From NCBI GenBank assembly GCA_015068495.1, contig SVKL01000001.1, positions 1-64,000 on the forward strand: a DNA stretch of 64,000 nt, written 5' to 3'. Shown in pieces: positions 1 to 64,000 of this stretch. The translations under genes were made by a program, and so were the position numbers. Each line of letters opens with the position of its first letter. The stretch's first letter is position 1. This DNA is from Oscillospiraceae bacterium. GTDB taxonomy: Bacteria > Bacillota > Clostridia > Oscillospirales > Oscillospiraceae. The notes below the pieces were generated by a model. The model was not told where the DNA came from. It did no database searches and was given only the letters and a program-made list of their open reading frames with translations.

Positions 1-249
1 GGTAAGGTCTGGATCAAGATTTTCCCCGACAAGCCTTATTCCAAGAAGGGCCTGGGTACCCGTATGGGTAACGGTAAAGGCGCTCCCGAAGGCTGGGTCG
101 CTGTTGTGAAGAACCAGAAGGTGATGTTTGAAATTGGTGGCGTTTCTGAGGAAGTGGCCCGTGAGGCTATGCGTCTTGCTCAGCACAAGCTGCCCATCAA
201 GACCCGCATCATCGCTCGGGAAGTAGAGACTGAGATTGGTGGTGAATAA
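1..249 (+). CDS. rplP: 50S ribosomal protein L16 (3' part)
   Basis: The C-terminal 82 residues of uL16 are present; the gene enters from the left edge and stops with TAA at 247-249. The reading frame from base 1 gives [17 protein letters not shown], then the [13 protein letters not shown] segment typical of L16, whose loop reaches the peptidyl transferase centre and tRNA elbow in the 50S subunit. It is followed after one base by rpmC, the usual order in the S10 operon. Family and frame are clear; the missing N-terminus is only an effect of the window edge. Confidence 0.97.
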
Positions 250-250
250 G

Positions 251-454
251 ATGAAGGCAAAAGAAATCAAGGAAGTTCGCGGCCTCTCCGTTGAGAAATT
301 GCAGGAGAAGCTGCAGGACCTGAAGAAGGACCTGTTCATGCTGCGTATGCAGCACGCAACCAATCAGCTGGATAACCCCATGCAGATTGCAGCGGTCAAG
401 AAGGATATTGCCCGCATCAAGACCATTATTCGTGAGAAAGAGACCAACGTCTGA
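251..454 (+). CDS. rpmC: 50S ribosomal protein L29
   Basis: This 67-residue uL29 lies near the peptide exit tunnel of the large subunit, where it contributes to the docking surface for nascent-chain factors. The start is ATG 251 (MKAKEIKEV), one base after the rplP stop; an in-frame upstream start at 236 lies inside rplP and would add a non-homologous MVVNK. The protein is a two-helix hairpin with the usual LxKLxxLKKDLFxLRxQ pattern. It is tightly coupled to rplP and to rpsQ 13 bases downstream. Confidence 0.95.
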
Positions 455-467
455 GGAGGAAGCGTAA

Positions 468-731
468 ATGACTGAAAATACTAGAGCATTCCGCAAAACC
501 AGAATTGGTCAGGTCGTCTCCGACAAGATGGACAAGACCATTGTGGTTGCAATTGAGGATAGCGTGCAGCACCCTCTGTATAAAAAGACCATGAAGCGGA
601 CTTACAAGCTGAAGGCACACGACGAAAACAACGAGTGCGGCATCGGCGATACCGTTGAGGTCATGGAGACTCGTCCCCTGTCTAAGGACAAGAGATGGAG
701 ACTCATTCGAATCATTGAAAAGGCTAAGTAA
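468..731 (+). CDS. rpsQ: 30S ribosomal protein S17
   Basis: uS17 is an 87-residue OB-fold protein that binds helices 7 and 11 of 16S rRNA early in small-subunit assembly. The sequence contains the family segments [17 protein letters not shown] and [12 protein letters not shown] in order. An AGGAGGA Shine-Dalgarno (454-460) precedes ATG 468. It is a normal-length member in its usual place between rpmC and rplN. Confidence 0.97.
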
Positions 732-745
732 GGAGGTCGGCAGTT

Positions 746-1114
746 ATGATTCAGATGGAAAGCTACCTGAAGGTTGCCGACAACACCGGCGCCAAGGAAA
801 TCCACTGCATCCGGGTTCTGGGCGGCTCCAGACGGAAGTTCGGCAACATCGGCGATGTGATCGTTGCTTCTGTTCGTAAGGCTGCTCCCGGCGGCACTGT
901 TAAGAAGGGCGAGGTCGTTAAGGCTGTTATCGTCCGTACCAAGCGGGGCGTACGTCGTGAGGACGGCACCTATGTTCGCTTTGATGAGAACGCTGCTGTT
1001 ATCATCAAGGAAGACAAGAACCCCAAGGGTACCCGTATCTTTGGACCGGTTGCTCGTGAGCTGCGTGAGAAGGACTTTATGAAGATCCTCTCCCTGGCAC
1101 CCGAAGTTATCTAA
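746..1114 (+). CDS. rplN: 50S ribosomal protein L14
   Basis: uL14 (122 residues) forms part of the intersubunit bridge to 16S helix 14. The start [17 protein letters not shown] and the internal signature region ([15 protein letters not shown], then [17 protein letters not shown]) are those of the family, as is the C-terminal [20 protein letters not shown] lies upstream at 732-736. Length and position are standard. Confidence 0.97.
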
Positions 1115-1128
1115 GGGGGAACCAAGGT

Positions 1129-1434
1129 ATGAACATTAAGAAAAATGATACCGTTATCGTTCTGTCCGGCAAGGACAAGGGCGTAAAGGGCAAGGTACTG
1201 GTTGCTATGCCCGCTGAAAACAAGGTAATCGTGGAGAAGGTCAATGTTGCTACTTGCCACACCAAGCCCCGTAAGCAGGGCGAAGCCGGTGGCATTGTAA
1301 AGAAGGAGACCCCCATCCGCGCTTGCAAGGTTGCTCTGTACTGCGAAAAGTGCGGTAAGGGCGTCCGCGTCGGCTACAAGAACGACGCCGGCAAGAAGAC
1401 CCGTATTTGCCGCAAGTGCGGCGCCGAAATCTAA
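1129..1434 (+). CDS. rplX: 50S ribosomal protein L24, zinc-ribbon form
   Basis: uL24 (101 residues) has an N-terminal KOW motif ([17 protein letters not shown]) and initiates 50S assembly by binding the 5' domain of 23S rRNA. The C-terminus carries two CxxC pairs (CEKC and CRKC), the zinc-containing version seen in part of the Firmicutes and lost in many others. A GGGGG-type ribosome binding site precedes ATG 1129. rplE follows 17 bases downstream. Confidence 0.96.
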
Positions 1435-1451
1435 GGAAAGGAGTTATCACA

Positions 1452-1994
1452 ATGGCTGCTACATTGAAAGAACTGTATACCAAAGAGATTGCTCCTGCCC
1501 TGAACAAGAAGTTCGGCTACAAGAGCGTTATGCAAATCCCCAAGCTGAGCAAGGTTATCGTGAACGTTGCCTGCGGTGAGAGCAAGAACAATGCCAAGGA
1601 GATCGAGGCTATCTGCAAGGATATCGCCACCATCACCGGCCAAAAGCCCATCACCTGTAAGGCTCGCAAGTCCGTGGCTAACTTTAAGCTCCGTGAGGGC
1701 GAAACTGTTGGTGTTAAGGTTACCCTGCGTGGTGACAAGATGTACGAATTCCTGGACCGGTTGTTCGGCGTAGCCCTGCCCCGTGTTCGTGACTTCCGTG
1801 GCATCAACCCCAACTCCTTCGACGGCCGCGGCAACTACGCTTTCGGCTTGAAGGAACAGCTGATTTTCCCTGAAATTGAGTACGATAAGGTAGACAAGAT
1901 TCGTGGTATGGATATCTGCATCTGCACCACCGCTACCACCGACGAGGAAGCCAAGGAGCTGTTGGAGCTGCTGGGCGCTCCCTTCCACGCTTGA
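1452..1994 (+). CDS. rplE: 50S ribosomal protein L5
   Basis: uL5 (180 residues) is part of the 5S rRNA-protein particle and contacts P-site tRNA. ATG 1452 ([17 protein letters not shown]) is chosen because it follows AGGAAAGGAG and matches the family N-terminus; the longer frame from 1407 overlaps rplX and adds 15 unrelated residues. The core motifs [32 protein letters not shown] and [17 protein letters not shown] are present. Confidence 0.97.
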
Positions 1995-2012
1995 TTTAGG
2001 AGGAATTCATAA

Positions 2013-2198
2013 ATGGCTAAGACTTCTATGATTTTGAAGCAGCAGGCTGAGCCTAAGTTCTCCAGCCGCCGCTACAACCGCTGCAAGATCTGCGGCAGAC
2101 CCCACGCTTATCTGCGTGACTACGGCGTATGCCGTATCTGCTTCCGTGAGCTGGCCTACAAGGGTCAGATTCCCGGTGTGCGGAAGGCTAGTTGGTAA
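2013..2198 (+). CDS. rpsZ: 30S ribosomal protein S14, zinc type (S14Z)
   Basis: This 61-residue uS14 is the short zinc-binding form, with CKIC and CRIC pairs, rather than the 100-residue zinc-free paralogue. S14 sits in the 30S head and joins late in assembly. The C-terminus [11 protein letters not shown] is diagnostic. AGGAGGA precedes ATG 2013. Unlike its neighbours, the gene is followed by a 164-base gap rich in hairpins before rpsH. Confidence 0.97.
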
Positions 2199-2362
2199 TT
2201 GGTAAGCGCAAGCTTACATTGCTAGGGTAAGAAAGTATTCAAATGTAAAAACGGTTCGGCTGGTCTCGGGAAGATGGAGTAGGCTTTTGCCTACTCGCAT
2301 TCCCCGGATACCCCCGAATCTCAACGGATTCAGTCCGTAACTTCTATAAGGAGGATATTAAC
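2199..2362 (+). promoter_or_regulatory. structured intergenic RNA between rpsZ and rpsH
   Basis: This gap inside an otherwise tightly packed operon holds three visible hairpins. 2202-2217 is a 6-bp stem closed by a GCAA tetraloop. 2267-2306 is a long hairpin whose outer CGGGAA/TTCCCCG arms and inner 8-bp GAGTAGGC/GCCTACTC stem flank a TTTT loop. 2324-2338 is a 5-bp ACGGA/TCCGT stem. None has a U-tract, so they are not simple terminators. A role as an r-protein binding site, RNase processing site or translational control element for rpsH is inference. Confidence 0.5.
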
Positions 2363-2761
2363 ATGCAAATCACCGATCCCGTAGCAGATATGCTGACCCG
2401 CATTCGGAATGCGAATTCTGCAAAGCACGAAACTGTGGATGTTCCTGCTTCTAACCTGAAGAAGGCGATTGCTCAGATCCTGCTGGACGAGGGCTACATC
2501 AAGGCTTTCTCCATCGTTGACAATGGCAATCAGGGCATCATTCACATCACCCTGAAGTATCTGGCAAAGAAGGAACAGGTCATCACCGGCCTGAAGCGCG
2601 TTTCCAAGCCCGGTCTGCGTATTTACGCCGGCGCTGAGGAGATGCCCCGCGTCCTGAAGGGCTTGGGCATTGCGATTGTTTCCACTTCCAAGGGTGTTAT
2701 GACCGATAAGAAGGCTCGCGAGCTGCACATCGGCGGCGAAGTTCTGGCCTTCGTTTGGTAA
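2363..2761 (+). CDS. rpsH: 30S ribosomal protein S8
   Basis: uS8 (132 residues) binds the central domain of 16S rRNA and in enterobacteria also represses its operon. The N-terminal [13 protein letters not shown] and the C-terminal domain ([33 protein letters not shown]) are intact. AAGGAGGA precedes ATG 2363. It is preceded by the unusual structured gap 2199-2362, which suggests its expression may be adjusted separately from the genes before it. Confidence 0.97.
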
Positions 2762-2775
2762 GGAGGAAAAGCAGA

Positions 2776-3321
2776 ATGTCTAGAATTGGTAAAAAGCCGG
2801 TAGTAATTCCGGCAAATGTTACAGTGACCGTTGCCGAAGGCAATGTGGTAACTGTGAAGGGCCCCAAGGGCACCTTAACGCAGACTCTGCATCCGGACAT
2901 GATCATCAAGACTGAGGGCAATGTCCTCACTGTTGAGCGTCCCGACGAAGAGCATCTGCACAAGTCTCTGCACGGCTTGACCCGTACCCTCATCAACAAT
3001 ATGGTTGAGGGCGTTGAGAAGGGTTACAGCAAGGAGCTGGACGTCAACGGCGTTGGCTACCGTGTAGAAAAGAAGGGCACCCAATTGGTTATGAACTTGG
3101 GCTTCTCCCATCAGGTTATTATGGATGAGATTGACGGCATCACCGTAGAGGTTCCCAACCCCAACAAGATTATTGTTCACGGCATCGACAAGCAGGTTGT
3201 TGGTCAATTTGCTGCCGAAGTTCGTGGTAAGCGTCCCCCCGAGCCTTACAAGGGCAAGGGCATCAAGTACACCACCGAAGTTATCCGCCGCAAGGTTGGT
3301 AAGGTCGGTGCTAAGAAGTAA
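2776..3321 (+). CDS. rplF: 50S ribosomal protein L6
   Basis: uL6 (181 residues, two duplicated alpha/beta domains) stabilises the factor-binding region near the sarcin-ricin loop. ATG 2776 ([17 protein letters not shown]) follows AGGAGGA; the upstream in-frame start at 2755 overlaps rpsH. The C-terminal signature [14 protein letters not shown] is present, with the expected length. Confidence 0.97.
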
Positions 3322-3336
3322 TGGAGGTGTGGCGAA

Positions 3337-3696
3337 ATGGTTAAGAATATCGACAAAAATGCAATGCGCCTGAAGCGCCATATCCGCGTCCGCGGTAAAA
3401 TCTCCGGCACTCCTGAGTGTCCCCGTTTGAACGTATTCCGTTCCAACGCAAACATTTACGCACAGATCATCGACGACGTAAACGGCGTAACCCTGGTTTC
3501 CGCCAATACGCTGGAAAAGGAATTTGAGGGAGCTACCGGCAATGCAGAGGCTGCAAAGAAGGTAGGTCTGGTTCTGGCTGAACGGGCCAAGGCTAAGGGC
3601 ATTGAAGATGTGGTCTTTGACCGCGGCGGCTATATTTATCATGGCCGTGTTGCTGCTCTGGCTGACGGCGCCCGCGAAGGCGGACTCAATTTCTAA
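3337..3696 (+). CDS. rplR: 50S ribosomal protein L18
   Basis: uL18 (119 residues) binds 5S rRNA and anchors it to the central protuberance. The sequence shows a basic N-terminus ([12 protein letters not shown]), the [19 protein letters not shown] strand region and the C-terminal [19 protein letters not shown] signature. It lies between rplF and rpsE as in other Firmicutes, after a GGAGGTG binding site. Confidence 0.97.
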
Positions 3697-3714
3697 GCAG
3701 AAGGAGGAAAAGAA

Positions 3715-4224
3715 ATGGCTTACGAAAAGACTCCTAGAAATGAAGCTCCCGAGCTCATTGAGAAGGTCGTTTACCTGAATCGTGTTTCTAAGACCGTTAA
3801 GGGCGGCCGTGTTATGAAGTTCTCTGCTCTGGTAGTTGTGGGCGACGGTAAGGGTACCGTTGGCTACGGCTTGGGCAAGGCTGCCGAAGTTTCCGAAGCA
3901 ATTCTGAAGGGCATCACCGATGCAAAGAAGAATATGGTGAAGATTTCTTTGGCTGATCATGGCACCATTCCTCACGAGGTTACCGGTATTTTTGGCGCCG
4001 GTAAGGTTCTGATGAGACCCGCTCCCGAAGGTACCGGCGTTATCGCCGGCGGCGCTGTCCGTGCTGTTATGGAAGCTGTTGGCATCCGCAACATCACTGC
4101 AAGATGCCTGCGTTCCAACAACCCCCAGAACGTTGTAAAAGCAACTATGGTGGGCTTGAAATCCCTGCGTTCTCCCGAGCAGATTGCTGCTATCCGCGGT
4201 AAGAGCGTAGAAGAAATTGTGTAA
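3715..4224 (+). CDS. rpsE: 30S ribosomal protein S5
   Basis: uS5 (169 residues) contributes to decoding accuracy at the mRNA entry side. The N-terminal dsRNA-binding-like domain contains [19 protein letters not shown] and [12 protein letters not shown]; the C-terminal half contains [19 protein letters not shown]. Lys and Gly residues of the spectinomycin-related loop (VSKTVKGGR) are unchanged. AGGAGGA precedes ATG 3715. Confidence 0.97.
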
Positions 4225-4237
4225 GGAGGGCAATCAG

Positions 4238-4420
4238 ATGGCAAACTTGAAGATTACCCTTGTTAAGAGCCTGAACGGCCGCTTGGAAAAGCAGATCGCT
4301 ACCGCCCATTCTCTGGGCCTGCGTAAGATCGGCCAGGTTACCATTCAGCCCGATAACACCCAGACTCGCGGCAAGATCGCTAAGATCGGTTTTATGCTGC
4401 AGGTCACTGAAGTAGAATAA
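4238..4420 (+). CDS. rpmD: 50S ribosomal protein L30
   Basis: uL30 is a 60-residue small large-subunit protein. ATG 4238 (MANLKITLVKSLNGR) follows AAGGAGG; the longer frame from 4217 overlaps the rpsE stop. The remaining family pattern, ATAHSLGLRKIGQVTIQPDN then GKIAKIGFMLQV, is intact. Position between rpsE and rplO is standard. Confidence 0.96.
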   Translation: MANLKITLVKSLNGRLEKQIATAHSLGLRKIGQVTIQPDNTQTRGKIAKIGFMLQVTEVE

Positions 4421-4434
4421 GGAGGAGAACAACG

Positions 4435-4875
4435 ATGAAACTTCATGAACTCTCTCCTGTCGCCGGCTCCACTTTTGTGGGCAAGCGCAAGGGCCGTGGC
4501 GTTGGTACCGGCAACGGTAAGACCGGCGGCCGTGGTCACAAGGGTCAGCATGCCCGTTCCGGCGGCAAGACCCGTATCGGTTTCGAAGGCGGCCAGATGC
4601 CTCTGGTGCGTCGCGTGCCGAAGCGTGGCTTCAACAACATTTTCGCAAAGCCCCTGACTGCTATCAACCTGACAGTCCTGAATCGCTTTGAGGATGGCGC
4701 TGTTGTGGATGCTGCTGCTTTGATTGAGGCTGGCATTTTGGATGCCTGCCCCTACGGTCTGAAGGTGCTTGCTAACGGCACTCTGACCAAGAAGGTTACT
4801 GTTAAGGCTGCGGCTTTCTCTGAGTCTGCTAAGGAAAAGATTGAGCAGGCAGGCGGAAAGGCCGAGGTGGTATAA
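4435..4875 (+). CDS. rplO: 50S ribosomal protein L15
   Basis: uL15 (146 residues) has a long glycine- and arginine-rich N-terminal extension that threads into 23S rRNA (GKRKGRGVGTGNGKTGGRGH) and a globular C-terminal domain. The segment GFEGGQMPLVRRVPKRGF is diagnostic. Its TAA overlaps the secY ATG in a TAATG junction, so secY is translationally coupled to it. Confidence 0.97.
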   Translation: MKLHELSPVAGSTFVGKRKGRGVGTGNGKTGGRGHKGQHARSGGKTRIGFEGGQMPLVRRVPKRGFNNIFAKPLTAINLTVLNRFEDGAVVDAAALIEAGILDACPYGLKVLANGTLTKKVTVKAAAFSESAKEKIEQAGGKAEVV

Positions 4876-6155
4876 TGTTTAGCACATTGCAGAACGCTTG
4901 GAGAATTCCTGAGCTCCGCAAAAAGCTGATCTTCACCATGCTGATGCTGCTGATTTACAGAATCGGTAATGTAATTCCTGTTCCGTATATCGATGCCGGC
5001 ACCTTAGCAACTTACTTTGACCAGACACTTTCCAACACCATTTTGGGCTTGTACGATGCTATGTCCGGCTCTGCCTTCTCTCAGGCATCCGTTTTGGCAT
5101 TGGGCATTCAGCCCTACATCAATGCTTCTATTATCATTCAGCTTCTGACCATTGCCATCCCCGTTCTGGAGCGGTGGGCAAAGGAAGAAGGCGAGGTTGG
5201 TAAGAAGAAGATTGATCGCCTCACCCGTTACACCACTGTGGGCTTGGGCCTGCTGTTGGGTTACGCTTACTATACTATGCTGCGTAACTACGAATCCCAG
5301 AATCTTGCCATTATCACCGAGAAGGGCTTCCTGCCCGCAGTTGTGATTATTTTGGCATTTACTGCCGGTTCTTCTGTGGTTATGTGGATGGGTGAGCAGA
5401 TTACCCAGTTTGGTATCGGCAACGGTATCTCTATGATTCTGTTTGCCAACATTATTTCCGGTCTGCCCGGAACCTTCAGCCGCTTGCTGGATCTGAAGTG
5501 GTGGATCGCTGTGATCATCGGTGTGGTGATGCTGCTGCTGGTGGTATTCATCGTATTTATCAACGATGCAGAGCGCCGGATTCCCATTCAGTACGCCAAG
5601 CGTGTGGTTGGCCGTAAGGTCTACGGCGGTCAGAACACCAACCTGCCTATCAAGGTTGCAATGACCGGCGTTATGCCCATTATCTTCGCCCAGTCCATTT
5701 CTTCTTTGCCCGCTACCATTGCGACCTTCATCGGTAAGACCGGTGAGAACAACTGGTGGTACAACAATGTTTGGTCCAGTGAGACCTGGGTATGTACCGT
5801 ATCCTACGGTCTGCTGATCTTCTTCTTTAGCTGGTTCTACTCCACCATCCAGTATGACCCCGTGGAGATTTCCAACAACCTGAAGAAGAACGGCGGCTTT
5901 ATCCCCGGTTTCCGTCCCGGCAAGCCTACTGCTGACTTTATTCACAAGGTCATCAATAAGATTGTCGTGTTCGGCGCTGTGTATCTGGCGATTGTTGCAT
6001 TGCTTCCCATCGTGGGCGGCAATCTGGTGGCCGGTGTTAAGAATCTGGCCATTGGCGGCACCTCCATTATCATCATCGTCGGTGTTGCTTTGGAGACTGT
6101 AAAGGCTCTGGAGGCACAGATGCTGATGCGCCACTACAAGGGCTTCTTGGATTAA
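4875..6155 (+). CDS. secY: protein translocase subunit SecY
   Basis: SecY (426 residues) is the pore-forming subunit of the SecYEG channel that moves proteins across or into the cytoplasmic membrane. The sequence shows ten hydrophobic segments and the two family signatures: GIQPYINASIIIQLLT near residue 77, and the second region around IFFFSWFYSTIQYDPVEISNNLKKNGGF split by its usual loop. The cytoplasmic loop before TM9 carries conserved basic residues. It overlaps rplO by one base and is followed by adk, the standard spc-operon arrangement. Confidence 0.98.
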   Translation: MFSTLQNAWRIPELRKKLIFTMLMLLIYRIGNVIPVPYIDAGTLATYFDQTLSNTILGLYDAMSGSAFSQASVLALGIQPYINASIIIQLLTIAIPVLERWAKEEGEVGKKKIDRLTRYTTVGLGLLLGYAYYTMLRNYESQNLAIITEKGFLPAVVIILAFTAGSSVVMWMGEQITQFGIGNGISMILFANIISGLPGTFSRLLDLKWWIAVIIGVVMLLLVVFIVFINDAERRIPIQYAKRVVGRKVYGGQNTNLPIKVAMTGVMPIIFAQSISSLPATIATFIGKTGENNWWYNNVWSSETWVCTVSYGLLIFFFSWFYSTIQYDPVEISNNLKKNGGFIPGFRPGKPTADFIHKVINKIVVFGAVYLAIVALLPIVGGNLVAGVKNLAIGGTSIIIIVGVALETVKALEAQMLMRHYKGFLD

Positions 6156-6170
6156 TTGGAGGCGCAAGCA

Positions 6171-6809
6171 ATGAACCTGATTTTATTAGGTGCACCCGGT
6201 GCCGGTAAGGGTACGCAGGCAGAGATGCTGGCTGAAAAGCTGCAAATCCCTACCATTTCCACCGGCAATATGCTCAGAGAGGCCATTGCAAATGGTACCG
6301 AGCTGGGCAAACAAGCGAAACAGGCGATGGACGAAGGCCGCTTGGTTTCTGACGAGCTGGTGCTCGGCATTGTAGCAGAGCGGACCGCCAAGCCCGATTG
6401 CAAAAACGGCTTTATTCTGGACGGGGTGCCTCGCACCCTGGCCCAGGCAAAGGCGCTGGATGCCATGGGCGTAAGGCTGGACCACGTGGTTTCTCTTGAG
6501 ATTGACGATGCTGTGATTGAAGGCCGTATGACCGGCCGTCGGGTTTGCCCCAAGTGCGGCGCAAGCTATCACATCACCGCCAATCCTCCCCAAAAGGATA
6601 ACACCTGCGACCAATGTGGCGCGGAGCTGGTCATCCGCAAGGATGACGCGCCGGAGACGGTGAAAAGCCGCTTGGTGGTTTACCATCAGTCCACAGAGGT
6701 TTTGAAGGACTACTATGCTGCGCAAAACAAGCTTCGTCTTGTGGAGGGCAACCAGTCCATCGAAGGTGCTTTTCAGGATATCTTGAAAGCCTTGGGAGAA
6801 AAGGTATGA
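6171..6809 (+). CDS. adk: adenylate kinase, zinc-lid type
   Basis: This 212-residue enzyme catalyses AMP + ATP = 2 ADP in the cytoplasm. The P-loop GAPGAGKGT is at residues 7-15, the NMP-binding part (STGNMLREA) follows, and the long LID carries CPKC and CDQC pairs near residues 126-149 that bind structural zinc. ATG 6171 is chosen because the in-frame TTG at 6156 is part of the Shine-Dalgarno TTGGAGG. It overlaps map by 4 bases, indicating coupled translation. Confidence 0.97.
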   Translation: MNLILLGAPGAGKGTQAEMLAEKLQIPTISTGNMLREAIANGTELGKQAKQAMDEGRLVSDELVLGIVAERTAKPDCKNGFILDGVPRTLAQAKALDAMGVRLDHVVSLEIDDAVIEGRMTGRRVCPKCGASYHITANPPQKDNTCDQCGAELVIRKDDAPETVKSRLVVYHQSTEVLKDYYAAQNKLRLVEGNQSIEGAFQDILKALGEKV

Positions 6810-7567
6810 TAGCAATCAAAAATGGACAAGAGCTTGCGGCGATGCGCCAAGCCTGTAAAATTACCGCGGCAGCCCGTGCGTTGGCAGGGGAAATGGTAAG
6901 ACCGGGCGTATCAACAAAAGCAATTGACAAGGCCGTCAGGGAATTTATTCTCGGGCAGGGTGCAAAACCGTCATTCCTGCACTATAACGGCTTCCCCGCA
7001 AGTACCTGCATCAGTGTCAACAATGTGGTTATCCACGGAATTCCCGACGGATATCTGCTTCAGGACGGAGACATCGTCTCTGTGGATGTGGGCGCTTATT
7101 ACAAAGGGTTCCATGGAGATTGCGCAGCAACCTTTCCCTGCGGTACAGTAAGTGCCGAGGCTGAAAGATTGATCCAAGTAACGAAGCAAAGCTTTTTCGA
7201 AGGTATACGCTTCGCAAGGAAAGGACACAGAGTGTCCGATATCTCCCACGCCATCCAGACGTATGTGGAGTCTAACGGTTTTTCGGTTGTGCGTTCTTTC
7301 GTAGGTCACGGCGTAGGCGCGCAGCTCCATGAGGAGCCGGAAGTACCGAATTTCGGTAGTCCCGGCCGTGGACCGAGACTACTTCCCGGAATGACACTGG
7401 CTATTGAGCCTATGGTAAACGCAGGTGTGTACGATGTCCGCGTTTTGCAGGATGGCTGGACTACAGTGACTTCTGACGGGAAACTCTCAGCCCACTATGA
7501 AAATACTGTACTCATCACCGACGGGGAGCCGGAAATACTCACCGTCGCCGAAGAATCCCGGCTTTAA
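6806..7567 (+). CDS. map: methionine aminopeptidase, type I
   Basis: This 253-residue enzyme removes N-terminal methionine from nascent proteins at the ribosome exit. The five metal ligands of the pita-bread fold are visible: D94, D105, H168, E201 and E232, in contexts VDVGAYYKGFHGD, VGHGVG, AIEPM and HYENT. The start ATG overlaps the adk stop. Its position between adk and infA is typical of Firmicutes. No separate KOW-domain protein follows, in contrast to some Clostridia. Confidence 0.97.
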   Translation: MIAIKNGQELAAMRQACKITAAARALAGEMVRPGVSTKAIDKAVREFILGQGAKPSFLHYNGFPASTCISVNNVVIHGIPDGYLLQDGDIVSVDVGAYYKGFHGDCAATFPCGTVSAEAERLIQVTKQSFFEGIRFARKGHRVSDISHAIQTYVESNGFSVVRSFVGHGVGAQLHEEPEVPNFGSPGRGPRLLPGMTLAIEPMVNAGVYDVRVLQDGWTTVTSDGKLSAHYENTVLITDGEPEILTVAEESRL

Positions 7568-7603
7568 GCCGGCCAATGGAATCAACCTTAGGAGGTTAAC
7601 AAT

Positions 7604-7822
7604 TTGGCAAAGGACGACGTAATTGAGATTGAAGGCATCGTAACCGATGCCCTGCCGAATGCAATGTTCAATGTGGATATTGGCAATGGACACATCATTC
7701 TGGCCCACATTTCCGGCAAGCTCCGTATGAATTTCATCAAAATCTTGCCCGGTGACAAGGTAACTGTTCAAATGTCTCCCTATGATTTGACCCACGGTCG
7801 AATCACCTGGAGAAGTAAGTAA
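7604..7822 (+). CDS. infA: translation initiation factor IF-1
   Basis: IF-1 is a 72-residue single OB-fold protein that occupies the ribosomal A site during initiation. The sequence ([20 protein letters not shown], then [21 protein letters not shown]) is unmistakable. The start codon is TTG 7604, eight bases after GGAGG at 7591-7595; no ATG is available at the proper position. A weak start on this low-copy factor may set its level below the ribosomal proteins around it (inference). Confidence 0.97.
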
Positions 7823-7858
7823 GACACAAGAGATTATCTCTATTGGAGGTTAAACAGT

Positions 7859-7972
7859 ATGAAAGTAAGACCGTCCGTTAAACCCATGTGCGAGAAGTGC
7901 AAGATCATCAAGCGCAAGGGTCGCGTTATGGTAATTTGCGAAAACCCCAAGCACAAGCAGAGACAAGGCTAA
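7859..7972 (+). CDS. rpmJ: 50S ribosomal protein L36, zinc form
   Basis: bL36 is a 37-residue zinc-binding protein of the large subunit. The translation [20 protein letters not shown] continues to a third Cys and a His (ICENPKH), giving the C3H zinc site of the ancestral L36. It is preceded by TTGGAGGT (7844-7851) and followed by rpsM after 18 bases. Confidence 0.97.
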
Positions 7973-7990
7973 TAGGAGGCAAAAAAGAAT

Positions 7991-8359
7991 ATGGCACGTA
8001 TTTCTGGTATTGACCTGCCCCGCGAAAAGCGAATTGAGATCGCTTTGACTTATATCTACGGCATTGGACCTGCCCGCGCTGCTAAGGTTCTTGAGATCGC
8101 TAAGATCGACCCCGACACCCGGGTGAAGGACCTGACCGAAGAGCAGGAAGCACTGCTGCGTGAGACCATCGAAGGTAACTACTCTGTTGAGGGTGACCTG
8201 CGCCGTGAGGTTGCTATGAATATCAAGCGCCTGAGCGAAATCGGCTGCTACCGCGGTGTCCGTCACCGTCGTGGTCTGCCCGTTCACGGTCAGCGCACCA
8301 AGACCAATGCACGTACCCGCAAGGGTCCCAAGAAGACCATTGCTAACAAGAAGAAGTAA
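7991..8359 (+). CDS. rpsM: 30S ribosomal protein S13
   Basis: uS13 (122 residues) lies in the 30S head and forms bridges to the large subunit and contacts P-site tRNA through its basic tail. The segments [40 protein letters not shown] and a Lys-rich C-terminus are present. The AGGAGG ribosome binding site lies 12 bases before ATG 7991. Length and position are standard for the alpha operon. Confidence 0.97.
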
Positions 8360-8373
8360 GGAGGGATATGTAA

Positions 8374-8772
8374 ATGGCTAAAGCTACTAAGAAAGTTGTT
8401 AAGCGTCGTAGAGAACGTAAGGTAGTTGAAAAAGGCGCGGTGCATATCCGTTCCTCTTTCAACAACACCATGGTAACCGTAACCGACCTGAACGGTAACG
8501 CCCTGTCTTGGGCTTCCTCCGGCGGACTGGGTTTCCGTGGCTCCCGTAAGTCCACTCCCTTTGCTGCTCAGACTGCTGCCGAGACTGCCGCTAAGGCTGC
8601 TATCGACAACTGCGGTTTGAAGTCCGTTGAGGTCTATGTAAAGGGCCCCGGTCAGGGACGTGAGGCTGCTATCCGGGCTCTGCAGACCGCAGGTCTGGAA
8701 GTCGTAATGATTAAGGACGTCACCCCCATTCCTCACAATGGCTGCCGTCCCCCCAAGAGACGTAGAGTCTGA
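8374..8772 (+). CDS. rpsK: 30S ribosomal protein S11
   Basis: uS11 (132 residues) forms the 30S platform wall near the mRNA exit. The family signatures [36 protein letters not shown] and the C-terminal [15 protein letters not shown] are intact. The extra basic N-terminal stretch ([16 protein letters not shown]) is common in Clostridia. Confidence 0.97.
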
Positions 8773-8795
8773 TTTCGGAATAGGAGGATAAGAAT

Positions 8796-9392
8796 ATGGC
8801 TAAGAATATGCAGCCTGTGCTGAAGCGTTGCAGAACGCTGGGCGTCTCTCCTGCCGCAATGGGTTACAGTAAGACTTCCAACAAGAACCCCGGCGGCCAG
8901 AGAAGAGCTAAGAAGTCCGAATATGCAACTCAGTTGACTGAGAAGCAGAAGGTTAAATTTGTTTATGGCATTCAGGAGAAGCAGTTCCGTAACTACTACG
9001 AGAAGGCAGCTCGTCAAGAGGGTAACACCGGCGATAACCTGCTGACTCTGGTAGAGCGCAGACTGGACAACGTTGTCTACCGTCTGGGCTTTGCAAACTC
9101 CCGCCGTCAGGCTCGTCAGCTGGTAAACCACGGCCACTTCACCGTTAACGGCAGCCGTGTGAACATCCCCAGCTACCTGATCAAGTCCGGCGATGTGGTT
9201 GCTGTTTGCGAGAAGAGCGCTTCCAACGCCTTCTTCAAGGCACTGAAAGAAGCTGACACTTTTGTTGCTGCTCCCAAGTGGTTGGACCGTGATAAGAACA
9301 CCCTTACCGGTAAGGTCGTTGCTATGCCCACTCAGGCAGATATCGACTTCGACATCGCCGTCCACCTGATCGTCGAGTTGTACTCTAAGTAA
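8796..9392 (+). CDS. rpsD: 30S ribosomal protein S4
   Basis: uS4 (198 residues) nucleates 16S 5'-domain assembly and in many Firmicutes represses its own synthesis. It carries an S4 RNA-binding domain (RLDNVVYRLGFANSRRQARQ, then VNHGHFTVNGSRVNIPSYLI). The N-terminal zinc site is absent, as in many S4 proteins. It is followed by an 80-base gap with one hairpin before rpoA. Confidence 0.97.
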   Translation: MAKNMQPVLKRCRTLGVSPAAMGYSKTSNKNPGGQRRAKKSEYATQLTEKQKVKFVYGIQEKQFRNYYEKAARQEGNTGDNLLTLVERRLDNVVYRLGFANSRRQARQLVNHGHFTVNGSRVNIPSYLIKSGDVVAVCEKSASNAFFKALKEADTFVAAPKWLDRDKNTLTGKVVAMPTQADIDFDIAVHLIVELYSK

Positions 9393-9424
9393 TCGGCCCC
9401 CTATCTGTTCGCGAATCACTACGT

Positions 9425-9445
9425 TGGGGTGCATTCTACACCCCA
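9425..9445 (+). promoter_or_regulatory. hairpin between rpsD and rpoA
   Basis: A 7-bp stem (TGGGGTG/CACCCCA) with a 7-base loop sits in the 80-base rpsD-rpoA gap, 12 bases before the AGGAGGG of rpoA. It has no U-tract and so is not a terminator. It may be an RNA processing site or a control element adjusting rpoA against the ribosomal genes; that is inference only. Confidence 0.4.
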
Positions 9446-9472
9446 CACAATTCATAAGGAGGGTTATGATTC

Positions 9473-10432
9473 ATGGTTGAAATTGAAAAGCCCCGCATCA
9501 CCTGTTTGGACACACTTGAGGATATTTCCTACGGCAAATATGTTGTAGAGCCTTTAGAGCGTGGCTACGGTATGACATTGGGTAACTCCCTGCGCCGGAT
9601 TATGCTGTCAAGCCTCCCCGGCTACGCCGCAACCTCTATTAAGATTGCAGGCGTTCTGCACGAGTTCTCCACCATCCCCGGCGTAACCGAGGATGTGACC
9701 AAAATCGTACTGAATGTGAAGCGTATGCTGATGACGCTCCACGGTCAGGGTCCCAAGACTGTGTATATTGATGCAGTTGGTCCCTGTGAGGTCACCGCCG
9801 GTGACATCAAGGCTGATGGCGAGGTTGAAATTCTGAACCCCGAGCTGCACATCTGCACTCTGGGTGAAGGCGCTACCTTTAATATGGAAATCACTCTGTC
9901 TCAGGGCCGCGGCTATGTGCCGGCTGACCGGAACAAGACTGCGCAGACTGTGATTGGTGTGATTCCCATTGACTCCATTTATTCCCCTGTAACAAAGGTG
10001 AATTATACAGTGGAGCCTACGCGTGTTGGCGACAAGACCGACTTCGACAAGCTGACCCTTGAGGTCTGGACCGATTCTACCATTTCCGCCAAGGATGCAG
10101 TTTCCTTGGGCGCAAAGATTCTGTCCGACCATCTGACAGTGTTCACCAACCTGTCCGATAACGTCAGCACCGGTTCTACCGTTGTGGAGAAGTCCCTTGT
10201 AACACCCGATACCAAGCTGGCAATGACCATCGATGAGCTGGATCTGTCTGTCCGTAGCTTTAACTGCCTGAAGCGTGCCAATATCAACACCGTTGCTGAT
10301 TTGATCAGCAAGACCGGCGAGGATATGATGAAGGTGCGTAATATGGGCAAGAAGTCCTTGGACGAGGTGCAGAAGAAGCTGGAAATGATGGGTCTGTCTT
10401 TGGCCAGCGAGGATTCCGGCAGCAACAACTAA
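9473..10432 (+). CDS. rpoA: DNA-directed RNA polymerase subunit alpha
   Basis: Alpha (319 residues) dimerises to start RNA polymerase assembly and binds UP elements and activators through its C-terminal domain. The N-terminal domain shows [20 protein letters not shown]; the C-terminal domain shows the helix-hairpin-helix with [18 protein letters not shown] and MRN(M)[11 protein letters not shown] 9473 is preceded by AGGAGGG with a 9-base spacing; an ATG at 9466 is out of frame. Position between rpsD and rplQ is standard. Confidence 0.98.
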
Positions 10433-10456
10433 CCTTTTAAGAAGGAGGAAACGTTT

Positions 10457-10798
10457 ATGTTTGGTACTCGTAAGCTGGGTAAGACCAGTGCACAGAGAAA
10501 AGCACTGCTGCGTCAGCAGGTAACGGATTTGCTGGCAAACGGCAAGATGGAAACCACCTTCTTCCGCGCTAAGGAAGTACAGCCCGTTGTGGAGAAGATG
10601 ATTACCTTGGGCAAGAAGGGCGGCCTGTATAACTACCGCAGAGCTCTGTCTTTCATCACCAAGGAAGATGTGGCTAAGAAGCTGTTTGATGAGATTGCTC
10701 CCAAGTATGCTGACCGTAACGGCGGCTACACCAGAGTGACCCGCACCGGCGCACGCCGCGGCGATGCTGCTGAGATGGCAGTTATCGAGCTGGTTTAA
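10457..10798 (+). CDS. rplQ: 50S ribosomal protein L17
   Basis: bL17 (113 residues) is the last gene of the superoperon and sits near the tunnel exit. The family start ([20 protein letters not shown]), KVRAKE-like [15 protein letters not shown] and the C-terminal [14 protein letters not shown] are present. AAGGAGGA precedes ATG 10457. A strong terminator follows at 10817-10850. Confidence 0.97.
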
Positions 10799-10816
10799 TC
10801 CGGTTAATAACAAATA

Positions 10817-10850
10817 AAAGAGCGTATCGCAAATGCGATACGCTCTTTTT
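10817..10850 (+). terminator. bidirectional terminator after rplQ
   Basis: A 14-bp perfect stem (AAAGAGCGTATCGC and its complement) closes on AAAT and is followed by TTTTT on the plus strand and preceded by AAAA, so it can end the ribosomal transcript from the left and the LiaF-like gene transcript from the right. Confidence 0.9.
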
Positions 10851-10864
10851 ACGTTGTGCCTAAT

Positions 10865-11533
10865 TTACTTGATATCCACACCGCCGAACATACTAAAGCC
10901 CTTAATGTAGATAGTAGGCACATCCGGCTGGGTGGGGGTTTCGTTGGAGAAGCCACCGAAGATGCTGACGGAGCTGACCACCACATTTACATTTGCAGGA
11001 ACCAAGATGTCGATACCGCCAAAGATGGCGGTTGCGTGAATACAGCAGTCCTTCTCGATGATGGCGTTCTTCAGGTTGCAATCCACACCGCCGAAAATGG
11101 CAGTGATGTTTCCTCCCTCAAATACCTGACCGCCGTAGTTCAAGTCCCGACCGCCAAAAATAGCGCTGGCAATCACAGGGCCATCACTGGGAAGCGCTGG
11201 CAGGGAATCGGGCTTCTTGTCAAAGAAAGCGCCTAACAGCATTTTAATGCCGATGATGAAGATGATAGCAGGCAGCAGCAGCTTCCAAAGCATAGAGAAC
11301 TCCAAAATTTCCTGACTGCAAAGCAGGAGGAATCCGCCTACCAGAATACCGATAATATTGCCGGTTTTCTCCCGTTCTGTGAACAGACCCACAAAACAGG
11401 GGACGAGGATGAACAATGTCCACCAGCCATCAAAAAAGATGTCGATTTTGGCGATTTCCAATGCATTCAGGGCAAACAGAACACCGACGGCAGCCAAAAC
11501 AAGGCCCCAAATCACACGATTGATTTTTTTCAT
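10865..11533 (-). CDS. LiaF-like membrane protein with IFGG beta-repeat domain
   Basis: The 222-residue product has four N-terminal membrane segments (about residues 8-27, 35-50, 58-75 and 83-104) and a soluble C-terminal half with five spaced copies of an (I/M)FGG motif (AIFGGRD, AIFGGVD, AIFGGID, SIFGGFS, SMFGGVD). This is the arrangement of LiaF/VraT-type cell-wall-stress proteins and their beta-solenoid 'cell wall-active antibiotic response' domain. LiaF proteins restrain LiaSR-type two-component systems, but no kinase or regulator is adjacent, so the role here is unproven. AGGAAAGG lies just upstream of ATG 11533. Confidence 0.8.
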   Translation of the reverse strand: MKKINRVIWGLVLAAVGVLFALNALEIAKIDIFFDGWWTLFILVPCFVGLFTEREKTGNIIGILVGGFLLLCSQEILEFSMLWKLLLPAIIFIIGIKMLLGAFFDKKPDSLPALPSDGPVIASAIFGGRDLNYGGQVFEGGNITAIFGGVDCNLKNAIIEKDCCIHATAIFGGIDILVPANVNVVVSSVSIFGGFSNETPTQPDVPTIYIKGFSMFGGVDIK

Positions 11534-11576
11534 AGCCTTTCCTCTTTTCTATAGAATTTGCAGGGCTTCTACTTAC

Positions 11577-11605
11577 AGTATAGCATAAAGTTGGAAAAAT
11601 GAAAA
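11577..11605 (-). promoter_or_regulatory. possible promoter of the LiaF-like gene
   Basis: On the minus strand, TATACT (11577-11582) lies about 44 bases upstream of ATG 11533; with a 17-base spacer the -35 would be TTTTCA, a weak match. It overlaps the left inverted repeat of the 11603-11912 segment, so insertion of that segment may have altered the promoter. Confidence 0.4.
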
Positions 11606-11912
11606 GGGTGTGTTGCTCGGGCAACACTCCATAAGGAAGTAATGCCCGAAAAACGGCGTAATTTCCCGCCATTCGGCGTTAAAAATGCTGGAAATACACA
11701 AAGTATTTCTGCGCTTTTTGCCTTGACTGGCAGAAAATCCCACCGTTTTCGGGTGCAAAGCAGTTTTGAAGTGGTAACTTTTTTGATTAACAAATAACAA
11801 AATCTCCGGAATGCTGACGCATTTCGGAGATTTTTTATGCAGTTAAGTGAAAAAGGGACCGTTCAAAACCAATACTTCCTTACGGAGCGTTGCCCTTGGC
11901 AACACACCCTTT
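11603..11912. repeat. 310-bp segment bounded by 40-bp inverted repeats
   Basis: 11603-11641 and 11873-11912 match as imperfect inverted repeats (about five mismatches and one gap in 40 bases); each arm begins AAAGGGTGTGTTGC and contains its own small GTTGC/GCAAC hairpin. The interior carries no convincing ORF. It holds a terminator-like hairpin near 11801-11836 (arms around AAATCTCCG and CGGAGATTTTTT). The layout resembles a MITE, or two convergent terminator-type repeats. The right end abuts the thrS stop codon at 11916. No target duplication was recognised. Confidence 0.45.
11801..11836 (+). terminator. terminator-like hairpin between liaF-like gene and thrS
   Basis: AAATCTCCG at the left arm pairs with CGGAGATTT at the right arm, with a further AATG/CATT helix inside, followed by TTTTTT on the plus strand. 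On the minus strand it lies about 80 bases after the thrS stop and is followed by a T-rich stretch, so it may terminate thrS. No plus-strand gene ends here. Confidence 0.65.
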
Positions 11913-11915
11913 CTG

Positions 11916-13712
11916 TTATACATCTTTGCTCTTGGCGGCGATTTCCATCAGGCACTTTGCGGTGAATTCCGCGGGGGTCATAGCGCCCAAATCCTCACCC
12001 TTCCGGGTACGGACGGACACGGTGCCATTTTCCATATCCCGGTCGCCGATGACCAGCATATAGGGAATCTTCTGCAGCTGCGCTTCCCGAATCTTGTAGC
12101 CCAGCTTTTCGCTGCGGCAGTCGGTTTCTGCAGAAATACCGGCTTTGCACAGCTCATCTGCCAAATTCTTGGCGTGTTCGTGGGCACGGTCGGTAATAGG
12201 CATCACCATAACCTGTGTGGGCATCATCCACAGAGGCAAGGCGCCTGCATAGCGCTCAATCAGATATGCCAAGGTACGCTCATAGCAACCCAAGGAGGTG
12301 CGGTGAATGATGTAGGGGGTCTTCTTCTGACCGTCGGCGTCGGTGTATTCCATACCGAACTTCTGCGCCAGCAACATATCGATCTGAATGGTAACGATGG
12401 TATCCTCCTTGCCGAACACGTTCTTATACTGAATGTCCAGCTTGGGACCGTAGAAGGCTGCCTCGTCAATGCCGATTTCATACTCTACGCCAAGATTGTC
12501 CAAAATAGTGCCCATAACCCGCTGTGCTTCTTCCCACTGTTCGGCAGTACCCTCGTACTTAATGCCGGCGCGGGCAGGATCCCACTGGGAGAACCGGAAG
12601 CTGCAGTTTTCCAGCATACCGACGGTGTCCAGACAGTACTTTGCCAGCTCTAAGCAGCCGCGGAATTCCTCTTCCAGCTGGTCGGGACGCAGGACCAAGT
12701 GACCCTCGGAAATGGTGAACTGACGGACACGAATCAAGCCGTGCATCTCGCCGGAATCCTCGTTACGGAACAAAGTAGAGGTTTCGCCTAAGCGCATAGG
12801 CAGGTCACGGTAGGAACGGGCACGGTTCAGATAAACCTGATACTGGAAGGGGCAGGTCATAGGCCGCAGTGCGAAGCATTCCTTCTCCTCGTCATAGGGG
12901 TCGCCCAGAATGAACATACCGTCCAAATAGTGATCCCAGTGACCGGAGATTTTGTAAAGGTCCCGCTTTGCCATAAGGGGTGTTTTGGTCAGCAGGTAGC
13001 CACGCTTCTGCTCCTCGTCTTCCACCCAGCGCTGCAGCTTTTGGATGACCCGTGCGCCCTTGGGCAGCAGGATGGGCAGGCCTTGTCCGATTTCTTCCAC
13101 GGTGGTGAAGAATTCCAGCTCACGGCCCAGCTTGTTGTGGTCACGCTTCAGAGCCTCTGCCTGTGCTTCCAAGTAGGCATCCAGCTCATCCTTGGTGGGG
13201 AAGCCGATACCGTAGATTCTCTGGAGCATCTTGCGATTGGAGTCGCCGCGCCAGTAAGCGCCGCAGGCCTTGGTCAGCTTAAAGCCGTTGTGACGAAGTC
13301 TGCCGGTGTGGTCCAAATGCGGGCCGGCGCACAGGTCAGTGAACTCGCCTTGGGTGTAGAAAGAAATCACCGCATCCTCAGGCAGGTCCTGAATCAGTTC
13401 TACTTTGTAGGGCTCGTTCATAGACTCCATGTAGGCGATGGCTTCCGCGCGGGGCTTTTCGGTGCGCTCCAAGCGGATACGCTCCTTGATGATCTTCTTC
13501 ATCTCCCCCTCAATCTGCGCCAAATGGTCCGGGGTGAAGGAGAAGGGGGCATCAAAGTCGTAGTACCAGCCTTCGTCGATGGCAGGGCCGATGGCCAGCT
13601 GCACCTCCGGCCACAGGCGCTTGACTGCTTGCGCCATTACGTGGGAGCTGGTGTGCCAAAAGGTTTTGCGGTATTCGGGGTTTTCAAAGGTGTACAGGTT
13701 TTCTTCGCTCAT
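11916..13712 (-). CDS. thrS: threonyl-tRNA synthetase lacking the TGS domain
   Basis: The enzyme charges tRNA-Thr with threonine. It is 598 residues because it begins directly at the editing domain (HTSSHVMAQ, the HxxxH site, and CAGPH) and lacks the N-terminal TGS domain of about 60 residues found in most ThrRS. Class II motifs follow: motif 2 around TLFRNEDSGEMHGLIRVRQF and motif 3 HRTSLGCYERTLAYLIE. The three zinc ligands of ThrRS are kept as Cys in MTCPF, His in ISEGHLV and His in YIIHRT. The C-terminal anticodon domain begins near MPTQVMVMPI. ATG 13712 follows AAGGAGG. Regulation is by the T-box leader upstream. Confidence 0.93.
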   Translation of the reverse strand: MSEENLYTFENPEYRKTFWHTSSHVMAQAVKRLWPEVQLAIGPAIDEGWYYDFDAPFSFTPDHLAQIEGEMKKIIKERIRLERTEKPRAEAIAYMESMNEPYKVELIQDLPEDAVISFYTQGEFTDLCAGPHLDHTGRLRHNGFKLTKACGAYWRGDSNRKMLQRIYGIGFPTKDELDAYLEAQAEALKRDHNKLGRELEFFTTVEEIGQGLPILLPKGARVIQKLQRWVEDEEQKRGYLLTKTPLMAKRDLYKISGHWDHYLDGMFILGDPYDEEKECFALRPMTCPFQYQVYLNRARSYRDLPMRLGETSTLFRNEDSGEMHGLIRVRQFTISEGHLVLRPDQLEEEFRGCLELAKYCLDTVGMLENCSFRFSQWDPARAGIKYEGTAEQWEEAQRVMGTILDNLGVEYEIGIDEAAFYGPKLDIQYKNVFGKEDTIVTIQIDMLLAQKFGMEYTDADGQKKTPYIIHRTSLGCYERTLAYLIERYAGALPLWMMPTQVMVMPITDRAHEHAKNLADELCKAGISAETDCRSEKLGYKIREAQLQKIPYMLVIGDRDMENGTVSVRTRKGEDLGAMTPAEFTAKCLMEIAAKSKDV

Positions 13713-13746
13713 TTTGGTTTCCTCCTTTTTATTGGGGAGAAGGTAT

Positions 13747-13988
13747 AAAAAATACCCACCCCCTGACAAAATCAGGGGTGGGATACAGAATTGTATTCCA
13801 CGGTTCCACCCTGGTTGCGAATTGCTTCGCCACTCATTGGCACGATAACGGGTGCGCCCGACCGGCTATTTCCAACCGATGGCTCGGAAGTGGTATCGTT
13901 GCGGTGAGCAAACAAGACCCTTGCACCAAGGTGGGTCTCTCTCTGGGAAGCTCTGCCGGAACGCGTGTCTTCGTCACAGCTTTTAACA
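13747..13988 (-). promoter_or_regulatory. T-box riboswitch (threonine) upstream of thrS
   Basis: The minus-strand leader contains the T-box element GGGTGGAACCGTGG (complement at 13798-13811), whose UGGA can pair with an uncharged tRNA acceptor end. It is followed by a GC-rich terminator hairpin with a TATTTTTT tract (13747-13784). Upstream lies the stem I hallmark CAGAGAG...TTGGTGCAAG. A likely specifier triplet is ACC, complement at 13892-13894, just 5' of ACTTCCGAG; ACC is a threonine codon, consistent with the downstream gene. When tRNA-Thr is uncharged, the antiterminator should form and thrS is expressed. Confidence 0.92.
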
Positions 13989-13994
13989 CACAAA

Positions 13995-14023
13995 AATATA
14001 ACACATTTTTGAAGCCTTGTCAA
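13995..14023 (-). promoter_or_regulatory. sigma-A promoter of the thrS T-box transcript
   Basis: On the minus strand TTGACA (14018-14023) is followed after exactly 17 bases by TATATT (13995-14000). The predicted transcript starts near 13988, at the 5' end of the T-box leader. Confidence 0.88.
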
Positions 14024-14310
14024 TCCCAATACCAAAAATGGGAGAAAGTGGAGGTTGTTGCCGCTCAAAAGAGGAAAAATAATGTCCGGGGGGAGGAAAA
14101 ATGGGGAAATAGTTTACCATAATTTGTAAAAGCGGTGGTTTACACGTTTGGTAACATAATTTCCACAATATGTCAAAAAATGTTACTGTTTCTACTATAT
14201 ATTGTGGTAGAATCTACCAAAAAATACGATAAATTGACAGGAAGTTGACATAATCTGTAATAATTATTTTTAAGAAAAGTTGTCGTTTTTTAGCTTTTTC
14301 AAGGAAAGAC
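14024..14310. other. AT-rich divergent intergenic region
   Basis: Between the thrS promoter and the next promoter lie about 290 bases with no credible ORF. A 15-base perfect palindrome, TGGTAGA-A-TCTACCA, is at 14205-14219 and could be an operator. Two TTGACA hexamers (14234-14239 and 14245-14250) lack good -10 partners. Nothing else was recognised. Confidence 0.35.
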
Positions 14311-14338
14311 TTGACTTTTTTAAAAAATTTGTTATAAT
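14311..14338 (+). promoter_or_regulatory. sigma-A promoter of the G5/3D cell-wall gene
   Basis: TTGACT (14311-14316), a 16-base AT-rich spacer and TATAAT (14333-14338). The transcript would carry a 5' UTR of about 95 bases containing two hairpins: CAATCTGA/TCAGATTG at 14345-14362 and ACCATC/GATGGT at 14385-14400. Confidence 0.85.
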
Positions 14339-14437
14339 GGTCTAGCAATCTGAGTTCAGATTGTATTTCTTTGTAACTATTTGATACCATCTACCGATGG
14401 TGTGTGTTCCTAAATTTTGTGAAAGGAGGTTCCTGCT

Positions 14438-15514
14438 ATGGATTTTTTTACACCCTTTGTGATTCGCAGAAAGCACAGCTTCTCTAAAATGATAGCGTTT
14501 CTTTTGGCAGTGGTGTGCCTGGTAGGTTCCCTTTCCCAGACCGCACAGGCAGAGAACACCTTCGTGATTACCGACGGCGATGCCGTTACGGTACATACCA
14601 CCTATGCCTCCGATCCTGCTAAGGTTTTGCAGGAGGCCGGTGTGACTCTGTCTGCAGAAGACATCTATACTACCGAGTCTGTTGACGGTGTTTCAGAGAT
14701 AAAAGTCCAACGTTTGCAGTCTGTTACGGTGCATCTAGGTGAGGAGGTCATTCAGACTACCACCTATGGCGAGAGTATGGAAGCGCTGTTTGTTCGTCTG
14801 GGAATTGTAATTGATGATTCTGTTGTTGTGTCTATGCCTTTGGACAGCGTAACCTATGACGGTATGGATGTTCGGGTGGATCGCGTGAGCGAAGCAACCG
14901 AAAGCTACACAACGGAAATGCCTTTTGAAACAAGCTATTGTGACGACCCCACAATGGCAGCCGGTGAGGAAAAGATTCTGGTTGCCGGTCAGGTTGGCCA
15001 AATGATTTGCACGGCAAACGTAACCTATGTCAATGGGGTAGAGAGCCAGCGGAATGTTTATCAGCAGACCGTGACTGTAGAGCCTGTTACGCAGATTGTG
15101 GCCAGAGGTACCGGTGAAATGGTTGGTCAGGAGTCCGATATGCCGCTGATTGGCGACGGATTTATTGTTCTGCCTACCGGCGAAGTGCTGACCTATATTC
15201 GCAAGGACAGCTTTGTGGCAACTGCATACACCCATATGGATGACGGCTGTGACGAGTTTACCGCCAACGGCGCTCCCGTAAAGTGGGGCGTGGTTGCTGT
15301 AGACCCCGAGGTCATTCCTTATGGCACTCGTATGTTTATCGTATCCAACGATGGGGCATATGTCTACGGCCTCAGCACCGCAGAGGACTGCGGCGGCGCA
15401 ATTCAGGATAAGCGCTTGGATTTGTATATGCCTACTTTGGAGGAGGCCTTCCAGTTCGGCGTGCGAAACTGTACGGTCTATTTCCTTGGGGATGCCAACT
15501 GGAAACATAATTGA
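14438..15514 (+). CDS. secreted cell-wall protein with DUF348, G5 and 3D domains
   Basis: The 358-residue product begins with a basic segment and a signal peptide ending near AQA (about residue 38). Two ubiquitin-like DUF348 segments follow (ITDGDAVTVHTTYASDPAKV and the repeat around TTYGESMEALFVRLGI), then a G5-type domain (about 170-240), and a C-terminal 3D domain (about 260-355) with the three aspartates in VAVDP, AEDCGG and RLDLYM. This is the architecture of YabE/YuiC-type proteins, thought to be lytic transglycosylase-like muralytic enzymes or spore/cell-wall factors. GAAAGGAGG precedes ATG 14438. In B. subtilis yabE likewise lies near ksgA (rsmA), supporting the assignment. Confidence 0.88.
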   Translation: MDFFTPFVIRRKHSFSKMIAFLLAVVCLVGSLSQTAQAENTFVITDGDAVTVHTTYASDPAKVLQEAGVTLSAEDIYTTESVDGVSEIKVQRLQSVTVHLGEEVIQTTTYGESMEALFVRLGIVIDDSVVVSMPLDSVTYDGMDVRVDRVSEATESYTTEMPFETSYCDDPTMAAGEEKILVAGQVGQMICTANVTYVNGVESQRNVYQQTVTVEPVTQIVARGTGEMVGQESDMPLIGDGFIVLPTGEVLTYIRKDSFVATAYTHMDDGCDEFTANGAPVKWGVVAVDPEVIPYGTRMFIVSNDGAYVYGLSTAEDCGGAIQDKRLDLYMPTLEEAFQFGVRNCTVYFLGDANWKHN

Positions 15515-15529
15515 TTCTTTTCGTTGCAA

Positions 15530-15575
15530 AACCGCCTTTTTTCTGCTATGATAGCAGGAGAAAGGCGGATTTTTT
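15530..15575 (+). terminator. terminator abutting the rsmA start codon
   Basis: CCGCCTTT pairs with AAAGGCGG around a second helix (CTGCTat/ATAGCAG), followed by six T residues ending at 15575; rsmA ATG begins at the next base. The GGAG and AAAGG of the 3' arm are the only Shine-Dalgarno candidates for rsmA, so termination and rsmA translation share one hairpin. Confidence 0.8.
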
Positions 15576-16445
15576 ATGATTGATGTATGTGATATTCAAG
15601 TTATGAAGCCCTTGCTGGCGGAGCACGGTTTTCACTTTTCAAAGGCGAAGGGGCAGAACTTTTTGGTTGCCCGCTGGGTTCCGGAACAAATCGCCGAGGC
15701 AACAGGCGTAGACAGCACAGTGGGCGTGCTGGAAATCGGGCCGGGAATCGGACCCTTGACCCAGCAGCTTGCTCTGCGGACAGGGAAGGTCTGCGCGGTG
15801 GAACTGGATACGCGGCTGGAGCCGATTTTGGCGGCAACGGTGGGCGAATTTGATAATTTGGAAATTCTGTGGGGCGATATTCTGAAGCAGAATGTTTCAG
15901 CGCTGGTGGAGGAGAAGCTCTCAGGTTTGCGTCCCTTTGCCTGCGCTAACCTGCCCTACTATATCACTTCTCCCATCCTTACAGCCCTTTTGGAGGCGGA
16001 ATGCTTTGAGGCGGTGACGGTGATGGTGCAAAAGGAAGTGGCGCAGCGGATTGCTGCAAAGCCCGGCACAGCCGACTACAGCGCATTTACGGTGTTTTGT
16101 CAGTTTTATGCAGAGCCGGAAATTCTCTTTGACGTGCCGGCCCACTGCTTTATGCCTCAGCCCAAAGTAACATCGGCGGTGATTATGCTGAAGGTCAGGA
16201 AAAATCTGCCGTGGGAAATTTTGGACAAGGCTACCTTCTTCCGCACCGTGAGAGCCAGCTTTGCTATGCGGCGCAAGAAGCTGCAAAACGGCTTGGCAGC
16301 GGGCTTTCCCGAGTTGGGCAAGGAGGGGGCAGGGCAGGTGATTGCCGCGTGTGGTCTGCCTGAAAACGTGCGGGGAGAAACCTTGGATATCCCGCAGTTT
16401 GCTGCCCTTTCCAACGAGATTTTCAGGAGGAAAAACAGTGGTTGA
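15576..16445 (+). CDS. rsmA: 16S rRNA dimethyladenosine transferase (KsgA)
   Basis: This 289-residue methyltransferase dimethylates A1518 and A1519 of 16S rRNA and acts as a late check on 30S assembly. SAM motif I is VLEIGPGIGPLTQQL (about residues 50-65) and the catalytic NLPYYITSPI motif IV lies near residue 127. The N-terminus MIDVCDIQVMKPLLAEHGF lines up with the family, so ATG 15576 is used although it directly follows a terminator. The 3' end overlaps the HAD gene start by 8 bases. Confidence 0.94.
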   Translation: MIDVCDIQVMKPLLAEHGFHFSKAKGQNFLVARWVPEQIAEATGVDSTVGVLEIGPGIGPLTQQLALRTGKVCAVELDTRLEPILAATVGEFDNLEILWGDILKQNVSALVEEKLSGLRPFACANLPYYITSPILTALLEAECFEAVTVMVQKEVAQRIAAKPGTADYSAFTVFCQFYAEPEILFDVPAHCFMPQPKVTSAVIMLKVRKNLPWEILDKATFFRTVRASFAMRRKKLQNGLAAGFPELGKEGAGQVIAACGLPENVRGETLDIPQFAALSNEIFRRKNSG

Positions 16446-17124
16446 GTTTTTGTTTTTGGATTTGGATGATACCATTTTGGATTTTCACAAGGCGGAACGT
16501 CTGGCATTGAGCAAGACGTTTCAGTCCTTCGGCTTAGCACCTACGGAAGAAGTGCTTGCGCGCTATCATCTGATTAACAAAGCTCACTGGGAACGGCTGG
16601 AGCGAAAGGAGCTGACCCGTGAGGAAGTTCTGGTGGGACGTTTCGCGGTGCTGTTTCAGGAGTTTGGTCTGCAGGTAAAACCGGAGGCTTGCGCAAGAGC
16701 CTACGAGGACAATCTGTCTGTGGGTCATTATTTTCTCCCCGGCGCATTGGAGGCGGTGCAGAGCCTTAGCAGGAAGTATAAGCTGTACTTAGCCAGCAAC
16801 GGAACAGCCAAGGTGCAGGCCGGACGGCTGGCAAGCGCCAATATCGGATGCTATTTTCAAGAGGTGTTTGTGTCGCAGGAGATTGGCGCCAACAAGCCGG
16901 ATAGGCTTTATTTTGAGGGGTGCTTTGCCAGAATACCCGGTTTTGATGTTACAAAGGCAATGATGGTAGGGGACAGCTTAACCTCTGATATTCTCGGTGG
17001 AAATCAGGCTGGGATGACCACCTGTTGGGTAAATCCGGAAGGGAAACCCCGCCGGGAGGACATACAGCCGGATTATGAAATTCAAGCGCTTTCTCAGCTG
17101 GAAGCGCTGCTGGAAACCATATAG
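16438..17124 (+). CDS. HAD-superfamily nucleotidase, YjjG-like
   Basis: The 228-residue product has the full HAD motif set: DLDDTILD (motif I, nucleophile Asp near residue 8), ASNG (motif II), the Lys of IGANKPDRLYF (motif III) and MVGDSLTSDI (motif IV), with an alpha-helical C1 cap. The sequence pattern fits YjjG-type noncanonical pyrimidine nucleotidases, which hydrolyse aberrant nucleoside monophosphates. Translation starts at GTG 16438 behind AGGAGG (16426-16431), overlapping rsmA; the longer frame from 16342 runs inside rsmA. Substrate is inferred only from family resemblance. Confidence 0.85.
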   Translation: MVEFLFLDLDDTILDFHKAERLALSKTFQSFGLAPTEEVLARYHLINKAHWERLERKELTREEVLVGRFAVLFQEFGLQVKPEACARAYEDNLSVGHYFLPGALEAVQSLSRKYKLYLASNGTAKVQAGRLASANIGCYFQEVFVSQEIGANKPDRLYFEGCFARIPGFDVTKAMMVGDSLTSDILGGNQAGMTTCWVNPEGKPRREDIQPDYEIQALSQLEALLETI

Positions 17125-17142
17125 CAGTAGGCGATTTGCAAC

Positions 17143-17190
17143 AGCGAAAAGACCCGACATCGTTTGACAACGATATCGGGTCTTTTCGCT
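17143..17190. terminator. long bidirectional hairpin after the HAD gene
   Basis: A 15-bp outer stem (AGCGAAAAGACCCGA with its complement) and an inner ATCGT/ACGAT helix close on a short loop. The AAAAG/CTTTT part lies within the stem, so U-rich termination can occur in both directions. It ends the rsmA-HAD transcript and may also end the leftward transcript from the promoter at 17232-17260. Confidence 0.75.
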
Positions 17191-17225
17191 GAGGTGAGAT
17201 AAGAAAATGAAAAGGAAGATTGTTT
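17143..17225 (-). ncRNA. candidate small RNA
   Basis: A clear minus-strand promoter at 17232-17260 points at the 17143-17190 hairpin with no ORF between, predicting a transcript of about 80 bases made of a 35-base U- and C-rich 5' part and a terminal hairpin. It would not overlap the HAD coding region unless termination fails. Function is unknown. Confidence 0.4.
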
Positions 17226-17231
17226 TTCTAC

Positions 17232-17260
17232 ATTATAGCACGGAGGAAAAGGTTTTTCAA
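17232..17260 (-). promoter_or_regulatory. orphan minus-strand sigma-A promoter
   Basis: On the minus strand TTGAAA (17255-17260), a 17-base spacer and TATAAT (17232-17237). It faces away from the 17537 gene and toward the end of the HAD gene, with no leftward gene to serve. Confidence 0.6.
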
Positions 17261-17536
17261 TAGGAAAATGTTAAAAAAGTAAAAAAATATGTAATGAAAA
17301 CATAAAAATATAGTAATTATGACTGTTTGCAGCAAATAACAGCCGGCAGCTTGCGGGGATAAGAGGGGTTGTTTTTGTAAGAATGTTCTGTTTTGCGAAA
17401 CAATTTCCCACGCTGTTTCGGCTTTTCCTTGCACCTGCGGACTTTGGGGTGCATAAACTGTCACATAGGCAAAGGGAATGCAAACCGCAATCGGTTTCCC
17501 CAGCTTATTCCCAAAAATCTATCGGGAGGTATTACC
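17261..17536. other. intergenic region before the Cys-rich gene
   Basis: The first 70 bases are very AT-rich (AAAAAAGTAAAAAAATATG-type sequence), after which composition returns to normal. No clear sigma-A promoter for the rightward gene at 17537 was found; a sporulation sigma factor promoter is possible but not demonstrated. The in-frame ORF extension from 17393 lacks a ribosome binding site. Confidence 0.35.
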
Positions 17537-18370
17537 ATGAGTGAACGTTGTCCGGGAAGTGTGCGCTGCAACGTTGAAGACCTGCAGGAGGCCCTTTCCA
17601 TTCACACCCGAAAAATTACCGACAGCTGTCGGGATAAGGATTGCATTGAAGACCTGAGGGTCTATCTCACCAGCACATCCCAAAGCATATTGGATACCAG
17701 TACCGGTGCAAAGGTACGCTGCGCAGAGCTGCTGTATACTTATATTGATGTGGAGCCGGTGGCATTTGACCGAAACCACTACTGTGTGGACGCCACATTC
17801 TACTACCGGATTTTGGCAGATACCGTGGTGGGAGCAGGCAGACCTGTAACCTTAAACGGTTTGGCAACGTTTTCCAAGCGGGCAGTGCTTTGCGGAGAAG
17901 ACAGCCGTGCCCACATCTACACCAGCCGGACCAACCTGAATGGACCGGATGGACTTACCAGAATTACCGGCAACAACCCCACTGCAGTGGTGGAGGTTCT
18001 TGACCCAATGGTGCTCAGCTCCAAGGTGGTGGATGTATGTCAATGTCCCCGTGAGTGTACGGTCAACCAAATTCCGGAGGGGATTCGAGCGCTGTTTGAT
18101 GAGGAGTTGGTGCTGTCCGGTGAACAGCAGCGGCTGCTGGTGACCTTGGGGCAGTTCTCCATCATTCGGCTGGAGCGGGATGCCCAGCTGGTGGTGCCGG
18201 TTTTGGACTACAGCATCCCCACGAAGGAGTGCTGTGACAGTCCCGGCTGCGCAGAAGACCCCTGCGAACTGTTCTCCAAAATCCCTTTCCCCACACAGGC
18301 ATTTGCACCTAGCGGATGCGACCGGGAGGAAGATTGCGACCGGGAGTGCTGCGGTTATACCACAACCTAA
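17537..18370 (+). CDS. conserved Cys-rich protein of unknown function
   Basis: The 277-residue product begins SERCPGSVRCNVEDLQEAL and is soluble. It has no signal peptide or membrane segment. Cysteines cluster at the N-terminus (CPGSVRC, SCRDKDC), in the middle (CQCPREC near residue 172) and at the C-terminus (ECCDSPGC, DPC, CDREEDCDRECC). The central half is beta-rich (LLYTYIDVEPVAFDRNHYCV). GGGAGG precedes ATG 17537. Proteins of this style occur in spore-forming Clostridia, and a spore coat or exosporium role would fit the Cys clusters and the lack of a vegetative promoter, but this is inference. Confidence 0.75.
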   Translation: MSERCPGSVRCNVEDLQEALSIHTRKITDSCRDKDCIEDLRVYLTSTSQSILDTSTGAKVRCAELLYTYIDVEPVAFDRNHYCVDATFYYRILADTVVGAGRPVTLNGLATFSKRAVLCGEDSRAHIYTSRTNLNGPDGLTRITGNNPTAVVEVLDPMVLSSKVVDVCQCPRECTVNQIPEGIRALFDEELVLSGEQQRLLVTLGQFSIIRLERDAQLVVPVLDYSIPTKECCDSPGCAEDPCELFSKIPFPTQAFAPSGCDREEDCDRECCGYTTT

Positions 18371-18375
18371 GAAAA

Positions 18376-18405
18376 AATGCCCTGCCATTTGGCAGGGCAT
18401 TTATT
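18376..18405. terminator. bidirectional terminator between the Cys-rich gene and rplT
   Basis: AATGCCCTGCC pairs with GGCAGGGCATT around an ATTT loop; T-rich sequence follows on the plus strand and A residues precede, so it also ends the leftward infC-rpmI-rplT transcript. Confidence 0.88.
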
Positions 18406-18411
18406 TGTTTC

Positions 18412-18768
18412 TTACTTCAGGGCAGCCTTTGCCTGCTCAACCAGAGCAGCGAAAGCAGCGGTGTCCTGAATAGCCATCTCGGACAGGCTCTTGCGATTCA
18501 GCTCGATGCCAGCCTTCTTCAGGCCATTCATAAAGGTAGAGTAGTTCAGACCGAAGGGCTTAACAGCGGCGCTGATACGGGTGATCCACAGTCTGCGGTA
18601 GTCACGCTTCTTCAGCTTACGGCCTACGTATGCATAGTTGCCGGACTTCATAACGGCCTGCTTGGCCATCTTGAAATGTCTGGACTTAGAACCCCAGTAG
18701 CCCTTGGCCAGCTTCAGGGTAGCATTTCTTCTCTTGCGCGTCATCATTGCGCCTTTGACTCTTGCCAT
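18412..18768 (-). CDS. rplT: 50S ribosomal protein L20
   Basis: bL20 (118 residues) binds 23S rRNA early in assembly and, in Firmicutes, represses its own operon by binding the infC leader RNA. The basic N-terminus ([20 protein letters not shown]) and the C-terminal domain ([38 protein letters not shown]) are standard. It is the last gene of infC-rpmI-rplT, 20 bases after rpmI. Confidence 0.97.
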
Positions 18769-18788
18769 TTCTCAATATCCTCCTTGGC

Positions 18789-18986
18789 TTATTTGTAGGG
18801 AATCATCTTCTTCACGGTTGCTACGTTGGTCTCGTCAGCGTAGGCAGTGGTGCGAAGACGACGGGTACGCTTGGTATCCTTCTTGGTGAGGATATGGCTC
18901 TTGTATGCGCGGGCTCTCTTGACCTTACCGGACTTGGTGAGGTTGAATCTCTTCTTAGCACCGCTATGGGTTTTCAGCTTGGGCAT
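18789..18986 (-). CDS. rpmI: 50S ribosomal protein L35
   Basis: bL35 is a 65-residue, very basic large-subunit protein. The sequence [20 protein letters not shown] and the C-terminal [17 protein letters not shown] are typical. AGGAGAACC precedes the start. It sits between infC and rplT in the conserved operon. Confidence 0.97.
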
Positions 18987-19030
18987 AATTGGTTCTCCTT
19001 CCGTATCATTGGTAATAGAACAAAGATTTG

Positions 19031-19549
19031 TTACTTACTGTTTTTGGGGGCCAGGAACATTCCCATGAACCGGCCTTCCAGCTTGGGGTTCTTTTCCATG
19101 GTTGCGATTTCAGCACAGGCTTCAGCAAAGTCCATAAGCAGCTTCTCACCTAAGTTGGTGTGGGCCATCTCACGGCCGCGGAAGCGTACACTGACCTTGA
19201 CGCGGTTGCCGTCTGCCAAGAACTTTTGCGCAGCTTTTACCTTGGTGTTCAGGTCGTTGGTGTCGATGCTGGGGCTCATACGGATTTCCTTAACTTCCAC
19301 AACCTTCTGGTTCTTCTTGGCTTCCTTCTCCCGCTTCTTCTGGTCGAAGCAGAACTTGGAATAGTCCATAATTTTACAGACGGGGGGAACTGCATTGGGA
19401 GAGATTTTCACAAGGTCATATCCCTGCTCTTCTGCCAGCTTGTTGGCTTCTTCTGCAGACATAATACCCAATTGTGTACCGTCTTCACCGATAATGCGAA
19501 GCTCTTTGTCTTGGATTTCTTCGTTGAGCTGATGATCTAACTTGGCTAT
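19031..19549 (-). CDS. infC: translation initiation factor IF-3, AUA start
   Basis: IF-3 binds the 30S subunit, prevents subunit joining and checks the start codon. The product (172 residues) has the N-domain ([20 protein letters not shown]), the Lys-rich linker ([12 protein letters not shown]) and the C-domain ([28 protein letters not shown]). No ATG, GTG or TTG stands at a proper distance from the GGAGG at 19558-19562 complement; the codon 8 bases downstream is ATA (19547-19549). Non-AUG starts are the rule for infC, as IF-3 represses initiation on them, so AUA gives autoregulation. A GTG at 19556-19558 overlaps the Shine-Dalgarno itself. Confidence 0.92.
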
Positions 19550-19688
19550 GGTAAGCACCTCCAAAATAAAACAAAAAAGCGGACGCCAAACGTCCGCATA
19601 CTCACACAATCCCCCTGCAAGGGAGGTGGAATATTGACCTCTTTGCAGTCAGCTTGAGGTGAGGCGGATGTTCAGCCTTCTTTATTAC
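19550..19688 (-). promoter_or_regulatory. L20-type leader RNA with attenuator before infC
   Basis: The 139-base leader contains a long-range helix (CTGCAA...TTGCAG with AGGT...ACCT inside, around 19615-19650) and ends with a strong terminator, GCGGACG/CGTCCGC followed by TTTTTT on the minus strand (19572-19597), about 13 bases before the infC Shine-Dalgarno. This is the arrangement of the Firmicutes L20 leader, in which L20 binding favours termination. Assignment rests on position and structure; exact L20 contacts were not modelled. Confidence 0.75.
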
Positions 19689-19694
19689 TGGAGT

Positions 19695-19723
19695 ATTCTA
19701 TCACAAGAGGCGTGGCTTGTCAA
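19695..19723 (-). promoter_or_regulatory. sigma-A promoter of infC-rpmI-rplT
   Basis: On the minus strand TTGACA (19718-19723), a 17-base spacer and TAGAAT (19695-19700). It begins nine bases after the stop of the upstream AEC transporter gene. Confidence 0.9.
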
Positions 19724-19731
19724 GGGTTTTT

Positions 19732-20670
19732 TCAATAACAAATATAGGTCAGAAGCGAAAATACCAAGGGGAGCACCACCAAAGCCAGTAGGCTGGAAAT
19801 AAAGCACAGCTTGGCGTTCTCTCCGGCTTCCTTTTCATAGCCCAAACTCTCCGGATAAACCACCAGATTCAGCCCCAAGGGCAGGCAGGCAAAGACCAGC
19901 GGCCAGAACAGATAATCACCCCGTATGCCGCACAGGAACAGTGCGCCGCCCAAAACGGCGGGGATTCCCAGCATACGGATGGCAGTGAGCAGATAGGGAC
20001 GAACACCGGAAAACAGTTGCTTTAAGGGGAATTTGCCCAGCATAAAGCCAGCCAGCAGCATAGAACAGGGGCTCATACAGTTGCTTGCGCCGGTCAGAAC
20101 GGTGGTTACCAAAGGGGGAAGGGCGATTCCGCTGAGCCCGATGGCTGCGCCGATGAGCAGGCTGAACACCAGCGGCGTCTTCAAAAGGCGGCGCAAAGAA
20201 AAGCCCTCGTCGTTTTTGAACAGGACGTAGCCGTAAGAGGTGCAAAGCAGGCTGATTGGCACGGCAAATACGATAAAATCTCCTAACATAGCGCTGCCAA
20301 ATACACCTTCGATTACAGGGTAGCCGAAGTAGCCGTAATTGGAGAAGGTGAAGGCGTAGGTCAGAGAGCTTTTTTCCATAGGGGAGTGACTCAGAGGCTT
20401 GGCAAGGAGCCGGCCCAAAAGAATCAGTACGGCAATGCAGACACAGCCCCAGCCCAAAAGCTGAAGCTTTTGTCCGATGACATCAAGACGCAGGCTGTTG
20501 CTGATGTTGATGATGTTGTACGCCGGTGTGAACAGCATAACGCACAGCAGCGACAGCACCCGGCCGGCGTGGTCGGGCAGCTTATGCCACCGCCGCAAAA
20601 GGTAGCCTACTGAAATATAAACCAGCAGGGTGCCTACATTATTGAGGGTAAGTAAAAAGGTGTCTAACAC
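19732..20670 (-). CDS. AEC-family (auxin efflux carrier) transporter
   Basis: The 312-residue product is almost entirely hydrophobic, with about ten membrane segments in two five-helix bundles, the fold of the AEC/bile-acid-type carriers. Family marks include the TFSNYGYFGYPVIEGVFG segment and the C-terminal half with PCSMLLAGFMLGKFPLKQL. AEC members in bacteria carry malate, malonate or other organic acids; the substrate here cannot be told. Translation starts at GTG 20670 behind GGAAGGAAGG; the longer frame to 20736 lies upstream of the transcript start. Confidence 0.85.
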   Translation of the reverse strand: MLDTFLLTLNNVGTLLVYISVGYLLRRWHKLPDHAGRVLSLLCVMLFTPAYNIINISNSLRLDVIGQKLQLLGWGCVCIAVLILLGRLLAKPLSHSPMEKSSLTYAFTFSNYGYFGYPVIEGVFGSAMLGDFIVFAVPISLLCTSYGYVLFKNDEGFSLRRLLKTPLVFSLLIGAAIGLSGIALPPLVTTVLTGASNCMSPCSMLLAGFMLGKFPLKQLFSGVRPYLLTAIRMLGIPAVLGGALFLCGIRGDYLFWPLVFACLPLGLNLVVYPESLGYEKEAGENAKLCFISSLLALVVLPLVFSLLTYICY

Positions 20671-20703
20671 GAAAGCGCCTTCCTTCCGTACAAAATCTAC
20701 TGT

Positions 20704-20731
20704 ATTATACCACAGAATCGGCGAAATACAA
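20704..20731 (-). promoter_or_regulatory. sigma-A promoter of the AEC transporter
   Basis: On the minus strand TTGTAT (20726-20731), a 16-base spacer and TATAAT (20704-20709), about 34 bases upstream of GTG 20670. Confidence 0.8.
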
Positions 20732-20735
20732 CACA

Positions 20736-20771
20736 TAAAAACAAACCGGTACGCAATTATACCGGTTTGTT
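20736..20771 (-). terminator. terminator of ftsH
   Basis: ACAAACCGGTA pairs with its complement TACCGGTTTGT (20741-20771), followed on the minus strand by TTTTTATG. It separates ftsH from the AEC transporter promoter. Confidence 0.85.
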
Positions 20772-20787
20772 ATATTATAGCAGTGCT

Positions 20788-22692
20788 TTATTCAGAAACA
20801 AAGTCTTCGGCATCGGCTAGATCTTCGCCGTCTGCGGTGTTGCTATTATTGATGAACGCCATCAGCTCGTCACCGGTAATGGTCTCCTTAGCCAGCAGGT
20901 GTTCGGAAATTTCATCCAGCATTGTGCGGTGAGAGGTGAGCAGGTTTTTCGCTTCGGTATAGCAGGCTTTCAGCAGCTTCTGCACCTCTTTGTCCACCAA
21001 TGCGGAGGTCTCCTGCGAGCAATCCAAGTAGGATTGATTGTCCAGATATTGGTTGGTGACAGAGGCAGGCGCCATTAGACCCAGCGCGTCGCTCATACCG
21101 TAAAGGGTAACCATATTTCTCGCCAAGGCGGTAGCCCGCTGGATGTCATTGGAAGCGCCGGTGGTTTGCACGCCAAACACCAGCTCTTCGGCGGCACGGC
21201 CACCTACCAGGGTACGCAGCTCGGTGAGCAGCTCCTGAGAAGTTTGCAAATATTTCTCCTCTTCCGGCATTTGCATAGTGTAGCCCAGTGCGCCGGAGGT
21301 GTGGGGAACGATGGTGATTTTGGATACAGGCTGCGAGTGCTTTTCCAAAGCAGCAACCAAGGCGTGACCCACCTCGTGATAGGCGATAATCCGTTTTTCC
21401 GTATCGGTGAGGACGGTATTTTTCTTTTCTGTTCCGGCAATTACGGTTTCAAAGGAAACCAGCAAATCCTCTTGGGTGACAGCCTTGCGGCCGTTTCGCA
21501 CAGCGCGCAACGCGGCCTCGTTCACCAGATTTGCCAAATCCGCGCCAACTGCGCCGGCGGTGGCTTGGGCAAGCTTTCGCAAATCCACGTCCTCTGCCAG
21601 CTTAATCTTGCGGGTGTGTACCTTGAGGGTGTCCAGTCTGCCCTGCAGATTGGGACGGTCTACAATAATCTGCCGATCAAAACGGCCGGCACGCAGCAGC
21701 GCCTTATCCAGAATTTCCGGACGGTTGGTTGCCGCCAAGCATACCACACCCTTGGAAGAATCAAAGCCGTCAATTTCTCCCAGCAGCTGGTTGAGGGTCT
21801 GCTCGTGCTCGGAATTTCCGCCGTAACGGGAGTCACGGGAACGGCCGATGGCATCGATTTCGTCAATGAAAACAATACAGGGGGCAACCTTGGCGGCTTC
21901 CCGGAACAGATCCCGGACACGGCTGGCGCCCACGCCTACGAACATTTCCACAAAGTCAGAACCGGAAATGGAGAAGAAGGGAACATTGGCTTCGCCGGCA
22001 ACGGCCTTTGCCAGCAGCGTTTTACCGGTGCCGGGAGAGCCTACCAGCAGCGCACCCTTGGGAAGCTTTGCGCCAATTTCCGTGTACTTTTGGGGATTGT
22101 GCAGAAAATCAATGATTTCCAGCAGGGATTCCTTTGCCTCGTCCTGTCCGGCAACATCCTTAAAGGTGACGCCGGTTTGCTTTTCCATATACACCTTGGC
22201 TTTGTTGCCACCGATGTTGCCCATCATACCGCCGCCCATCCGCTTGGTCAGCAGTGTCATACCGCCAAAGAGGATGCCGAACATAATCACGTACAGCAGA
22301 ATGGTCGTAATGAAGGAGGTGTCCTCCTCAATCTTGACATCTACCTCCGCATCCAGTTCCAGCAAAAGCTTGGTGAGCTCGTCGGCAAGTTCACCGTTCA
22401 GGGGAAGTCCGGTGCAGCAGGCCTTCTGCCGGGCAGCAGGCTTAGCCGCCTCCTCCTTGGTCATATACAGCACCCGGTCATACCGGATTTCTACTTCGGA
22501 TAAATTGTTGTTTTTTAACTCCTCATAGAAGTCGGACAAGGTGGTCTGGGTGTACTGGCTTCGTACCACGGCGTTCCAAACAACGCTGATGAGCAGAATT
22601 GCCGCAACGCTGACCATAATGGCAAACCAGATACTGCCCTTGGGCCGTTTCTCCTCCGGCTTCTTCGGGGGTTGATTGTTTTGTTGCTCCAT
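20788..22692 (-). CDS. ftsH: ATP-dependent zinc metalloprotease FtsH
   Basis: FtsH is a membrane-anchored hexameric protease that degrades misfolded membrane proteins and regulators. The 634-residue product has two N-terminal membrane segments (about 20-40 and 128-148) flanking a shortened external domain, an AAA module (Walker A GSPGTGKT, Walker [13 protein letters not shown] ending RAGRFDR) and a protease domain with the zinc site YHEVGH. The Walker B and SRH arginine are intact. ATG 22692 follows GAAGGAGG; the longer frame to 22728 overlaps the -10 region. Confidence 0.96.
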
Positions 22693-22723
22693 ACTGCGCC
22701 TCCTTCGGGGCTTTGTTTTTGCT

Positions 22724-22752
22724 ATCATATCACATTTTTCCGTTTACTGCAA
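22724..22752 (-). promoter_or_regulatory. sigma-A promoter of ftsH
   Basis: On the minus strand TTGCAG (22747-22752), a 17-base spacer and TATGAT (22724-22729), giving a 5' UTR of about 25 bases. Confidence 0.8.
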
Positions 22753-22827
22753 TGAATGATACAGGTCGGATGGGTAAAATTTTTGTAAATTTCTGTATTT
22801 ATATGGGCGGCTGCCAAAAAAATGCAG

Positions 22828-22856
22828 TTGTGCCCATAAGAAAAATCTGCTATAAT
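22828..22856 (+). promoter_or_regulatory. sigma-A promoter of rlmB
   Basis: TTGTGC (22828-22833), a 17-base spacer and TATAAT (22851-22856), divergent from the ftsH promoter. Confidence 0.8.
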
Positions 22857-22911
22857 GATAAAAATAGTATGGGAAGTATGACCTTTTCTCAAAAAGGAAG
22901 GATGATAAGCT

Positions 22912-23712
22912 ATGCGACCTGAGAAGGACAATTATTGCCGGAAGCCCACCTATCGGGAAACACCCCGGGAAACGGAAGAAAATGAAAATCAGCTGGAGGG
23001 ACGCAATGCACTGACGGAAGCGCTCCGCAGCGGAAGAACCATTGATAAGGTGTTTATCGCCTCCGGTGATACGGACAGAGCCCTGCAGCATTTGGCAGCA
23101 AGCGCCAAGGAAGCCGGCGCAGTGGTTGTGGCGGTGGACAGACGGAAGCTGGATATGATGAGCTTGACCCATTCCCATCAGGGCGTGATTGCTTTGGCAG
23201 CAGCCCGGGAGTATTCTACCATCGACGATATTTTGCAGACAGCCGCAGACAGAGGGGAAGCCCCACTGCTGGTGATTTGCGATGAGCTGTCAGACCCCCA
23301 CAATTTAGGCGCCATCCTCCGCTCTGCGGAATGTGCCGGCGCTCACGGGGTGATTATCCCCAAGCGCCGCAGCGTGGGACTGACTGCCACTGTTGCCAAG
23401 GCTTCTGCCGGCGCGGTGGAATATATGAAGGTAGCCAAAGTGGGAAACATCAACAACGCCATTGCCGAGCTGAAGGAAAAGGGCGTTTGGATATACGGCA
23501 CAGCGGCGGAAGGCTCCGTGCCTATGTATCAGGCGGATTTAACCGGACCGGCGGCGATTGTTATTGGCAATGAAGGAGAGGGAATGAGCCAGCTGGTGCG
23601 GAAAAACTGCGATATGCTGGTGCACATTCCTATGAAAGGACGGATTTCTTCACTGAACGCATCTGCGGCGGCATCCATTTTGCTGTATGAAGCGGTGCGC
23701 CAGAGAGGATGA
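22912..23712 (+). CDS. rlmB: 23S rRNA 2'-O-methyltransferase, RlmB/TrmH family
   Basis: The 266-residue SPOUT enzyme methylates a 2'-hydroxyl of RNA; RlmB targets G2251 of 23S rRNA. The N-terminal substrate-binding domain starts at ENQLEGRNALTEALRSG. The three SPOUT motifs follow: DPHNLGAILRSAECAGAHGV (motif 1), IVIGNEGEGMS (motif 2) and IPMKGRISSLNASAAASI (motif 3), forming the knotted SAM site. AAGGAAGG precedes ATG 22912. The exact target nucleotide is inferred from family likeness; TrmH-type paralogues cannot be fully excluded. Confidence 0.88.
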   Translation: MRPEKDNYCRKPTYRETPRETEENENQLEGRNALTEALRSGRTIDKVFIASGDTDRALQHLAASAKEAGAVVVAVDRRKLDMMSLTHSHQGVIALAAAREYSTIDDILQTAADRGEAPLLVICDELSDPHNLGAILRSAECAGAHGVIIPKRRSVGLTATVAKASAGAVEYMKVAKVGNINNAIAELKEKGVWIYGTAAEGSVPMYQADLTGPAAIVIGNEGEGMSQLVRKNCDMLVHIPMKGRISSLNASAAASILLYEAVRQRG

Positions 23713-23723
23713 GGAGGCATTTT

Positions 23724-25949
23724 ATGGACGAGAAAGAACGGCAAGAGCTGGAGCTGGAAGACATAATTAAAGAATTCGGCGGTGCGCCCATAGAAGAGCC
23801 GGAGGAGGAAGTCCAGCAGGCGCCGGAGGACACCGAGGAAACGCCTGTGGCGGAAGAAGCTGAGGATACATTTGATGATGTGGCGCTGGCAGATTGGCTC
23901 AATAACCGGAAAACGGAAGCCCAGCCGGAAACCCTGCAGGAGACCCGCCGGATAGATTTGGAGGATTTGCAGGAGACCCGCAGGCGTGATGCAGCAGATC
24001 TGCAGGCAACCCGTCGGATCAATACGGAAGACCTGCAGGCAACCCGTCGTATGGAACCGGTATCTACACAGCCTGCAGCGCAGACGGTCACCGGAGACAC
24101 CATCCGGCTGGACGGCTTAGGCGGTGATTTTGCAGAGCGTGTGAAAAGAGAAGAGCCTGTAGAGGATACCCGGGAGGATCGCATTTGGACGCCCGGTGAT
24201 ACCATCCACAGAGAGCCCTTTTCCAAATATTGGGAGCCGGAATATGAGCAGCCCATTGGCGAGTATGTTCCTCCCCAACCCATTCAGTTCCAACCCCGTT
24301 CCAGACTGCGGGAGTTGAAGAAAAAGCTGATTGCCGGCCCGGAAAAACGCTATTACGAGCTGATGGAAACCGGCGTGGGCAAGCTGCAGGTGCTTATGTT
24401 CCTGAGCATTCTGGTGGTGCTGATTTGCGCAATCTCTACAGGGATGTATGCCTTGGGATTGGTGCAGGAAAACCGGATGCGGCTTATGGTATTCGGACAG
24501 TTTTTGGCAATGCTGATATCTGCGCTGCTGGGCAGCAATCAGCTGATAGAGGGCGTTGCGGACATAGGTAAAAAACGCTTTACCCTCAACACCCTGCTGA
24601 CAGTTACCTTCTTGGTATGCTGTGTGGACGGGGCGCTGTGCTTACATCAAATTCGTGTACCCTGCTGCGCGGCATTCAGCTTGGAAGTGACAATGTCTTT
24701 GTGGCGGGAATATCAGCGCAAGAGCATAGAGATGCTCCAAATGGATACTATGCGTAAGGCCACGCGTCTGGACGGCGTGGCAGCCTACGAGGATTATTTG
24801 GATGGGAAAAAGGGCTTGCTTCGTAAAGAGGGTCAGGTAGAGGACTTTATGGACCACTATGCGCAGCTGAGCAAGCCGGAAAAAAAGCTGAATCTGTACT
24901 GCTTTATTGCGATGTGCATTGCCTGCGCCATCGGCATTTTTGCCGGTGTTATGGAAGGCCTCTCTGCAGGTATCCAGGTGGCGGCGGTCTCTCTGCTGGC
25001 GGCAGTGCCGGCAACTGCGTTTATTGCCCACAGCCGTCCTGCGATTCTCTTGGAACGGCGTCTGCATAAGCTGGGAACCGTGCTTTGCGGATGGCAGGGC
25101 GTGGAGGGCCTTTGCGGAAAGACCGTGTTCCCTGTGACCTTCCAAGACCTGTATTCTGCTGACACGGTGCGGCTCAATGGCGTAAAGTTCTTTGGCAGCC
25201 GGGAGCCGGAGCTGGTGGTGGCTTATGCCACGGCGGTGGTGACGGCGGACGGTAGCGGGCTGACAGGCCTGTTTACACAGGTGTTAGACTCCCACAATGG
25301 CAGACATTATGATGCGTTTAACCTGACCCACTATGAAAACGGCGGCGTTTGCGGCGTGGTTGAAGGAGAGACGGTGCTGCTGGGCTCGGCATCCTTCTTG
25401 AAGGAGATGGGGATAGAAGTCCCGGAAAATGCCAGAATCAGCTATGCGGTTTATGTGGCGATCGACAATGAGCTCAGCGGTCTGTTTGCGGTGAGCTATG
25501 AGAAAACCAAGTCCACAACTGCCGGTCTTACTACCCTCAATGCCTACAGAGGTCTGCAATGCGCGTTGATTTCCGATGACTTTATGCTGACCCACGGCTT
25601 TTTGCGGAGCAAATTCGGCATAAAGCCGAAGCGGTTTTTGCTGCCGGATTACGAAACCCGGCAGGAACTGCGCAAGAAAGAGCTGGAGGAGCAGCAGACG
25701 CTGCTGATGACAACCGCCTTGGGCTTGGCTCCCGTTGCTTATGCGGTGACCGGCGCAAGGGCGTTGCGGACAACCAGCCGTATGGGCACGGTTTTGCACA
25801 TTGTTGGCGGCTCGATTGGTTTGGCAATTATGGTGCTGTTGGTGGTGCTGGGGGCTTTGGAGCTGCTCACGCCGGCCAATATGTTCCTGTATCAGCTGGT
25901 GTGGATGATTCCTGCCATTCTCTTTACCGAGTGGACCCGGTCAATTTGA
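23724..25949 (+). CDS. degenerate P-type-ATPase-like membrane protein with N-terminal repeats
   Basis: The 741-residue product starts with an acidic tail, then four 11-residue repeats of (D/T)LQ(E/A)TRRxxxx at about residues 70-112. Membrane segments follow near 222-246, 253-270, 288-309, 390-408 and 416-434, and three more at 660-678, 690-715 and 719-737. Between TM5 and the C-terminal helices, about residues 490-640 read like the nucleotide-binding domain of a P1B-type ATPase (GVVEGETVLLGSASFLKEMG, ARISYAVYVAIDNELSGLFAV). The phosphorylation motif DKTGT is replaced by FPVTFQDLY, no TGE actuator motif is seen, and TGDN reads SDD. It is therefore probably a non-pumping relative. GAGGAGG precedes ATG 23724, and rlmB ends 11 bases earlier. 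Confidence 0.75.
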   Translation: MDEKERQELELEDIIKEFGGAPIEEPEEEVQQAPEDTEETPVAEEAEDTFDDVALADWLNNRKTEAQPETLQETRRIDLEDLQETRRRDAADLQATRRINTEDLQATRRMEPVSTQPAAQTVTGDTIRLDGLGGDFAERVKREEPVEDTREDRIWTPGDTIHREPFSKYWEPEYEQPIGEYVPPQPIQFQPRSRLRELKKKLIAGPEKRYYELMETGVGKLQVLMFLSILVVLICAISTGMYALGLVQENRMRLMVFGQFLAMLISALLGSNQLIEGVADIGKKRFTLNTLLTVTFLVCCVDGALCLHQIRVPCCAAFSLEVTMSLWREYQRKSIEMLQMDTMRKATRLDGVAAYEDYLDGKKGLLRKEGQVEDFMDHYAQLSKPEKKLNLYCFIAMCIACAIGIFAGVMEGLSAGIQVAAVSLLAAVPATAFIAHSRPAILLERRLHKLGTVLCGWQGVEGLCGKTVFPVTFQDLYSADTVRLNGVKFFGSREPELVVAYATAVVTADGSGLTGLFTQVLDSHNGRHYDAFNLTHYENGGVCGVVEGETVLLGSASFLKEMGIEVPENARISYAVYVAIDNELSGLFAVSYEKTKSTTAGLTTLNAYRGLQCALISDDFMLTHGFLRSKFGIKPKRFLLPDYETRQELRKKELEEQQTLLMTTALGLAPVAYAVTGARALRTTSRMGTVLHIVGGSIGLAIMVLLVVLGALELLTPANMFLYQLVWMIPAILFTEWTRSI

Positions 25950-25960
25950 TACTGCATACA

Positions 25961-25990
25961 AAAAGGGTGTGTCGTAAGACACACCCTTTT
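25961..25990. terminator. bidirectional terminator between 741-aa gene and murA
   Basis: AAAAGGGTGTGTC pairs with GACACACCCTTTT around a GTAA loop, ending both convergent genes. The same GGGTGTGT stem recurs at 47601-47630 and in the 11603/11912 repeats. Confidence 0.88.
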
Positions 25991-25991
25991 A

Positions 25992-27257
25992 TTATTTTTC
26001 GAGTCGTTTGATATCCGCGCCTAAGGCGTTCATCTTTTCTACAAGCCGTTCATAGCCACGCTCGATGAAATTGATATTCTCCACCTCGGTGGCGCCTTGA
26101 GCCACCAAACCGGCAATGACCAGCGCAGCGCCTGCGCGCAAATCGTGGGCTCGGACAACAGCGCCGCTTAAGTTTTCCCGGCCGCTGATAATTGCGGTCT
26201 TGCCGCTGATCAGGATATCTGCGCCCATACTGGCAAGCTCGGTACAATAACCGAAGAATCTGGTTTCATACACACTTTCTGTCAGTCGGCTGATACCCTC
26301 GGCAATGCTCATACATACGCAGATTTGCGATTGCATATCCGTGGGGAAGCCGGGATAGGGACGGGTCTTTACAGTGGTATGCTGCAGCCGACCGTCAGAT
26401 ATCACACGCACAGCGTCATCGTAATAAATAAACTGAACGCCCATTTCCTGCAGCTTGGAGGTGATGCACTCCATATGCTTGGGGATGATGTTCTGCACCA
26501 AAACGTTGCCGCCGGTGGCAGCAACGGCTGCCAAATATGTACCGGCCTCGATCTGGTCGGGGATGATGGCGTAGCTGCCGCCTTTTAATTCTTCAACGCC
26601 GTAGATTTTTACGGTATCGGTGCCGGCGCCGGAGATATGGGCGCCCATAGTGTTCAGAAAGTTTGCCAAGTCAACGATGTGGGGCTCTTTGGCGGCGTTT
26701 TCAATGACGGTTTTGCCGGGGAGCAAGCAGGCTGCCATAATGATGTTCACTGTAGCGCCTACACTCACAACGTCCAAGCTGATTTTTGCGCCCTGCAAAC
26801 CCTTGGGGCCGGGCTTCAGGTTTACATAATCTTCTGTTTCGTCCACATCTGCGCCCAGCGCGGCAAAGCCCTTGATGTGCTGGTCGATGGGACGGGCGGC
26901 AAAGTTACAGCCACCGGGCAGCGCCACATGCGCTTCGTGGAAGCGGCTGAGCAAAGCGCCCATCAGATAGTAGCTGGCACGCATTTTCCGCACATACTCC
27001 GGATTGGGGCAGGAGCTGTGGATATCCGTGCAGTCCAAAATGATGGTGCTGGGGGCCTCATATTCAATTTTTGCGCCCAAATCTGCCAAGATTCTCAGCA
27101 TAATCCGCACGTCGGAAATATCCGGCACGTTCTCAACACGGCATTTGCCTTTTACCAAAATTGCAGCCGGCAAAATGGCCACAGCAGCATTTTTTGCGCC
27201 GCTGATGGTGACCGTGCCCTCTAAGCGATTACCGCCGGTAATAACGTATCTTGCCAA
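25992..27257 (-). CDS. murA: UDP-N-acetylglucosamine 1-carboxyvinyltransferase (MurA)
   Basis: MurA transfers enolpyruvate from PEP to UDP-GlcNAc, the first committed step of peptidoglycan synthesis. The 421-residue product shows the KN substrate pair (GAKNA), the catalytic Cys117 in LPGGCNFAARP (the fosfomycin target), and the C-terminal RAHDLRAGAALVIAGL. The start is TTG 27257 behind AAGGAG: the longer frame beginning at GTG 27290 sits at the predicted transcript start and would be leaderless. Confidence 0.94.
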   Translation of the reverse strand: MARYVITGGNRLEGTVTISGAKNAAVAILPAAILVKGKCRVENVPDISDVRIMLRILADLGAKIEYEAPSTIILDCTDIHSSCPNPEYVRKMRASYYLMGALLSRFHEAHVALPGGCNFAARPIDQHIKGFAALGADVDETEDYVNLKPGPKGLQGAKISLDVVSVGATVNIIMAACLLPGKTVIENAAKEPHIVDLANFLNTMGAHISGAGTDTVKIYGVEELKGGSYAIIPDQIEAGTYLAAVAATGGNVLVQNIIPKHMECITSKLQEMGVQFIYYDDAVRVISDGRLQHTTVKTRPYPGFPTDMQSQICVCMSIAEGISRLTESVYETRFFGYCTELASMGADILISGKTAIISGRENLSGAVVRAHDLRAGAALVIAGLVAQGATEVENINFIERGYERLVEKMNALGADIKRLEK

Positions 27258-27296
27258 GGATGATTCACTCCTTGTTAAAAATTCACTCACCTAGCA

Positions 27297-27325
27297 ATTA
27301 TACCATAGGTTTATCTTGATGTAAA
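27297..27325 (-). promoter_or_regulatory. sigma-A promoter of murA
   Basis: On the minus strand TTTACA (27320-27325), a 17-base spacer and TATAAT (27297-27302). Transcription should begin near 27290, which rules in favour of the downstream TTG start of murA. Its -35 lies 19 bases beyond the stop codon of the next leftward gene (27344). Confidence 0.85.
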
Positions 27326-27343
27326 GGGAAAAATTATTGCGTT

Positions 27344-28633
27344 TTATCTGCGTAAACCCTTGGGATAGTGGTTTTTCAGCACTTTTCCGTCTCCTTTTCC
27401 CCATCCAATCGTGTAGCCATTGACCCTTATCAGGGTCCAGCCGCGGGCTTGACTGGGGATACATTCTCCCCGCAGATATGCCTGCAGGGCGCTGCTTTCC
27501 GGCGGCAAATCCTCTGTTTGCGCGGCGGTTTTCAGCATTAACGCCAGTCCGTGAGCAGGCTCAAACCGGCCTTTTTTCAATTCCCCCAGCTCCAAGCCGG
27601 GGCGGAGGACCTTTATACCGCGGATTTCGGGCATATCCGCAGGCGCCCAGTATAGGCTGCGACCAAAGAGGACAGCTTTGCCCTCCGGCAAAGTGATGGC
27701 TAAATTCCGGGAGAATTCCGTCCATTCCTTAGGAAGCGACTCTCCCTTTTGCATGGAAACAGAAGCCTCTTGGCCTGACGTTTTCCGCAAAACTGCGGCA
27801 AAATGTCCCTCACCCAAAAGCTTGTGGGGCCAAAGCCGGAACATACCGGTGCCAACAGGGGTAAACCACGGGGCATCTACCTCTTCCAAGACGAATTCGG
27901 GATGGGTTTGCAGGAAATGCTCGATGGTCTGCTCGTTCTCCTCCGGCGCGAAGGTGCAGGTGGAGTAGACCAACCTGCCGCCGGGTTTCAGCAGAGCCGC
28001 GCCGGAACATAGAATCTCAGCCTGCCGCCGCGCGCACATTTCCACGGTCTCCTGACTCCAATCGGTGACGGCAGCCTCCTCTTTGCGGAACATACCCTCG
28101 CCGGAGCAGGGGGCATCAATCAGCACCCGGTCAAAAGCTTCAGCATATTTTTCTGCAAGTTTGGCAGGGTGTTCGTTGGTTACAAGGGCGTTGGCAATGC
28201 CCATTCGCTCAACATTACGGCTGAGGATTTTTGCCCGGGCGGGATGAATTTCGTTGCACAGCAGAAATCCGCTGCCCTGCATTCTGCCGGCAATTTGGGT
28301 GGTTTTTCCGCCGGGGGCGGCGCACAGGTCGCACACCGTTTCACCCGGCTGGGGGTCTAACAGAGCCACTGCCGACATAGCGCTGGCTTCCTGCAAATAG
28401 TATACGCCTGCCTCGTGGTAGGGGTGCAAGCCGGGGCGGGTCTGGGGGTCGTAATAATATCCCATCGGCTCCCAAGGTACGGGGGATTGCACAAAATCCA
28501 GCTGCGGTATTGCGCCCTTTAAGGGATTAAACCGCAGAGCAACTGCCCGGGGACGCTCCAAGGATTGCAAAAATGCCGGGTATTCTTCCCCCAGCTGGTT
28601 TTCAATTCGCTTTAGAAACGGTTCCGGCAGCAT
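27344..28633 (-). CDS. rsmF: NOL1/NOP2/Sun-family rRNA cytosine-C5 methyltransferase (RsmF-like)
   Basis: The 429-residue product has an N-terminal RNA-binding part, a Rossmann SAM domain (VCDLCAAPGGKTTQIAG, motif I), the two catalytic cysteines in DAPCSGEGMF and YSTCTFAPEENE, and a C-terminal RsmF/PUA-like region ending in IGWGKGDGKVLKNHYPKG. Family members methylate C5 of cytosines in 16S rRNA; RsmF-type targets include C1407. The match is closest to the longer RsmF group rather than RsmB because the NusB-like N-domain is absent. The target is inferred. Confidence 0.88.
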   Translation of the reverse strand: MLPEPFLKRIENQLGEEYPAFLQSLERPRAVALRFNPLKGAIPQLDFVQSPVPWEPMGYYYDPQTRPGLHPYHEAGVYYLQEASAMSAVALLDPQPGETVCDLCAAPGGKTTQIAGRMQGSGFLLCNEIHPARAKILSRNVERMGIANALVTNEHPAKLAEKYAEAFDRVLIDAPCSGEGMFRKEEAAVTDWSQETVEMCARRQAEILCSGAALLKPGGRLVYSTCTFAPEENEQTIEHFLQTHPEFVLEEVDAPWFTPVGTGMFRLWPHKLLGEGHFAAVLRKTSGQEASVSMQKGESLPKEWTEFSRNLAITLPEGKAVLFGRSLYWAPADMPEIRGIKVLRPGLELGELKKGRFEPAHGLALMLKTAAQTEDLPPESSALQAYLRGECIPSQARGWTLIRVNGYTIGWGKGDGKVLKNHYPKGLRR

Positions 28634-28716
28634 AACAGTCCCTCTTTCTCATTTTTTATCAGTATAGCACACACGGCAGCATATTTCCATACCTGAGAAG
28701 CATTTGCCTGCAAAAT

Positions 28717-28743
28717 CCCCCTCGACGGACGCCGTCGAGGGGG
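28717..28743. repeat. 27-base REP-like palindrome
   Basis: Two 12-base arms (CCCCCTCGACGG and its complement) flank a 3-base loop. The core CCTCGACGG also occurs in the inverted repeats of the RAYT transposase gene (33858-33884 and 34021-34047). It lacks a U-tract and lies between the RsmF-like gene and the DUF4173 gene, so it could be a dispersed palindrome moved by that transposase. Confidence 0.5.
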
Positions 28744-28778
28744 ATATGTGGGATACAGCTACAGCCAATGGGGAAGCA

Positions 28779-30410
28779 TCATCCATCCGGTTGCGTTAAA
28801 AAGCCTTTGTAGTGATAGGTAAAATCCGAGTCTTTCTCTATAAATGCGTAGAGGCTTTTATAGGCGGCAGCTTTCGGGATGCTGAAATGGGAAAAGCCAT
28901 TGTCTTTTTCCTTGCTTTGCAGCAAATCTACCGAGAGAACGGCTTTGTTATCCAAGTCCTCAAAATAATCGTAGATAATAGCTTGCGCCAAATACTTCTT
29001 TGCCTGTTTGGATACGGAGGTTTTCTTATGGTCTGCAAGCTTCACAAGATAGGGAATACCCTCATCGCCCAGCTCGTACATAGCCTTCACATCCACGGAA
29101 GTCAGCCTGCCGGAGAGATAGCTTTCATAGTTGTACTTTGCGCAGACGGTGTTCACGTTGACAGTGCCAAGGAGCAGCAGAATACATCCGGCGGTAATTA
29201 ACGCGGTCTTTGCAATATTAACCTTTGTAAGGTAAATTCGCAAAATCACACTGACGAAGACAACAGCCAGAAAAATCATAAACGCGCTGGTGGTCAGGCG
29301 GCGTACGGTCATACCGTAAGCGCCGATATACAGCACCATTTTGGAGATGGCTGTGGCTATGATGATTAGCGTAAAGACTGCTACAAAGGTGGTAAGCAAT
29401 TTAATGGCGTTACACACCTTGCCGTCGCGCTTCTTTGCCAGTACCAAGGCAAGAAATGTAATAAGCAGGTTGATAACGGAAATGGCGCACATTTCAAAAA
29501 AGCCTTTCCGGGCATACTGGGCGTAGGTTATTTGCCCATTGGGCAAAAAGCCGCGGAAGGCGCTGAAGAAATAGGCCAGCTGGGAAAACAGGTACAGCAG
29601 ATAAATAACAGAAATGGCAGATAAAAAGGAAATGATGTATACGTTTTCAAGGGTAGTACCGTTTCCTGTTTTCATTTTTGCGAAACGGGATTTTTTTAAG
29701 GATAAGCCGTAAGTAAGGACAAAAACGGAAAGCACCAGACCGAAAGCCGCTTTCAGAATGTTGGATAGGGAATTGCTGAAGAGATTGCGCATCATACCTT
29801 GGAAGGCATCGTCAGAGGACATCAAAAGAGGCACAATCACCAACAGCGCAGGCGCTGCGCAAAGAAGACCGATCAGCGCCTTTCCGAGAACCTTTTGCTT
29901 GCCGTTACCGCTGACAAAAAGCGACTTCACCGCAATGTCAATGTTGTCGATTGTGGCGCCGGCGGTGTAGAAAATGCCGAGGGTTTCCCGGTTGCCCTTT
30001 GCCTTGCCGTTCCGGAGCTCACCAAAGCACATCAGCCCAAGCAAAAAGCTGGAAACAGCGCCGAAGAAACGGACACTGCCGTTGGAGGTGCAAATGAAAA
30101 CCGCTGTATCACATAGCGCTAAAACGCCGCACAACACGGGAAAAAAACGAAGCGTTGTTCCTTTGATGAAATAGACAGCGAACAAAGCCAGCATAAGCAG
30201 GCAGGATAAAAAGTATCCCAGCGAGAAGCCTCCGAAGACGCCGGATACGGCAGTGAAAATGCCGATGATAACGGCAAAAAGGGCAAATATAAAATCACCT
30301 TTTGCCAAGGAGAAAAGCGGCTTTGCTGGGGGCATAGGGTATGGGGTAGAAAGCGGAGGTGTGCTTTGGTTCTTGTCATCGTCCGGAGTGAAGGGCGTTG
30401 TAGTATCCAT
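28779..30410 (-). CDS. DUF4173 polytopic membrane protein
   Basis: The 543-residue product begins with a Pro/Asp-rich cytoplasmic tail and has about twelve membrane segments, with a soluble C-terminal domain of about 110 residues (from NTVCAKYNYESYLSG). The segments GMTVRRLTTSAFMI and ITYAQYARKGFFEMCAISV are marks of DUF4173, a family of unknown function often placed with small XRE regulators and DUF2975 proteins, as here. ATG 30410 follows GGAG; the longer frame to 30473 overlaps the XRE gene. Confidence 0.85.
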   Translation of the reverse strand: MDTTTPFTPDDDKNQSTPPLSTPYPMPPAKPLFSLAKGDFIFALFAVIIGIFTAVSGVFGGFSLGYFLSCLLMLALFAVYFIKGTTLRFFPVLCGVLALCDTAVFICTSNGSVRFFGAVSSFLLGLMCFGELRNGKAKGNRETLGIFYTAGATIDNIDIAVKSLFVSGNGKQKVLGKALIGLLCAAPALLVIVPLLMSSDDAFQGMMRNLFSNSLSNILKAAFGLVLSVFVLTYGLSLKKSRFAKMKTGNGTTLENVYIISFLSAISVIYLLYLFSQLAYFFSAFRGFLPNGQITYAQYARKGFFEMCAISVINLLITFLALVLAKKRDGKVCNAIKLLTTFVAVFTLIIIATAISKMVLYIGAYGMTVRRLTTSAFMIFLAVVFVSVILRIYLTKVNIAKTALITAGCILLLLGTVNVNTVCAKYNYESYLSGRLTSVDVKAMYELGDEGIPYLVKLADHKKTSVSKQAKKYLAQAIIYDYFEDLDNKAVLSVDLLQSKEKDNGFSHFSIPKAAAYKSLYAFIEKDSDFTYHYKGFLTQPDG

Positions 30411-30415
30411 AGAAA

Positions 30416-30622
30416 TTACTCCTTTTCTGTGTATTTGATGATGTCCCCGGGTTGGCAGTTTAGCGCCTTGCAAAGGGCATCCAAGGTGGAAAAACGGATT
30501 GCTTTTGCCTTTCCGGTCTTCAGGATGGAAAGGTTGGCGGGGGTGATGCCGATTATTTCCGAAAGCTCAAGGGAGGTCATTTTCCGCATAGCCAAAATCA
30601 CATCTAAATCAATTTCAATCAT
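30416..30622 (-). CDS. small XRE-family transcriptional regulator (YozG-like)
   Basis: The 68-residue protein is a single Cro/cI-type helix-turn-helix (LAMRKMTSLELSEIIGITPANLSILKTGKAKAIRFSTLDALCKAL), with the YozG-type end LNCQPGDIIKY. It lies between DUF2975 and DUF4173 genes in one operon. The direct repeats at the operon promoter (31150-31183) are a plausible binding site, making it a likely autoregulator. AGGTGGAG precedes ATG 30622. Confidence 0.9.
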   Translation of the reverse strand: MIEIDLDVILAMRKMTSLELSEIIGITPANLSILKTGKAKAIRFSTLDALCKALNCQPGDIIKYTEKE

Positions 30623-30637
30623 CGTTCTCCACCTGCC

Positions 30638-31105
30638 TTAAATGGTAAGCTCGTTTTCGGCCTTCAGCTCTGCGGCGCTGTGCATCACATTCTTCACCAC
30701 CCGCAGCATAAGCCCCACAAAGGCGGCGGCTACGGTGACAAAAAGGAAGGGCAGGTAGTAAATGCTGCCAACAAGGGTGATTCCGGCAACGGCAAAACAG
30801 CTCCAAGAGATGCGGCGCAGGTATTTTACATTTTGCATGATGAACGTTTCTTCGTTTTTGATGTTGAACAGCAGCCGCAAAAGACTGTAAAGGGTGAAAT
30901 AGCCAAAGGGAGCACAGGGGTAAAAGCAAAGGGAAAACAGGGTGCACAGATTCTGGGTGACAGGGCTTTGCGCCTTCATACCCCGGTATTCCGTAAGCCA
31001 TACCTTTACGACCCAAGGGCCAATAAACAGCAGCAGGGTCAAGATGGCGGTCAAGAGAAAACAAACCGCAATGGATAGGGCTACCGATTTATCCTTGTTC
31101 CACAT
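30638..31105 (-). CDS. DUF2975-family membrane protein
   Basis: The 155-residue product has four membrane segments and the DUF2975 pattern: a loop LFNIKNEETFIMQNVKYLRRIS between TM2 and TM3 and a C-terminal RVVKNVMHSAAELKAENELTI. DUF2975 proteins are routinely encoded next to a YozG-type regulator, as here; the function of the pair is not established. ATG 31105 follows GGAGGT; the frame to 31120 adds five residues that include the Shine-Dalgarno. Confidence 0.85.
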   Translation of the reverse strand: MWNKDKSVALSIAVCFLLTAILTLLLFIGPWVVKVWLTEYRGMKAQSPVTQNLCTLFSLCFYPCAPFGYFTLYSLLRLLFNIKNEETFIMQNVKYLRRISWSCFAVAGITLVGSIYYLPFLFVTVAAAFVGLMLRVVKNVMHSAAELKAENELTI

Positions 31106-31137
31106 AAAAATTACCTCCAAAGCCTTTGAATGACACT

Positions 31138-31166
31138 ACAATAGCACCAAAATTATCGTTTGTCAA
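31138..31166 (-). promoter_or_regulatory. sigma-A promoter of the DUF2975-XRE-DUF4173 operon
   Basis: On the minus strand TTGACA (31161-31166), a 17-base spacer and TATTGT (31138-31143), with AGGAGGT-like sequence just before DUF2975. Confidence 0.85.
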
Positions 31167-31183
31167 TAATTAAATTATCGTTT
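31150..31183. promoter_or_regulatory. direct-repeat operator candidate
   Basis: Two identical copies of AAATTATCGTTT occur at 31150-31161 and 31172-31183, 22 bases apart (two helical turns). One lies between -35 and -10 and the other just upstream of -35. A regulator bound here would block RNA polymerase. The operon's own XRE protein is the natural candidate (inference). Confidence 0.6.
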
Positions 31184-31206
31184 TTCGATATTTTTATAAA
31201 AGCGGA

Positions 31207-31240
31207 AAAAAGTAACGCCCCGATGCAGTGCATCGGGGCG
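31207..31240 (-). terminator. terminator of asnS
   Basis: A perfect palindrome of 11-bp arms (CGCCCCGATGC and complement) at 31216-31240 is followed on the minus strand by TTACTTTTTTCC. Confidence 0.85.
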
Positions 31241-31255
31241 CAGTGTATTGTGGGC

Positions 31256-32647
31256 TTACAGGTCGCAGTTGCCGACGGTTCTGGGGAAGGGGAGCACATC
31301 GCGGATGTTGCTCATACCGGTCAGGTACATCACGCAGCGCTCGAAGCCGAGGCCGAAGCCGGCGTGACGGCAGGAGCCGTACTTCCGCAGATCCATATAG
31401 AAGCCGTAATCCTCGGGGTTCATACCCAGCTGCTCAATACGGGTCTTCAGCAGATCGTAGTTATCTTCACGCTGAGAGCCACCGGTGATCTCGCCAATGC
31501 CGGGGACCAAACAGTCAACAGCAGCAACAGTCTTGCCGTCGGGATTCAGCTTCATATAGAATGCCTTGATCTCCTTGGGGTAGTCGGTAACGAAAACAGG
31601 CTTCTTGAAGATCACCTCGGTGAGGTAGCGCTCGTGCTCGGTCTGCAGATCGCAACCCCAGCTGACGGGATAATCAAACGCGTCGTTGTGCTTTTCCAGC
31701 AGAGCCACTGCATCGGTATAGGTGATGCGGCCGAAGTCGTTGTTCAGAATGTTATTCAGACGCTCCAGCAGACCCTTGTCCACAAAGGCGTTGAAGAATT
31801 CCATCTCCTCGGGCGCATGCTCCAGCACATAGGAAATGATGTATTTCAGCATATCCTCTTCCACGCGGAGCAGATCGTCCAAATCGGCAAATGCCATCTC
31901 CGGCTCGATCATCCAGAATTCGGATGCGTGACGGGTGGTGTTGGACTTCTCAGCCCGGAAGGTAGGGCCGAAGGTGTAGATGTTCTTAAATGCCATTGCA
32001 AAGGTCTCACCGTTGAGCTGGCCGGACACGGTCAGATTGGTGGGCTTGCCGTAGAAATCCTGAGAGAAGTCCACCTTGCCGTCCTCGGTCTTGGGGATGT
32101 TGTTCAAATCCAAGGTGGTGACTTGGAACATCTCGCCGGCGCCTTCGCAGTCAGAGCCGGTGATCAAGGGAGTATGGACATAGATAAAATCTCTGTCTTG
32201 GAAGAACTGGTGGATGGCCATAGCGGCTAAGCTGCGGACACGGAACACCGCTTGGAAGGTGTTGGTGCGGGGACGCAGGTGGGTGATTGTCCGCAAAAAC
32301 TCCATAGAATGGCGCTTGGGCTGCAGAGGATAGTCGCCGGTGGAGGCGCCCTCCACGGTCACTTCCTTTGCCTGAATCTCAAAGGGCTGCTTACTATCGG
32401 GGGTCAGCACCACGGTGCCCTTGATAATCAGCGCCGCGCCGATATTGATTTTGGAAATCTCCTGAAAATTGGAGATGGTATCGTCATAAACCACCTGAAC
32501 GGGGGAAAAATAGGTGCCGTCGTTCAGCATAATAAAGCCGAATTGCTTAGAGGGGCGGCGGTTACGCACCCAGCCACCGATGGTGACAGTTTGGTCTGCA
32601 TATTTTTCCGTGTTCTTAAAAAGCTCACGAACAGAAATCAGTTCCAT
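31256..32647 (-). CDS. asnS: asparaginyl-tRNA synthetase
   Basis: The enzyme charges tRNA-Asn. The 463 residues equal the usual AsnRS length. An OB-fold anticodon domain ([19 protein letters not shown]) is followed by the class IIb catalytic core with motif 2 ([21 protein letters not shown]) and motif 3 ([15 protein letters not shown]), ending [13 protein letters not shown]. The EPEMAF segment and overall length distinguish it from AspRS and LysRS. GAGGTAATC precedes ATG 32647. Confidence 0.95.
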
Positions 32648-32678
32648 ATTGATTACCTCTTTACAGTATAATATAAAG

Positions 32679-32707
32679 AGTATACGCCAAAAAGGAAGAT
32701 TTTACAA
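32679..32707 (-). promoter_or_regulatory. sigma-A promoter of asnS
   Basis: On the minus strand TTGTAA (32702-32707), a 17-base spacer and TATACT (32679-32684). The leader is only about 25 bases, so asnS has no T-box. Confidence 0.75.
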
Positions 32708-32721
32708 GTGGTTTCTGCAAT

Positions 32722-33189
32722 TTAATTCAACAAAAACACGCCAAAATTCAAATATCCGGCAAAAGTAACCCATAATAAGTAGGGAATCAGCAAATCTCCG
32801 GCAGGCTCGTCGATTTGGGAAAACCGCCGCAGCGTGAGGAGAATGGCCACCCACAGCAAAAGCAGCACGAAGAAAGAAGTGAGATACAGCTGCCCGCCAA
32901 AGAAAAACAGCGGCCAGAGAAAATTCAAGAAAAGCTGTATTCCGTAGGCAATGAGTGCTTTTTTGATTTGCGTGGCATCCTTGTCGGAGACAAGCACGCG
33001 GTAGCTGGCCTCTCCCATCAGAAGATACAAAACCGTCCACACGATGGGGAACACCCAGCCCGGGGGTGACAGCGGGGGTTGGTTCAGGGTCCTGTAGCTG
33101 CTCATACCGCCGGACAGCAAGGCGGCAAGACCGCCTACCGCCAAGGGGATGGCCCAGCAAATCAATCGTTTTTTCCAGTTTTTGTTCAT
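32722..33189 (-). CDS. tspO: TspO/MBR-family membrane protein
   Basis: The 155-residue product has five membrane helices and the conserved pattern PPGWVFPIVWTVLYLLMG, LNFLWPLFFFG and IPYLLWVTFAGYLNF of bacterial TspO, which binds tetrapyrroles and helps degrade or export them. AAGGAGGGA precedes ATG 33189. It is monocistronic here. The physiological ligand is not known from the sequence. Confidence 0.92.
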   Translation of the reverse strand: MNKNWKKRLICWAIPLAVGGLAALLSGGMSSYRTLNQPPLSPPGWVFPIVWTVLYLLMGEASYRVLVSDKDATQIKKALIAYGIQLFLNFLWPLFFFGGQLYLTSFFVLLLLWVAILLTLRRFSQIDEPAGDLLIPYLLWVTFAGYLNFGVFLLN

Positions 33190-33251
33190 AATAATCCCTC
33201 CTTGTGGTTACTGTAAGAAAAATCCCGTGGGATTCTCCATCGAAATTTCAG

Positions 33252-33280
33252 TTGTCAGGAAAAAATGAATGGGGTATAAT
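33252..33280 (+). promoter_or_regulatory. sigma-A promoter of the small Cys-rich gene
   Basis: TTGTCA (33252-33257), a 17-base spacer and TATAAT (33275-33280); the transcript starts about 20 bases before ATG 33306, ruling out upstream in-frame starts. Confidence 0.85.
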
Positions 33281-33305
33281 AGAGAAAAAAGTATGGGGGT
33301 GCGCA

Positions 33306-33671
33306 ATGGGCGATTGTAAGGCCTGTAATGGCAGTTGCTGCGGCTGTGGCGGCTGCGCCAATAAATTGGAGCTGAGCTTGGGAGAAATTCACCTGCTTCA
33401 GTCGTTGGGGCAGTATTCTTTTCTGCCGGTGGCGCGAAAGGCGGATGATATGACCCCTGTGTATCGGGAGGAAACCGCCTACACAGAGGAGCAGTACAGC
33501 CTGTTTATCCAGCTGCTGGAACAAAAACGGCTGATTTATTTAGATTATACCCCGCTAATAGGGGCAAAAATGGGACTGTATCCGGAATTTCCCGTCCACG
33601 GCAGTATGGGATTGACCCAGCGGGGACAGCAGGTGCTGGAACTACTGGAAACCCAAGGAATAGAGGAATAA
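33306..33671 (+). CDS. small protein with N-terminal Cys cluster
   Basis: The 121-residue product opens with MGDCKACNGSCCGCGGCANK, six cysteines in 14 residues (C4, C7, C11, C12, C14, C17), a likely metal or Fe-S binding knuckle. The rest (residues 22-121) alternates helices with two short strands and ends in LTQRGQQVLELLE, reminiscent of a winged-helix domain. I do not recognise a named family. A strong vegetative promoter precedes it. Function is unknown; a metal-responsive regulator is one possibility. Confidence 0.75.
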   Translation: MGDCKACNGSCCGCGGCANKLELSLGEIHLLQSLGQYSFLPVARKADDMTPVYREETAYTEEQYSLFIQLLEQKRLIYLDYTPLIGAKMGLYPEFPVHGSMGLTQRGQQVLELLETQGIEE

Positions 33672-33673
33672 AA

Positions 33674-33732
33674 AAGCCTCCCTTGCGTAAAGGGAGGCGG
33701 CAAAAAACGCTGATTTTGACGGAGGGTTTGCT
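33674..33732. repeat. REP-like palindromic element before the RAYT gene
   Basis: GCCTCCCTT pairs with AAAGGGAGGC around a GCGT loop (33678-33700), followed by a spacer and GACGGAGGGTTT. This looks like the palindromic repeats that accompany RAYT transposases in Clostridia. The GGAGGG at its right end serves as the Shine-Dalgarno of the transposase gene. The hairpin with its A-run would also work as a terminator on the minus strand. Confidence 0.6.
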
Positions 33733-34242
33733 GTGGAGCAAAAACACAAGCAAATGAACAGGAAGACTGTGCGACTGCAGGAATATAATTATAATACGCC
33801 GGGTGTATATTTTCTGACGCTCTGCACGGAAAACCGGCGGTGTATATTATCCCGCGTTGTAGGGACCGGCGTCCTCGACGGTCCAAAAATTGAATTATTG
33901 CCTATGGGTGCAATTGCGGATAAGTATTTGCGTCAATTGAACGATTTTTATGAAAATTTGTCTGTGGAAAGCTACGTGATTATGCCGAATCATATGCACA
34001 TATTGCTGCAGGTAAAAGAAGGACCGTCGAGGACGCCGGTCCCTACATTACAAAGCTCTACCGTATCACAATTTGTTTCTACGTTTAAGCGTTTTTGCAA
34101 CAAGGAATATGGAAAAAATATATGGCAAAGAGGTTCTTATGACCATATCATTAGAGATCAAGCGGATTTTGACCAACATATGAAATATATCTATGAAAAT
34201 CCATTCGGTTGGCTAAAAGACGAATACTACACCGCAGAATAA
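33733..34242 (+). CDS. REP-associated tyrosine transposase (RAYT, IS200-like Y1)
   Basis: The 169-residue Y1 HUH-family protein has the metal site MPNHMHILL (HxH near residue 87) and a C-terminal catalytic region with RGSYDHIIRDQADFDQHMKYIYENP. RAYTs are domesticated single-domain transposases that act on REP palindromes. Translation starts at GTG 33733 behind GGAGGG. Two segments of the reading frame, VGTGVLDGP and EGPSRTPVP, are encoded by a 27-base perfect inverted repeat (33858-33884 and 34021-34047), itself REP-like. The gene stands alone without terminal repeats of an IS. Confidence 0.88.
   Translation: MEQKHKQMNRKTVRLQEYNYNTPGVYFLTLCTENRRCILSRVVGTGVLDGPKIELLPMGAIADKYLRQLNDFYENLSVESYVIMPNHMHILLQVKEGPSRTPVPTLQSSTVSQFVSTFKRFCNKEYGKNIWQRGSYDHIIRDQADFDQHMKYIYENPFGWLKDEYYTAE
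33858..33884. repeat. left 27-base inverted repeat inside the RAYT gene
   Basis: This sequence, with core GGACCGGCGTCCTCGACGG, is the exact reverse complement of 34021-34047. Each copy is itself nearly palindromic (GGACCG..CGGTCC). It is in frame within the coding sequence. Confidence 0.8.
34021..34047. repeat. right 27-base inverted repeat inside the RAYT gene
   Basis: Exact reverse complement of 33858-33884, 137 bases away from it. It encodes EGPSRTPVP in the transposase frame. The pair could form a large cruciform or mRNA stem. Confidence 0.8.
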
Positions 34243-34245
34243 CAA

Positions 34246-34282
34246 AAATCACCGCAGGCCGATTGGTCTGCGGTGATTTTAT
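34246..34282. terminator. bidirectional terminator between RAYT and pfp
   Basis: AAAATCACCGCAG pairs with CTGCGGTGATTTT around a short loop with a further CC/GG pair; T-rich in both directions. It ends the rightward transposase gene and the leftward pfp gene. Confidence 0.88.
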
Positions 34283-34290
34283 TTGTGTAA

Positions 34291-35949
34291 TTAAGCCTTT
34301 TCCAAGGCGAGGGTCTTGGTGGTGGTATCGCAGACCTCGGAGGGTCCGAAGTACTGGATAGCGCCGGGGTAGAGGTAGCAGGTCTCAACAGCCCAAGTCT
34401 CTCTGTTTGCTTCAAAGAACTTGAAGGGAGCGCCGTCCAGCTCTACCAGAGCCTTGCGGATAACGGGCTTGTCGTGGCCGTGACGTCTTTCCATATTCAT
34501 CATCTTGGTGATGGGCATACCGCCGGCAACCCACTCTTCAGCAGGCTTGCTGAGGTTGGAAACCTTGGACAGGTAGCCGGTGTAGCCGTAGGAAATCAGC
34601 ATAAAGGCGTTGTAGCCCAAGCTGTAGCAGTAGTCTGCATCGAAGTTGCTGGGGAATGCGCAGCGGCCTTCGTAGCCCAAGAAGTGGTGCAGGGGAGAGA
34701 ACTTACCGTTGTAAGTGCCGGCTTTCTTCCGCTCAGCCAAATTGGCCTTTACCATCTCAGAGAACAGCTTTTCGGACTCAATCAGGGACACCTGCACGTT
34801 GCCGTGGGGGTCACGCTCCAAAAACAGCTGCTGCTGAATGGACTGGGGCAGAATTGCAAAAACAGCCATAGATTCCTTGGTCAAGCCCTTTTCAATGAAG
34901 GCGTACTTGTCAGCCCAAGTGGGCAGGGCATTGAAGGCGTCGGCCTTGCTGCCGGCCAGCAGCTCGTTGATTTCTGCAATCAGCACGGAGAACTCGGGAA
35001 CAAATTCCACGATACCCTCGGGGATGATGGCAACGCCGAAGTTCCAGCCCTTTGCTGCGCGGGCGGCAACGGAATCGGCAATGTAGTCAGCAATAGCAGC
35101 TAAGGACATCTTCTTGGCGGCAACCTCTTCGCCAATCAAGCACAGGTTGGGCTGGGTCTGCAAGGCAGTCTCCAATGCCACGTGGGAGGCGCTGCGGCCC
35201 ATAACCTTTACAAAGTGCCAGTACTTCTTGGCGGAGTTGGCGTCACGCTGGATGTTGCCAACGATTTCACTGTAGGTCTTGGTGGCGGTGTCGAAGCCGA
35301 AGGAGCATTCAATGTCCTCGTTCTTCAGGTCGCCGTCGATGGTCTTGGGGCAGCCGATTACCTGCACGCCGGTATTATGGGCGGCAAAGTACTCTGCCAA
35401 AACAGCGGCGTTGGTATTGGAGTCGTCACCGCCGATAATGACAATGGCGGTGATGCCGTGCTTCTTGCACACCTCTGCCACAACGGCAAACTGCTCTTCT
35501 GTCTCCAGCTTGGTACGGCCGGAGCCGATGATATCAAAACCGCCGGTGTTGCGGTAGGCATTGATGTATTCGTCATCGAAAATCACATAGCTGTCTTCCA
35601 GCAGACCGCTGGGGCCGCCCTTGAAGCCGTAGAGGACATTGTCCTTGTTGGTGGCCTTCAGAGCATCGTACAGACCGCAGATAACGTTGTGACCGCCGGG
35701 GGCCTGACCGCCGGAGAGGATAACGCCTACTACCTGCTTCTTAGCTTCAGAGGTGTTGGCACCCTTTTGGAAGGTGATTTCGTTCTTGCCGTAGGTGTTG
35801 GGGAAGAGGGCCTTAATCTTGTCCTGATCCGCAACGGATTCGGTTGCGCCGCCGTTTTTTACGCAAATCTTGGCAATGCCGTTGCGCAGCATACCGGGCA
35901 GCTTGGGCTGATACTGATATCTTGCGATTTGCAGGGGGGAAAGTTTCAT
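34291..35949 (-). CDS. pfp: pyrophosphate-dependent phosphofructokinase, long form
   Basis: The enzyme phosphorylates fructose 6-phosphate with PPi, reversibly, in place of or beside ATP-PFK. The 552-residue length matches the long PPi-PFK clade. Diagnostic residues are GGDDSN (the second Asp selects PPi over ATP) and [10 protein letters not shown] (Lys in place of the ATP-type Gly). The start of the core is [19 protein letters not shown] 35949 follows AAGGAG; upstream frame extensions lie before the promoter. The divergent neighbour fba encodes the next glycolytic step. Confidence 0.95.
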
Positions 35950-35982
35950 ATTTTTACACTCCTTGTGGTAAATTTCGGTGAT

Positions 35983-36011
35983 ATTATACATTATTTGCAC
36001 CAAAAGGTAAA
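35983..36011 (-). promoter_or_regulatory. sigma-A promoter of pfp
   Basis: On the minus strand TTTACC (36006-36011), a 17-base spacer and TATAAT (35983-35988), in the divergent pfp-fba region. Confidence 0.75.
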
Positions 36012-36048
36012 TAGCCATTTGCAATATTTTTTTATTTGCAAATTTTTA

Positions 36049-36076
36049 TTGAAATGCGGGAAATTTGTGCTATAAT
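36049..36076 (+). promoter_or_regulatory. sigma-A promoter of fba
   Basis: TTGAAA (36049-36054), a 16-base spacer and TATAAT (36071-36076), with a leader of about 45 bases. Confidence 0.8.
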
Positions 36077-36128
36077 GATATCTGTAAAAAATCGGGTATT
36101 CCCGCGAAATAAGAAAGGAAAGTACATT

Positions 36129-37097
36129 ATGGCTCTTGTTACTACTACCGAGATGTTTAAGAAGGCTTATGACGGCGGTTATGCTGTCGGCGCTTTCAAC
36201 GTCAACAACATGGAAATCGTTCAGGGCATCACCGAGGCTTGCCGTGAGGAGAAGGCTCCCGTGATTCTGCAGGTTTCCAAGGGCGCTCGTCAGTACGCAA
36301 ACCCCACCTATCTGGTGAAGCTGGTTGAGGCTGCTGTGATTGAATGCCCCGATATTCCCATCGCTCTGCACTTGGACCACGGCGACAGCTTTGAGACCTG
36401 TAAGTCCTGCATCGACGGCGGCTTTACTTCCGTTATGATTGACGCCTCCTCCAAGTCCTTTGAGGAGAATATTGCTATCACCAAGCAGGTGGTTGAGTAC
36501 GCTCACGACCACGGTGTTGTGGTTGAGGCTGAGCTGGGCTCTCTGGCCGGCATCGAGGACGAAGTGAATGTATCCTCTGAGGCTGCTTCCTACACCCGTC
36601 CCGAGGAGGTTGAGGAGTTCGTAACCCGTACCGGTTGTGACTCTTTGGCAATCGCTATCGGCACCTCCCACGGCGCTTACAAGTTCACTCCCGAGCAGTG
36701 CACCCTGAACGAGCAGGGCATTCTGGTTCCTCCCGCATTGCGTTTCGACGTGCTGGAAGAGGTTACCAAGCGTCTGCCCGGCTTCCCCATCGTGCTCCAC
36801 GGCTCTTCTTCCGTTCCTCAGGAATACGTGAAGATGGTCAACGAGAACGGCGGCAAGATGCCCAACGCCATCGGCGTTCCCGAGGAGCAGCTGCGTAAGG
36901 CTGCAGCGCTGAGCGTATGCAAGATCAACATCGACTCCGACCTGCGTTTGGCTCTGACCGGTACTGTTCGTAAGTACTTCAACGACAACCCCTCTCACTT
37001 TGACCCCCGTCAGTACCTGAAGCCCGCCCGTGCAAACATCAAGGAAGTTGTTCGCCACAAGCTGGTTAACGTTCTGGGCTGCGCAGGCAAGGCCTAA
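36129..37097 (+). CDS. fba: fructose-bisphosphate aldolase, class II
   Basis: This zinc-dependent aldolase cleaves fructose 1,6-bisphosphate to DHAP and glyceraldehyde 3-phosphate. The 322-residue product has the metal and catalytic motif LHLDHGDSFE, EAELGSLAG, and the phosphate-binding HGSSSVP and NIDSDLR. ATG 36129 follows AAGAAAGGAAAG; upstream in-frame ATGs lie before the transcript start. Codon use is biased (GGC, GCT, AAG), typical of a highly expressed gene. pfp and fba are divergent from one region and consecutive in glycolysis. Confidence 0.96.
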   Translation: MALVTTTEMFKKAYDGGYAVGAFNVNNMEIVQGITEACREEKAPVILQVSKGARQYANPTYLVKLVEAAVIECPDIPIALHLDHGDSFETCKSCIDGGFTSVMIDASSKSFEENIAITKQVVEYAHDHGVVVEAELGSLAGIEDEVNVSSEAASYTRPEEVEEFVTRTGCDSLAIAIGTSHGAYKFTPEQCTLNEQGILVPPALRFDVLEEVTKRLPGFPIVLHGSSSVPQEYVKMVNENGGKMPNAIGVPEEQLRKAAALSVCKINIDSDLRLALTGTVRKYFNDNPSHFDPRQYLKPARANIKEVVRHKLVNVLGCAGKA

Positions 37098-37109
37098 TTC
37101 ACAAACCGA

Positions 37110-37138
37110 AACGACCCTCCTTGCGGGGGTCGTTTTTT
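37110..37138 (+). terminator. terminator of fba
   Basis: AACGACCC pairs with GGGTCGTT around a GC-containing loop, followed by TTTTTT. Confidence 0.88.
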
Positions 37139-37171
37139 GTTTGTGAAAATGCAGGCATTTACATAAGGAAA

Positions 37172-37205
37172 GGGCGTGCTGCGTTATTTTGCAGCACGCC
37201 CCGTT
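37172..37205 (-). terminator. terminator of spoIIE
   Basis: GGGCGTGCTGC pairs with GCAGCACGCCC (37172-37201). The U-tract on the minus strand is weak (CCCTTTCCTT), on the plus strand it is CGTTTTATT. Confidence 0.65.
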
Positions 37206-39125
37206 TTATTCGTTTTTTGCAGGCTCTAGGGAAATGGCAACCACCGTTGCATCGTCCTGTCCGCTGTCTTCTGCGGAGGTAATCAGCGCCACAGCAATTT
37301 CTTCCGCGTTCTTTCCAATCCCATCTACGCAGCATCTGAGAGCCTCGCTCTCGCCTACGCCGTCGCTGACCAGTATCAGCAGTTGTCCCCGGCGCAGCGC
37401 CACACGGTCAGACCGCTCCTGATAGTCGGTGACGGAAAGGCCGGGAGGAGGGCCGGCGGTGCCGATTTTTTCCACGCCTACGGCAGATATCAGGTAAGAG
37501 GGAACAGCCCCCCATTTGTAAAGGGATACCTTTCCGCAAGTCAAATCGATTTCTGCCAAATCAATGGTGACTGCGCCGGCTCTGTTTCGCAGGGCGCAAA
37601 TGCTGTTAATGCTGCGCAGGGCATATTCGGCAGGGTATCCGGCGGAGAGGAGTCTGCGGAGCATAACGCCGGCTGTGCGACCCTCCTGCACAGCGCCTAA
37701 GCCGGTGCCCATTCCGTCGCAAAGCAGCACATAGTATTTCCCCTCGGTGCCAGAAAAACGCAAGCACCGGTCGCCGTTTTCCTCTTCCGGCCGGTTGCCG
37801 AACACAGAAACCTGCGCAGAATAAAGGGGCACATTTTCTGTGCGTTTGGAGAGCTTGTCCGACAGATCCTGCAGGAATTCCGAAAGGAATTGATACTGTT
37901 GGATAACTGCCGAGCGGTATTCCTGCTGCCGCTGCCGGTCTGCCCGTATGGAGCGAAGCTGCTCCTGTGAGCGATGAAGCTCTGCCAAAAAACGGCCGCT
38001 TTTTCTGCAGATAATCGGCAGCTCCTCGGTTTGCAGCAAAGGCTTGTGCAGCAGCAGCCCCGGCAGCAAGCCAATGCGCTGAGTATCCTTGCAGCCCTTT
38101 CGGTTGGGACAGCTGGCGCAGGCCCGTTCTGCTGCGCGGGTTACCAGCGCGTCTTCGTCTAAAGGTACTTCGGGGGCTTCAATCAGCAGCTGTTGGGTTT
38201 GGGAAAGAACGCCGGATGCCAGCTCCAGCCGCACCTGCGCCACGCCGGTTTCTCCCCGGCGGTGGGCAACCTTTCCCGGCAGGGGAAGAAAACCTCCCAC
38301 CAATGCGCCGGATATCAGAGCAGGAAGGGGCAGTACATCCCACACATTGCACAGCCACATCACCACGAGATAGGTAACGCCGGGGGCAAGCCGTCCCGCC
38401 CAGTTGACAGATTTTGGCAGCAGCCGGATGAGATAGGCCAGCACCAAAACCGCCGTCATAGGCACAGGCGTTACCTGCGCCAAATCCAAGGCCAAGCCTG
38501 CAATTGCCGCCGCCGGAAAAGCGCCGGTCACCGCCAATGCGCCTGCGGCGAAAAAGCCCAAGCTAAACCATCCTACCGGAGCAATCTGCACCAGAGACAG
38601 CACCGCTAAGCCGCAAACCAACCATTCCAGAACGGGATTTCGGCCCTTGCGTACTTGGGAAAAGAGCCAAGTGGCGCCGGATGCCAAGCCTACGCGAATC
38701 AGATACAGGGCAATTGGCGCATCCTCTGCCCCCAAGGTTTGAAATACCACGCCGGAGGCGGCAACAATCAGTCCGGCAACAGCCGGCAGAAGCAAAGGGG
38801 TATCTCTGCTGATACGCCGCTGACCCAGCAGCAGCGCAACGCATAATCCGACCACCAGCCACACCAGCGGTTGCTCACCTATCGCCCAAAATACGCGGTA
38901 GCCCAATATTCCACCCAAGGCGGTCAGCGCTGCCGACCAGCCGCCGCAGGCGCATACCAGCGCCAGAGACAGAGGCAGAAAGCTTTGGCCCAAGCTGGCT
39001 GCGCTGAGAGCAAAGCCGGCGGCGAAATAGCCGCTACCCCGCGCCAGCATATGTATCCGTGGATTTACTGCCCATCGCTTGAGGATATGTCTGCCCCGGC
39101 TTACATAGGATTCAATCATTGTCAT
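37206..39125 (-). CDS. spoIIE: stage II sporulation protein E (PP2C-type phosphatase)
   Basis: SpoIIE dephosphorylates SpoIIAA in the forespore and so activates sigma-F after asymmetric division. The product (639 residues) has about ten N-terminal membrane segments (to about residue 285), a Cys-containing regulatory region (CASCPNRKGCK near residue 345) and a C-terminal PP2C domain with the metal site LLCDGMGTG and the later LVSDGVGE and GQDDATVVAI. It is shorter than the B. subtilis protein (about 827 residues), mainly in the membrane and linker parts. Its presence argues for endospore formation. The start is ATG 39125 or the in-frame ATG 39119; neither has a strong Shine-Dalgarno. Confidence 0.93.
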   Translation of the reverse strand: MTMIESYVSRGRHILKRWAVNPRIHMLARGSGYFAAGFALSAASLGQSFLPLSLALVCACGGWSAALTALGGILGYRVFWAIGEQPLVWLVVGLCVALLLGQRRISRDTPLLLPAVAGLIVAASGVVFQTLGAEDAPIALYLIRVGLASGATWLFSQVRKGRNPVLEWLVCGLAVLSLVQIAPVGWFSLGFFAAGALAVTGAFPAAAIAGLALDLAQVTPVPMTAVLVLAYLIRLLPKSVNWAGRLAPGVTYLVVMWLCNVWDVLPLPALISGALVGGFLPLPGKVAHRRGETGVAQVRLELASGVLSQTQQLLIEAPEVPLDEDALVTRAAERACASCPNRKGCKDTQRIGLLPGLLLHKPLLQTEELPIICRKSGRFLAELHRSQEQLRSIRADRQRQQEYRSAVIQQYQFLSEFLQDLSDKLSKRTENVPLYSAQVSVFGNRPEEENGDRCLRFSGTEGKYYVLLCDGMGTGLGAVQEGRTAGVMLRRLLSAGYPAEYALRSINSICALRNRAGAVTIDLAEIDLTCGKVSLYKWGAVPSYLISAVGVEKIGTAGPPPGLSVTDYQERSDRVALRRGQLLILVSDGVGESEALRCCVDGIGKNAEEIAVALITSAEDSGQDDATVVAISLEPAKNE

Positions 39126-39176
39126 ACTTGTCCACTTCCCTTCGGGTAAATCCTATCACGAAAGCAATACGTATTC

Positions 39177-39183
39177 TGTCGGA
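39177..39183 (+). promoter_or_regulatory. possible Spo0A box upstream of spoIIE
   Basis: TGTCGGA differs by one base from the 0A box core TGTCGAA. It lies about 55 bases upstream of the spoIIE start and near the -35 of a promoter with a fair -10 (TAGGAT on the minus strand) and a poor -35, as expected of a Spo0A-activated promoter. A 7-base match alone is weak evidence. Confidence 0.35.
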
Positions 39184-39205
39184 ATCGATTCCCAAAGAAA
39201 GATTC

Positions 39206-39234
39206 TTGCACAAGCGCCCAAGAAGGTGTATAAT
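39206..39234 (+). promoter_or_regulatory. sigma-A promoter of the CYTH operon
   Basis: TTGCAC (39206-39211), a 17-base spacer and TATAAT (39229-39234), 25 bases before ATG 39260. Confidence 0.85.
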
Positions 39235-39259
39235 AAGGAAAAATTTCCGGAGGTAAGCG

Positions 39260-39850
39260 ATGGGAATCGAGTACGAATTCAAATTTAAGGCAGACCGCTC
39301 CATCTTAATGGCTATGAATGCTGCATTTCCTCAGAAAGCCAAGGAAATCAGTATGGAAACGGTTTATTACGATACCCCCTCCGGCGCACTTTCTGCCCGG
39401 CGGTATACCCTCCGGCGGCGGTTGGAAAACGGCGTGTCTGTTTGCACGCTGAAAGCGCCGGCAGGAGATGCCCGGGGCGAATGGGAAACGGAAAATGTGT
39501 TTATTGAAAATGCGGTTGCAGAGTTGGTTGCTGACGGCGCGCCGGAAGAACTAAAACAATTGGTGCAAGAGGGAATCTATCCTATTTGCGGCGCAAAGTT
39601 TACCCGTCTGACAAAGACCATTGTTTCGGAATGTTTTGCAGTAGAGCTGGCGCTGGACCACGGCTATCTCTTCGGCGGCGGACAGAAAGAACCCCTGTGC
39701 GAGGTGGAGCTGGAGCTGAAATCCGGAGATAAGGAAATCTTTGACTGCTATGTACAAGGCATTGCAAAGAAGTTCTCTTTGGAAGAAGAGAAGAGAAGCA
39801 AGTTTGCGCGGGCGTTGGCGCTATATAAAGGAGAAACGAATGCTGGATAG
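39260..39850 (+). CDS. CYTH-domain protein (triphosphate tunnel family)
   Basis: The 196-residue product begins MGIEYEFKFKA, the ExExK motif that binds triphosphate and metal in the eight-stranded tunnel of CYTH proteins. Further acidic and basic strands follow (YTLRRRLENGVSVCTLK, CEVELELKSGD). Bacterial members are inorganic triphosphatases or thiamine triphosphatases; which one cannot be told. CCGGAGGT precedes ATG 39260. The 3' end overlaps the exonuclease gene by 11 bases. Confidence 0.88.
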   Translation: MGIEYEFKFKADRSILMAMNAAFPQKAKEISMETVYYDTPSGALSARRYTLRRRLENGVSVCTLKAPAGDARGEWETENVFIENAVAELVADGAPEELKQLVQEGIYPICGAKFTRLTKTIVSECFAVELALDHGYLFGGGQKEPLCEVELELKSGDKEIFDCYVQGIAKKFSLEEEKRSKFARALALYKGETNAG

Positions 39851-40523
39851 TTTATTTGAAAAGTACGACAGATTGATGCTGTTTGATACGGAAACCACCG
39901 GGCTTTTGTACAGCCGGGATGAAATCATCGAGTTTGCCGCTGTTGTGGTGGAAAAGCAGAACGGGGAAATTGTGGTTGTGCAGGAATATGACCAGCTGAT
40001 TGCCCTCAGCCCCGGTGGCTTTGTGCCGCCGCAAATTGAGCAGCTCACCGGTATTTCCAACGAGGATTTGCGCAGCCGCGGCATCCCCAAGACCCGTCTG
40101 TGCTGCGACATTGCAAGGATGATTGCCGGCAATACCTTGCTGCTTGCCTACAATGCCCATTTTGATTTGAGTTTCCTGTTTTACTTACTGCTGCGGGATG
40201 GTGACCCTACCATTTTGAAGGGCAAGGACAAGCTGGATTTGCTCACGGTTTACAAGGACCGCCACAGCTATCCTCACAAGCTATGCAACGCCATTGAGGT
40301 CTACGGCCTTGCCGATCAGGTAGTCAATTCCCACCGTGCGGTGGATGACGTGCTGGCCACGGTGGAGGTTATGAAGGCAATGGAAGCGGAAAAGGCAGAT
40401 TTGGAACGTTATGTAAACCTATTTGGGTACAATCCCAAGTACGGCGTGGAGGGAAAGCCTATCGGCTCGGTTACCTACAAGCCCCAGCGCTATGACCCGA
40501 TTGCGCCACTTTATCAGTTATAA
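39840..40523 (+). CDS. DEDDh-type 3'-5' exonuclease domain protein
   Basis: The 227-residue product has the exonuclease motifs LFDTETTGLLY (Exo I, D and E), NAHFDLSFL (Exo II) and HRAVDDV (Exo III with H and D), the pattern of DnaQ/RNase T-like nucleases. It lacks polymerase or helicase domains, so it is a stand-alone nuclease; the nucleic acid substrate is not known. ATG 39840 follows AAGGAG and lies within the CYTH gene end, indicating translational coupling; the frame from 39741 runs inside the CYTH gene. Confidence 0.87.
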   Translation: MLDSLFEKYDRLMLFDTETTGLLYSRDEIIEFAAVVVEKQNGEIVVVQEYDQLIALSPGGFVPPQIEQLTGISNEDLRSRGIPKTRLCCDIARMIAGNTLLLAYNAHFDLSFLFYLLLRDGDPTILKGKDKLDLLTVYKDRHSYPHKLCNAIEVYGLADQVVNSHRAVDDVLATVEVMKAMEAEKADLERYVNLFGYNPKYGVEGKPIGSVTYKPQRYDPIAPLYQL

Positions 40524-40534
40524 GGAGAATGTTT

Positions 40535-41707
40535 ATGTATAATCAACAAGCTTATGAAATGGGAGATAACTGCTGTGTCATTCGGGACATTGCGGAGTAT
40601 GGCGCTGTTCGCGCGCAGGAGGTTGGCGCGGAGAATGTGTTTAATTTTACCATCGGTAACCCCAGTCTGCCTGCGCCTGCCGAGATTACACAGGCGGTGG
40701 CGGATGTCATGCAGGAAATGGGCGCATTGCGCACCCATAGCTACACTAGCGCACAGGGTGACCTGAGTGCAAGAAAAGCCATTGCGGAGGACTTAAATAA
40801 CCGCTTTGGCACAGATGTTACCCCGGCGGAATTGTTTGTGGGCTGCGGCGCATCTGCAGAGCTTTGCAGTGTGTTCCGGGCGCTGTCTGTTCCCGGCGGG
40901 GAGATTCTGACCATCGCTCCCTATTTTTCCGAGTATGAGCCCTTTGCTCAGACCGCGGGACTGGAGCTGAAGGTCGTGCCTCCCGATGTGCCGGATTTTC
41001 AGATTAAGCTGGATGCAGTGGAGGCAGCATTGACGGAAAATACCGTTGCCATCATTATCAACTCTCCCAACAACCCCTCCGGCGTGGTTTACACCCGGGA
41101 AACTTTGCAGAAATTGGGTGCGCTGTTGGAGCGGAAGAGCGAGGAGTTCGGTCACCCTATTTATATCGTTGCCGATGAGCCCTACCGGGAGCTGGCGTAC
41201 GATGGGGTGGAAGTGCCCTTTATTCCCACCATTTACCGCAACACCATTGTTTGCTATTCCTATTCCAAATCCCTGTCTTTGCCCGGTGAGCGAATCGGCT
41301 ATATCTATGTGCCCCGCAAAGCTACCGACGGTGAGGCAATCTACACCGCCGTTGCCGGCGCTGCCCGTGGCTACGGACATATCTGCGCCCCGTCTTTGTG
41401 GCAGTATGTGCTGGCCCGTTGCGCTCACCTGCGTCCGGACCTGACGGAGTATGACCGCAACCGCAAGGCATTGTGGGAGGGGTTGCGCAAGGCTGGCTAT
41501 GAGGTGGCAAAGCCGGATGGCGCGTTCTACCTGTTTGTGAAAGTACCCGGCGGAGATGCCAATGCCTTTGTGAAAAAGGCGATGGAAAAGGATCTGCTGG
41601 TCGTGCCGGGAGATTCCTTTGGCTGCCCGGGTTATGTGCGGCTGTGTTACTGCGTCAGCTACGAGCAGATTCAAAGAAGTTTACCCATATTTGAGAGTTT
41701 GATATAA
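40535..41707 (+). CDS. PLP-dependent aminotransferase, class I/II
   Basis: The 390-residue fold-type I aminotransferase has the PLP lysine in SYSKSLSLPGERIGY, the NSPNNPSGVVY motif, DEPYRELAYDG and the C-terminal RLCYC arginine that binds the substrate carboxylate. It resembles aspartate/aromatic-type AspC-like enzymes; the amino donor is not determined. ATG 40535 is preferred to ATG 40529 because its distance from AAGGAG is 8 rather than 2 bases. It is the third gene of the CYTH operon and ends at a long hairpin. Confidence 0.9.
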   Translation: MYNQQAYEMGDNCCVIRDIAEYGAVRAQEVGAENVFNFTIGNPSLPAPAEITQAVADVMQEMGALRTHSYTSAQGDLSARKAIAEDLNNRFGTDVTPAELFVGCGASAELCSVFRALSVPGGEILTIAPYFSEYEPFAQTAGLELKVVPPDVPDFQIKLDAVEAALTENTVAIIINSPNNPSGVVYTRETLQKLGALLERKSEEFGHPIYIVADEPYRELAYDGVEVPFIPTIYRNTIVCYSYSKSLSLPGERIGYIYVPRKATDGEAIYTAVAGAARGYGHICAPSLWQYVLARCAHLRPDLTEYDRNRKALWEGLRKAGYEVAKPDGAFYLFVKVPGGDANAFVKKAMEKDLLVVPGDSFGCPGYVRLCYCVSYEQIQRSLPIFESLI

Positions 41708-41731
41708 AAATTATGCGCAACAAATATAAGG

Positions 41732-41761
41732 GAGGCCCAGGAGAAGATTCTCCTGGGCCTC
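41732..41761 (+). terminator. terminator-like hairpin after the aminotransferase gene
   Basis: A perfect 14-bp stem (GAGGCCCAGGAGAA and complement) with a 2-base centre. The following TTAC is a poor U-tract, so it may stabilise the mRNA 3' end as well as terminate. Confidence 0.65.
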
Positions 41762-41792
41762 TTACAGATGTGGGGATAATATGAAATTGTAA

Positions 41793-42305
41793 TTATCCGT
41801 CTCGCTCGCAACTAGCGCAAAAGCCGTTGTTTTTTATGTACTCTCCTGCGGGGTGGTCTGTGCTGTAATGAGAGCCACATTTGGGGCAGCTGACCATGCC
41901 AATTCCCATGCACCCACGGATACCGAAGAGAATCAAAGCAACCACAACGAAGAAAAGAACAGCTACAGGGTAAATAGCTTGGCGTTCAGCTCGGCGTTCT
42001 GCTACTTTGTAAGTTAAGCTCCGAGCAGAAGCTTCTGCAATAGCTGCTTCTGCTAACTTCCTATAATCAATTATTGTTAGTGCGAATACAACTAAAAAAA
42101 GAATTCCACCACCAATAGATAAAACAGCGAGCGATGGGGGAAAATTCGTAATAGTTATCGCACAAAACAGACCTGGTATAATGGTTAAACCGCAAAACAA
42201 AGAAGCAAGAATATAACAAAATTTTAGGAGCCTGCCATAACCTTCGGCTATCGCAATGATTTTTTCGCTTTCCATTTGTTTGACCCGTTTTTGATATTTA
42301 TCCAT
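41793..42305 (-). CDS. membrane protein with C-terminal zinc ribbon
   Basis: The 170-residue product begins with a short basic, coiled region (MDKYQKRVKQMESEK), has two membrane segments near 30-75, a charged helical linker (AEAAIAEASARSLTYKVAERRAERQ), a third membrane segment (AVLFFVVVALILFGI), and ends in a treble Cys site, CPKCGSHY...CASC, likely binding zinc. No family name is recognised. GGAGGAAAAAG precedes ATG 42305. The gene lies behind a long leader with an intrinsic terminator (42306-42544), so premature termination may control it. Confidence 0.75.
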   Translation of the reverse strand: MDKYQKRVKQMESEKIIAIAEGYGRLLKFCYILASLFCGLTIIPGLFCAITITNFPPSLAVLSIGGGILFLVVFALTIIDYRKLAEAAIAEASARSLTYKVAERRAERQAIYPVAVLFFVVVALILFGIRGCMGIGMVSCPKCGSHYSTDHPAGEYIKNNGFCASCERDG

Positions 42306-42544
42306 TCTTTTTCCTCCTAAAAATAAAAAAGTGCGGCAACCGAAGTTACCGCACTCAAAAACGCAACCCCGATTGTCGCCAAACAAATCTCAAACGCAAA
42401 AAGGTAAACCCATTCGCTATCCAAGTGGAGTTGCATTTTTAGCAAATCAAAATTGGATAGCGAAAAAAAGCAAAAAAGGGTATACTACCCCCTTAAAAAA
42501 TAAAAAAGGGCATACCGATTTTACGTTATTCAGATTTGTTTGGC
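42306..42544 (-). promoter_or_regulatory. long leader with intrinsic terminator (attenuator candidate)
   Basis: From the promoter at 42551-42579 the transcript runs about 240 bases before ATG 42305. It contains a 12-bp helix (TTCGCTATCCAA at 42413-42424 with its complement at 42453-42464). It ends with a UUCG-capped terminator hairpin, GTGCGG.AAC/GTT.CCGCAC, at 42331-42354 followed by TTTTTTATTTTT on the minus strand, just before the Shine-Dalgarno. A weaker CCC/GGG hairpin with T-run is near 42478-42495. No known riboswitch class was recognised. Confidence 0.55.
42317..42436 (-). CDS. possible 39-residue hydrophobic leader peptide
   Basis: An ATG-started frame within the leader encodes MQLHLDSEWVYLFAFEI followed by a hydrophobic stretch (LATIGVAFLSAVTSVAALF) and stops with TAG that overlaps the next gene's AGGAGG. 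It would form one membrane helix. No Shine-Dalgarno precedes it and its ATG lies in a hairpin loop, so it may be chance; the hydrophobicity and the stop position make it worth recording. Confidence 0.25.
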   Translation of the reverse strand: MQLHLDSEWVYLFAFEICLATIGVAFLSAVTSVAALFYF

Positions 42545-42550
42545 ATAATT

Positions 42551-42579
42551 ATTATACTATGCTTTCCTGCAAATTACAA
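42551..42579 (-). promoter_or_regulatory. sigma-A promoter of the zinc-ribbon membrane gene
   Basis: On the minus strand TTGTAA (42574-42579), a 17-base spacer and TATAAT (42551-42556). The next leftward coding start is 240 bases away. Confidence 0.8.
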
Positions 42580-42610
42580 GAACTTTCCGAAATATGCACT
42601 TGCCATAATT

Positions 42611-42664
42611 TTAGACCGCCTGCCTTTCAAAAAAGTGTAATTTAGGCAGGCGGTCTAATTTTTT
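42611..42664 (+). terminator. strong plus-strand terminator with no obvious gene
   Basis: TTAGACCGCCTGCC (42611-42624) pairs with GGCAGGCGGTCTAA (42645-42658) around a 20-base loop and is followed by TTTTTT. No rightward gene ends here. On the minus strand it stands upstream of the 42551-42579 promoter, and could stop read-through of tRNA-Val. Confidence 0.75.
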
Positions 42665-42676
42665 AGGGATAAAAAT

Positions 42677-42712
42677 AAAAAACCCTTGAAAACCAAAGTG
42701 GTTTCAAGGGTT
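42677..42712 (-). terminator. terminator of tRNA-Val
   Basis: On the minus strand AACCCTTGAAA pairs with TTTCAAGGGTT, with CC/GG inside, followed by TTTTTTATTTTTA directly after the tRNA 3' end. Confidence 0.85.
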
Positions 42713-42789
42713 TGGTGGAGACTAATGGACTCGAACCATCGACCTCCTGCGTGTGAAGCAGGCGCTCTAACCAGCTGAGCTAAGCCTCC
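42713..42789 (-). tRNA. tRNA-Val (anticodon CAC), CCA encoded
   Basis: The minus strand reads GGAGGCT...AGTCTCC-A-CCA with a 7-bp acceptor stem (one G-U), a D arm (GCTC AGCTGGTTA GAGC), an anticodon arm CCTGC/TTCACAC/GCAGG with anticodon CAC, a GTC variable region and the T arm with GGTTCGAGTCC. CAC reads valine GUG codons. The CCA end is encoded. Promoter and terminator lie on either side, so it is transcribed alone. Confidence 0.95.
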
Positions 42790-42806
42790 GTAGTGGAACG
42801 GAACTG

Positions 42807-42834
42807 ATTATAGCACAATTTTGGGAAAAGTCAA
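42807..42834 (-). promoter_or_regulatory. sigma-A promoter of tRNA-Val
   Basis: On the minus strand TTGACT (42829-42834), a 16-base spacer and TATAAT (42807-42812), 18 bases upstream of the mature 5' end. Confidence 0.85.
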
Positions 42835-42844
42835 CACCTTTCCC

Positions 42845-42873
42845 TTGGCAAAGGGGCAAAAATCTGTTATTGT
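42845..42873 (+). promoter_or_regulatory. sigma-A promoter of sfsA
   Basis: TTGGCA (42845-42850), a 17-base spacer and TATTGT (42868-42873). Transcription should start near 42880, so ATG 42895 rather than ATG 42874 is the sfsA start. Confidence 0.75.
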
Positions 42874-42894
42874 ATGAGAAAAGGATGGTGCTCT

Positions 42895-43632
42895 ATGAGA
42901 TACCCCAATATTGTACAAGGAAAATTTATCAAAAGACCGAATCGGTTTATTGCCCACATTGAAATTGCGGGACAAGAGGAAATTTGCCACGTAAAAAACA
43001 CCGGTCGCTGTCGGGAACTATTGCCGGCAGGGGCTAAGGTTTGGTGCGTCCGGTCGGATAACCCGGCGCGAAAGACGAAATACGATTTGATTGCCGTGGA
43101 AAAAAGTGACAGGCTCATCAATATGGACTCCCAAGCCCCCAACACGGCAGCAGGGCAGTGGCTGACTGGCGGCGGCTTGGGCAAAATCGAAAACCTCCGG
43201 GCGGAAAGCCGCTGGGGGGAATCCCGCTTTGACTTTTCTTTCACAAAGGACGGCGTGGATTGCTTTTTGGAGGTTAAGGGCGTGACATTGGAAACCGATG
43301 GCGTATGCGCCTTTCCCGATGCCCCCACGACCCGGGGCGCTAAGCATCTGCGGGAGCTGACCAAACTGGCAAAGGCCGGCTTCGGGGCGTACATTCTGTT
43401 TGTGATTCAAATGGCGGATGTAGCATACTTGCATCCCAATGATGCCACAGACCCGGAATTCGGCAAGGCTCTGCGGGAGGCCTCTTGTGCCGGTGTACAG
43501 ATTCTGGCGATGGATTGCGCGGTGACCCCCGATTCGATGACGCTTCGCGACAGAGTGAAAATAAAATTGACGGATACGGAGGAAATATTTCCGGAAACCT
43601 CTTTCCAATCGTCACAAAGTATAGTAAACTAA
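42895..43632 (+). CDS. sfsA: SfsA family DNA/RNA nuclease-like protein
   Basis: The 245-residue SfsA protein has an N-terminal OB-like part (FIKRPNRFIAHIEIAGQEE) with CHVKNTGRCREL and a C-terminal nuclease-like domain (RFDFSF, CFLEVKGVTLETDG, FPDAPTTRGAKHLREL) whose acidic residues match a PD-(D/E)xK fold. SfsA was named for sugar fermentation stimulation in E. coli; its biochemical role is not settled. The recD2 start follows 29 bases later, so the two form an operon with comF and mreB. Confidence 0.92.
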   Translation: MRYPNIVQGKFIKRPNRFIAHIEIAGQEEICHVKNTGRCRELLPAGAKVWCVRSDNPARKTKYDLIAVEKSDRLINMDSQAPNTAAGQWLTGGGLGKIENLRAESRWGESRFDFSFTKDGVDCFLEVKGVTLETDGVCAFPDAPTTRGAKHLRELTKLAKAGFGAYILFVIQMADVAYLHPNDATDPEFGKALREASCAGVQILAMDCAVTPDSMTLRDRVKIKLTDTEEIFPETSFQSSQSIVN

Positions 43633-43661
43633 TTGCAGAAAAAAAGAATGGGAGTTACACA

Positions 43662-45875
43662 TTGAACCAGCAGGAATTGGAAATTTTACAGGGAACAATC
43701 GGCGCTGTTGTCTTTCAAAATTACGACAACGGCTATGCTGTGCTGCGCTTGCATTTAGACGATGGGCAGACGGTTACCGTAGTGGGCACCATTCCGCTGC
43801 CTGCGGTGGGAGAACGGCTGATGGTTACGGGCAAATGGAGTAACCACAGCAGCTATGGACGGCAGTTCGATGCGGAATTTTTGGAGCGGTTGATGCCGCA
43901 GACCGCGACGGAAATTATCACCTATCTCTCCAGCCGGGTGATTAAGGGCATTGGCCCGAAGCTGGCGACTCGGATTGTAAACCGGTTTGGCGACAGAACA
44001 CTGCTGATTATGGAACGGGAGCCGGAGAGACTGGCAGAGGTCAGCGGAATTTCCGATAAAAAAGCGCTGGAAATCGGTGAGGATTTCCGCCTGCAGGTGG
44101 GTATGCGGCACTTGATGGAGTTTTTTACGCTGCACCATCTGCCTGCCGAACTGGCGGTAAAGACCTATAAATTATACGGTGAAACCACCATTGACCTGCT
44201 TTATGACGACCCTTATCTACTGATGGATGAGGAGCTGGAGGCGCCTTTCGGGGCGGTGGACCGGTTTGCGGTTGATTTGGGCGTTGCCGGAGATGACCCC
44301 CGGAGAGTGGACGCAGGCGTGCTGTTTGAACTGCGGTATAATCTGTCTGCCGGTCACAGCTTTTTGCCGGAGGACAAGCTGATTATGGCAACCTCCCAGC
44401 TGCTGAGCGTGAATCCTGCCACGGTGCAAGACAGCATTGCCCGGCTTTTGGAGGCGGAGCGGCTGTTCCGTGACCATTTGGCGGGGATTGATATTCTTTA
44501 TCTGCCTGCTCTTTACCGGGCGGAGACCTACTGCACAAGCCGATTGCTTGCCCACGCAGCCTGCCGGTATTCTGCGCCGGCGGCACTGCCGAAGAAAATT
44601 CGCGCAGCCACCCAAAGCAGTGACTTGGAATACTCTTCTCAACAGATGCTTGCTCTGCAGGAGGCGGCAACAAGCGGACTGCTTTTGCTGACAGGCGGTC
44701 CCGGTACGGGAAAAACCACGCTGGTTAACGGCATTCTGTCTTTATACGGACAGATGGGCTTGCGCTGTGTATTATGTGCGCCTACGGGACGCGCCGCCAA
44801 GCGGCTGACAGAGGTAACCGGCTATGAGGCATCTACCATTCACCGGCTGCTGGGGGCAGGAATTGACCCCCATACAGGCAAGCTCTATTTTGAAAAGGAT
44901 GAAGATGACCCCATTCAGGCGGATGCGGTGATTGTGGACGAGATGTCTATGGTGGATGTGCAGCTTTTGGGAAGCCTGCTGCAGGCTGTTCCCCGAAAGG
45001 CGCGGCTGATTCTGGTGGGAGATCCGGACCAGCTTCCCCCTGTGGGACCCGGTTTTCCTTTCCGGGATATGCTTCGCAGCAATGTACTGCCGGCTGTGCG
45101 GTTGACGGAGATTTTCCGGCAGGCGCAGGAGAGTCTGATTGTTATGAATGCCCACCGGGTAAATCGGGGAGAGCAGCCGGAGCTGAAAAATGTAAAAAGT
45201 GACTTTTTCTTCCTGCCCGGCAGGTCAGAGGATGGGGTTGCCCAGACCGTTGTGGAGCTGTGCGCCACCCGCCTGCCGAAAAATATGGGTATTCCTGCCG
45301 AGCAGATTCAAGTGCTGTGCCCCACCAAAAAGGGAGAGGCAGGCACGGTAAACTTAAATAAATTGCTGCAAAGCAGACTGAATCCTCCCACACCTGAAAA
45401 ACACGAGCGTGCCTTTGGAGAGACGGTTTTCCGCGAGGGCGACAGGGTAATGCAGGTAAAAAACAACTATGACCTGCTTTGGAAAAAGACAGACGGCAGC
45501 GCTGTGGGCGCAGGCGTGTTCAATGGGGATGTAGGCATTATCCAAAGGGTAGACACCCAAATGGAGGTGCTGACGGTACTGTTTGACGACCGGGAGGCGG
45601 AATACGATTTTACTCAGCTCAGCGAGCTGGAACTGGCATATGCCATGACGGTGCACAAATCCCAAGGCAGTGAGTATCGGGCGGTGGTGCTGTCGGCTTG
45701 GAACGCATCCGGGTACTTACTGAACCGGAGCATCCTCTATACGGCGATTACCCGGGCCAGAGAATTGCTGGTGATTTCCGGGCGTGAGGAAACAATTCGC
45801 ACAATGACGGAAAATGCGAAAGTCAGTCGGCGTTACACCGGACTGAAGCTGCGGCTGCAGCAAAAGGAGGGGTAA
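43662..45875 (+). CDS. recD2: RecD2-type ATP-dependent DNA helicase
   Basis: RecD2 is a 5'-3' SF1B helicase that acts in DNA repair without RecBC. The 737-residue product has the N-terminal OB-like domain (GTIGAVVFQNYDNGYAVLRL), helix-hairpin-helix repeats (about 90-160: IKGIGPKLATRIV, LAEVSGISDKKA), Walker A TGGPGTGKTTL, motif Ia PTGRAAKRL, Walker B VDEMSMVD, motif III GDPDQLPPVG, and the C-terminal AMTVHKSQGSEY and YTAITRAREL. Translation starts at TTG 43662 behind GGGAG; the longer frame overlaps sfsA. Confidence 0.94.
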   Translation: MNQQELEILQGTIGAVVFQNYDNGYAVLRLHLDDGQTVTVVGTIPLPAVGERLMVTGKWSNHSSYGRQFDAEFLERLMPQTATEIITYLSSRVIKGIGPKLATRIVNRFGDRTLLIMEREPERLAEVSGISDKKALEIGEDFRLQVGMRHLMEFFTLHHLPAELAVKTYKLYGETTIDLLYDDPYLLMDEELEAPFGAVDRFAVDLGVAGDDPRRVDAGVLFELRYNLSAGHSFLPEDKLIMATSQLLSVNPATVQDSIARLLEAERLFRDHLAGIDILYLPALYRAETYCTSRLLAHAACRYSAPAALPKKIRAATQSSDLEYSSQQMLALQEAATSGLLLLTGGPGTGKTTLVNGILSLYGQMGLRCVLCAPTGRAAKRLTEVTGYEASTIHRLLGAGIDPHTGKLYFEKDEDDPIQADAVIVDEMSMVDVQLLGSLLQAVPRKARLILVGDPDQLPPVGPGFPFRDMLRSNVLPAVRLTEIFRQAQESLIVMNAHRVNRGEQPELKNVKSDFFFLPGRSEDGVAQTVVELCATRLPKNMGIPAEQIQVLCPTKKGEAGTVNLNKLLQSRLNPPTPEKHERAFGETVFREGDRVMQVKNNYDLLWKKTDGSAVGAGVFNGDVGIIQRVDTQMEVLTVLFDDREAEYDFTQLSELELAYAMTVHKSQGSEYRAVVLSAWNASGYLLNRSILYTAITRARELLVISGREETIRTMTENAKVSRRYTGLKLRLQQKEG

Positions 45876-45877
45876 GG

Positions 45878-46531
45878 ATGTTTCAAAGACTGATTGCCCT
45901 GCTGTTTCCGCCCAAATGCGTGTTATGCAAGGCAGTTTTGGAAAAAGAGGAGACGGATTTTTGCCACTGCTGCCGGCAAAATGCGCCGGAAGCAAGAAAA
46001 TCCAATGTGAAACTTTCTTTTCTTGCAGGATGGACTGCGGTGTGGTATTATAAGGATATGGTGCGGGGAAGCATCCTGCGTTACAAGTTTTCCGGCCGCC
46101 GCAGTTATGGAAAGGCCTATGGACGTGTGGTGGCGATGCAGGTGCAAAAGCAGAAGATGGATGATTTTGATGTCTTGACCTTTGTCCCCATTGCGCCACT
46201 GCGGAGATTCAGCCGCGGCTATGATCAGGTGGAGCTGCTGGCAGAGGGCGTGGGCGAGGCGCTGGGCGTGAAGCCCATAAGGACCTTGCGGAAGATTCGC
46301 AACACACCGCCCCAATCCGGAATCAAGGATGTAGCCCGCCGCCGGGCAAATGTATTAGGCGCGTATACGGCAGTAGAGCCGGAGAATTTCCACGGCAAGC
46401 GCGTCCTGATGCTGGACGACGTGATCACCACCGGCGCAACGGCTTCGGAATGCGCCAGAGTTTTGCTTACTGCAGGCGCGAAGGAAGTGCTGTGCGCCAG
46501 CGTGGCAGTGGCAAATCACAATACCAAATGA
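45878..46531 (+). CDS. comF: ComF family phosphoribosyltransferase-like protein
   Basis: The 217-residue product has an N-terminal double CxxC zinc site (CVLCKAV...CHCC), a central basic region, and a C-terminal PRTase fold with VLMLDDVITTGATASECAR, the PRPP-binding loop. ComF proteins take part in DNA uptake during competence in Firmicutes. GGAGGGGTAAGG precedes ATG 45878, two bases after recD2. No other competence genes are in the window, so a competence role is inferred from the family. Confidence 0.92.
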   Translation: MFQRLIALLFPPKCVLCKAVLEKEETDFCHCCRQNAPEARKSNVKLSFLAGWTAVWYYKDMVRGSILRYKFSGRRSYGKAYGRVVAMQVQKQKMDDFDVLTFVPIAPLRRFSRGYDQVELLAEGVGEALGVKPIRTLRKIRNTPPQSGIKDVARRRANVLGAYTAVEPENFHGKRVLMLDDVITTGATASECARVLLTAGAKEVLCASVAVANHNTK

Positions 46532-46549
46532 TGATGTAGGTGAAGAACT

Positions 46550-47596
46550 ATGCGAAAGTTGCAATTGATTTCCCATGACTTAGGCGTTGACTTAGGTACC
46601 TCTAATGTGCTGATTTATAAGGCAGACAGCGGCATTACCACCAGAGAGCCCTCTGTGGTTGCGATGGATAAGAACACCGGAAAGGTGCTGCAGGTGGGTG
46701 CGGCTGCCAGAAATATGCTGGGAAGAACGCCCGGCAATGTGGTTGCAATGCATCCGCTGCAGGATGGTGTGATTGCCGACCACGATATGACGGTGAGTAT
46801 GCTGCAAAAATTCTTCCGGGATGCAGGGGATTCTTCCTTGTTTGCCCCCAAGCCCAGAGTGGTAATCAGCGTACCCAGCGGTGTAACGCAGATGGACGAG
46901 CGTGCGGTGATTAACGCGGCGATTGAGGCCGGCGCCCGCCGTGTATATTTGATTGAAGAGCCCTTGGCAGCAGCCTTGGGCGCAGGACTGGATATCAGCA
47001 GCCCCAAGGGACATCTGGTGGTGGATATCGGTGGCGGTACCACGGATATCGCTGTGCTGACAATGAACGGGGTGGCAAATTCTTCGTCTATCAAGCTGGC
47101 AGGCAACCACTTTGACGAAACCATTGCCCGTTACGTCCGTGCCACATCCCGCGTGATTATCGGTCCGGCTACCGCAGAGGATATTAAAATCCAAATCGGC
47201 GGCGTGCTGGACAGAAACGAAGAGCTTTCTATGGTGGTCAAGGGACGGGATGCCAAGTCCGGTATGCCCCGGGATATCACAATCACCGCCAAGGAAATTT
47301 GCGCAGTGCTCCAAAAATCTGCGCTGCGAATTGCGGATGAAGTGCTTTCTGTTTTGGAGGAAACCTCTCCGGAACTGGTAGGCGATATTGCAGATACAGG
47401 TATCGTACTGACCGGCGGCGGAAGCCAGCTGTGGGGTATGGATGTGCTGCTGCAAAACCGCATCGGAATTCCCTGCACGGTGGCGGATGACCCTGCTTCC
47501 TGTGTGGCCTATGGCTGCGGCAAGAGCCTTGCGTGGATTACACGTATGAACGAGGGCCCCATCAATTTGGCCCGGAAAAAGTTAATGCGAGAGTAA
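46550..47596 (+). CDS. mreB: MreB/Mbl-family actin-like cell shape protein
   Basis: The 348-residue bacterial actin shows the phosphate 1 loop (DLGVDLGTSNVLIY), connect and phosphate 2 (VVDIGGGTTDIAVL), and adenosine motif (GIVLTGGGSQLWGMD). MreB-type filaments guide lateral cell-wall synthesis at the membrane. Full length. Located after comF without mreC/mreD, so it is likelier to be an Mbl- or MreBH-like paralogue than the mreBCD member. TAGGTGAAG precedes ATG 46550 and a strong terminator follows. Confidence 0.92.
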   Translation: MRKLQLISHDLGVDLGTSNVLIYKADSGITTREPSVVAMDKNTGKVLQVGAAARNMLGRTPGNVVAMHPLQDGVIADHDMTVSMLQKFFRDAGDSSLFAPKPRVVISVPSGVTQMDERAVINAAIEAGARRVYLIEEPLAAALGAGLDISSPKGHLVVDIGGGTTDIAVLTMNGVANSSSIKLAGNHFDETIARYVRATSRVIIGPATAEDIKIQIGGVLDRNEELSMVVKGRDAKSGMPRDITITAKEICAVLQKSALRIADEVLSVLEETSPELVGDIADTGIVLTGGGSQLWGMDVLLQNRIGIPCTVADDPASCVAYGCGKSLAWITRMNEGPINLARKKLMRE

Positions 47597-47600
47597 AAAA

Positions 47601-47630
47601 AGAGGGTGTGTTCTAAACACACCCTCTTTT
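47601..47630. terminator. bidirectional terminator between mreB and csoR
   Basis: AGAGGGTGTGTT pairs with AACACACCCTCT around a CTA centre, flanked by A and T runs on both strands. Confidence 0.88.
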
Positions 47631-47638
47631 TATAGCTT

Positions 47639-47983
47639 TTATTTCATAAATTTGTCTACCGCTTCGCACAGATTGTCAATGGCAGCTTCATCGCCGGCGG
47701 CAACGGCATCTACCATACAGTGGTGAATATGGTCCTTCAGAATTACCTTGCCGGTATTGTCCAGCGCGGAACGCACCGCGGCAAGCTGAATCAGAACGTC
47801 TGCGCAATCCTGCCCCTCTTCCACCATACGCTTGACTTTTTCCAAGTGGCCGATGGCCCGGGCAAGCCGGTTGATAACTGCCTTTTGGTTCTCGTGGACG
47901 TGGCCGTGAGAATGGGCAATGCCGTGGGCGTGCATATAGGAATGGTCGTGATCGTGATCGTGCGGATGCTTATGGTCTGCCAT
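47639..47983 (-). CDS. csoR: CsoR/RcnR-family metal-sensing repressor with His-rich N-tail
   Basis: The 114-residue product has the all-helical CsoR fold (INRLARAIGHLEKVKRMVEEGQDCADVLIQ, then RSALDNTGKVILKDHIHHC). The sensor residues Cys (QDCADV), His and Cys (HIHHC) match the Cu(I) C-H-C set of CsoR. The first 30 residues hold about ten histidines in HPHDHDHDH and HAHGIAHSHGHVH runs, resembling metal-store tails of Ni/Zn proteins. ATG 47983 follows AGGAGGCGGG. No copper ATPase or chaperone gene is next to it. A palindromic operator lies in its promoter. Confidence 0.9.
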   Translation of the reverse strand: MADHKHPHDHDHDHSYMHAHGIAHSHGHVHENQKAVINRLARAIGHLEKVKRMVEEGQDCADVLIQLAAVRSALDNTGKVILKDHIHHCMVDAVAAGDEAAIDNLCEAVDKFMK

Positions 47984-48010
47984 ATACCCGCCTCCTTTTA
48001 CGTTTTTCTT

Positions 48011-48039
48011 ATCATACCCCATTTTTTGTCAACTTGCAA
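48011..48039 (-). promoter_or_regulatory. sigma-A promoter of csoR
   Basis: On the minus strand TTGCAA (48034-48039), a 17-base spacer and TATGAT (48011-48016). Confidence 0.65.
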
Positions 48040-48040
48040 G

Positions 48041-48052
48041 CCCCCTAGGGGG
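48041..48052. promoter_or_regulatory. CsoR operator candidate
   Basis: CCCCCTAGGGGG is a perfect palindrome with G-tracts, the type of A-tract/G-tract site bound by CsoR/RcnR proteins. It abuts the -35 of csoR, indicating autoregulation, and lies 55 bases before the M14 peptidase gene, which might be co-regulated. Confidence 0.6.
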
Positions 48053-48107
48053 ATTGTTTTTTGTAACCCGTCACCGCCGGCAGCATATACTGCTTAGAGG
48101 TGATTTT

Positions 48108-49028
48108 ATGGCGATTGTCAGAACGGATATGCCCATTACTTCCGCGGAAAATGAAAGGGTCATCGGGGCGCTGGTGCAAGCGTATCCGTTTATGCGTACT
48201 GAGGTGCTGGCCAATACGGTGTATCAAAGGCCGATACCCACCTTGGTGATTGGAAACGGATCGCGGAAGGTGATTTTCTCGGCAGCCCACCACGCAAATG
48301 AGTGGATTACATCGCTGGTGCTGCTGCGATTTGCAGAGGAATTTGCCCAAAAAATTGTATCCGGCGGCAGAATTTATAATCAGGATGCCCGCGACTTGGC
48401 AGAGCGGGTAACAGTGTATCTGGTGCCGATGGTGGACCCCGACGGGGTGGATTTGGTGGTGGGAGCCATCGGCGAGGGGGATATTCAGTATGACCTTGCG
48501 AAACGGCTCGCGGAAAATTATCCCGGCATCCCTTTTCCCGATGGGTGGAAGGCAAATCTTTTAGGGGTGGATTTGAATCTGCAGTATCCGGCTCTTTGGC
48601 TGCAGGCGCGGGAGATTAAGTTTGCGCAGGGTTATATACAACCCGGCCCCCGGGATTATGTGGGACGTGCGCCGTTGAACCAAGTGGAATCCCGGGCGTT
48701 GGCGGAATATACCCGGTATATTGACCCGGATTTAATACTGGCCTACCATTCCCAAGGGAAGGAAATCTATTGGCAGTTTCAGGATATACAGGTGCCGGGG
48801 GCAGAGGCGCTGGGGCGGAAAATGGCTGATGCAAGCGGATACACCCTTGCCGATGTACCCTATGCCTCCGGCTTTGCCGGCTACAAGGATTGGTTTATTC
48901 AGGAGTTTCGCCGTCCCGGTTATACCATTGAAGTGGGGCAGGGTGTAAATCCTTTGCCGCTGAGCCAGTTTGATGAGATTTATCGGGATAATTTGCCGAT
49001 TCTTGTGTTGGGTGCGGAAGGCCTGTGA
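48108..49028 (+). CDS. M14-family zinc carboxypeptidase
   Basis: The 306-residue product has the M14 zinc and catalytic set: HHANEW (H and E of HxxE), the second His in YHSQGKEIYWQ, and the general base Glu in YTIEVGQG. It resembles gamma-D-glutamyl-diamino acid peptidases of the YqgT/ENP1 type that cut peptidoglycan stem peptides, although no signal peptide or LysM domain is present, which points to a cytoplasmic recycling or mother-cell role. GAGGTG precedes ATG 48108. Confidence 0.88.
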   Translation: MAIVRTDMPITSAENERVIGALVQAYPFMRTEVLANTVYQRPIPTLVIGNGSRKVIFSAAHHANEWITSLVLLRFAEEFAQKIVSGGRIYNQDARDLAERVTVYLVPMVDPDGVDLVVGAIGEGDIQYDLAKRLAENYPGIPFPDGWKANLLGVDLNLQYPALWLQAREIKFAQGYIQPGPRDYVGRAPLNQVESRALAEYTRYIDPDLILAYHSQGKEIYWQFQDIQVPGAEALGRKMADASGYTLADVPYASGFAGYKDWFIQEFRRPGYTIEVGQGVNPLPLSQFDEIYRDNLPILVLGAEGL

Positions 49029-49035
49029 TTTTCTT

Positions 49036-49047
49036 TGAAACGTTTCA
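49036..49047. promoter_or_regulatory. LacI-family-type operator palindrome
   Basis: TGAAACGTTTCA is a perfect 12-base palindrome with central CG, the form recognised by LacI/GalR-family regulators. It lies eight bases after the M14 stop and 55 bases upstream of the -35 of array copy 1. No LacI-type gene is in the window. Confidence 0.45.
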
Positions 49048-49101
49048 CGGAATAAACAGGGAAAATGCACGAAATCTCCATAAAAATTACTGATAATTTA
49101 C

Positions 49102-49130
49102 TTGTAAAAAAGAATTGTCCCTGCTATAAT
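49102..49130 (+). promoter_or_regulatory. sigma-A promoter of array copies 1-2
   Basis: TTGTAA (49102-49107), a 17-base spacer and TATAAT (49125-49130). Confidence 0.82.
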
Positions 49131-49136
49131 GGCTTA

Positions 49137-49255
49137 AAATCGTTCAGGCACGCTTTTGCCTGTGATTTTACTGAAAACCGCCCTGCCGGAAAAAGGGTAG
49201 CTTTTTGCGGCAGGGTAAGCATTCCCGCAACCGGGATTTGCGGAAAGGGGCAGCA
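49137..49255 (+). promoter_or_regulatory. structured leader of array copy 1
   Basis: The 119-base leader folds by eye into three hairpins: CAGGCA/TGCCTG (49145-49162), a long CCCTGCC...GGCAGGG stem with inner AAAAA/TTTTT (49182-49216), and CCGCAA/TTGCGG (49225-49243) just before AAAGGGG. The sequence differs from the leaders of copies 4-6, but the order (small hairpin, long stem, hairpin abutting the ribosome binding site) is alike. Confidence 0.5.
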
Positions 49256-51904
49256 ATGGACAAGAGAACTTGCATTACACTGGACGGACGTATGGATGAG
49301 GCTGTGTGGGCTTCTGCTAAGGAATACACCGGCTTTTATAAGCTGAAAAGCGAAGGCGGTGAGCTGGCAGAGGCACAGACCTTTACGAAAATTCTTCCCA
49401 TGGAAGACCGGGTATATATCGGTATGAAATGTATGGAGCCGGATATACAGCAGGTAATTGACACCCACTCCACCCGGGATATGTGGGAGGCAGACAGAGT
49501 AGAGCTGTTCATCTCTCCCTCCGGCGGCACCTATGATTACTATCAATTCGTTGTGTCCTTTGGCGGCAGGATGGTTTCCAATTACTATGCAGAGGGCGGT
49601 CAAATTACGCCGGACCCCTACGCACCGGATTGGAAAAGCGCAGTCTACGTGGGAGAGGATCACTGGTCTGTAGAGGTTGAGCTTCCTTTGAAGGCGTTTT
49701 ATATGACACGCAATGCCAATATGAGCGACAAGTGGTTAATCAACACCATTCGCTGCCGCACGGTAAAGAATGTGTATCACAGCATTGCCAGCTCTTTCTG
49801 CGGTTTGGAACGGGGTTACACAGAGTTTGACCGCTTTTTGGTGGCAGAGGGTATGCCGCTGCGGAAGGATGCCGACGATATTTGCATTGTATCAGCCGAA
49901 GTAGATATCCGGGAAAAGGACGAAACCGGCTACGCAGGCTGTATGACCGTCAAGACCTTTAACGGAGTAGATGGCGCGTTTACATTTTCTTCCGATTGTG
50001 CCGAAACGATGGAGGTTGCGCTGAAAGCGGGCGCAAACCAATTCACCGTGCCCTGCCATTTTACGGAGCTGAAGCGGCATCGAATCTCACTGGCGCTGAC
50101 ACGGGCTGAGGACGGGGAGGTATTTAAGCGGTATTATCCCGTAACGACTACCTATGAGCCGATAAAGCTGCGGTTTACACAGCCTGAGTACCGCTGTAAT
50201 TTCTACCCCGGGCAGGATTATTCCAAGATTACAGGCAGCGTAATTGCCGCAAAGCCTGCCACCTTGAAGCTGGAGGGCGCCGGTATTGACACGCAGGTGA
50301 AGACACCCGATGCAGACGGCAGCTTCGTGTTTGAAACCCCCAATTTTGAGATTGGTGAGGCTTGGCTGACGGTCACCATTGACGGCGAGGAGAAGAAGCA
50401 AAGAATCCGCCGTTTGGCGCCTACTGACCGTATGATGACTTGGGTTTCCGGGGGCAATTTGGTTGTGGACGGAAAGCCGGTATTTGCCCGTTATATGTTT
50501 GCACCCACGTATCGGGGCGGCGTTGTGTTCAGCGAAAAGCATAGAGCAGATAACTACTATGAGACGCGGGACATCGTTCAGCAGAGCGGCTGGACGCAGG
50601 CAGAGGTGATTTTAAGCAGAGAGCTGGGCCGTTCCGATGCAGAGGTCAAAAAGGATGTTATGCCCAGTGAGGATGTGCTCCGTTATTTAGACGCCCGGAT
50701 TGAAGCCAACAAAAACAAGGATTTTGGCTTCTATTATCTGTTTGATGAGCCGGAATGCAGAGGCATTTCTCCTGTATATGCCAAGCATATCTACGAGTAT
50801 ATCGCTGACCGTGACCCCTACCACGTGACGGTGATTGCTTCTCGTGCGCCGGGGAGATACATAGAGGCGGCCGACTGGTTCCAGACCCACCCGTACATTA
50901 ACCCCGAGAATTTGCCTGATGGCAGACGGGTTTACAGCCGGCCTATGAAAAACCTGGGCAGCTTTATTGATGAAGTTACAAAGCAGAACAGACCCGATAA
51001 GACCATTGGCTTTATTGCATCGGCCTTTTCCTATAAGTTTGTTTCCCGGTATGCGGATTATCCCACACTGGACGAAACAATCTGCCATATTTGGGCGGCA
51101 ATGATTCACGGCGGAAAGTCCTTGATTCCCTATGCGTTCCACGATATGGCTGACAGACCTGCTATCCGTGAGGGTATGCGCTATATGTTCTCCAGCTTCG
51201 CGGCTTTGGAGGATATTGTGCTGCTGGGAAAGCGGACAACCCTGCTGCGGACAAACGACGCAGAGGCTGTGCTGTATGATCACGCCGATGAGAAGATGTT
51301 CGTGCTGGTGAACTTTAACCAAACACCGCAGACGGTGACGTTGGAGGGTATCAGCGGCACGTGGCACGAATTCCGTCACAACCGCACCATTACCGGCAAT
51401 ACCTTTGAACTGAAACCCTTGGAGGTGATTATCGCCACCAATGTGGTGAAGGATGCAGACCTGCCCACCTATGCAGAAACCGCTGCGCTGATTGACGGGC
51501 AGGAATACGAGCGTACCCACGGGGGAAGCTTGCTGTTTGAACGGGAAAATGATATTACCGTTAAGTCAGCCGGTGTCAGCGCCTCTAAGTACAAGCTGTT
51601 TGACGGTGTGCGGGATGATATGGCGATGTCTGTGTCAAATCAGGGGCAGCGATTCATAGAGGTGAATCTGACCAAGGTAAATGCTTGCTTCCAAAAGATT
51701 GTTATCAGCGGCTGGAATTTGCAGGATAAGGTGGCGCTGAAGCTGCGTATAGAGGGCCAGTTGCTGACACCTGCATTTACCAAAGTGCAGGAGGATGCGC
51801 TGACCACTTCCTTTGCCTTACAGGATGCCGTTTGTCCGGAGGCAATTTATCTGGAGTTTTCCGGGGATGAAGCCATGGAAATGTATGAACTTGAAGTGTT
51901 TTAA
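49256..51904 (+). CDS. array copy 1: CBM9-like/TIM-barrel-like multidomain protein
   Basis: The 882-residue product has a CBM9-like N-domain (about 7-200): CITLDGRMDEAVWASA, then DRVELFISPSGGTYDYYQF, the pattern of family 9 carbohydrate-binding modules. Beta-sandwich segments follow (200-400), then a region like a glycosidase TIM barrel (about 420-700) with YYLFDEPECRG, D497-E498 being candidate catalytic acids, and HIWAAMIHGGKSLIPYAFHD. A short beta domain (VLVNFNQTPQTVTL) precedes a discoidin-like C-terminus (KYKLFDGVRDD to YELEVF). No signal peptide is seen, so it may be cytoplasmic. ATG 49256 follows AAAGGGG. Its TAA overlaps the upstream frame of copy 2. Substrate is unknown. Confidence 0.85.
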   Translation: MDKRTCITLDGRMDEAVWASAKEYTGFYKLKSEGGELAEAQTFTKILPMEDRVYIGMKCMEPDIQQVIDTHSTRDMWEADRVELFISPSGGTYDYYQFVVSFGGRMVSNYYAEGGQITPDPYAPDWKSAVYVGEDHWSVEVELPLKAFYMTRNANMSDKWLINTIRCRTVKNVYHSIASSFCGLERGYTEFDRFLVAEGMPLRKDADDICIVSAEVDIREKDETGYAGCMTVKTFNGVDGAFTFSSDCAETMEVALKAGANQFTVPCHFTELKRHRISLALTRAEDGEVFKRYYPVTTTYEPIKLRFTQPEYRCNFYPGQDYSKITGSVIAAKPATLKLEGAGIDTQVKTPDADGSFVFETPNFEIGEAWLTVTIDGEEKKQRIRRLAPTDRMMTWVSGGNLVVDGKPVFARYMFAPTYRGGVVFSEKHRADNYYETRDIVQQSGWTQAEVILSRELGRSDAEVKKDVMPSEDVLRYLDARIEANKNKDFGFYYLFDEPECRGISPVYAKHIYEYIADRDPYHVTVIASRAPGRYIEAADWFQTHPYINPENLPDGRRVYSRPMKNLGSFIDEVTKQNRPDKTIGFIASAFSYKFVSRYADYPTLDETICHIWAAMIHGGKSLIPYAFHDMADRPAIREGMRYMFSSFAALEDIVLLGKRTTLLRTNDAEAVLYDHADEKMFVLVNFNQTPQTVTLEGISGTWHEFRHNRTITGNTFELKPLEVIIATNVVKDADLPTYAETAALIDGQEYERTHGGSLLFERENDITVKSAGVSASKYKLFDGVRDDMAMSVSNQGQRFIEVNLTKVNACFQKIVISGWNLQDKVALKLRIEGQLLTPAFTKVQEDALTTSFALQDAVCPEAIYLEFSGDEAMEMYELEVF

Positions 51905-51933
51905 TGGAAAAAACTTCAAGGAAAGGAGAAAAA

Positions 51934-54573
51934 ATGGACTATATCACTTTGGACGGACGCTTGGATGAAGCCCTTTGGCAAAACGCCAAGGAATATACGG
52001 GCTTTCGCAGACTAAAGAGTCAAGGCGGCCAAATGGCTGAGGCACAGACCTTTGTGAAAATCCTGCCGCTGCAGGACAGGGTGTATTTTGGCTTTCTGTG
52101 TATGGAGCCGGATATCCAGCGGACAATTGCTGCGCAAGCCTGCCACAATATGTGGAATACCGACAGAATTGAGCTGTTTATTTCTCCCTCCGGCGGTACA
52201 TTTGATTACTATCAATTTATGATGACCTTTGGAGGTAAGACCTACTGTAATTATTATTCTGAAGGCGGCAATATACAGCCGGATCCCTATGCGCCTGTTT
52301 GGAACAGCGCTGTGTATGTGGGTGAGGATTTTTGGTCTATGGAAATGGAAATCCCTCTGACCTCGCTGTATATGACAGGCAACGCCAGTATGAGCGATAC
52401 GTGGCTGGTGGGTGTGATTCGTGCCCGATGTGAGGATCTAAAGGATCCCCGGGCGGTGGACACCTCCTGCTGTGAACTGGAAAGAGGCTACACAGAGTTT
52501 GACCATTTCCTGCGCGTAAGCGGTATGCCTATGCGTCCGGAGGAGGACGATATCCGCATTGTGTCGGCAGAACTGGACATCCAAACCTTGGATGCGCGGG
52601 GCTATTGCGGCCAAATGCTGGTGAAAACCATCAATCCTGCACCGGCAGGCTTTGCATTTTCGTCCGATTGCGGTGAATCTATGGAAGTCGTTCTGCAAGC
52701 GGAAAACAATGCGTTTACCGTACCTTGCTGCTTTGACAGACTGGGGCGGCACAGCGTTTCCCTTGCGCTGACCCGTACAAGTGACGGCAAGGTGTTTCAG
52801 CGCCATTATCCCGTAACGGTGACCTATGAGCCCATTAAGCTGCGCTTTACGCTGCCGGAATATCGCTGCAATTTCTATCCGGGGCAGGATTATTCCAAGG
52901 TTGCAGGCAGCGTAATTGCTGCAAAGCCTGTTACCTTGAAGCTGGAGGGACCCGGCATTGAGACTCAGATAAAGACCCCCAATGCAGATGGCAGTTTTGA
53001 ATTCGATACCCCCAATTTTGAGGTGGGCGAGGCTTGGTTGATCGCTACCATTGAGGGTGAGGAGAGAAAACAGAAGATTCGCCGTTTGGCGCCCACCGGC
53101 CGTATGATGTCGTGGGTTTCCGGCGGTAATATTATCGTAGACGGAAAACCTGTGCTACCCAGAAATATGTTTGCTCCCGGCTATCTTGGCAGTAAGATTC
53201 TTGCCCAGCGGTATGCTACAGAGAATTTCCACGAAACCAGAGAAGTGAGAAGACAAAACGGTTGGATGCGTGCCAATGTGTTTTTGCACCAGTTGGGGCT
53301 TTCTAATGCGGAGGCCTATCAGGATGTAATGCCTCACGAAGCTGTACTTCGGGAATTTGACAAGCAAATAGAGGCAAATAAGGATTACGATTTTGCGTAC
53401 TATTATATTTCCGATGAGCCGGAATGTTCCGGATTCTCTCCCATCTACATCAAAAATGTCTATGAATATATTGCCGAACGGGATCCTTATCACGTAATCG
53501 CGATGTCCACCCGCGCTGCAGAAAGATACTCGGAATGTGCGGACTGGTTTGAGGTTCACCCCTACATCTCTCCGGAAAATTTACCGGATGGCAGACGAAT
53601 TTATTTGCGTCCGATGAACACCATGGGCAATTTCATCGATGAGATTATGAAGCTGGAAAGATCGGATAAGTGTGTAGGCTTCCTGCCCACCACCTTCTCC
53701 TATAAGTTTACCTCCAGCTATGCGGATTACCCCACCTTTGATGAGATTATCTGCCACACTTGGGCGGCGATGATTCGCGGCGGTAAATCTCTGCATCCCT
53801 ATGCCTACCACGATATGAATGACCGGCCCGGGGTGATTGAGGGCGCGCGGTATATCTTCTCCAGCTTCGAGGCGCTGGAAAAGCTTGTGCTGCTGGGCAA
53901 GCGGACGGTGCTGCTCCAGACAAAGGATGCAGAAGCGGTGCTGTATGACCGCGGGGACGAGCAGATGTTTGTGCTGGTGAACTTTACCCAAGCGCCCCAG
54001 ACGGTGACCTTGGATGGCATCAGCGGCACGTGGCACGAATTCCGCCACGACCGCACCATCACCGGCAACACCTTTGCACTCAAGCCCTTGGAGGTGCTGA
54101 TCGGCACCACGGTAGAGAGGGGCACAGACCTGCCCACCTATCAGGAAACGAAAGCGCTGGTGGACAAGCTGGAATACCAGCGTACCCACGGCGGCAGTCT
54201 GCTATTTGAACGGGAAAATGATATTGTAGTGACCAGCAGCGGTATGAGCGTCTCGAAGTATAAGCTGCTTGACGGTGTACGTGAAAACTTGGCAATAGAG
54301 GTGCCGCGGACCGGTGAACGGTTCTTTGAGCTGGATCTGACAAAGGTAAAACCCAGCTTCAGCAAAGTGGCTGTCAGCGGCTGGAATCTGAAGGGCAATG
54401 TGATGCTGAAGGTGAGAGTCGGCGGAGAATTGGTTGCGCCTCAACTTGCTGAGGTTAAGAACGAAGAATTCTTGGTCACCTTCCTGCTGAAAGACACGGT
54501 AAGCCCTGACGGATTACAGCTGGAATTTACCGGTGATGAAGCAATGCAAGTGTTCGAACTGGAAGTGTTTTAA
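51934..54573 (+). CDS. array copy 2: CBM9-like/TIM-barrel-like multidomain protein
   Basis: This 879-residue paralogue keeps the whole order of copy 1: DYITLDGRLDEALWQNA, DRIELFISPSGGTFDYYQF, the conserved EPIKLRFTLPEYRCNF block, YYISDEPECSG (D494, E495), HTWAAMIRGGKSLHPYAYHD and the C-terminal FELEVF. ATG 51934 is chosen over the in-frame ATG 51904, which overlaps the copy 1 stop, because AAGGAGAAAAAATGG is exactly the start context of copies 4-6. There is no promoter or terminator between copies 1 and 2, so they are one transcript, ended by the hairpin at 54591-54626. Confidence 0.86.
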   Translation: MDYITLDGRLDEALWQNAKEYTGFRRLKSQGGQMAEAQTFVKILPLQDRVYFGFLCMEPDIQRTIAAQACHNMWNTDRIELFISPSGGTFDYYQFMMTFGGKTYCNYYSEGGNIQPDPYAPVWNSAVYVGEDFWSMEMEIPLTSLYMTGNASMSDTWLVGVIRARCEDLKDPRAVDTSCCELERGYTEFDHFLRVSGMPMRPEEDDIRIVSAELDIQTLDARGYCGQMLVKTINPAPAGFAFSSDCGESMEVVLQAENNAFTVPCCFDRLGRHSVSLALTRTSDGKVFQRHYPVTVTYEPIKLRFTLPEYRCNFYPGQDYSKVAGSVIAAKPVTLKLEGPGIETQIKTPNADGSFEFDTPNFEVGEAWLIATIEGEERKQKIRRLAPTGRMMSWVSGGNIIVDGKPVLPRNMFAPGYLGSKILAQRYATENFHETREVRRQNGWMRANVFLHQLGLSNAEAYQDVMPHEAVLREFDKQIEANKDYDFAYYYISDEPECSGFSPIYIKNVYEYIAERDPYHVIAMSTRAAERYSECADWFEVHPYISPENLPDGRRIYLRPMNTMGNFIDEIMKLERSDKCVGFLPTTFSYKFTSSYADYPTFDEIICHTWAAMIRGGKSLHPYAYHDMNDRPGVIEGARYIFSSFEALEKLVLLGKRTVLLQTKDAEAVLYDRGDEQMFVLVNFTQAPQTVTLDGISGTWHEFRHDRTITGNTFALKPLEVLIGTTVERGTDLPTYQETKALVDKLEYQRTHGGSLLFERENDIVVTSSGMSVSKYKLLDGVRENLAIEVPRTGERFFELDLTKVKPSFSKVAVSGWNLKGNVMLKVRVGGELVAPQLAEVKNEEFLVTFLLKDTVSPDGLQLEFTGDEAMQVFELEVF

Positions 54574-54590
54574 CAGAAAATAAGCGATCA

Positions 54591-54626
54591 TTTGGGGGTG
54601 CAGAAACGCACCCCCAAATTTTTAAT
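54591..54626 (+). terminator. terminator after array copy 2
   Basis: TTTGGGGGTGC pairs with GCACCCCCAAA around AGAAAC, followed by TTTTTAAT. Confidence 0.9.
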
Positions 54627-54663
54627 ATTTAGCAAAAAAACAGGAAAAAAGAGCCAAAAACTA

Positions 54664-54691
54664 TTGCATTATGGGAAAGGTTTGGTATAAT
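54664..54691 (+). promoter_or_regulatory. sigma-A promoter of array copy 3
   Basis: TTGCAT (54664-54669), a 16-base spacer with GGG near its middle and TATAAT (54686-54691) followed by GAGCCTGTGT. The 16-base spacing and the GAGCCTGTRT start region are shared with copies 4-6. Confidence 0.85.
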
Positions 54692-54697
54692 GAGCCT

Positions 54698-54756
54698 GTG
54701 TAGCGGAAGCACACTTCTGCAAAGCTGAGGGGAATCCCTCGCGGAAAGGGGTAACG
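54698..54756 (+). promoter_or_regulatory. short leader of array copy 3
   Basis: About 60 bases: a start-proximal hairpin (GTGT.GC/GC.ACAC with GGAA loop) comparable to the first hairpin of copies 4-6, then GAGGG/CCCTC (54727-54740) and AAAGGGG before ATG 54757. The three larger stems of copies 4-6 are missing. Confidence 0.5.
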
Positions 54757-57402
54757 ATGGAAAAGCGTTATGAAATTACCGTAGACGGCAAGCTGGACGA
54801 GGCGGTTTGGCAGACCGCAAGAGAATTTACCGGCTTCCGGAAAATGAAAACCCAAGGCGGTGAAACCGTCGCTGAGCAGACCGTTTTCAAGATCCTGACG
54901 GACGGGGAAAATGTCTATTTCGGCGTCAAATGCTTAGAGCCGAATATGGCATTTATCACGGAAAGCTTCCCCGGTAGAAATATTTGGGGCTCTGACCGTG
55001 TGGAGATGTTTATTGCGCCTACCGGCGGCACAAGTGAGTTTTATCAGTTCGTGTTGACCTTTGGCGGCAGACAGATCAGCTATTACTACGCCGAGGGCGG
55101 ACAGATTAAGCCGGACCCTTATGCGCCCAACTGGCAGGGACAGGTTTATATGGGGGAAGATTTCTGGTCTGCTGAGATTCAAATACCGCTAACTGCATTT
55201 TATATGACCCCCAACGAGGCAATGAGCGACAAGTGGCTCATTAACCCCATCCGTTGCCGCGGTCTGGAGGGGAGAAATTATATACATACCTCCTGCTGCG
55301 CACTGGAAAGAGACTTTAGAGAATTTGACAAATTCCTGTGTGTCGACGCAATGCCTATGCGTGCCGCTGAGGATGATATTCGCATCGTTTCGGCAACGCT
55401 GAATATTACCAATAAGACTGAAGATGGGTATGTTGGTCAAATGACCGTGGAAACATTGAATCCGGTGACGGATACCTTTGTGTTCACTTCTGCTTGCAGC
55501 GAGACAGCAACGGTAGCGCTGGAGGCAGGCAAGAATGAGTTTACAGTGCCTTGCTTCTTTGAAAAGCTGGGTCGCAGCAAGATTGCTTTGGAGCTGACCC
55601 GGGAGAAAGACGGAAAGCTGTTTAAGCGGCATTATCCGGTGACGGTGACCTATGAGCCCATTAAGCTGCGCTTTACGCTGCCGGAATACCGCTGTAATTT
55701 CTACCCGGGACAGGATTACACCAAGGTGGCAGGTACGGTGATTGCTGCAAAGCCCGTTACCTTGAAGCTGGAGGGCCCCGGCATTGAAACCCAAGTAAAG
55801 ATGCCCAATGCAGACGGAAGCTTCGAATTTGATACCCACGGCTTTGAAGAGGGTGAGGCTTGGCTCACGGCTACCATTGACGGGGAGGAGAAGAAGCAGA
55901 AAATCCGCCGCTTAGCGCCTACCGGTCATATGATGACGTGGATTTCCGGCGGCAACCTGATTGTTAATGGCAAGCCGGTGCTGGCGAGGAAAATGTTCTC
56001 TCCCGGTTATCGTAACAGCAAGGCGTTTATGCAGGTGTACAATGCGGAAAATTATCACGAGACCAGGCAGGTGACAAAAAACCCCGGCTGGATAAATCCC
56101 GAGCCTACGCTGCAGCGGGAGCTGAAGCTGTCACGGGCAGAGGTTTTTGAGGATAGAATGCCTTGCGAGGAATTGCTCCGCTATTATGATAAGACAATAG
56201 AAAAGCTTAAGGATACAGATTTTGCCTATTATTACATTGCCGATGAGCCGGAGTGCGCCGGCTTCTCTCCCATATATCTGCGGAATGTCTATGAGTATAT
56301 CACGGACAGAGACCCCTATCACGTAATTAGCATTGCCAGCCGGAGCTGCAAGGGCTTTGTGGAATGCGCCGACTGGTTTGAGACCCATCCCTACATTATG
56401 CCGGAGAATATGGAGGATGGCAGACGGGTATACAGCCGTCCTATGAACACTATGGGCGGTTATGTGGACGACATTGTGAAGCTGAACAGACCGGATAAAT
56501 GCGCAGGCTTTATCTCCAGTCTGTATAGCTATGAGGAAAAGAGCCAGTGTGCAGATTACCCCACCTTTGATGAGATGATTTGCCACATTTGGGCGGCAAT
56601 GATTCACGGCGGCAAGAGTTTGCATCCTTACGGCTGCGGCGATATGAATGACCGCCCCGTAGGCACAGAGGGAACGCGGTATATCTTCTCCAGCTTTGAG
56701 GCTTTGGAGGATATTGTGCTGATGGGTAAGCGCACAGTCCTGTACAGAACACAGGAGGCAGAAGCGGTTCTTTATGAGCACGGGGACGAAAAAATGTTCG
56801 TGCTGGTGAACTTCACCCAAGCGCCCCAGACCGTTACGGTGGACGGCATTTGCGGCACTTGGCACAGCTTCCGTCACAACCAAACCCTCACAGGCAACAC
56901 CTTTACACTGCAGCCGCTGGAGGTGCTGATTGGCACAAATACCGTGAAAGATGCCGGTCTTCCCACCTATGAGCAGACAAAGGCGCTGATTGATGAAATG
57001 GAAGCAAAGCGGGTTGCCGGCAGCAGCAAGCTGGTTGCGCTGCGGCACAATTTGACCCAAAAAGCATCCGGCGTGAGCGTAAGCAAGTATAAGTTCTTTG
57101 ACGGCGTGCGGGACAATCTGGCAGGCTCTGTGGCAAAAACCGGTGAGCGCTATTATGAGCTGGGCTTCGGTACGGAAAAGATTAGCTTCAGTAAGGTTGT
57201 GCTCAGCGGCTGGAATTTGAAGCAAAACGTAGCGCTGAAGCTGCGGATAAACGGGGAACTGGTATCTCCCGACGTTGCCGATACGCAGGCGCAGGAATGG
57301 TCTGTTACCTTCTGCCTGAAGGAGACGGTAACGCCTGAGGCTTTGCGTTTGGAGTTTTCCGGCGACGAGAGTATGGAATTGTATGAGCTGGAAGTCTTTT
57401 GA
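54757..57402 (+). CDS. array copy 3: CBM9-like/TIM-barrel-like multidomain protein
   Basis: This 881-residue paralogue starts MEKRYEITVDGKLDEAVWQ and is the most divergent at both ends. The CBM9-like signature DRVEMFIAPTGGTSEFYQF, the conserved block EPIKLRFTLPEYRCNF, YYIADEPECAG (D496, E497) and HIWAAMIHGGKSLHPYGCGD are kept. The segment before the discoidin-like domain differs (VAGSSKLVALRHNLTQK where copies 1, 2, 4 and 5 have the GSLLF region). It has its own promoter and terminator, with the short leader. No signal peptide. Confidence 0.85.
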   Translation: MEKRYEITVDGKLDEAVWQTAREFTGFRKMKTQGGETVAEQTVFKILTDGENVYFGVKCLEPNMAFITESFPGRNIWGSDRVEMFIAPTGGTSEFYQFVLTFGGRQISYYYAEGGQIKPDPYAPNWQGQVYMGEDFWSAEIQIPLTAFYMTPNEAMSDKWLINPIRCRGLEGRNYIHTSCCALERDFREFDKFLCVDAMPMRAAEDDIRIVSATLNITNKTEDGYVGQMTVETLNPVTDTFVFTSACSETATVALEAGKNEFTVPCFFEKLGRSKIALELTREKDGKLFKRHYPVTVTYEPIKLRFTLPEYRCNFYPGQDYTKVAGTVIAAKPVTLKLEGPGIETQVKMPNADGSFEFDTHGFEEGEAWLTATIDGEEKKQKIRRLAPTGHMMTWISGGNLIVNGKPVLARKMFSPGYRNSKAFMQVYNAENYHETRQVTKNPGWINPEPTLQRELKLSRAEVFEDRMPCEELLRYYDKTIEKLKDTDFAYYYIADEPECAGFSPIYLRNVYEYITDRDPYHVISIASRSCKGFVECADWFETHPYIMPENMEDGRRVYSRPMNTMGGYVDDIVKLNRPDKCAGFISSLYSYEEKSQCADYPTFDEMICHIWAAMIHGGKSLHPYGCGDMNDRPVGTEGTRYIFSSFEALEDIVLMGKRTVLYRTQEAEAVLYEHGDEKMFVLVNFTQAPQTVTVDGICGTWHSFRHNQTLTGNTFTLQPLEVLIGTNTVKDAGLPTYEQTKALIDEMEAKRVAGSSKLVALRHNLTQKASGVSVSKYKFFDGVRDNLAGSVAKTGERYYELGFGTEKISFSKVVLSGWNLKQNVALKLRINGELVSPDVADTQAQEWSVTFCLKETVTPEALRLEFSGDESMELYELEVF

Positions 57403-57417
57403 TATGTAATCAGGAAT

Positions 57418-57452
57418 AAATGGGGTGCACCTTATGGTGTACCCCATTTTTA
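57418..57452 (+). terminator. terminator after array copy 3
   Basis: AATGGGGT.CACC pairs with GGTG.ACCCCATT around a TTAT loop, followed by TTTTTA. Confidence 0.88.
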
Positions 57453-57498
57453 CGCCGGAAAAACAGCAAGAAAATCACAGGAAAGTACAAGATAATCC

Positions 57499-57526
57499 TT
57501 GCTTTTTAGGGGGTGTTTGTTATAAT
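57499..57526 (+). promoter_or_regulatory. sigma-A promoter of array copy 4 with overlapping inverted repeat
   Basis: TTGCTT (57499-57504), a 16-base spacer and TATAAT (57521-57526). CAAG and CTTG arms separated by six bases (57488-57501) overlap the -35, as in copy 5, making a possible repressor or activator site. Confidence 0.85.
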
Positions 57527-57532
57527 GAGCCT

Positions 57533-57686
57533 GTATAGAGATACACAGATTCCCGAAACCGCAAGGCAGAAAAACTTGCGGGACTGCCAATGCTCTCAGC
57601 TCCTTTGGAGTGGAGAAAATTTTGTGTTTTTTACATTGGCAGGGTGAAGCGTTCCCTTCTTTGGGGCTTCACAGAAAGGAGAAAAA
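57533..57686 (+). promoter_or_regulatory. conserved structured leader RNA, copy 4
   Basis: The leader has four helices. P0 at the 5' end is TGTAT/ATACA. P1 is CCGCAAG/CTTGCGG (57559-57581). P2 is a 9-bp outer stem, CTGCCAATG/CATTGGCAG (57584-57592 with 57634-57642), enclosing a CTCC/GGAG hairpin and an AAAATTTT..TTTTTT tract. P3 is GTGAAGC/GCTTCAC (57644-57672), ending two bases before the AAAGGAG Shine-Dalgarno. CTCCTTT at 57600-57606 is exactly complementary to that AAAGGAG, so an alternative OFF structure is possible. Confidence 0.7.
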
Positions 57687-60338
57687 ATGGCAAATAAGAA
57701 TTACATTACATTAGATGGACGTATGGAAGATGCAGCTTGGGAAAATGCCAAAACCTACACAGGCTTTCGCAAGCTGAAAAAGAGCGGTGGCGAGCTGGCA
57801 GAAGAGCAGACAATTATGAAGATTTTGCCGGCTGAGGACCGGGTATACTTCGGTTTTCAGTGTATGGAACCGAATATGCAGCAGGTAATCGAAAGCACGC
57901 CCGACCGGTCAATGTGGGGTTCTGACCGGATTGAACTGTTCCTGTCTCCCACCGGCGATACCTTTTCCTACTATCAATTTGTTGTGAACTTTGCCGGCAA
58001 AATGGTAAGTCATTACTATGCCGAGGGCGGAAAGATTCGGCCGGATCCTTATGCGCCCCAGTGGAGCAGTAAGGTCTTTGTAGGAGAAGATTACTGGTCT
58101 TTGGTGATGGAGATTCCTCTGAAAGCGCTCTATATGACCACAAATGACAATATGCGCGATAAGTGGCTGGTAGGCGCAATCCGCAACCGTACATATGACA
58201 AAAATGCGCCTTTGGGCATTGAAAGCTCCTGCTGTGAACTGGAGATCGACTATACAGAGCTGGAAAAATACTTGGTGGTGGACGGAATGCCACAGCGTTC
58301 CTTGGAGAATGACATCCGTATTGTTATGGCCACTGCGGATATCAAGGGTACGGATACAGACGGATATTTTGGCGAGCTGTGTATCAAGACAATGAACGCT
58401 GTGGATGAAACCTTTACGTTTGCTTCCAATTACGGCGAAGCTGTAACGGTCAATTTGGTTGCGGGCTCCAATGAATTTACTGCCCCTTGCCGTTTTCCCA
58501 AATTGGGTCAGTACAGCGTAGAACTGTCCTTGACCCGTACGGGCGACGGAGAGGTCTTTGCGCGGAAATACCCCGTAAAGGTAGACTACGAGCCTATCAA
58601 ATTATCGTTTACGTTGCCGGAATACCGGTGCAATTTCTACCCCGGTCAGGATTACACCAAGGTTGTAGGCAGGGTGGTTGCCGCGAAGCCTGTCACCTTG
58701 AAGCTGGAGGGCCCCGGCATTGAAACGCAAGTCAAGTCCCCCAATGCAGACGGCAGCTTCGAATTCGATACCCACGGCTTTGAAGTGGGTGAAGCTTGGC
58801 TGACTGCCACCATTGATGGCGAGGAGAAGAAGCAGAAAATCCGCCGTCTGGCACCTACCGAGCGTATGATGACGTGGATTTCCGGCGGCAATCTGATTGT
58901 CAACGGTAAGCCGGAAATGATGCGTTATATGTATGCGCCCAACTATCGGGGCAGCAAGCTGCTTTATGCCCAACGGGAAAGGGAGAATTTCCACGAAACC
59001 ACCCACATAAAATGCCAAGACGGCTGGATGAAGCCGGAGGTTGTGCTGGGACAGCTGGGGCTTTCTATGGGCGAGGTTTTCCAAGATGTGATGCCCAGCG
59101 AGCCGATGCTGCGGTATTTTGACAGACGGATTGAAGAACTGAAAAATACGGATTTTGCCTACTATTATCTGTTTGATGAGCCGGAATGCACCGGTATTTC
59201 TCCCATTTACGTGAAAAATTGCTATGACTATGTTGCGGATAAAGACCCTTACCACGTGGTGATGACCACAAGCCGTGACGTGGTCACCTTCGGCGCCTGC
59301 GCGGACTGGTTCCAAGTGCACCCCTATTTGAAGCCGGAGAATTTGGATGATGGCAGACGGGTTTACTGGCATACTATGAACTCTATTGGCAGCTACATTG
59401 ACGATATTTTGAAGATGAACCGGTCGGATAAGTGCGTCGGCTTCCTGCCCACCGCTTTCTCCTATGAGTTCAAGTCCCGCTATGCAGACTATCCCACCTT
59501 TGATGAGATTATCTGCCATACTTGGGCGGCGGTGCTCCGCGGCGCGAAGTCTCTGAATCCCTATGCTCTGCACGATATGAATGACCGTCCTTCCGTGCTG
59601 GAGGGTATGCGCTATATCTTTGCCACCTTTGAGGCGCTGGAAAAGTTTATCCTGTTGGGTAAGCAGACTGTGCTTTTGAAGAACCGGGAAGCAGAGGCTG
59701 TGCTGTATGATTTGGGCGATGAAAAGATGTTTGCATTGGCAAACTTCAATCAGACACCCCAGACCGTTACCTTGGAGGGCATCAGCGGCACTTGGCACGA
59801 CTTCCGTCACAACCGCACCATTACCGGAAACACCTTTGAAATGCAGCCCTTTGAGGTTGTGGTGGGAACCACCAAGGTAAAGGATGAGGGCCTACCCACC
59901 TATGAGGAGGTAGCAGCGCTGATTGATGAGCAGGAATATGCCCGTACCCACGGCGGCAGCTTGTTGTTTGCCCGCCAGAACGACATCGAAGTGCTGGAGG
60001 CAAAGGGTGTAAGCGCTACCAAGTACAAGCTGTTTAACGGCATGCGGGAAGACTTGGCTATGCAGGTTTCCCATAAGGGTGACCGGTTCTACACATTGGA
60101 TGTTTCTAAGGTGCAGGCGACTATGGAAAAGGTGGTTATCACCGGCTGGAATCTGGCATCCAAGGTGGCGCTGAAGCTGTTTGTAGGCGGTCAGGAGGTT
60201 GCTGATTCCGTTGCAGAAGTGAAGACAGAGGAACTGTCTGTTACATTCCTGCTGAAGCGCCCTGTTTGTCCCGACGCGCTGCGTTTGGAATTTACCGGGG
60301 ACGAGGAAATGGAAGTTTACGAAATCGACGCATTTTAA
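57687..60338 (+). CDS. array copy 4: CBM9-like/TIM-barrel-like multidomain protein
   Basis: This 883-residue paralogue begins MANKNYITLDGRMEDAAWE, the form shared with copies 5 and 6. The CBM9-like domain has DRIELFLSPTGDTFSYYQF. The conserved block is at about residues 301-390, and the barrel-like region has YYLFDEPECTG (D497, E498) and HTWAAVLRGAKSLNPYALHD, the only copy with VLRGA instead of MI(H/R)GG. The C-terminus reads DALRLEFTGDEEMEVYEIDAF. Its own promoter, structured leader and terminator make it an independent unit. Function is unknown; sugar binding and hydrolysis are inferred from domain likeness. Confidence 0.86.
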   Translation: MANKNYITLDGRMEDAAWENAKTYTGFRKLKKSGGELAEEQTIMKILPAEDRVYFGFQCMEPNMQQVIESTPDRSMWGSDRIELFLSPTGDTFSYYQFVVNFAGKMVSHYYAEGGKIRPDPYAPQWSSKVFVGEDYWSLVMEIPLKALYMTTNDNMRDKWLVGAIRNRTYDKNAPLGIESSCCELEIDYTELEKYLVVDGMPQRSLENDIRIVMATADIKGTDTDGYFGELCIKTMNAVDETFTFASNYGEAVTVNLVAGSNEFTAPCRFPKLGQYSVELSLTRTGDGEVFARKYPVKVDYEPIKLSFTLPEYRCNFYPGQDYTKVVGRVVAAKPVTLKLEGPGIETQVKSPNADGSFEFDTHGFEVGEAWLTATIDGEEKKQKIRRLAPTERMMTWISGGNLIVNGKPEMMRYMYAPNYRGSKLLYAQRERENFHETTHIKCQDGWMKPEVVLGQLGLSMGEVFQDVMPSEPMLRYFDRRIEELKNTDFAYYYLFDEPECTGISPIYVKNCYDYVADKDPYHVVMTTSRDVVTFGACADWFQVHPYLKPENLDDGRRVYWHTMNSIGSYIDDILKMNRSDKCVGFLPTAFSYEFKSRYADYPTFDEIICHTWAAVLRGAKSLNPYALHDMNDRPSVLEGMRYIFATFEALEKFILLGKQTVLLKNREAEAVLYDLGDEKMFALANFNQTPQTVTLEGISGTWHDFRHNRTITGNTFEMQPFEVVVGTTKVKDEGLPTYEEVAALIDEQEYARTHGGSLLFARQNDIEVLEAKGVSATKYKLFNGMREDLAMQVSHKGDRFYTLDVSKVQATMEKVVITGWNLASKVALKLFVGGQEVADSVAEVKTEELSVTFLLKRPVCPDALRLEFTGDEEMEVYEIDAF

Positions 60339-60354
60339 TTACGCGTAATAAAAA

Positions 60355-60386
60355 GCGGGATGTACCTCCGGTACATCCCGTTTTTG
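60355..60386 (+). terminator. terminator after array copy 4
   Basis: GCGGGATGTACC pairs with GGTACATCCCGT around a TCC centre, followed by TTTTTGC. Confidence 0.88.
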
Positions 60387-60456
60387 CTTGGAAAAGAATG
60401 CGGCAAAATAGTTGCAAAAAAACACAAGATAATTCCAAAAAAATGCAAGATAATCC

Positions 60457-60484
60457 TTGCCTTTTAGGGGATGTTTGTTATAAT
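60457..60484 (+). promoter_or_regulatory. sigma-A promoter of array copy 5 with overlapping inverted repeat
   Basis: TTGCCT (60457-60462), a 16-base spacer and TATAAT (60479-60484). GCAAG-ATAATC-CTTGC (60445-60460) overlaps the -35; a related CAAGATAATTCC half lies 20 bases upstream. Confidence 0.85.
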
Positions 60485-60490
60485 GAGCCT

Positions 60491-60645
60491 GTATGGAAAC
60501 ATACCGATTCCCGAAAACCTCAAGGCAAAAACTTGAGGGGCTGCCAATGCTCTCACTCCCGTTTGGGACGGAGAAAATTTTATAATTATTTTACATTGGC
60601 AGTGTGAAGCATCCTATATTTAGGGCTTCGCAGAAAGGAGAAAAA
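60491..60645 (+). promoter_or_regulatory. conserved structured leader RNA, copy 5
   Basis: The same fold as copy 4. P0 is GTATG-GAAA-CATAC (60491-60504) with a GNRA loop. P1 is CCTCAAG/CTTGAGG (60518-60538), where the G-C pair of copy 4 is replaced by T-A. P2 outer arms are CTGCCAATG (60541-60549) and CATTGGCAG (60594-60602). P3 is GTGAAGC/GCTTCGC (60604-60631) with one U-G in place of U-A. AAAGGAG and ATG follow. Confidence 0.7.
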
Positions 60646-63288
60646 ATGGCAAATAAGGACTACATTACATTCGATGGACGTATGGAAGATGTGGCGTGGG
60701 AAAATGCCCGGGTTTATACCGATTTCCAGCGGATCAACTCCCAAGGCGGCGGCCTTGCCGAGGCGCAGACCATTTTCAAGATCCTGCCTATGGAGGACCG
60801 GATTTACTTCGGCTGTAAATGCTTAGAGCCGGATATGCAGCAGGTAATTGAATCCGATCCCAAGCGAGATCTGTGGGGAGCAGACCGGATTGAGCTGTTT
60901 TTCTCTCCCACCGGCAGCGCTTATGAATACTATCAGTTTGTAGTGTTCTTCAATAGCAAAACAGTGTGCAATTATTACGCAGAGGGTGGACAGATTCAGC
61001 CGGATCCCTATGCGCCGGAATGGAAGAGCGCGGTATATGTAGGTGAGGATCACTGGTCTGCAGTGATTGAGCTTCCTCTGAAAGCTTTGTATATGACGCC
61101 TAACGACAGCTTGAGCGACACCTGGATGCTGAATGCAATTCGTTGCCGTACAGAAGCAGGTAAGGGATGCACAAACAGCTCTTGTGCCCCGTTGGAAAGA
61201 ATTTTTACGGAATTTGAGCATTACCTGCAGGTGAGCGGTATGCCCAGACGCCCTGCAGAGAATGACATCCGCATTGTGTCTGCAGCGCTGGATCTTCGGG
61301 AAAAGAACGAAAACGGCTACAAAGGTGATATGACCGTCAAGACCCTAAACGGCGTAGACGGCACCTTTACCTTTACCTCCGACTGCGGGGAGACCACCGA
61401 GGTTTCCTTAAAGGCAGGCGTAAACGAATTTACTGCGCCTTGCTCCTTTGCAGAGCTGGGACGGCATAAAATCTCCTTGGCGCTGACCCGGGCAGGGGAT
61501 GGGGAAGTGTTTAAGCGGTATTACCCCGTAGTGGCTACCTATGAGCCGATTAAGCTGCGCTTTACGCTGCCGGAATACCGGTGCAATTTCTACCCCGGAC
61601 AGGATTATTCCAAGGTGGTGGGCAGGGTGATTGCTGCAAAGCCGGTTACCTTGAAGCTGGAGGGTCCCGGCATTGAGACCCAGGTGAAGTCCCCCGATGC
61701 AGACGGCAGCTTCGAATTTGATACGCCTAACTTTGAATATGGCGAGGCTTGGCTGACCGCTACCATCGACGGCGATGAAAAGAAGCAGAGAATCCGCCGT
61801 TTGGCGCCTACCGGCTATACTATGTCCTGGATCTCCGGTGGCAATTTGATTGTGGACGGAAAGGCAGTGCTTCCCCGTAAGATGTATTCTCCCTACTATG
61901 CAGGCGGTGAAGCATTCCGCAAGCGCTATGACAACGATAACATCCACGAAACCCGTGAGATAACCGGCTCCGGCTGGATGAAGCCGGATGTGTTCCTTAT
62001 GTGGGATAAGCGTCCTTTGACAGAGGTGCAGCAAGATGGGATGCCCAGTGAATTTGTAAGACGTAAGCTGGATGAGAACATTGAGGCAAAGAGCAAAACA
62101 AACTATGTATACCACTACCCCTATGACGAGCCGGAGTGCCGCGGCGTTTCTCCCATTTACGTAAAGAATGTTTATGAGTATATTGCGGAGAAGGACCCTT
62201 ATCACGTGGTTATGATGACCACCCGCAGCGCCGGTGAGCACGCGGATTGCGCCGACTGGTTTGAGGTGCATCCTTATATCGCTCCCGAGAATATGCCGGA
62301 TGGTCGCCGGGTTTACGGTCGCCCCATGAACACCATGGGTAATTACATTGACGATATTTCCAAGCTGAACCGGCCGGACAAGTGCATTGGCTTCCTGCCC
62401 ACCACATTCTCCTACCAATTCAGCTCTGTCTATGCGGATTATCCCACCTTTGATGAACTGATTTGCCACACTTGGGCGGCAATGATTCACGGCGGTAAAT
62501 CCCTTGACCCCTATGCTTATCACGATGTGAATGACCGGGCGGCGATGTATGAGGGTATGCGCTATGTGTTCGGCAGCTTTGAGGCGCTGGAAGACTTTAT
62601 GCTGTTTGGCAAGCGGACGGTGCTGCTGCGGACGCAGGATGCAGAGGCTGTGCTGTATGAGCTGAACGACCAGAAGATGTTCGTGCTGGTAAACTTCAAT
62701 CAGACACCCCAGACAGTTACTGTCGACGGCATCAGCGGCACTTGGCACGAGTTCCGTCACAACCGTACCATTACCGGCAATACCTTCCAAATGCAGCCCT
62801 TTGAGGTTGTGATCGGCACCAGCGAGGTGCGGGATGCCCGTATGCCTACCTATCAGGAAACTAAGGAACTGATTGATGCCAAGGAATATGAGCGTACCCA
62901 CACCGGCAGCCTGCTGTTTAATAAGCATAACGAAATTGCCATTACATCAGCCGGTATCACAGCCCATCGCCAGTGGAAGATGTTTGACGGTGTGCGTGAT
63001 AACTTCGCTCTGCAAATTTTGAAAGACGGCGAGCGTTTCTATGAGCTGGACCTGACCAAGGTGAAGCCCAATTTCGATAAGGTGGTTATCAGCGGCTGGC
63101 ACTTGGACGGAATCAATCTGAAGCTTCGGGTGAACGGCGAGCTGGTGGAGCCGGAAATTATCGAGGCAACCAACAAGGAGCTTTCTACCGTTACCTTTGT
63201 GCTGAAGGAAAAGGTATGTCCGGAAGGCTTGCGGCTGGAGTTTACATCCCCCAGCGGTATGGAAATTTACGAAATTGAAGTCTTTTAA
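60646..63288 (+). CDS. array copy 5: CBM9-like/TIM-barrel-like multidomain protein
   Basis: This 880-residue paralogue starts at ATG 60646 (MANKDYITFDGRMEDVAWE) behind AAAGGAG; the in-frame ATG at 60604 lies inside leader helix P3 and is not credible. It has DRIELFFSPTGSAYEYYQF, the conserved block, an aromatic-rich variant of the barrel motif (YHYPYDEPECRG; D494, E495), HTWAAMIHGGKSLDPYAYHD and the C-terminus MEIYEIEVF. It is an independent unit with promoter, leader and terminator. Confidence 0.86.
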   Translation: MANKDYITFDGRMEDVAWENARVYTDFQRINSQGGGLAEAQTIFKILPMEDRIYFGCKCLEPDMQQVIESDPKRDLWGADRIELFFSPTGSAYEYYQFVVFFNSKTVCNYYAEGGQIQPDPYAPEWKSAVYVGEDHWSAVIELPLKALYMTPNDSLSDTWMLNAIRCRTEAGKGCTNSSCAPLERIFTEFEHYLQVSGMPRRPAENDIRIVSAALDLREKNENGYKGDMTVKTLNGVDGTFTFTSDCGETTEVSLKAGVNEFTAPCSFAELGRHKISLALTRAGDGEVFKRYYPVVATYEPIKLRFTLPEYRCNFYPGQDYSKVVGRVIAAKPVTLKLEGPGIETQVKSPDADGSFEFDTPNFEYGEAWLTATIDGDEKKQRIRRLAPTGYTMSWISGGNLIVDGKAVLPRKMYSPYYAGGEAFRKRYDNDNIHETREITGSGWMKPDVFLMWDKRPLTEVQQDGMPSEFVRRKLDENIEAKSKTNYVYHYPYDEPECRGVSPIYVKNVYEYIAEKDPYHVVMMTTRSAGEHADCADWFEVHPYIAPENMPDGRRVYGRPMNTMGNYIDDISKLNRPDKCIGFLPTTFSYQFSSVYADYPTFDELICHTWAAMIHGGKSLDPYAYHDVNDRAAMYEGMRYVFGSFEALEDFMLFGKRTVLLRTQDAEAVLYELNDQKMFVLVNFNQTPQTVTVDGISGTWHEFRHNRTITGNTFQMQPFEVVIGTSEVRDARMPTYQETKELIDAKEYERTHTGSLLFNKHNEIAITSAGITAHRQWKMFDGVRDNFALQILKDGERFYELDLTKVKPNFDKVVISGWHLDGINLKLRVNGELVEPEIIEATNKELSTVTFVLKEKVCPEGLRLEFTSPSGMEIYEIEVF

Positions 63289-63296
63289 CAGAATCT

Positions 63297-63338
63297 AACC
63301 GGAACCGGGGTACGCTATGGCGTACCCCGGTTTTTGCG
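63297..63338 (+). terminator. terminator after array copy 5
   Basis: ACCGGGGTACGC pairs with GCGTACCCCGGT around a short loop, followed by TTTTTGC. Confidence 0.88.
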
Positions 63339-63382
63339 GCGGCAATCCAGCAAAATAATCACAGAAAAAAGCAAAATTGTCA

Positions 63383-63410
63383 TTGTGTTTTGGGTGTGGT
63401 TTGTTATAAT
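63383..63410 (+). promoter_or_regulatory. sigma-A promoter of array copy 6
   Basis: TTGTGT (63383-63388), a 16-base spacer and TATAAT (63405-63410) followed by GAGCCTGTAT. The CAAG/CTTG repeat of copies 4 and 5 is not conserved here. Confidence 0.82.
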
Positions 63411-63416
63411 GAGCCT

Positions 63417-63565
63417 GTATAGAAAAATACAAATTCCCGAAACCGCAGGGCAAAAACTTGCGGGACTGCCAACGCTCCTGCGCCTGCTGAGGCGGAGAAA
63501 TTTTTGTTTTTTTTGTTGGCAGTGTGAAAGCTCCCCAGTTTGGAGTTTCACAGAAAGGAGAAAAA
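63417..63565 (+). promoter_or_regulatory. conserved structured leader RNA, copy 6
   Basis: The same fold with further paired changes. P0 is TGTAT/ATACA. P1 is CCGCAGG/CTTGCGG (63443-63463, one G-U). P2 outer arms are CTGCCAAC (63466-63473) and GTTGGCAG (63515-63522), the T-A pair of copies 4-5 now C-G; the inner hairpin is CTCC..CGCC/GGCG..GAG. P3 is GTGAAA/TTTCAC extended by CTCC/GGAG (63524-63551). AAAGGAG and ATG 63566 follow. Confidence 0.7.
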
Positions 63566-64000
63566 ATGGCAAATAAGAATTGCATTACGCTGGACGGACG
63601 TATGGAGGATAAGGCGTGGGAAAATGCCCAAGTCTATGCAGATTTCAAACGGATGAAGTCGGAGGGGGACGACCTTGGCGGCGCACCTACAGTCTTCAAG
63701 ATTCTGCCTATGGAGGACCGGATTTACTTTGGCTTTCAGTGTATAGAGCCGGATATGCGGCAGGTGATTGACAACACCCCCGGCAGGGAAGTGCAGGAAA
63801 TATGGGGCGCAGACCGGGTGGAGCTGTTTTTTGCACCCACCGGCAGCACCTATGAATACTATCAGTTTGTGATGTTCTTCAGCGGAAAGACAGTGTGTAA
63901 TTACTATGCAGAGGGCGGCCAGATTCGTCCGGAGCCCTATGCGCCGGAATGGAAAAGCGCGGTGTATGTGGGGGAAGACCACTGGTCTGTGGTGGCAGAG
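63566..64000 (+). CDS. array copy 6 (5' part): CBM9-like multidomain protein
   Basis: The first 145 codons are in the window and the frame is open to the edge. It begins MANKNCITLDGRMEDKAWE and keeps the CBM9-like pattern DRVELFFAPTGSTYEYYQF, YYAEGGQIRPEPYAPEWKS and VYVGEDHWSVVAE. Compared with the other copies it carries a few extra residues in TPGREVQEIWGADR. The rest lies beyond base 64000, so it is not known whether the gene is intact or whether more copies follow. Confidence 0.85.
   Translation, partial: MANKNCITLDGRMEDKAWENAQVYADFKRMKSEGDDLGGAPTVFKILPMEDRIYFGFQCIEPDMRQVIDNTPGREVQEIWGADRVELFFAPTGSTYEYYQFVMFFSGKTVCNYYAEGGQIRPEPYAPEWKSAVYVGEDHWSVVAE

Follow-up and report, generated by a model that had tools for sequence, protein, structure and literature searches.

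Stabilising 5′ leaders of one kind are carried by the aprE, ermC and cryIIIA messages and, in E. coli, by ompA. Ribosomal-protein leaders are leader RNAs that are bound by their own product and are restricted to the genes they precede. The Bacillus subtilis aprE-type stabiliser combines a 5′-terminal stem-loop with a strong Shine–Dalgarno sequence in an untranslated leader (PMC11805744, PMC3997798).

The leader described here shares with the aprE type a 5′-terminal hairpin, in this case at an inferred start, a strong Shine–Dalgarno sequence and, if the reading favoured below is right, the hindrance of attack from the 5′ end. It differs in having three extra packed, covarying helices and in its link to a tandem gene family, and the likeness is one of layout and not of compared sequences. 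Orphan translational riboswitches also have a conserved junction before the start codon and a strand able to pair with the Shine–Dalgarno sequence, whereas here little unpaired sequence is conserved, the full form precedes one gene family only and there is no Rfam match. Like the ribosomal-protein leaders, the element is restricted to the genes it precedes; unlike theirs, the protein encoded downstream is predicted to act on sugars and has no recognised RNA-binding domain. The result is a structured RNA from draft gut-bacterial genomes, with strong covariation and no Rfam match, that accompanies an unnamed family of proteins predicted to act on sugars.

The gene array and its leaders

The leader belongs to a tandem array of eight paralogues in an Oscillospiraceae bacterium (contig SVKL01000001.1), of which the first 64,000 nucleotides, the whole stretch of DNA analysed, are referred to as the window. 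Five of the paralogues carry the full leader. An earlier, sequence-only reading had placed the element before copies 4, 5 and 6; these three stand, and the full list also includes copies 7 and 8, both outside the window. The leader-bearing gene family is found in ruminant-gut bacteria, and no relatives were found in viral contigs. The genes behind the first three full leaders are:

57687..60338, + strand: copy 4 gene, 883 aa, with a CBM9-like start and a predicted sugar-hydrolase-like fold
60646..63288, + strand: copy 5 gene, 880 aa
63566..64000, + strand: copy 6 gene, only its start inside the window; the match extends to contig position 66235

The leader is laid out as a P0 hairpin at the inferred 5′ end, followed by P1, P2 (with an inner helix, P2a), P3 and the Shine–Dalgarno sequence AGAAAGGAG, which is present by sequence in all 12 full leaders. 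P1, P2 and P3 are packed 0–2 bases apart and little single strand remains. In single-sequence folds, P3 ends beside the Shine–Dalgarno sequence or enters it by one base, in agreement with its earlier placement next to this site. The parts of the three leaders in the window are as follows:

57499..57526, + strand: copy 4 promoter-like site, TTGCTT, 16 bases, TATAAT; the consensus scanner was silent (first hexamer 3/6)
57532..57545, + strand: copy 4 P0, hairpin TGTAT-agag-ATACA, at the inferred 5′ end
57550..57554, + strand: copy 4 linker TTCCC, candidate P4 strand, predicted to pair with the ribosome site at 57678-57683
57559..57581, + strand: copy 4 P1, CCGCAAG / CTTGCGG
57584..57642, + strand: copy 4 P2, CTGCCAATG / CATTGGCAG, enclosing P2a (57594-57616) and the strand GAAAATTTT
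57644..57672, + strand: copy 4 P3, GTGAAGC / GCTTCAC, with the ribosome site immediately 3′
57673..57681, + strand: copy 4 extended Shine–Dalgarno sequence AGAAAGGAG; start codon at 57687
60457..60484, + strand: copy 5 promoter-like site, TTGCCT, 16 bases, TATAAT; 10/12 matches, with 0.8 such sites expected by chance in the region
60491..60648, + strand: copy 5 leader; start codon at 60646
60491-60504, + strand: copy 5 P0, GTATG-gaaa-CATAC
60518-60538, 60541-60602 and 60604-60631, + strand: copy 5 P1, P2 and P3
60632-60640, + strand: copy 5 Shine–Dalgarno sequence
63416..63568, + strand: copy 6 leader; start codon at 63566
63416-63431, 63443-63463, 63466-63522 and 63524-63551, + strand: copy 6 P0, P1, P2 and P3
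63552-63560, + strand: copy 6 Shine–Dalgarno sequence

The promoter-like site of copy 4 would place the transcript start at about 57531-57533. The foot of P0 lies there, and a hairpin would therefore close the 5′ end.

Folding and covariation

The four helices (P0–P3) claimed for copies 4, 5 and 6 are borne out by folding and, for P1–P3, by covariation. The fold z-scores of the three leaders, taken as slices without the first bases of P0, are −3.62, −4.74 and −3.48, with 0/200 shuffles equally stable. When each leader was folded singly, between its inferred start and its start codon and with no alignment, P0, P1, P2 and P3 appeared in 12/12 full leaders. Two looser leaders from genome G1135 were also folded: all four hairpins formed in one and just P2 and P3 in the other. 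A low folding energy is weak evidence on its own, since a set of 181 long 5′ regions from this genome, family members among them, contains several unrelated ones that fold equally strongly.

The pairs quoted earlier as examples of compensatory change can be read directly from the sequence: G57561-C57579 and T60520-A60536 in P1, and T57591-A57635 and C63473-G63515 in P2. Aligned by plain MAFFT, 10 leaders yielded just nine pairs and −1 kcal/mol in RNAalifold, because helices from different species misalign by sequence. A covariance model, with copies 4, 6 and 7 as its seed, was used instead, and the leaders were re-aligned to it. The alignment comprised 12 full leaders and one partial leader; L059, L062 and rows before next gene copies, which match above E 0.015, were left out. 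It is structure-fitted by the model and leans towards structure; within it, both sides had changed in 26 of 35 pairs. These changes fill 89 cells, where shuffling gave a mean of 27.0 and slid partners 14–21. The compensatory changes claimed for the helices are thereby extended to 13 rows. Paired cells amounted to 91.7% in these rows, 70.9% after shuffling and at most 46.8% after sliding. The weakest covariation measure, the number of pair types, was 56 versus 47.7, a value reached by 4/500 shuffles. Inclusion of the matches with E > 0.015 gave 15 distinct rows, with 29/35 pairs and 98 cells versus 27.4 shuffled. The covariation covers P1, P2, P2a and P3.

The helices are kept between clades, which have almost no sequence in common beyond the ribosome site, the foot of P2 and an AA..T stretch that follows P2a. 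Conservation of at least 90% was seen at 14/52 unpaired and 13/60 paired positions (12 rows, those of G060 and G1125 imperfectly aligned), and the unpaired letters common to all three clades are mostly those of the ribosome site. The leader looks to be a real, structured, untranslated, cis-acting RNA element.

Distribution and database searches

A model built from copies 4, 6 and 7 alone recovers the leader in three other species of the genus, so that a covariance-model search of related genomes, as envisaged in the sequence-only reading, did yield covarying homologues. Model R2 gave 28 matches in the eight genomes that carry the family, and the best 18 of these (E ≤0.007) all directly precede family copies. 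The remaining 10 are weaker (E ≥0.0096), and one of them precedes copy 1. Four of the other nine were read: two precede small unnamed reading frames, one a spore-protein-like frame and one a mobilisation-protein-like frame (all named by eye). Their likeness to the leader goes no further than the ribosome site and one or two of the helices. In its full form, the leader was met in front of a single gene family only.

Broader searches were run on samples with stricter filters, under which weak matches are lost. With the own genome included, model R1 gave 9 of 295 genomes of the order at E ≤0.1, and model R2 gave 17 of 400 genomes of the family at E ≤0.1 and 9 of 391 genomes of the class at E ≤0.01. 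The best scores outside the own genome were 27.3 bits (order), 26.4 bits (family) and 34.4 bits (class). From the 33 foreign loci, eight were searched again and six viewed as alignments; the loci were rejected as members, the six viewed matching mainly in AGAAAGGAG and in one to three helices that are shortened or imperfect. The top-scoring foreign locus (G985, 34.4 bits) has P2- and P3-like helices without P1 or the ribosome site. The best locus of the order-level R1 search, G154, had no R2 match at E 0.05. Homologues from Victivallales/Kiritimatiellia (L036, L038, L039, L040) gave no R1 match at E ≤1, the upstream DNA being read in L038 and L040 only.

Rfam 15 at gathering scores returned just one tRNA from the whole window, and nothing on the leaders at E ≤10. 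For eight loci of relatives at E ≤1 there was one match, in the L059 gene region, and none on leaders. That no known riboswitch class was recognised, as first noted, holds in these searches. Literature searches on orphan riboswitches, on aprE leaders and on leader RNAs or motifs with glycoside hydrolase, Oscillospiraceae or Ruminococcaceae gave no report of the element, which looks new.

Possible masking of the ribosome site

The sequence-only reading had proposed a translational switch, with a CTCC in P2 pairing with the GGAG of the Shine–Dalgarno sequence. What survives of this proposal is a structured cis-acting leader with covarying homologues. The CTCC–GGAG mechanism is unsupported because CTCC occurs in P2 of only 4/12 full leaders, and a ligand-sensing class is not indicated.

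A possible short pairing of the P0–P1 linker with the ribosome site, termed P4, is a better candidate for masking than CTCC. The predicted P4 occurs in the lowest-energy fold of 12/12 leaders taken alone and becomes weaker once the folded sequence extends into the coding region. The copy 8 linker is predicted to pair with the start codon instead of the ribosome site. The number of shuffled linkers, per 200, that reached the observed pairing was 2 for copy 4, 7 for copy 5, 3 for copy 6, 0 for copy 8 and 76 for copy 7. In the other species it was 8 for G1125, 24 and 26 for the G060 leaders, and 17, 33, 113 and 161 for those of G1119. Support is mixed in this comparison: ≤8/200 shuffles were as high in 4/5 own leaders, 1/3 of the G060 and G1125 leaders and 0/4 of the G1119 leaders. 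The Shine–Dalgarno sequence is predicted to be partly paired in several leaders, and translation would be lowered as a result.

Proposed function

The leader probably affects the lifetime of the message and the ease with which ribosomes start on it. The reading favoured here, to which an even chance is given, is that of an mRNA-stabilising, translation-tuning 5′ leader that resembles aprE in its working. P0 would close the 5′ end of the transcript and so hinder 5′-end-dependent decay. The packed helices P1–P3 would remove cleavage sites and present the ribosome site, while weak pairing between the linker and the ribosome site (P4) may tune initiation. The 5′-end test covered 17 family leaders (12 full leaders, two from G1135, copies 1 and 3, and one from G041), which are related members and not 17 independent cases. 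A hairpin of at least five pairs stands at the inferred 5′ end of 14 of them, versus 15/78 other promoters of the genome and 11/78 shuffled sequences. The three that failed this test were copy 7 (four pairs), copy 1 and one G1135 leader. If the leader does stabilise or gate the messages of the array, it shows how the output of many similar enzymes can be set through RNA within a genus.

Codon adaptation of the family genes is middling, from the 49th to the 78th percentile of 342 genes. As it is not strong, very high expression is not indicated, and high expression was not enlisted in support of the stabiliser reading. This middling adaptation, the partly paired Shine–Dalgarno sequence and the P0 failures in copy 7, copy 1 and one G1135 leader were counted against that reading. 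P1 and P2 are also more elaborate than a simple stabiliser requires, which counts against a plain one.

A protein-binding, self-regulatory leader is a more doubtful proposition, in which the encoded sugar-binding protein or another factor would bind the P1–P2–P3 junction and close or open P4. It would fit the position of the 18 best R2 matches, all directly before family copies in the eight genomes, and a common P2 foot (CTGYC/GGCRG) with a GAAAA-T-like P2 stretch, found in 11/12 leaders in a count without a chance control, could be the binding site. However, Pfam shows no RNA-binding domain in five paralogues, NCBIfam matched 0/3 paralogues, and the helix sequences differ between species.

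A broader proposal, regarded as improbable, is a new class of translational regulatory RNA. Here the P1–P2–P3 junction would be closed by a short helix in which the linker pairs with the ribosome site, or with the start codon in copy 8. A sugar, or the sugar-binding protein that the gene encodes, would open or close this helix, with one switch per tandem copy, so that the paralogues would be turned on separately. The existence of a ligand or protein partner would make the element a new regulatory class.

A riboswitch that senses a sugar or other metabolite and acts on translation, in which P4 would be the expression platform and close the same junction, is unlikely because CTCC is present in so few leaders and few unpaired letters are conserved (14/52 at ≥90%). 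The presence of P4 in every lowest-energy fold of the leaders taken alone agrees with it, as does pairing above that of shuffled linkers in copies 4, 5, 6 and 8 and in G1125, with the copy 8 linker directed to the start codon. Yet P4 is no better than shuffled linkers in copy 7 and 3/4 G1119 leaders, and weakens with the coding sequence in the fold. In the genomes searched, the full leader turned up neither before several genes of one pathway nor in many lineages, and no gene outside the family was found to have it; nor was there an Rfam match.

It is very unlikely that gene duplication alone accounts for the likeness of the leaders, with hairpins that have no role. The tandem arrangement and the 58–83% identity of the copy 4–8 leaders to one another are as expected of passive inheritance, but the stop-to-promoter spacers between copies are just 24–62% identical, pairing is preserved across species despite letter changes, and the double changes tell against this view for P1–P3. 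A DNA-level role, in which copies would undergo gene conversion or recombine with one another at the leader, is equally hard to credit. Leader and gene relationships do conflict, copies 4 and 7 being 83% identical in their leaders and 68% in their genes, and copies 7 and 8 being 60% and 79% identical, respectively; the constant position of the leader, after the promoter-like site and before the ribosome site, and the location of P0 at the inferred transcript start nevertheless point to RNA. Transcription attenuation in the own genome, with P2a, an A run and a T-rich run as terminator, is scarcely probable: P2a of copies 4–7 is followed by AAA(A) and T-rich stretches (by eye, longest in copy 6), but the G060 and G1119 leaders are without a T-rich run, and no coding-strand terminator was called in the three leader regions by a scanner that also missed by-eye T-run hairpins after copies 3–5.

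Reduced and divergent leaders

Copies 1–3 are preceded by reduced or divergent forms of the leader:

49165..49258, + strand: copy 1 divergent structured leader, a weak model match (18.8 bits, E 0.067)
51890..51936, + strand: copy 2 reduced leader, a P3-like hairpin CTTGAAGT...ACTTCAAG with the copy 1 stop codon in its loop, then GGAAAGGAG
54686..54756, + strand: copy 3 reduced leader without P1/P2, with its own TATAAT, a P0-like TGTGT..ACACA and, by eye, a P3-like hairpin

Leader structure and homologues

The full leader is common to copies 4 to 8 of the gene array in the genome under study, and single-sequence folding gives the helices P0, P1, P2 and P3 in all 12 full leaders from four genomes. 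The base pairs quoted for copies 4 to 6 in the sequence-only reading are present in the sequence as described. That reading also proposed a covariance model search of related genomes. The model (R1) was built from the leaders of copies 4, 6 and 7 alone, without sequence of other species, and it recovered leaders in G1119 (probably RGIG1705; 44.7, 42.2, 34.2 and 32.8 bits, E 4e-7 or better), G1125 (probably RGIG3949; 21.3 bits, E 0.002) and G060 (probably RGIG4651; 24.1 bits, E 3e-4, and 16.4 bits, E 0.044). The last match is weak alone, as further rows score 14–16.7 bits; some of these are reduced leaders 5′ of gene copies and one (window 48493) does not precede a gene copy. The recovery of leaders in other species is an independent test of the leader structure.

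In two alignments, both fitted to the proposed structure, with P0 and P4 (the pairing of the P0–P1 linker with the ribosome site) absent from the model and so from the counts, and with paralogous leaders of one genome not independent cases, changes on both sides were counted in 26 of 35 pairs (89 cells; 13 rows) and 29 of 35 pairs (98 cells; 15 distinct rows). The 89 cells compare with 27.0 (sd 4.3) in the shuffled control and 14–21 when partners were slid by 1–3 columns. In the 13-row alignment, 91.7% of helix cells are paired.

Two leaders of another relative (G1135) match the plan loosely on folding. Reduced or partial forms that retain P3 and, in part, P0 occur at copies 1–3, in a further relative (G041) and in others. 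Even copy 2, which lacks a long leader of its own, is preceded at its ribosome site by a P3-like hairpin, with the stop codon of copy 1 in the loop. Partial leaders at three loci of G1119 and G1125 look like decayed or shortened forms.

Reduced and partial leaders
Window 51890-51936: P3-like hairpin before copy 2, copy 1 stop codon in loop
L066 4141-4262, L067 4150-4303, L065 4134-4287 (minus strand): partial leaders in G1119/G1125, P3 retained, much of the remainder missing

Occurrence of the leader

Across the eight genomes that carry the family, a later covariance model (R2) gave 28 matches with E of 0.5 or below. The 18 strongest (E 0.007 or below), 12 of which are full leaders contained in R2 itself, all lie directly 5′ of gene copies. 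The remaining ten have E 0.0096 and above, and one precedes copy 1. Four others of the ten were inspected; each lies in front of a different kind of gene and has AGAAAGGAG with one or two helices, without the full plan. Thus, a hairpin beside AGAAAGGAG is not family-specific. Samples of the order, family and class (295, 400 and 391 genomes) held no convincing leader elsewhere, and comparison with Rfam gave no match. As far as searched, the full leader appears unique to this gene family. Another 5′ region of the genome under study, at L074, also folds very strongly (z −11.2 vs shuffles).

Look-alikes and folded region
L144 1406-1508: partial look-alike, CTGC..GGCAG helix with AGAAAGGAG, small unnamed reading frame downstream
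L141 1377-1495 (minus strand): partial look-alike, long hairpin adjoining AAAAAGGAG, spore-protein-like frame downstream
L074 10242-10862 (minus strand): strongly folded 5′ region, 150 bases upstream of gene

The 5′ end, ribosome site and function

By eye, TATAAT or TACAAT lies 5–8 bases upstream of P0, with a hexamer beginning TTG 16–17 bases 5′ of it. From the position of this element, we infer that P0 is located at the 5′ end of the transcript. The promoter scanner accepted copy 5 alone of the three leader promoters in the window. A stem of at least 5 pairs at the inferred 5′ end occurs in 14 of 17 family leaders vs 15 of 78 other promoters.

AGAAAGGAG, which we take to be fully complementary to the 16S 3′ end, follows P3 in 12/12 full leaders. 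The CTCC of P2, earlier proposed as its pairing partner in a switch, is found in only 4 of these 12. When the leader is folded alone, P4 pairs the linker with the ribosome site or start codon in every one. It clearly exceeds shuffled linkers in copies 4, 5, 6 and 8 and in G1125, but not in copy 7 or most G1119 leaders, and is weaker once coding sequence joins the fold.

The leader shape is constant while its helix letters vary, and few unpaired letters are conserved besides the ribosome site and a GAAAA-T-like stretch. The full form is also, as far as searched, carried by one gene family. These features fit a metabolite aptamer less well than a mechanical 5′-end role in stability and initiation, though a partner, protein or ligand, may exist. 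A 5′ hairpin and a strong Shine–Dalgarno sequence are described as stabilisers in Bacillus in a review (PMC3997798) and in the discussion of an aprE-leader study (PMC11805744).

The gene array and its product

The window covers the first 64 kb of contig G000:C9 (128,789 bases), which belongs to a 1.77 Mb draft genome. Eight tandem copies of a gene of ~880 amino acids begin at 49.26, 51.94, 54.76, 57.69, 60.65, 63.57, 66.52 and 69.47 kb.

Array features
Window 49256-64000 and L006 1-9124: tandem paralogue array, 8 copies, 59–63% identity to copy 4
Window 54573-54640, 57402-57452, 60338-60390, 63288-63340: G+C-rich hairpin and T run 3′ of copies 2 to 5, by eye
Window 57402-63566 and L006 565-6472: leader–gene discordance

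The protein, of an unnamed family, has a CBM9-like start (Pfam), with the curated cut-off exceeded in 2 of 5 copies scanned; NCBIfam gave no match in three copies. A sugar-hydrolase-like fold is predicted for copy 4: Foldseek matched its AlphaFold2 model (mean pLDDT 88.5) to multi-domain sugar hydrolases, at low query TM-scores (0.14–0.25 among the 50 matches listed). A profile search against solved structures gave weak matches at both ends of the protein, one to a member of an alpha-N-acetylglucosaminidase family (E 0.0013) and one to the xylanase entry 1i82 (E 0.12). No signal peptide was seen by eye in the protein starts inspected.

The hairpins and T runs behind the preceding copies suggest that copies 4–6 are probably separate transcripts. 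Three stretches were run through the scanner, which reported no terminator on the coding strand in any of them.

The family is patchy: among 136 genomes of the genus, 8 carry it, with the genome under study counted. The comparison used draft genomes. The closer named carriers are Oscillospiraceae drafts of goat, sheep, roe deer and water buffalo origin. Victivallales drafts (goat rumen) and Kiritimatiellia drafts (horse faeces) are more distant carriers, whose homologues of 36–40% identity may reflect transfer between phyla.

Leader and gene relationships disagree within the array: copies 4 and 7 have leaders 83% and genes 68% identical, and copies 7 and 8 genes 79% and leaders 60% identical. 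Leaders may thus have been exchanged between copies.
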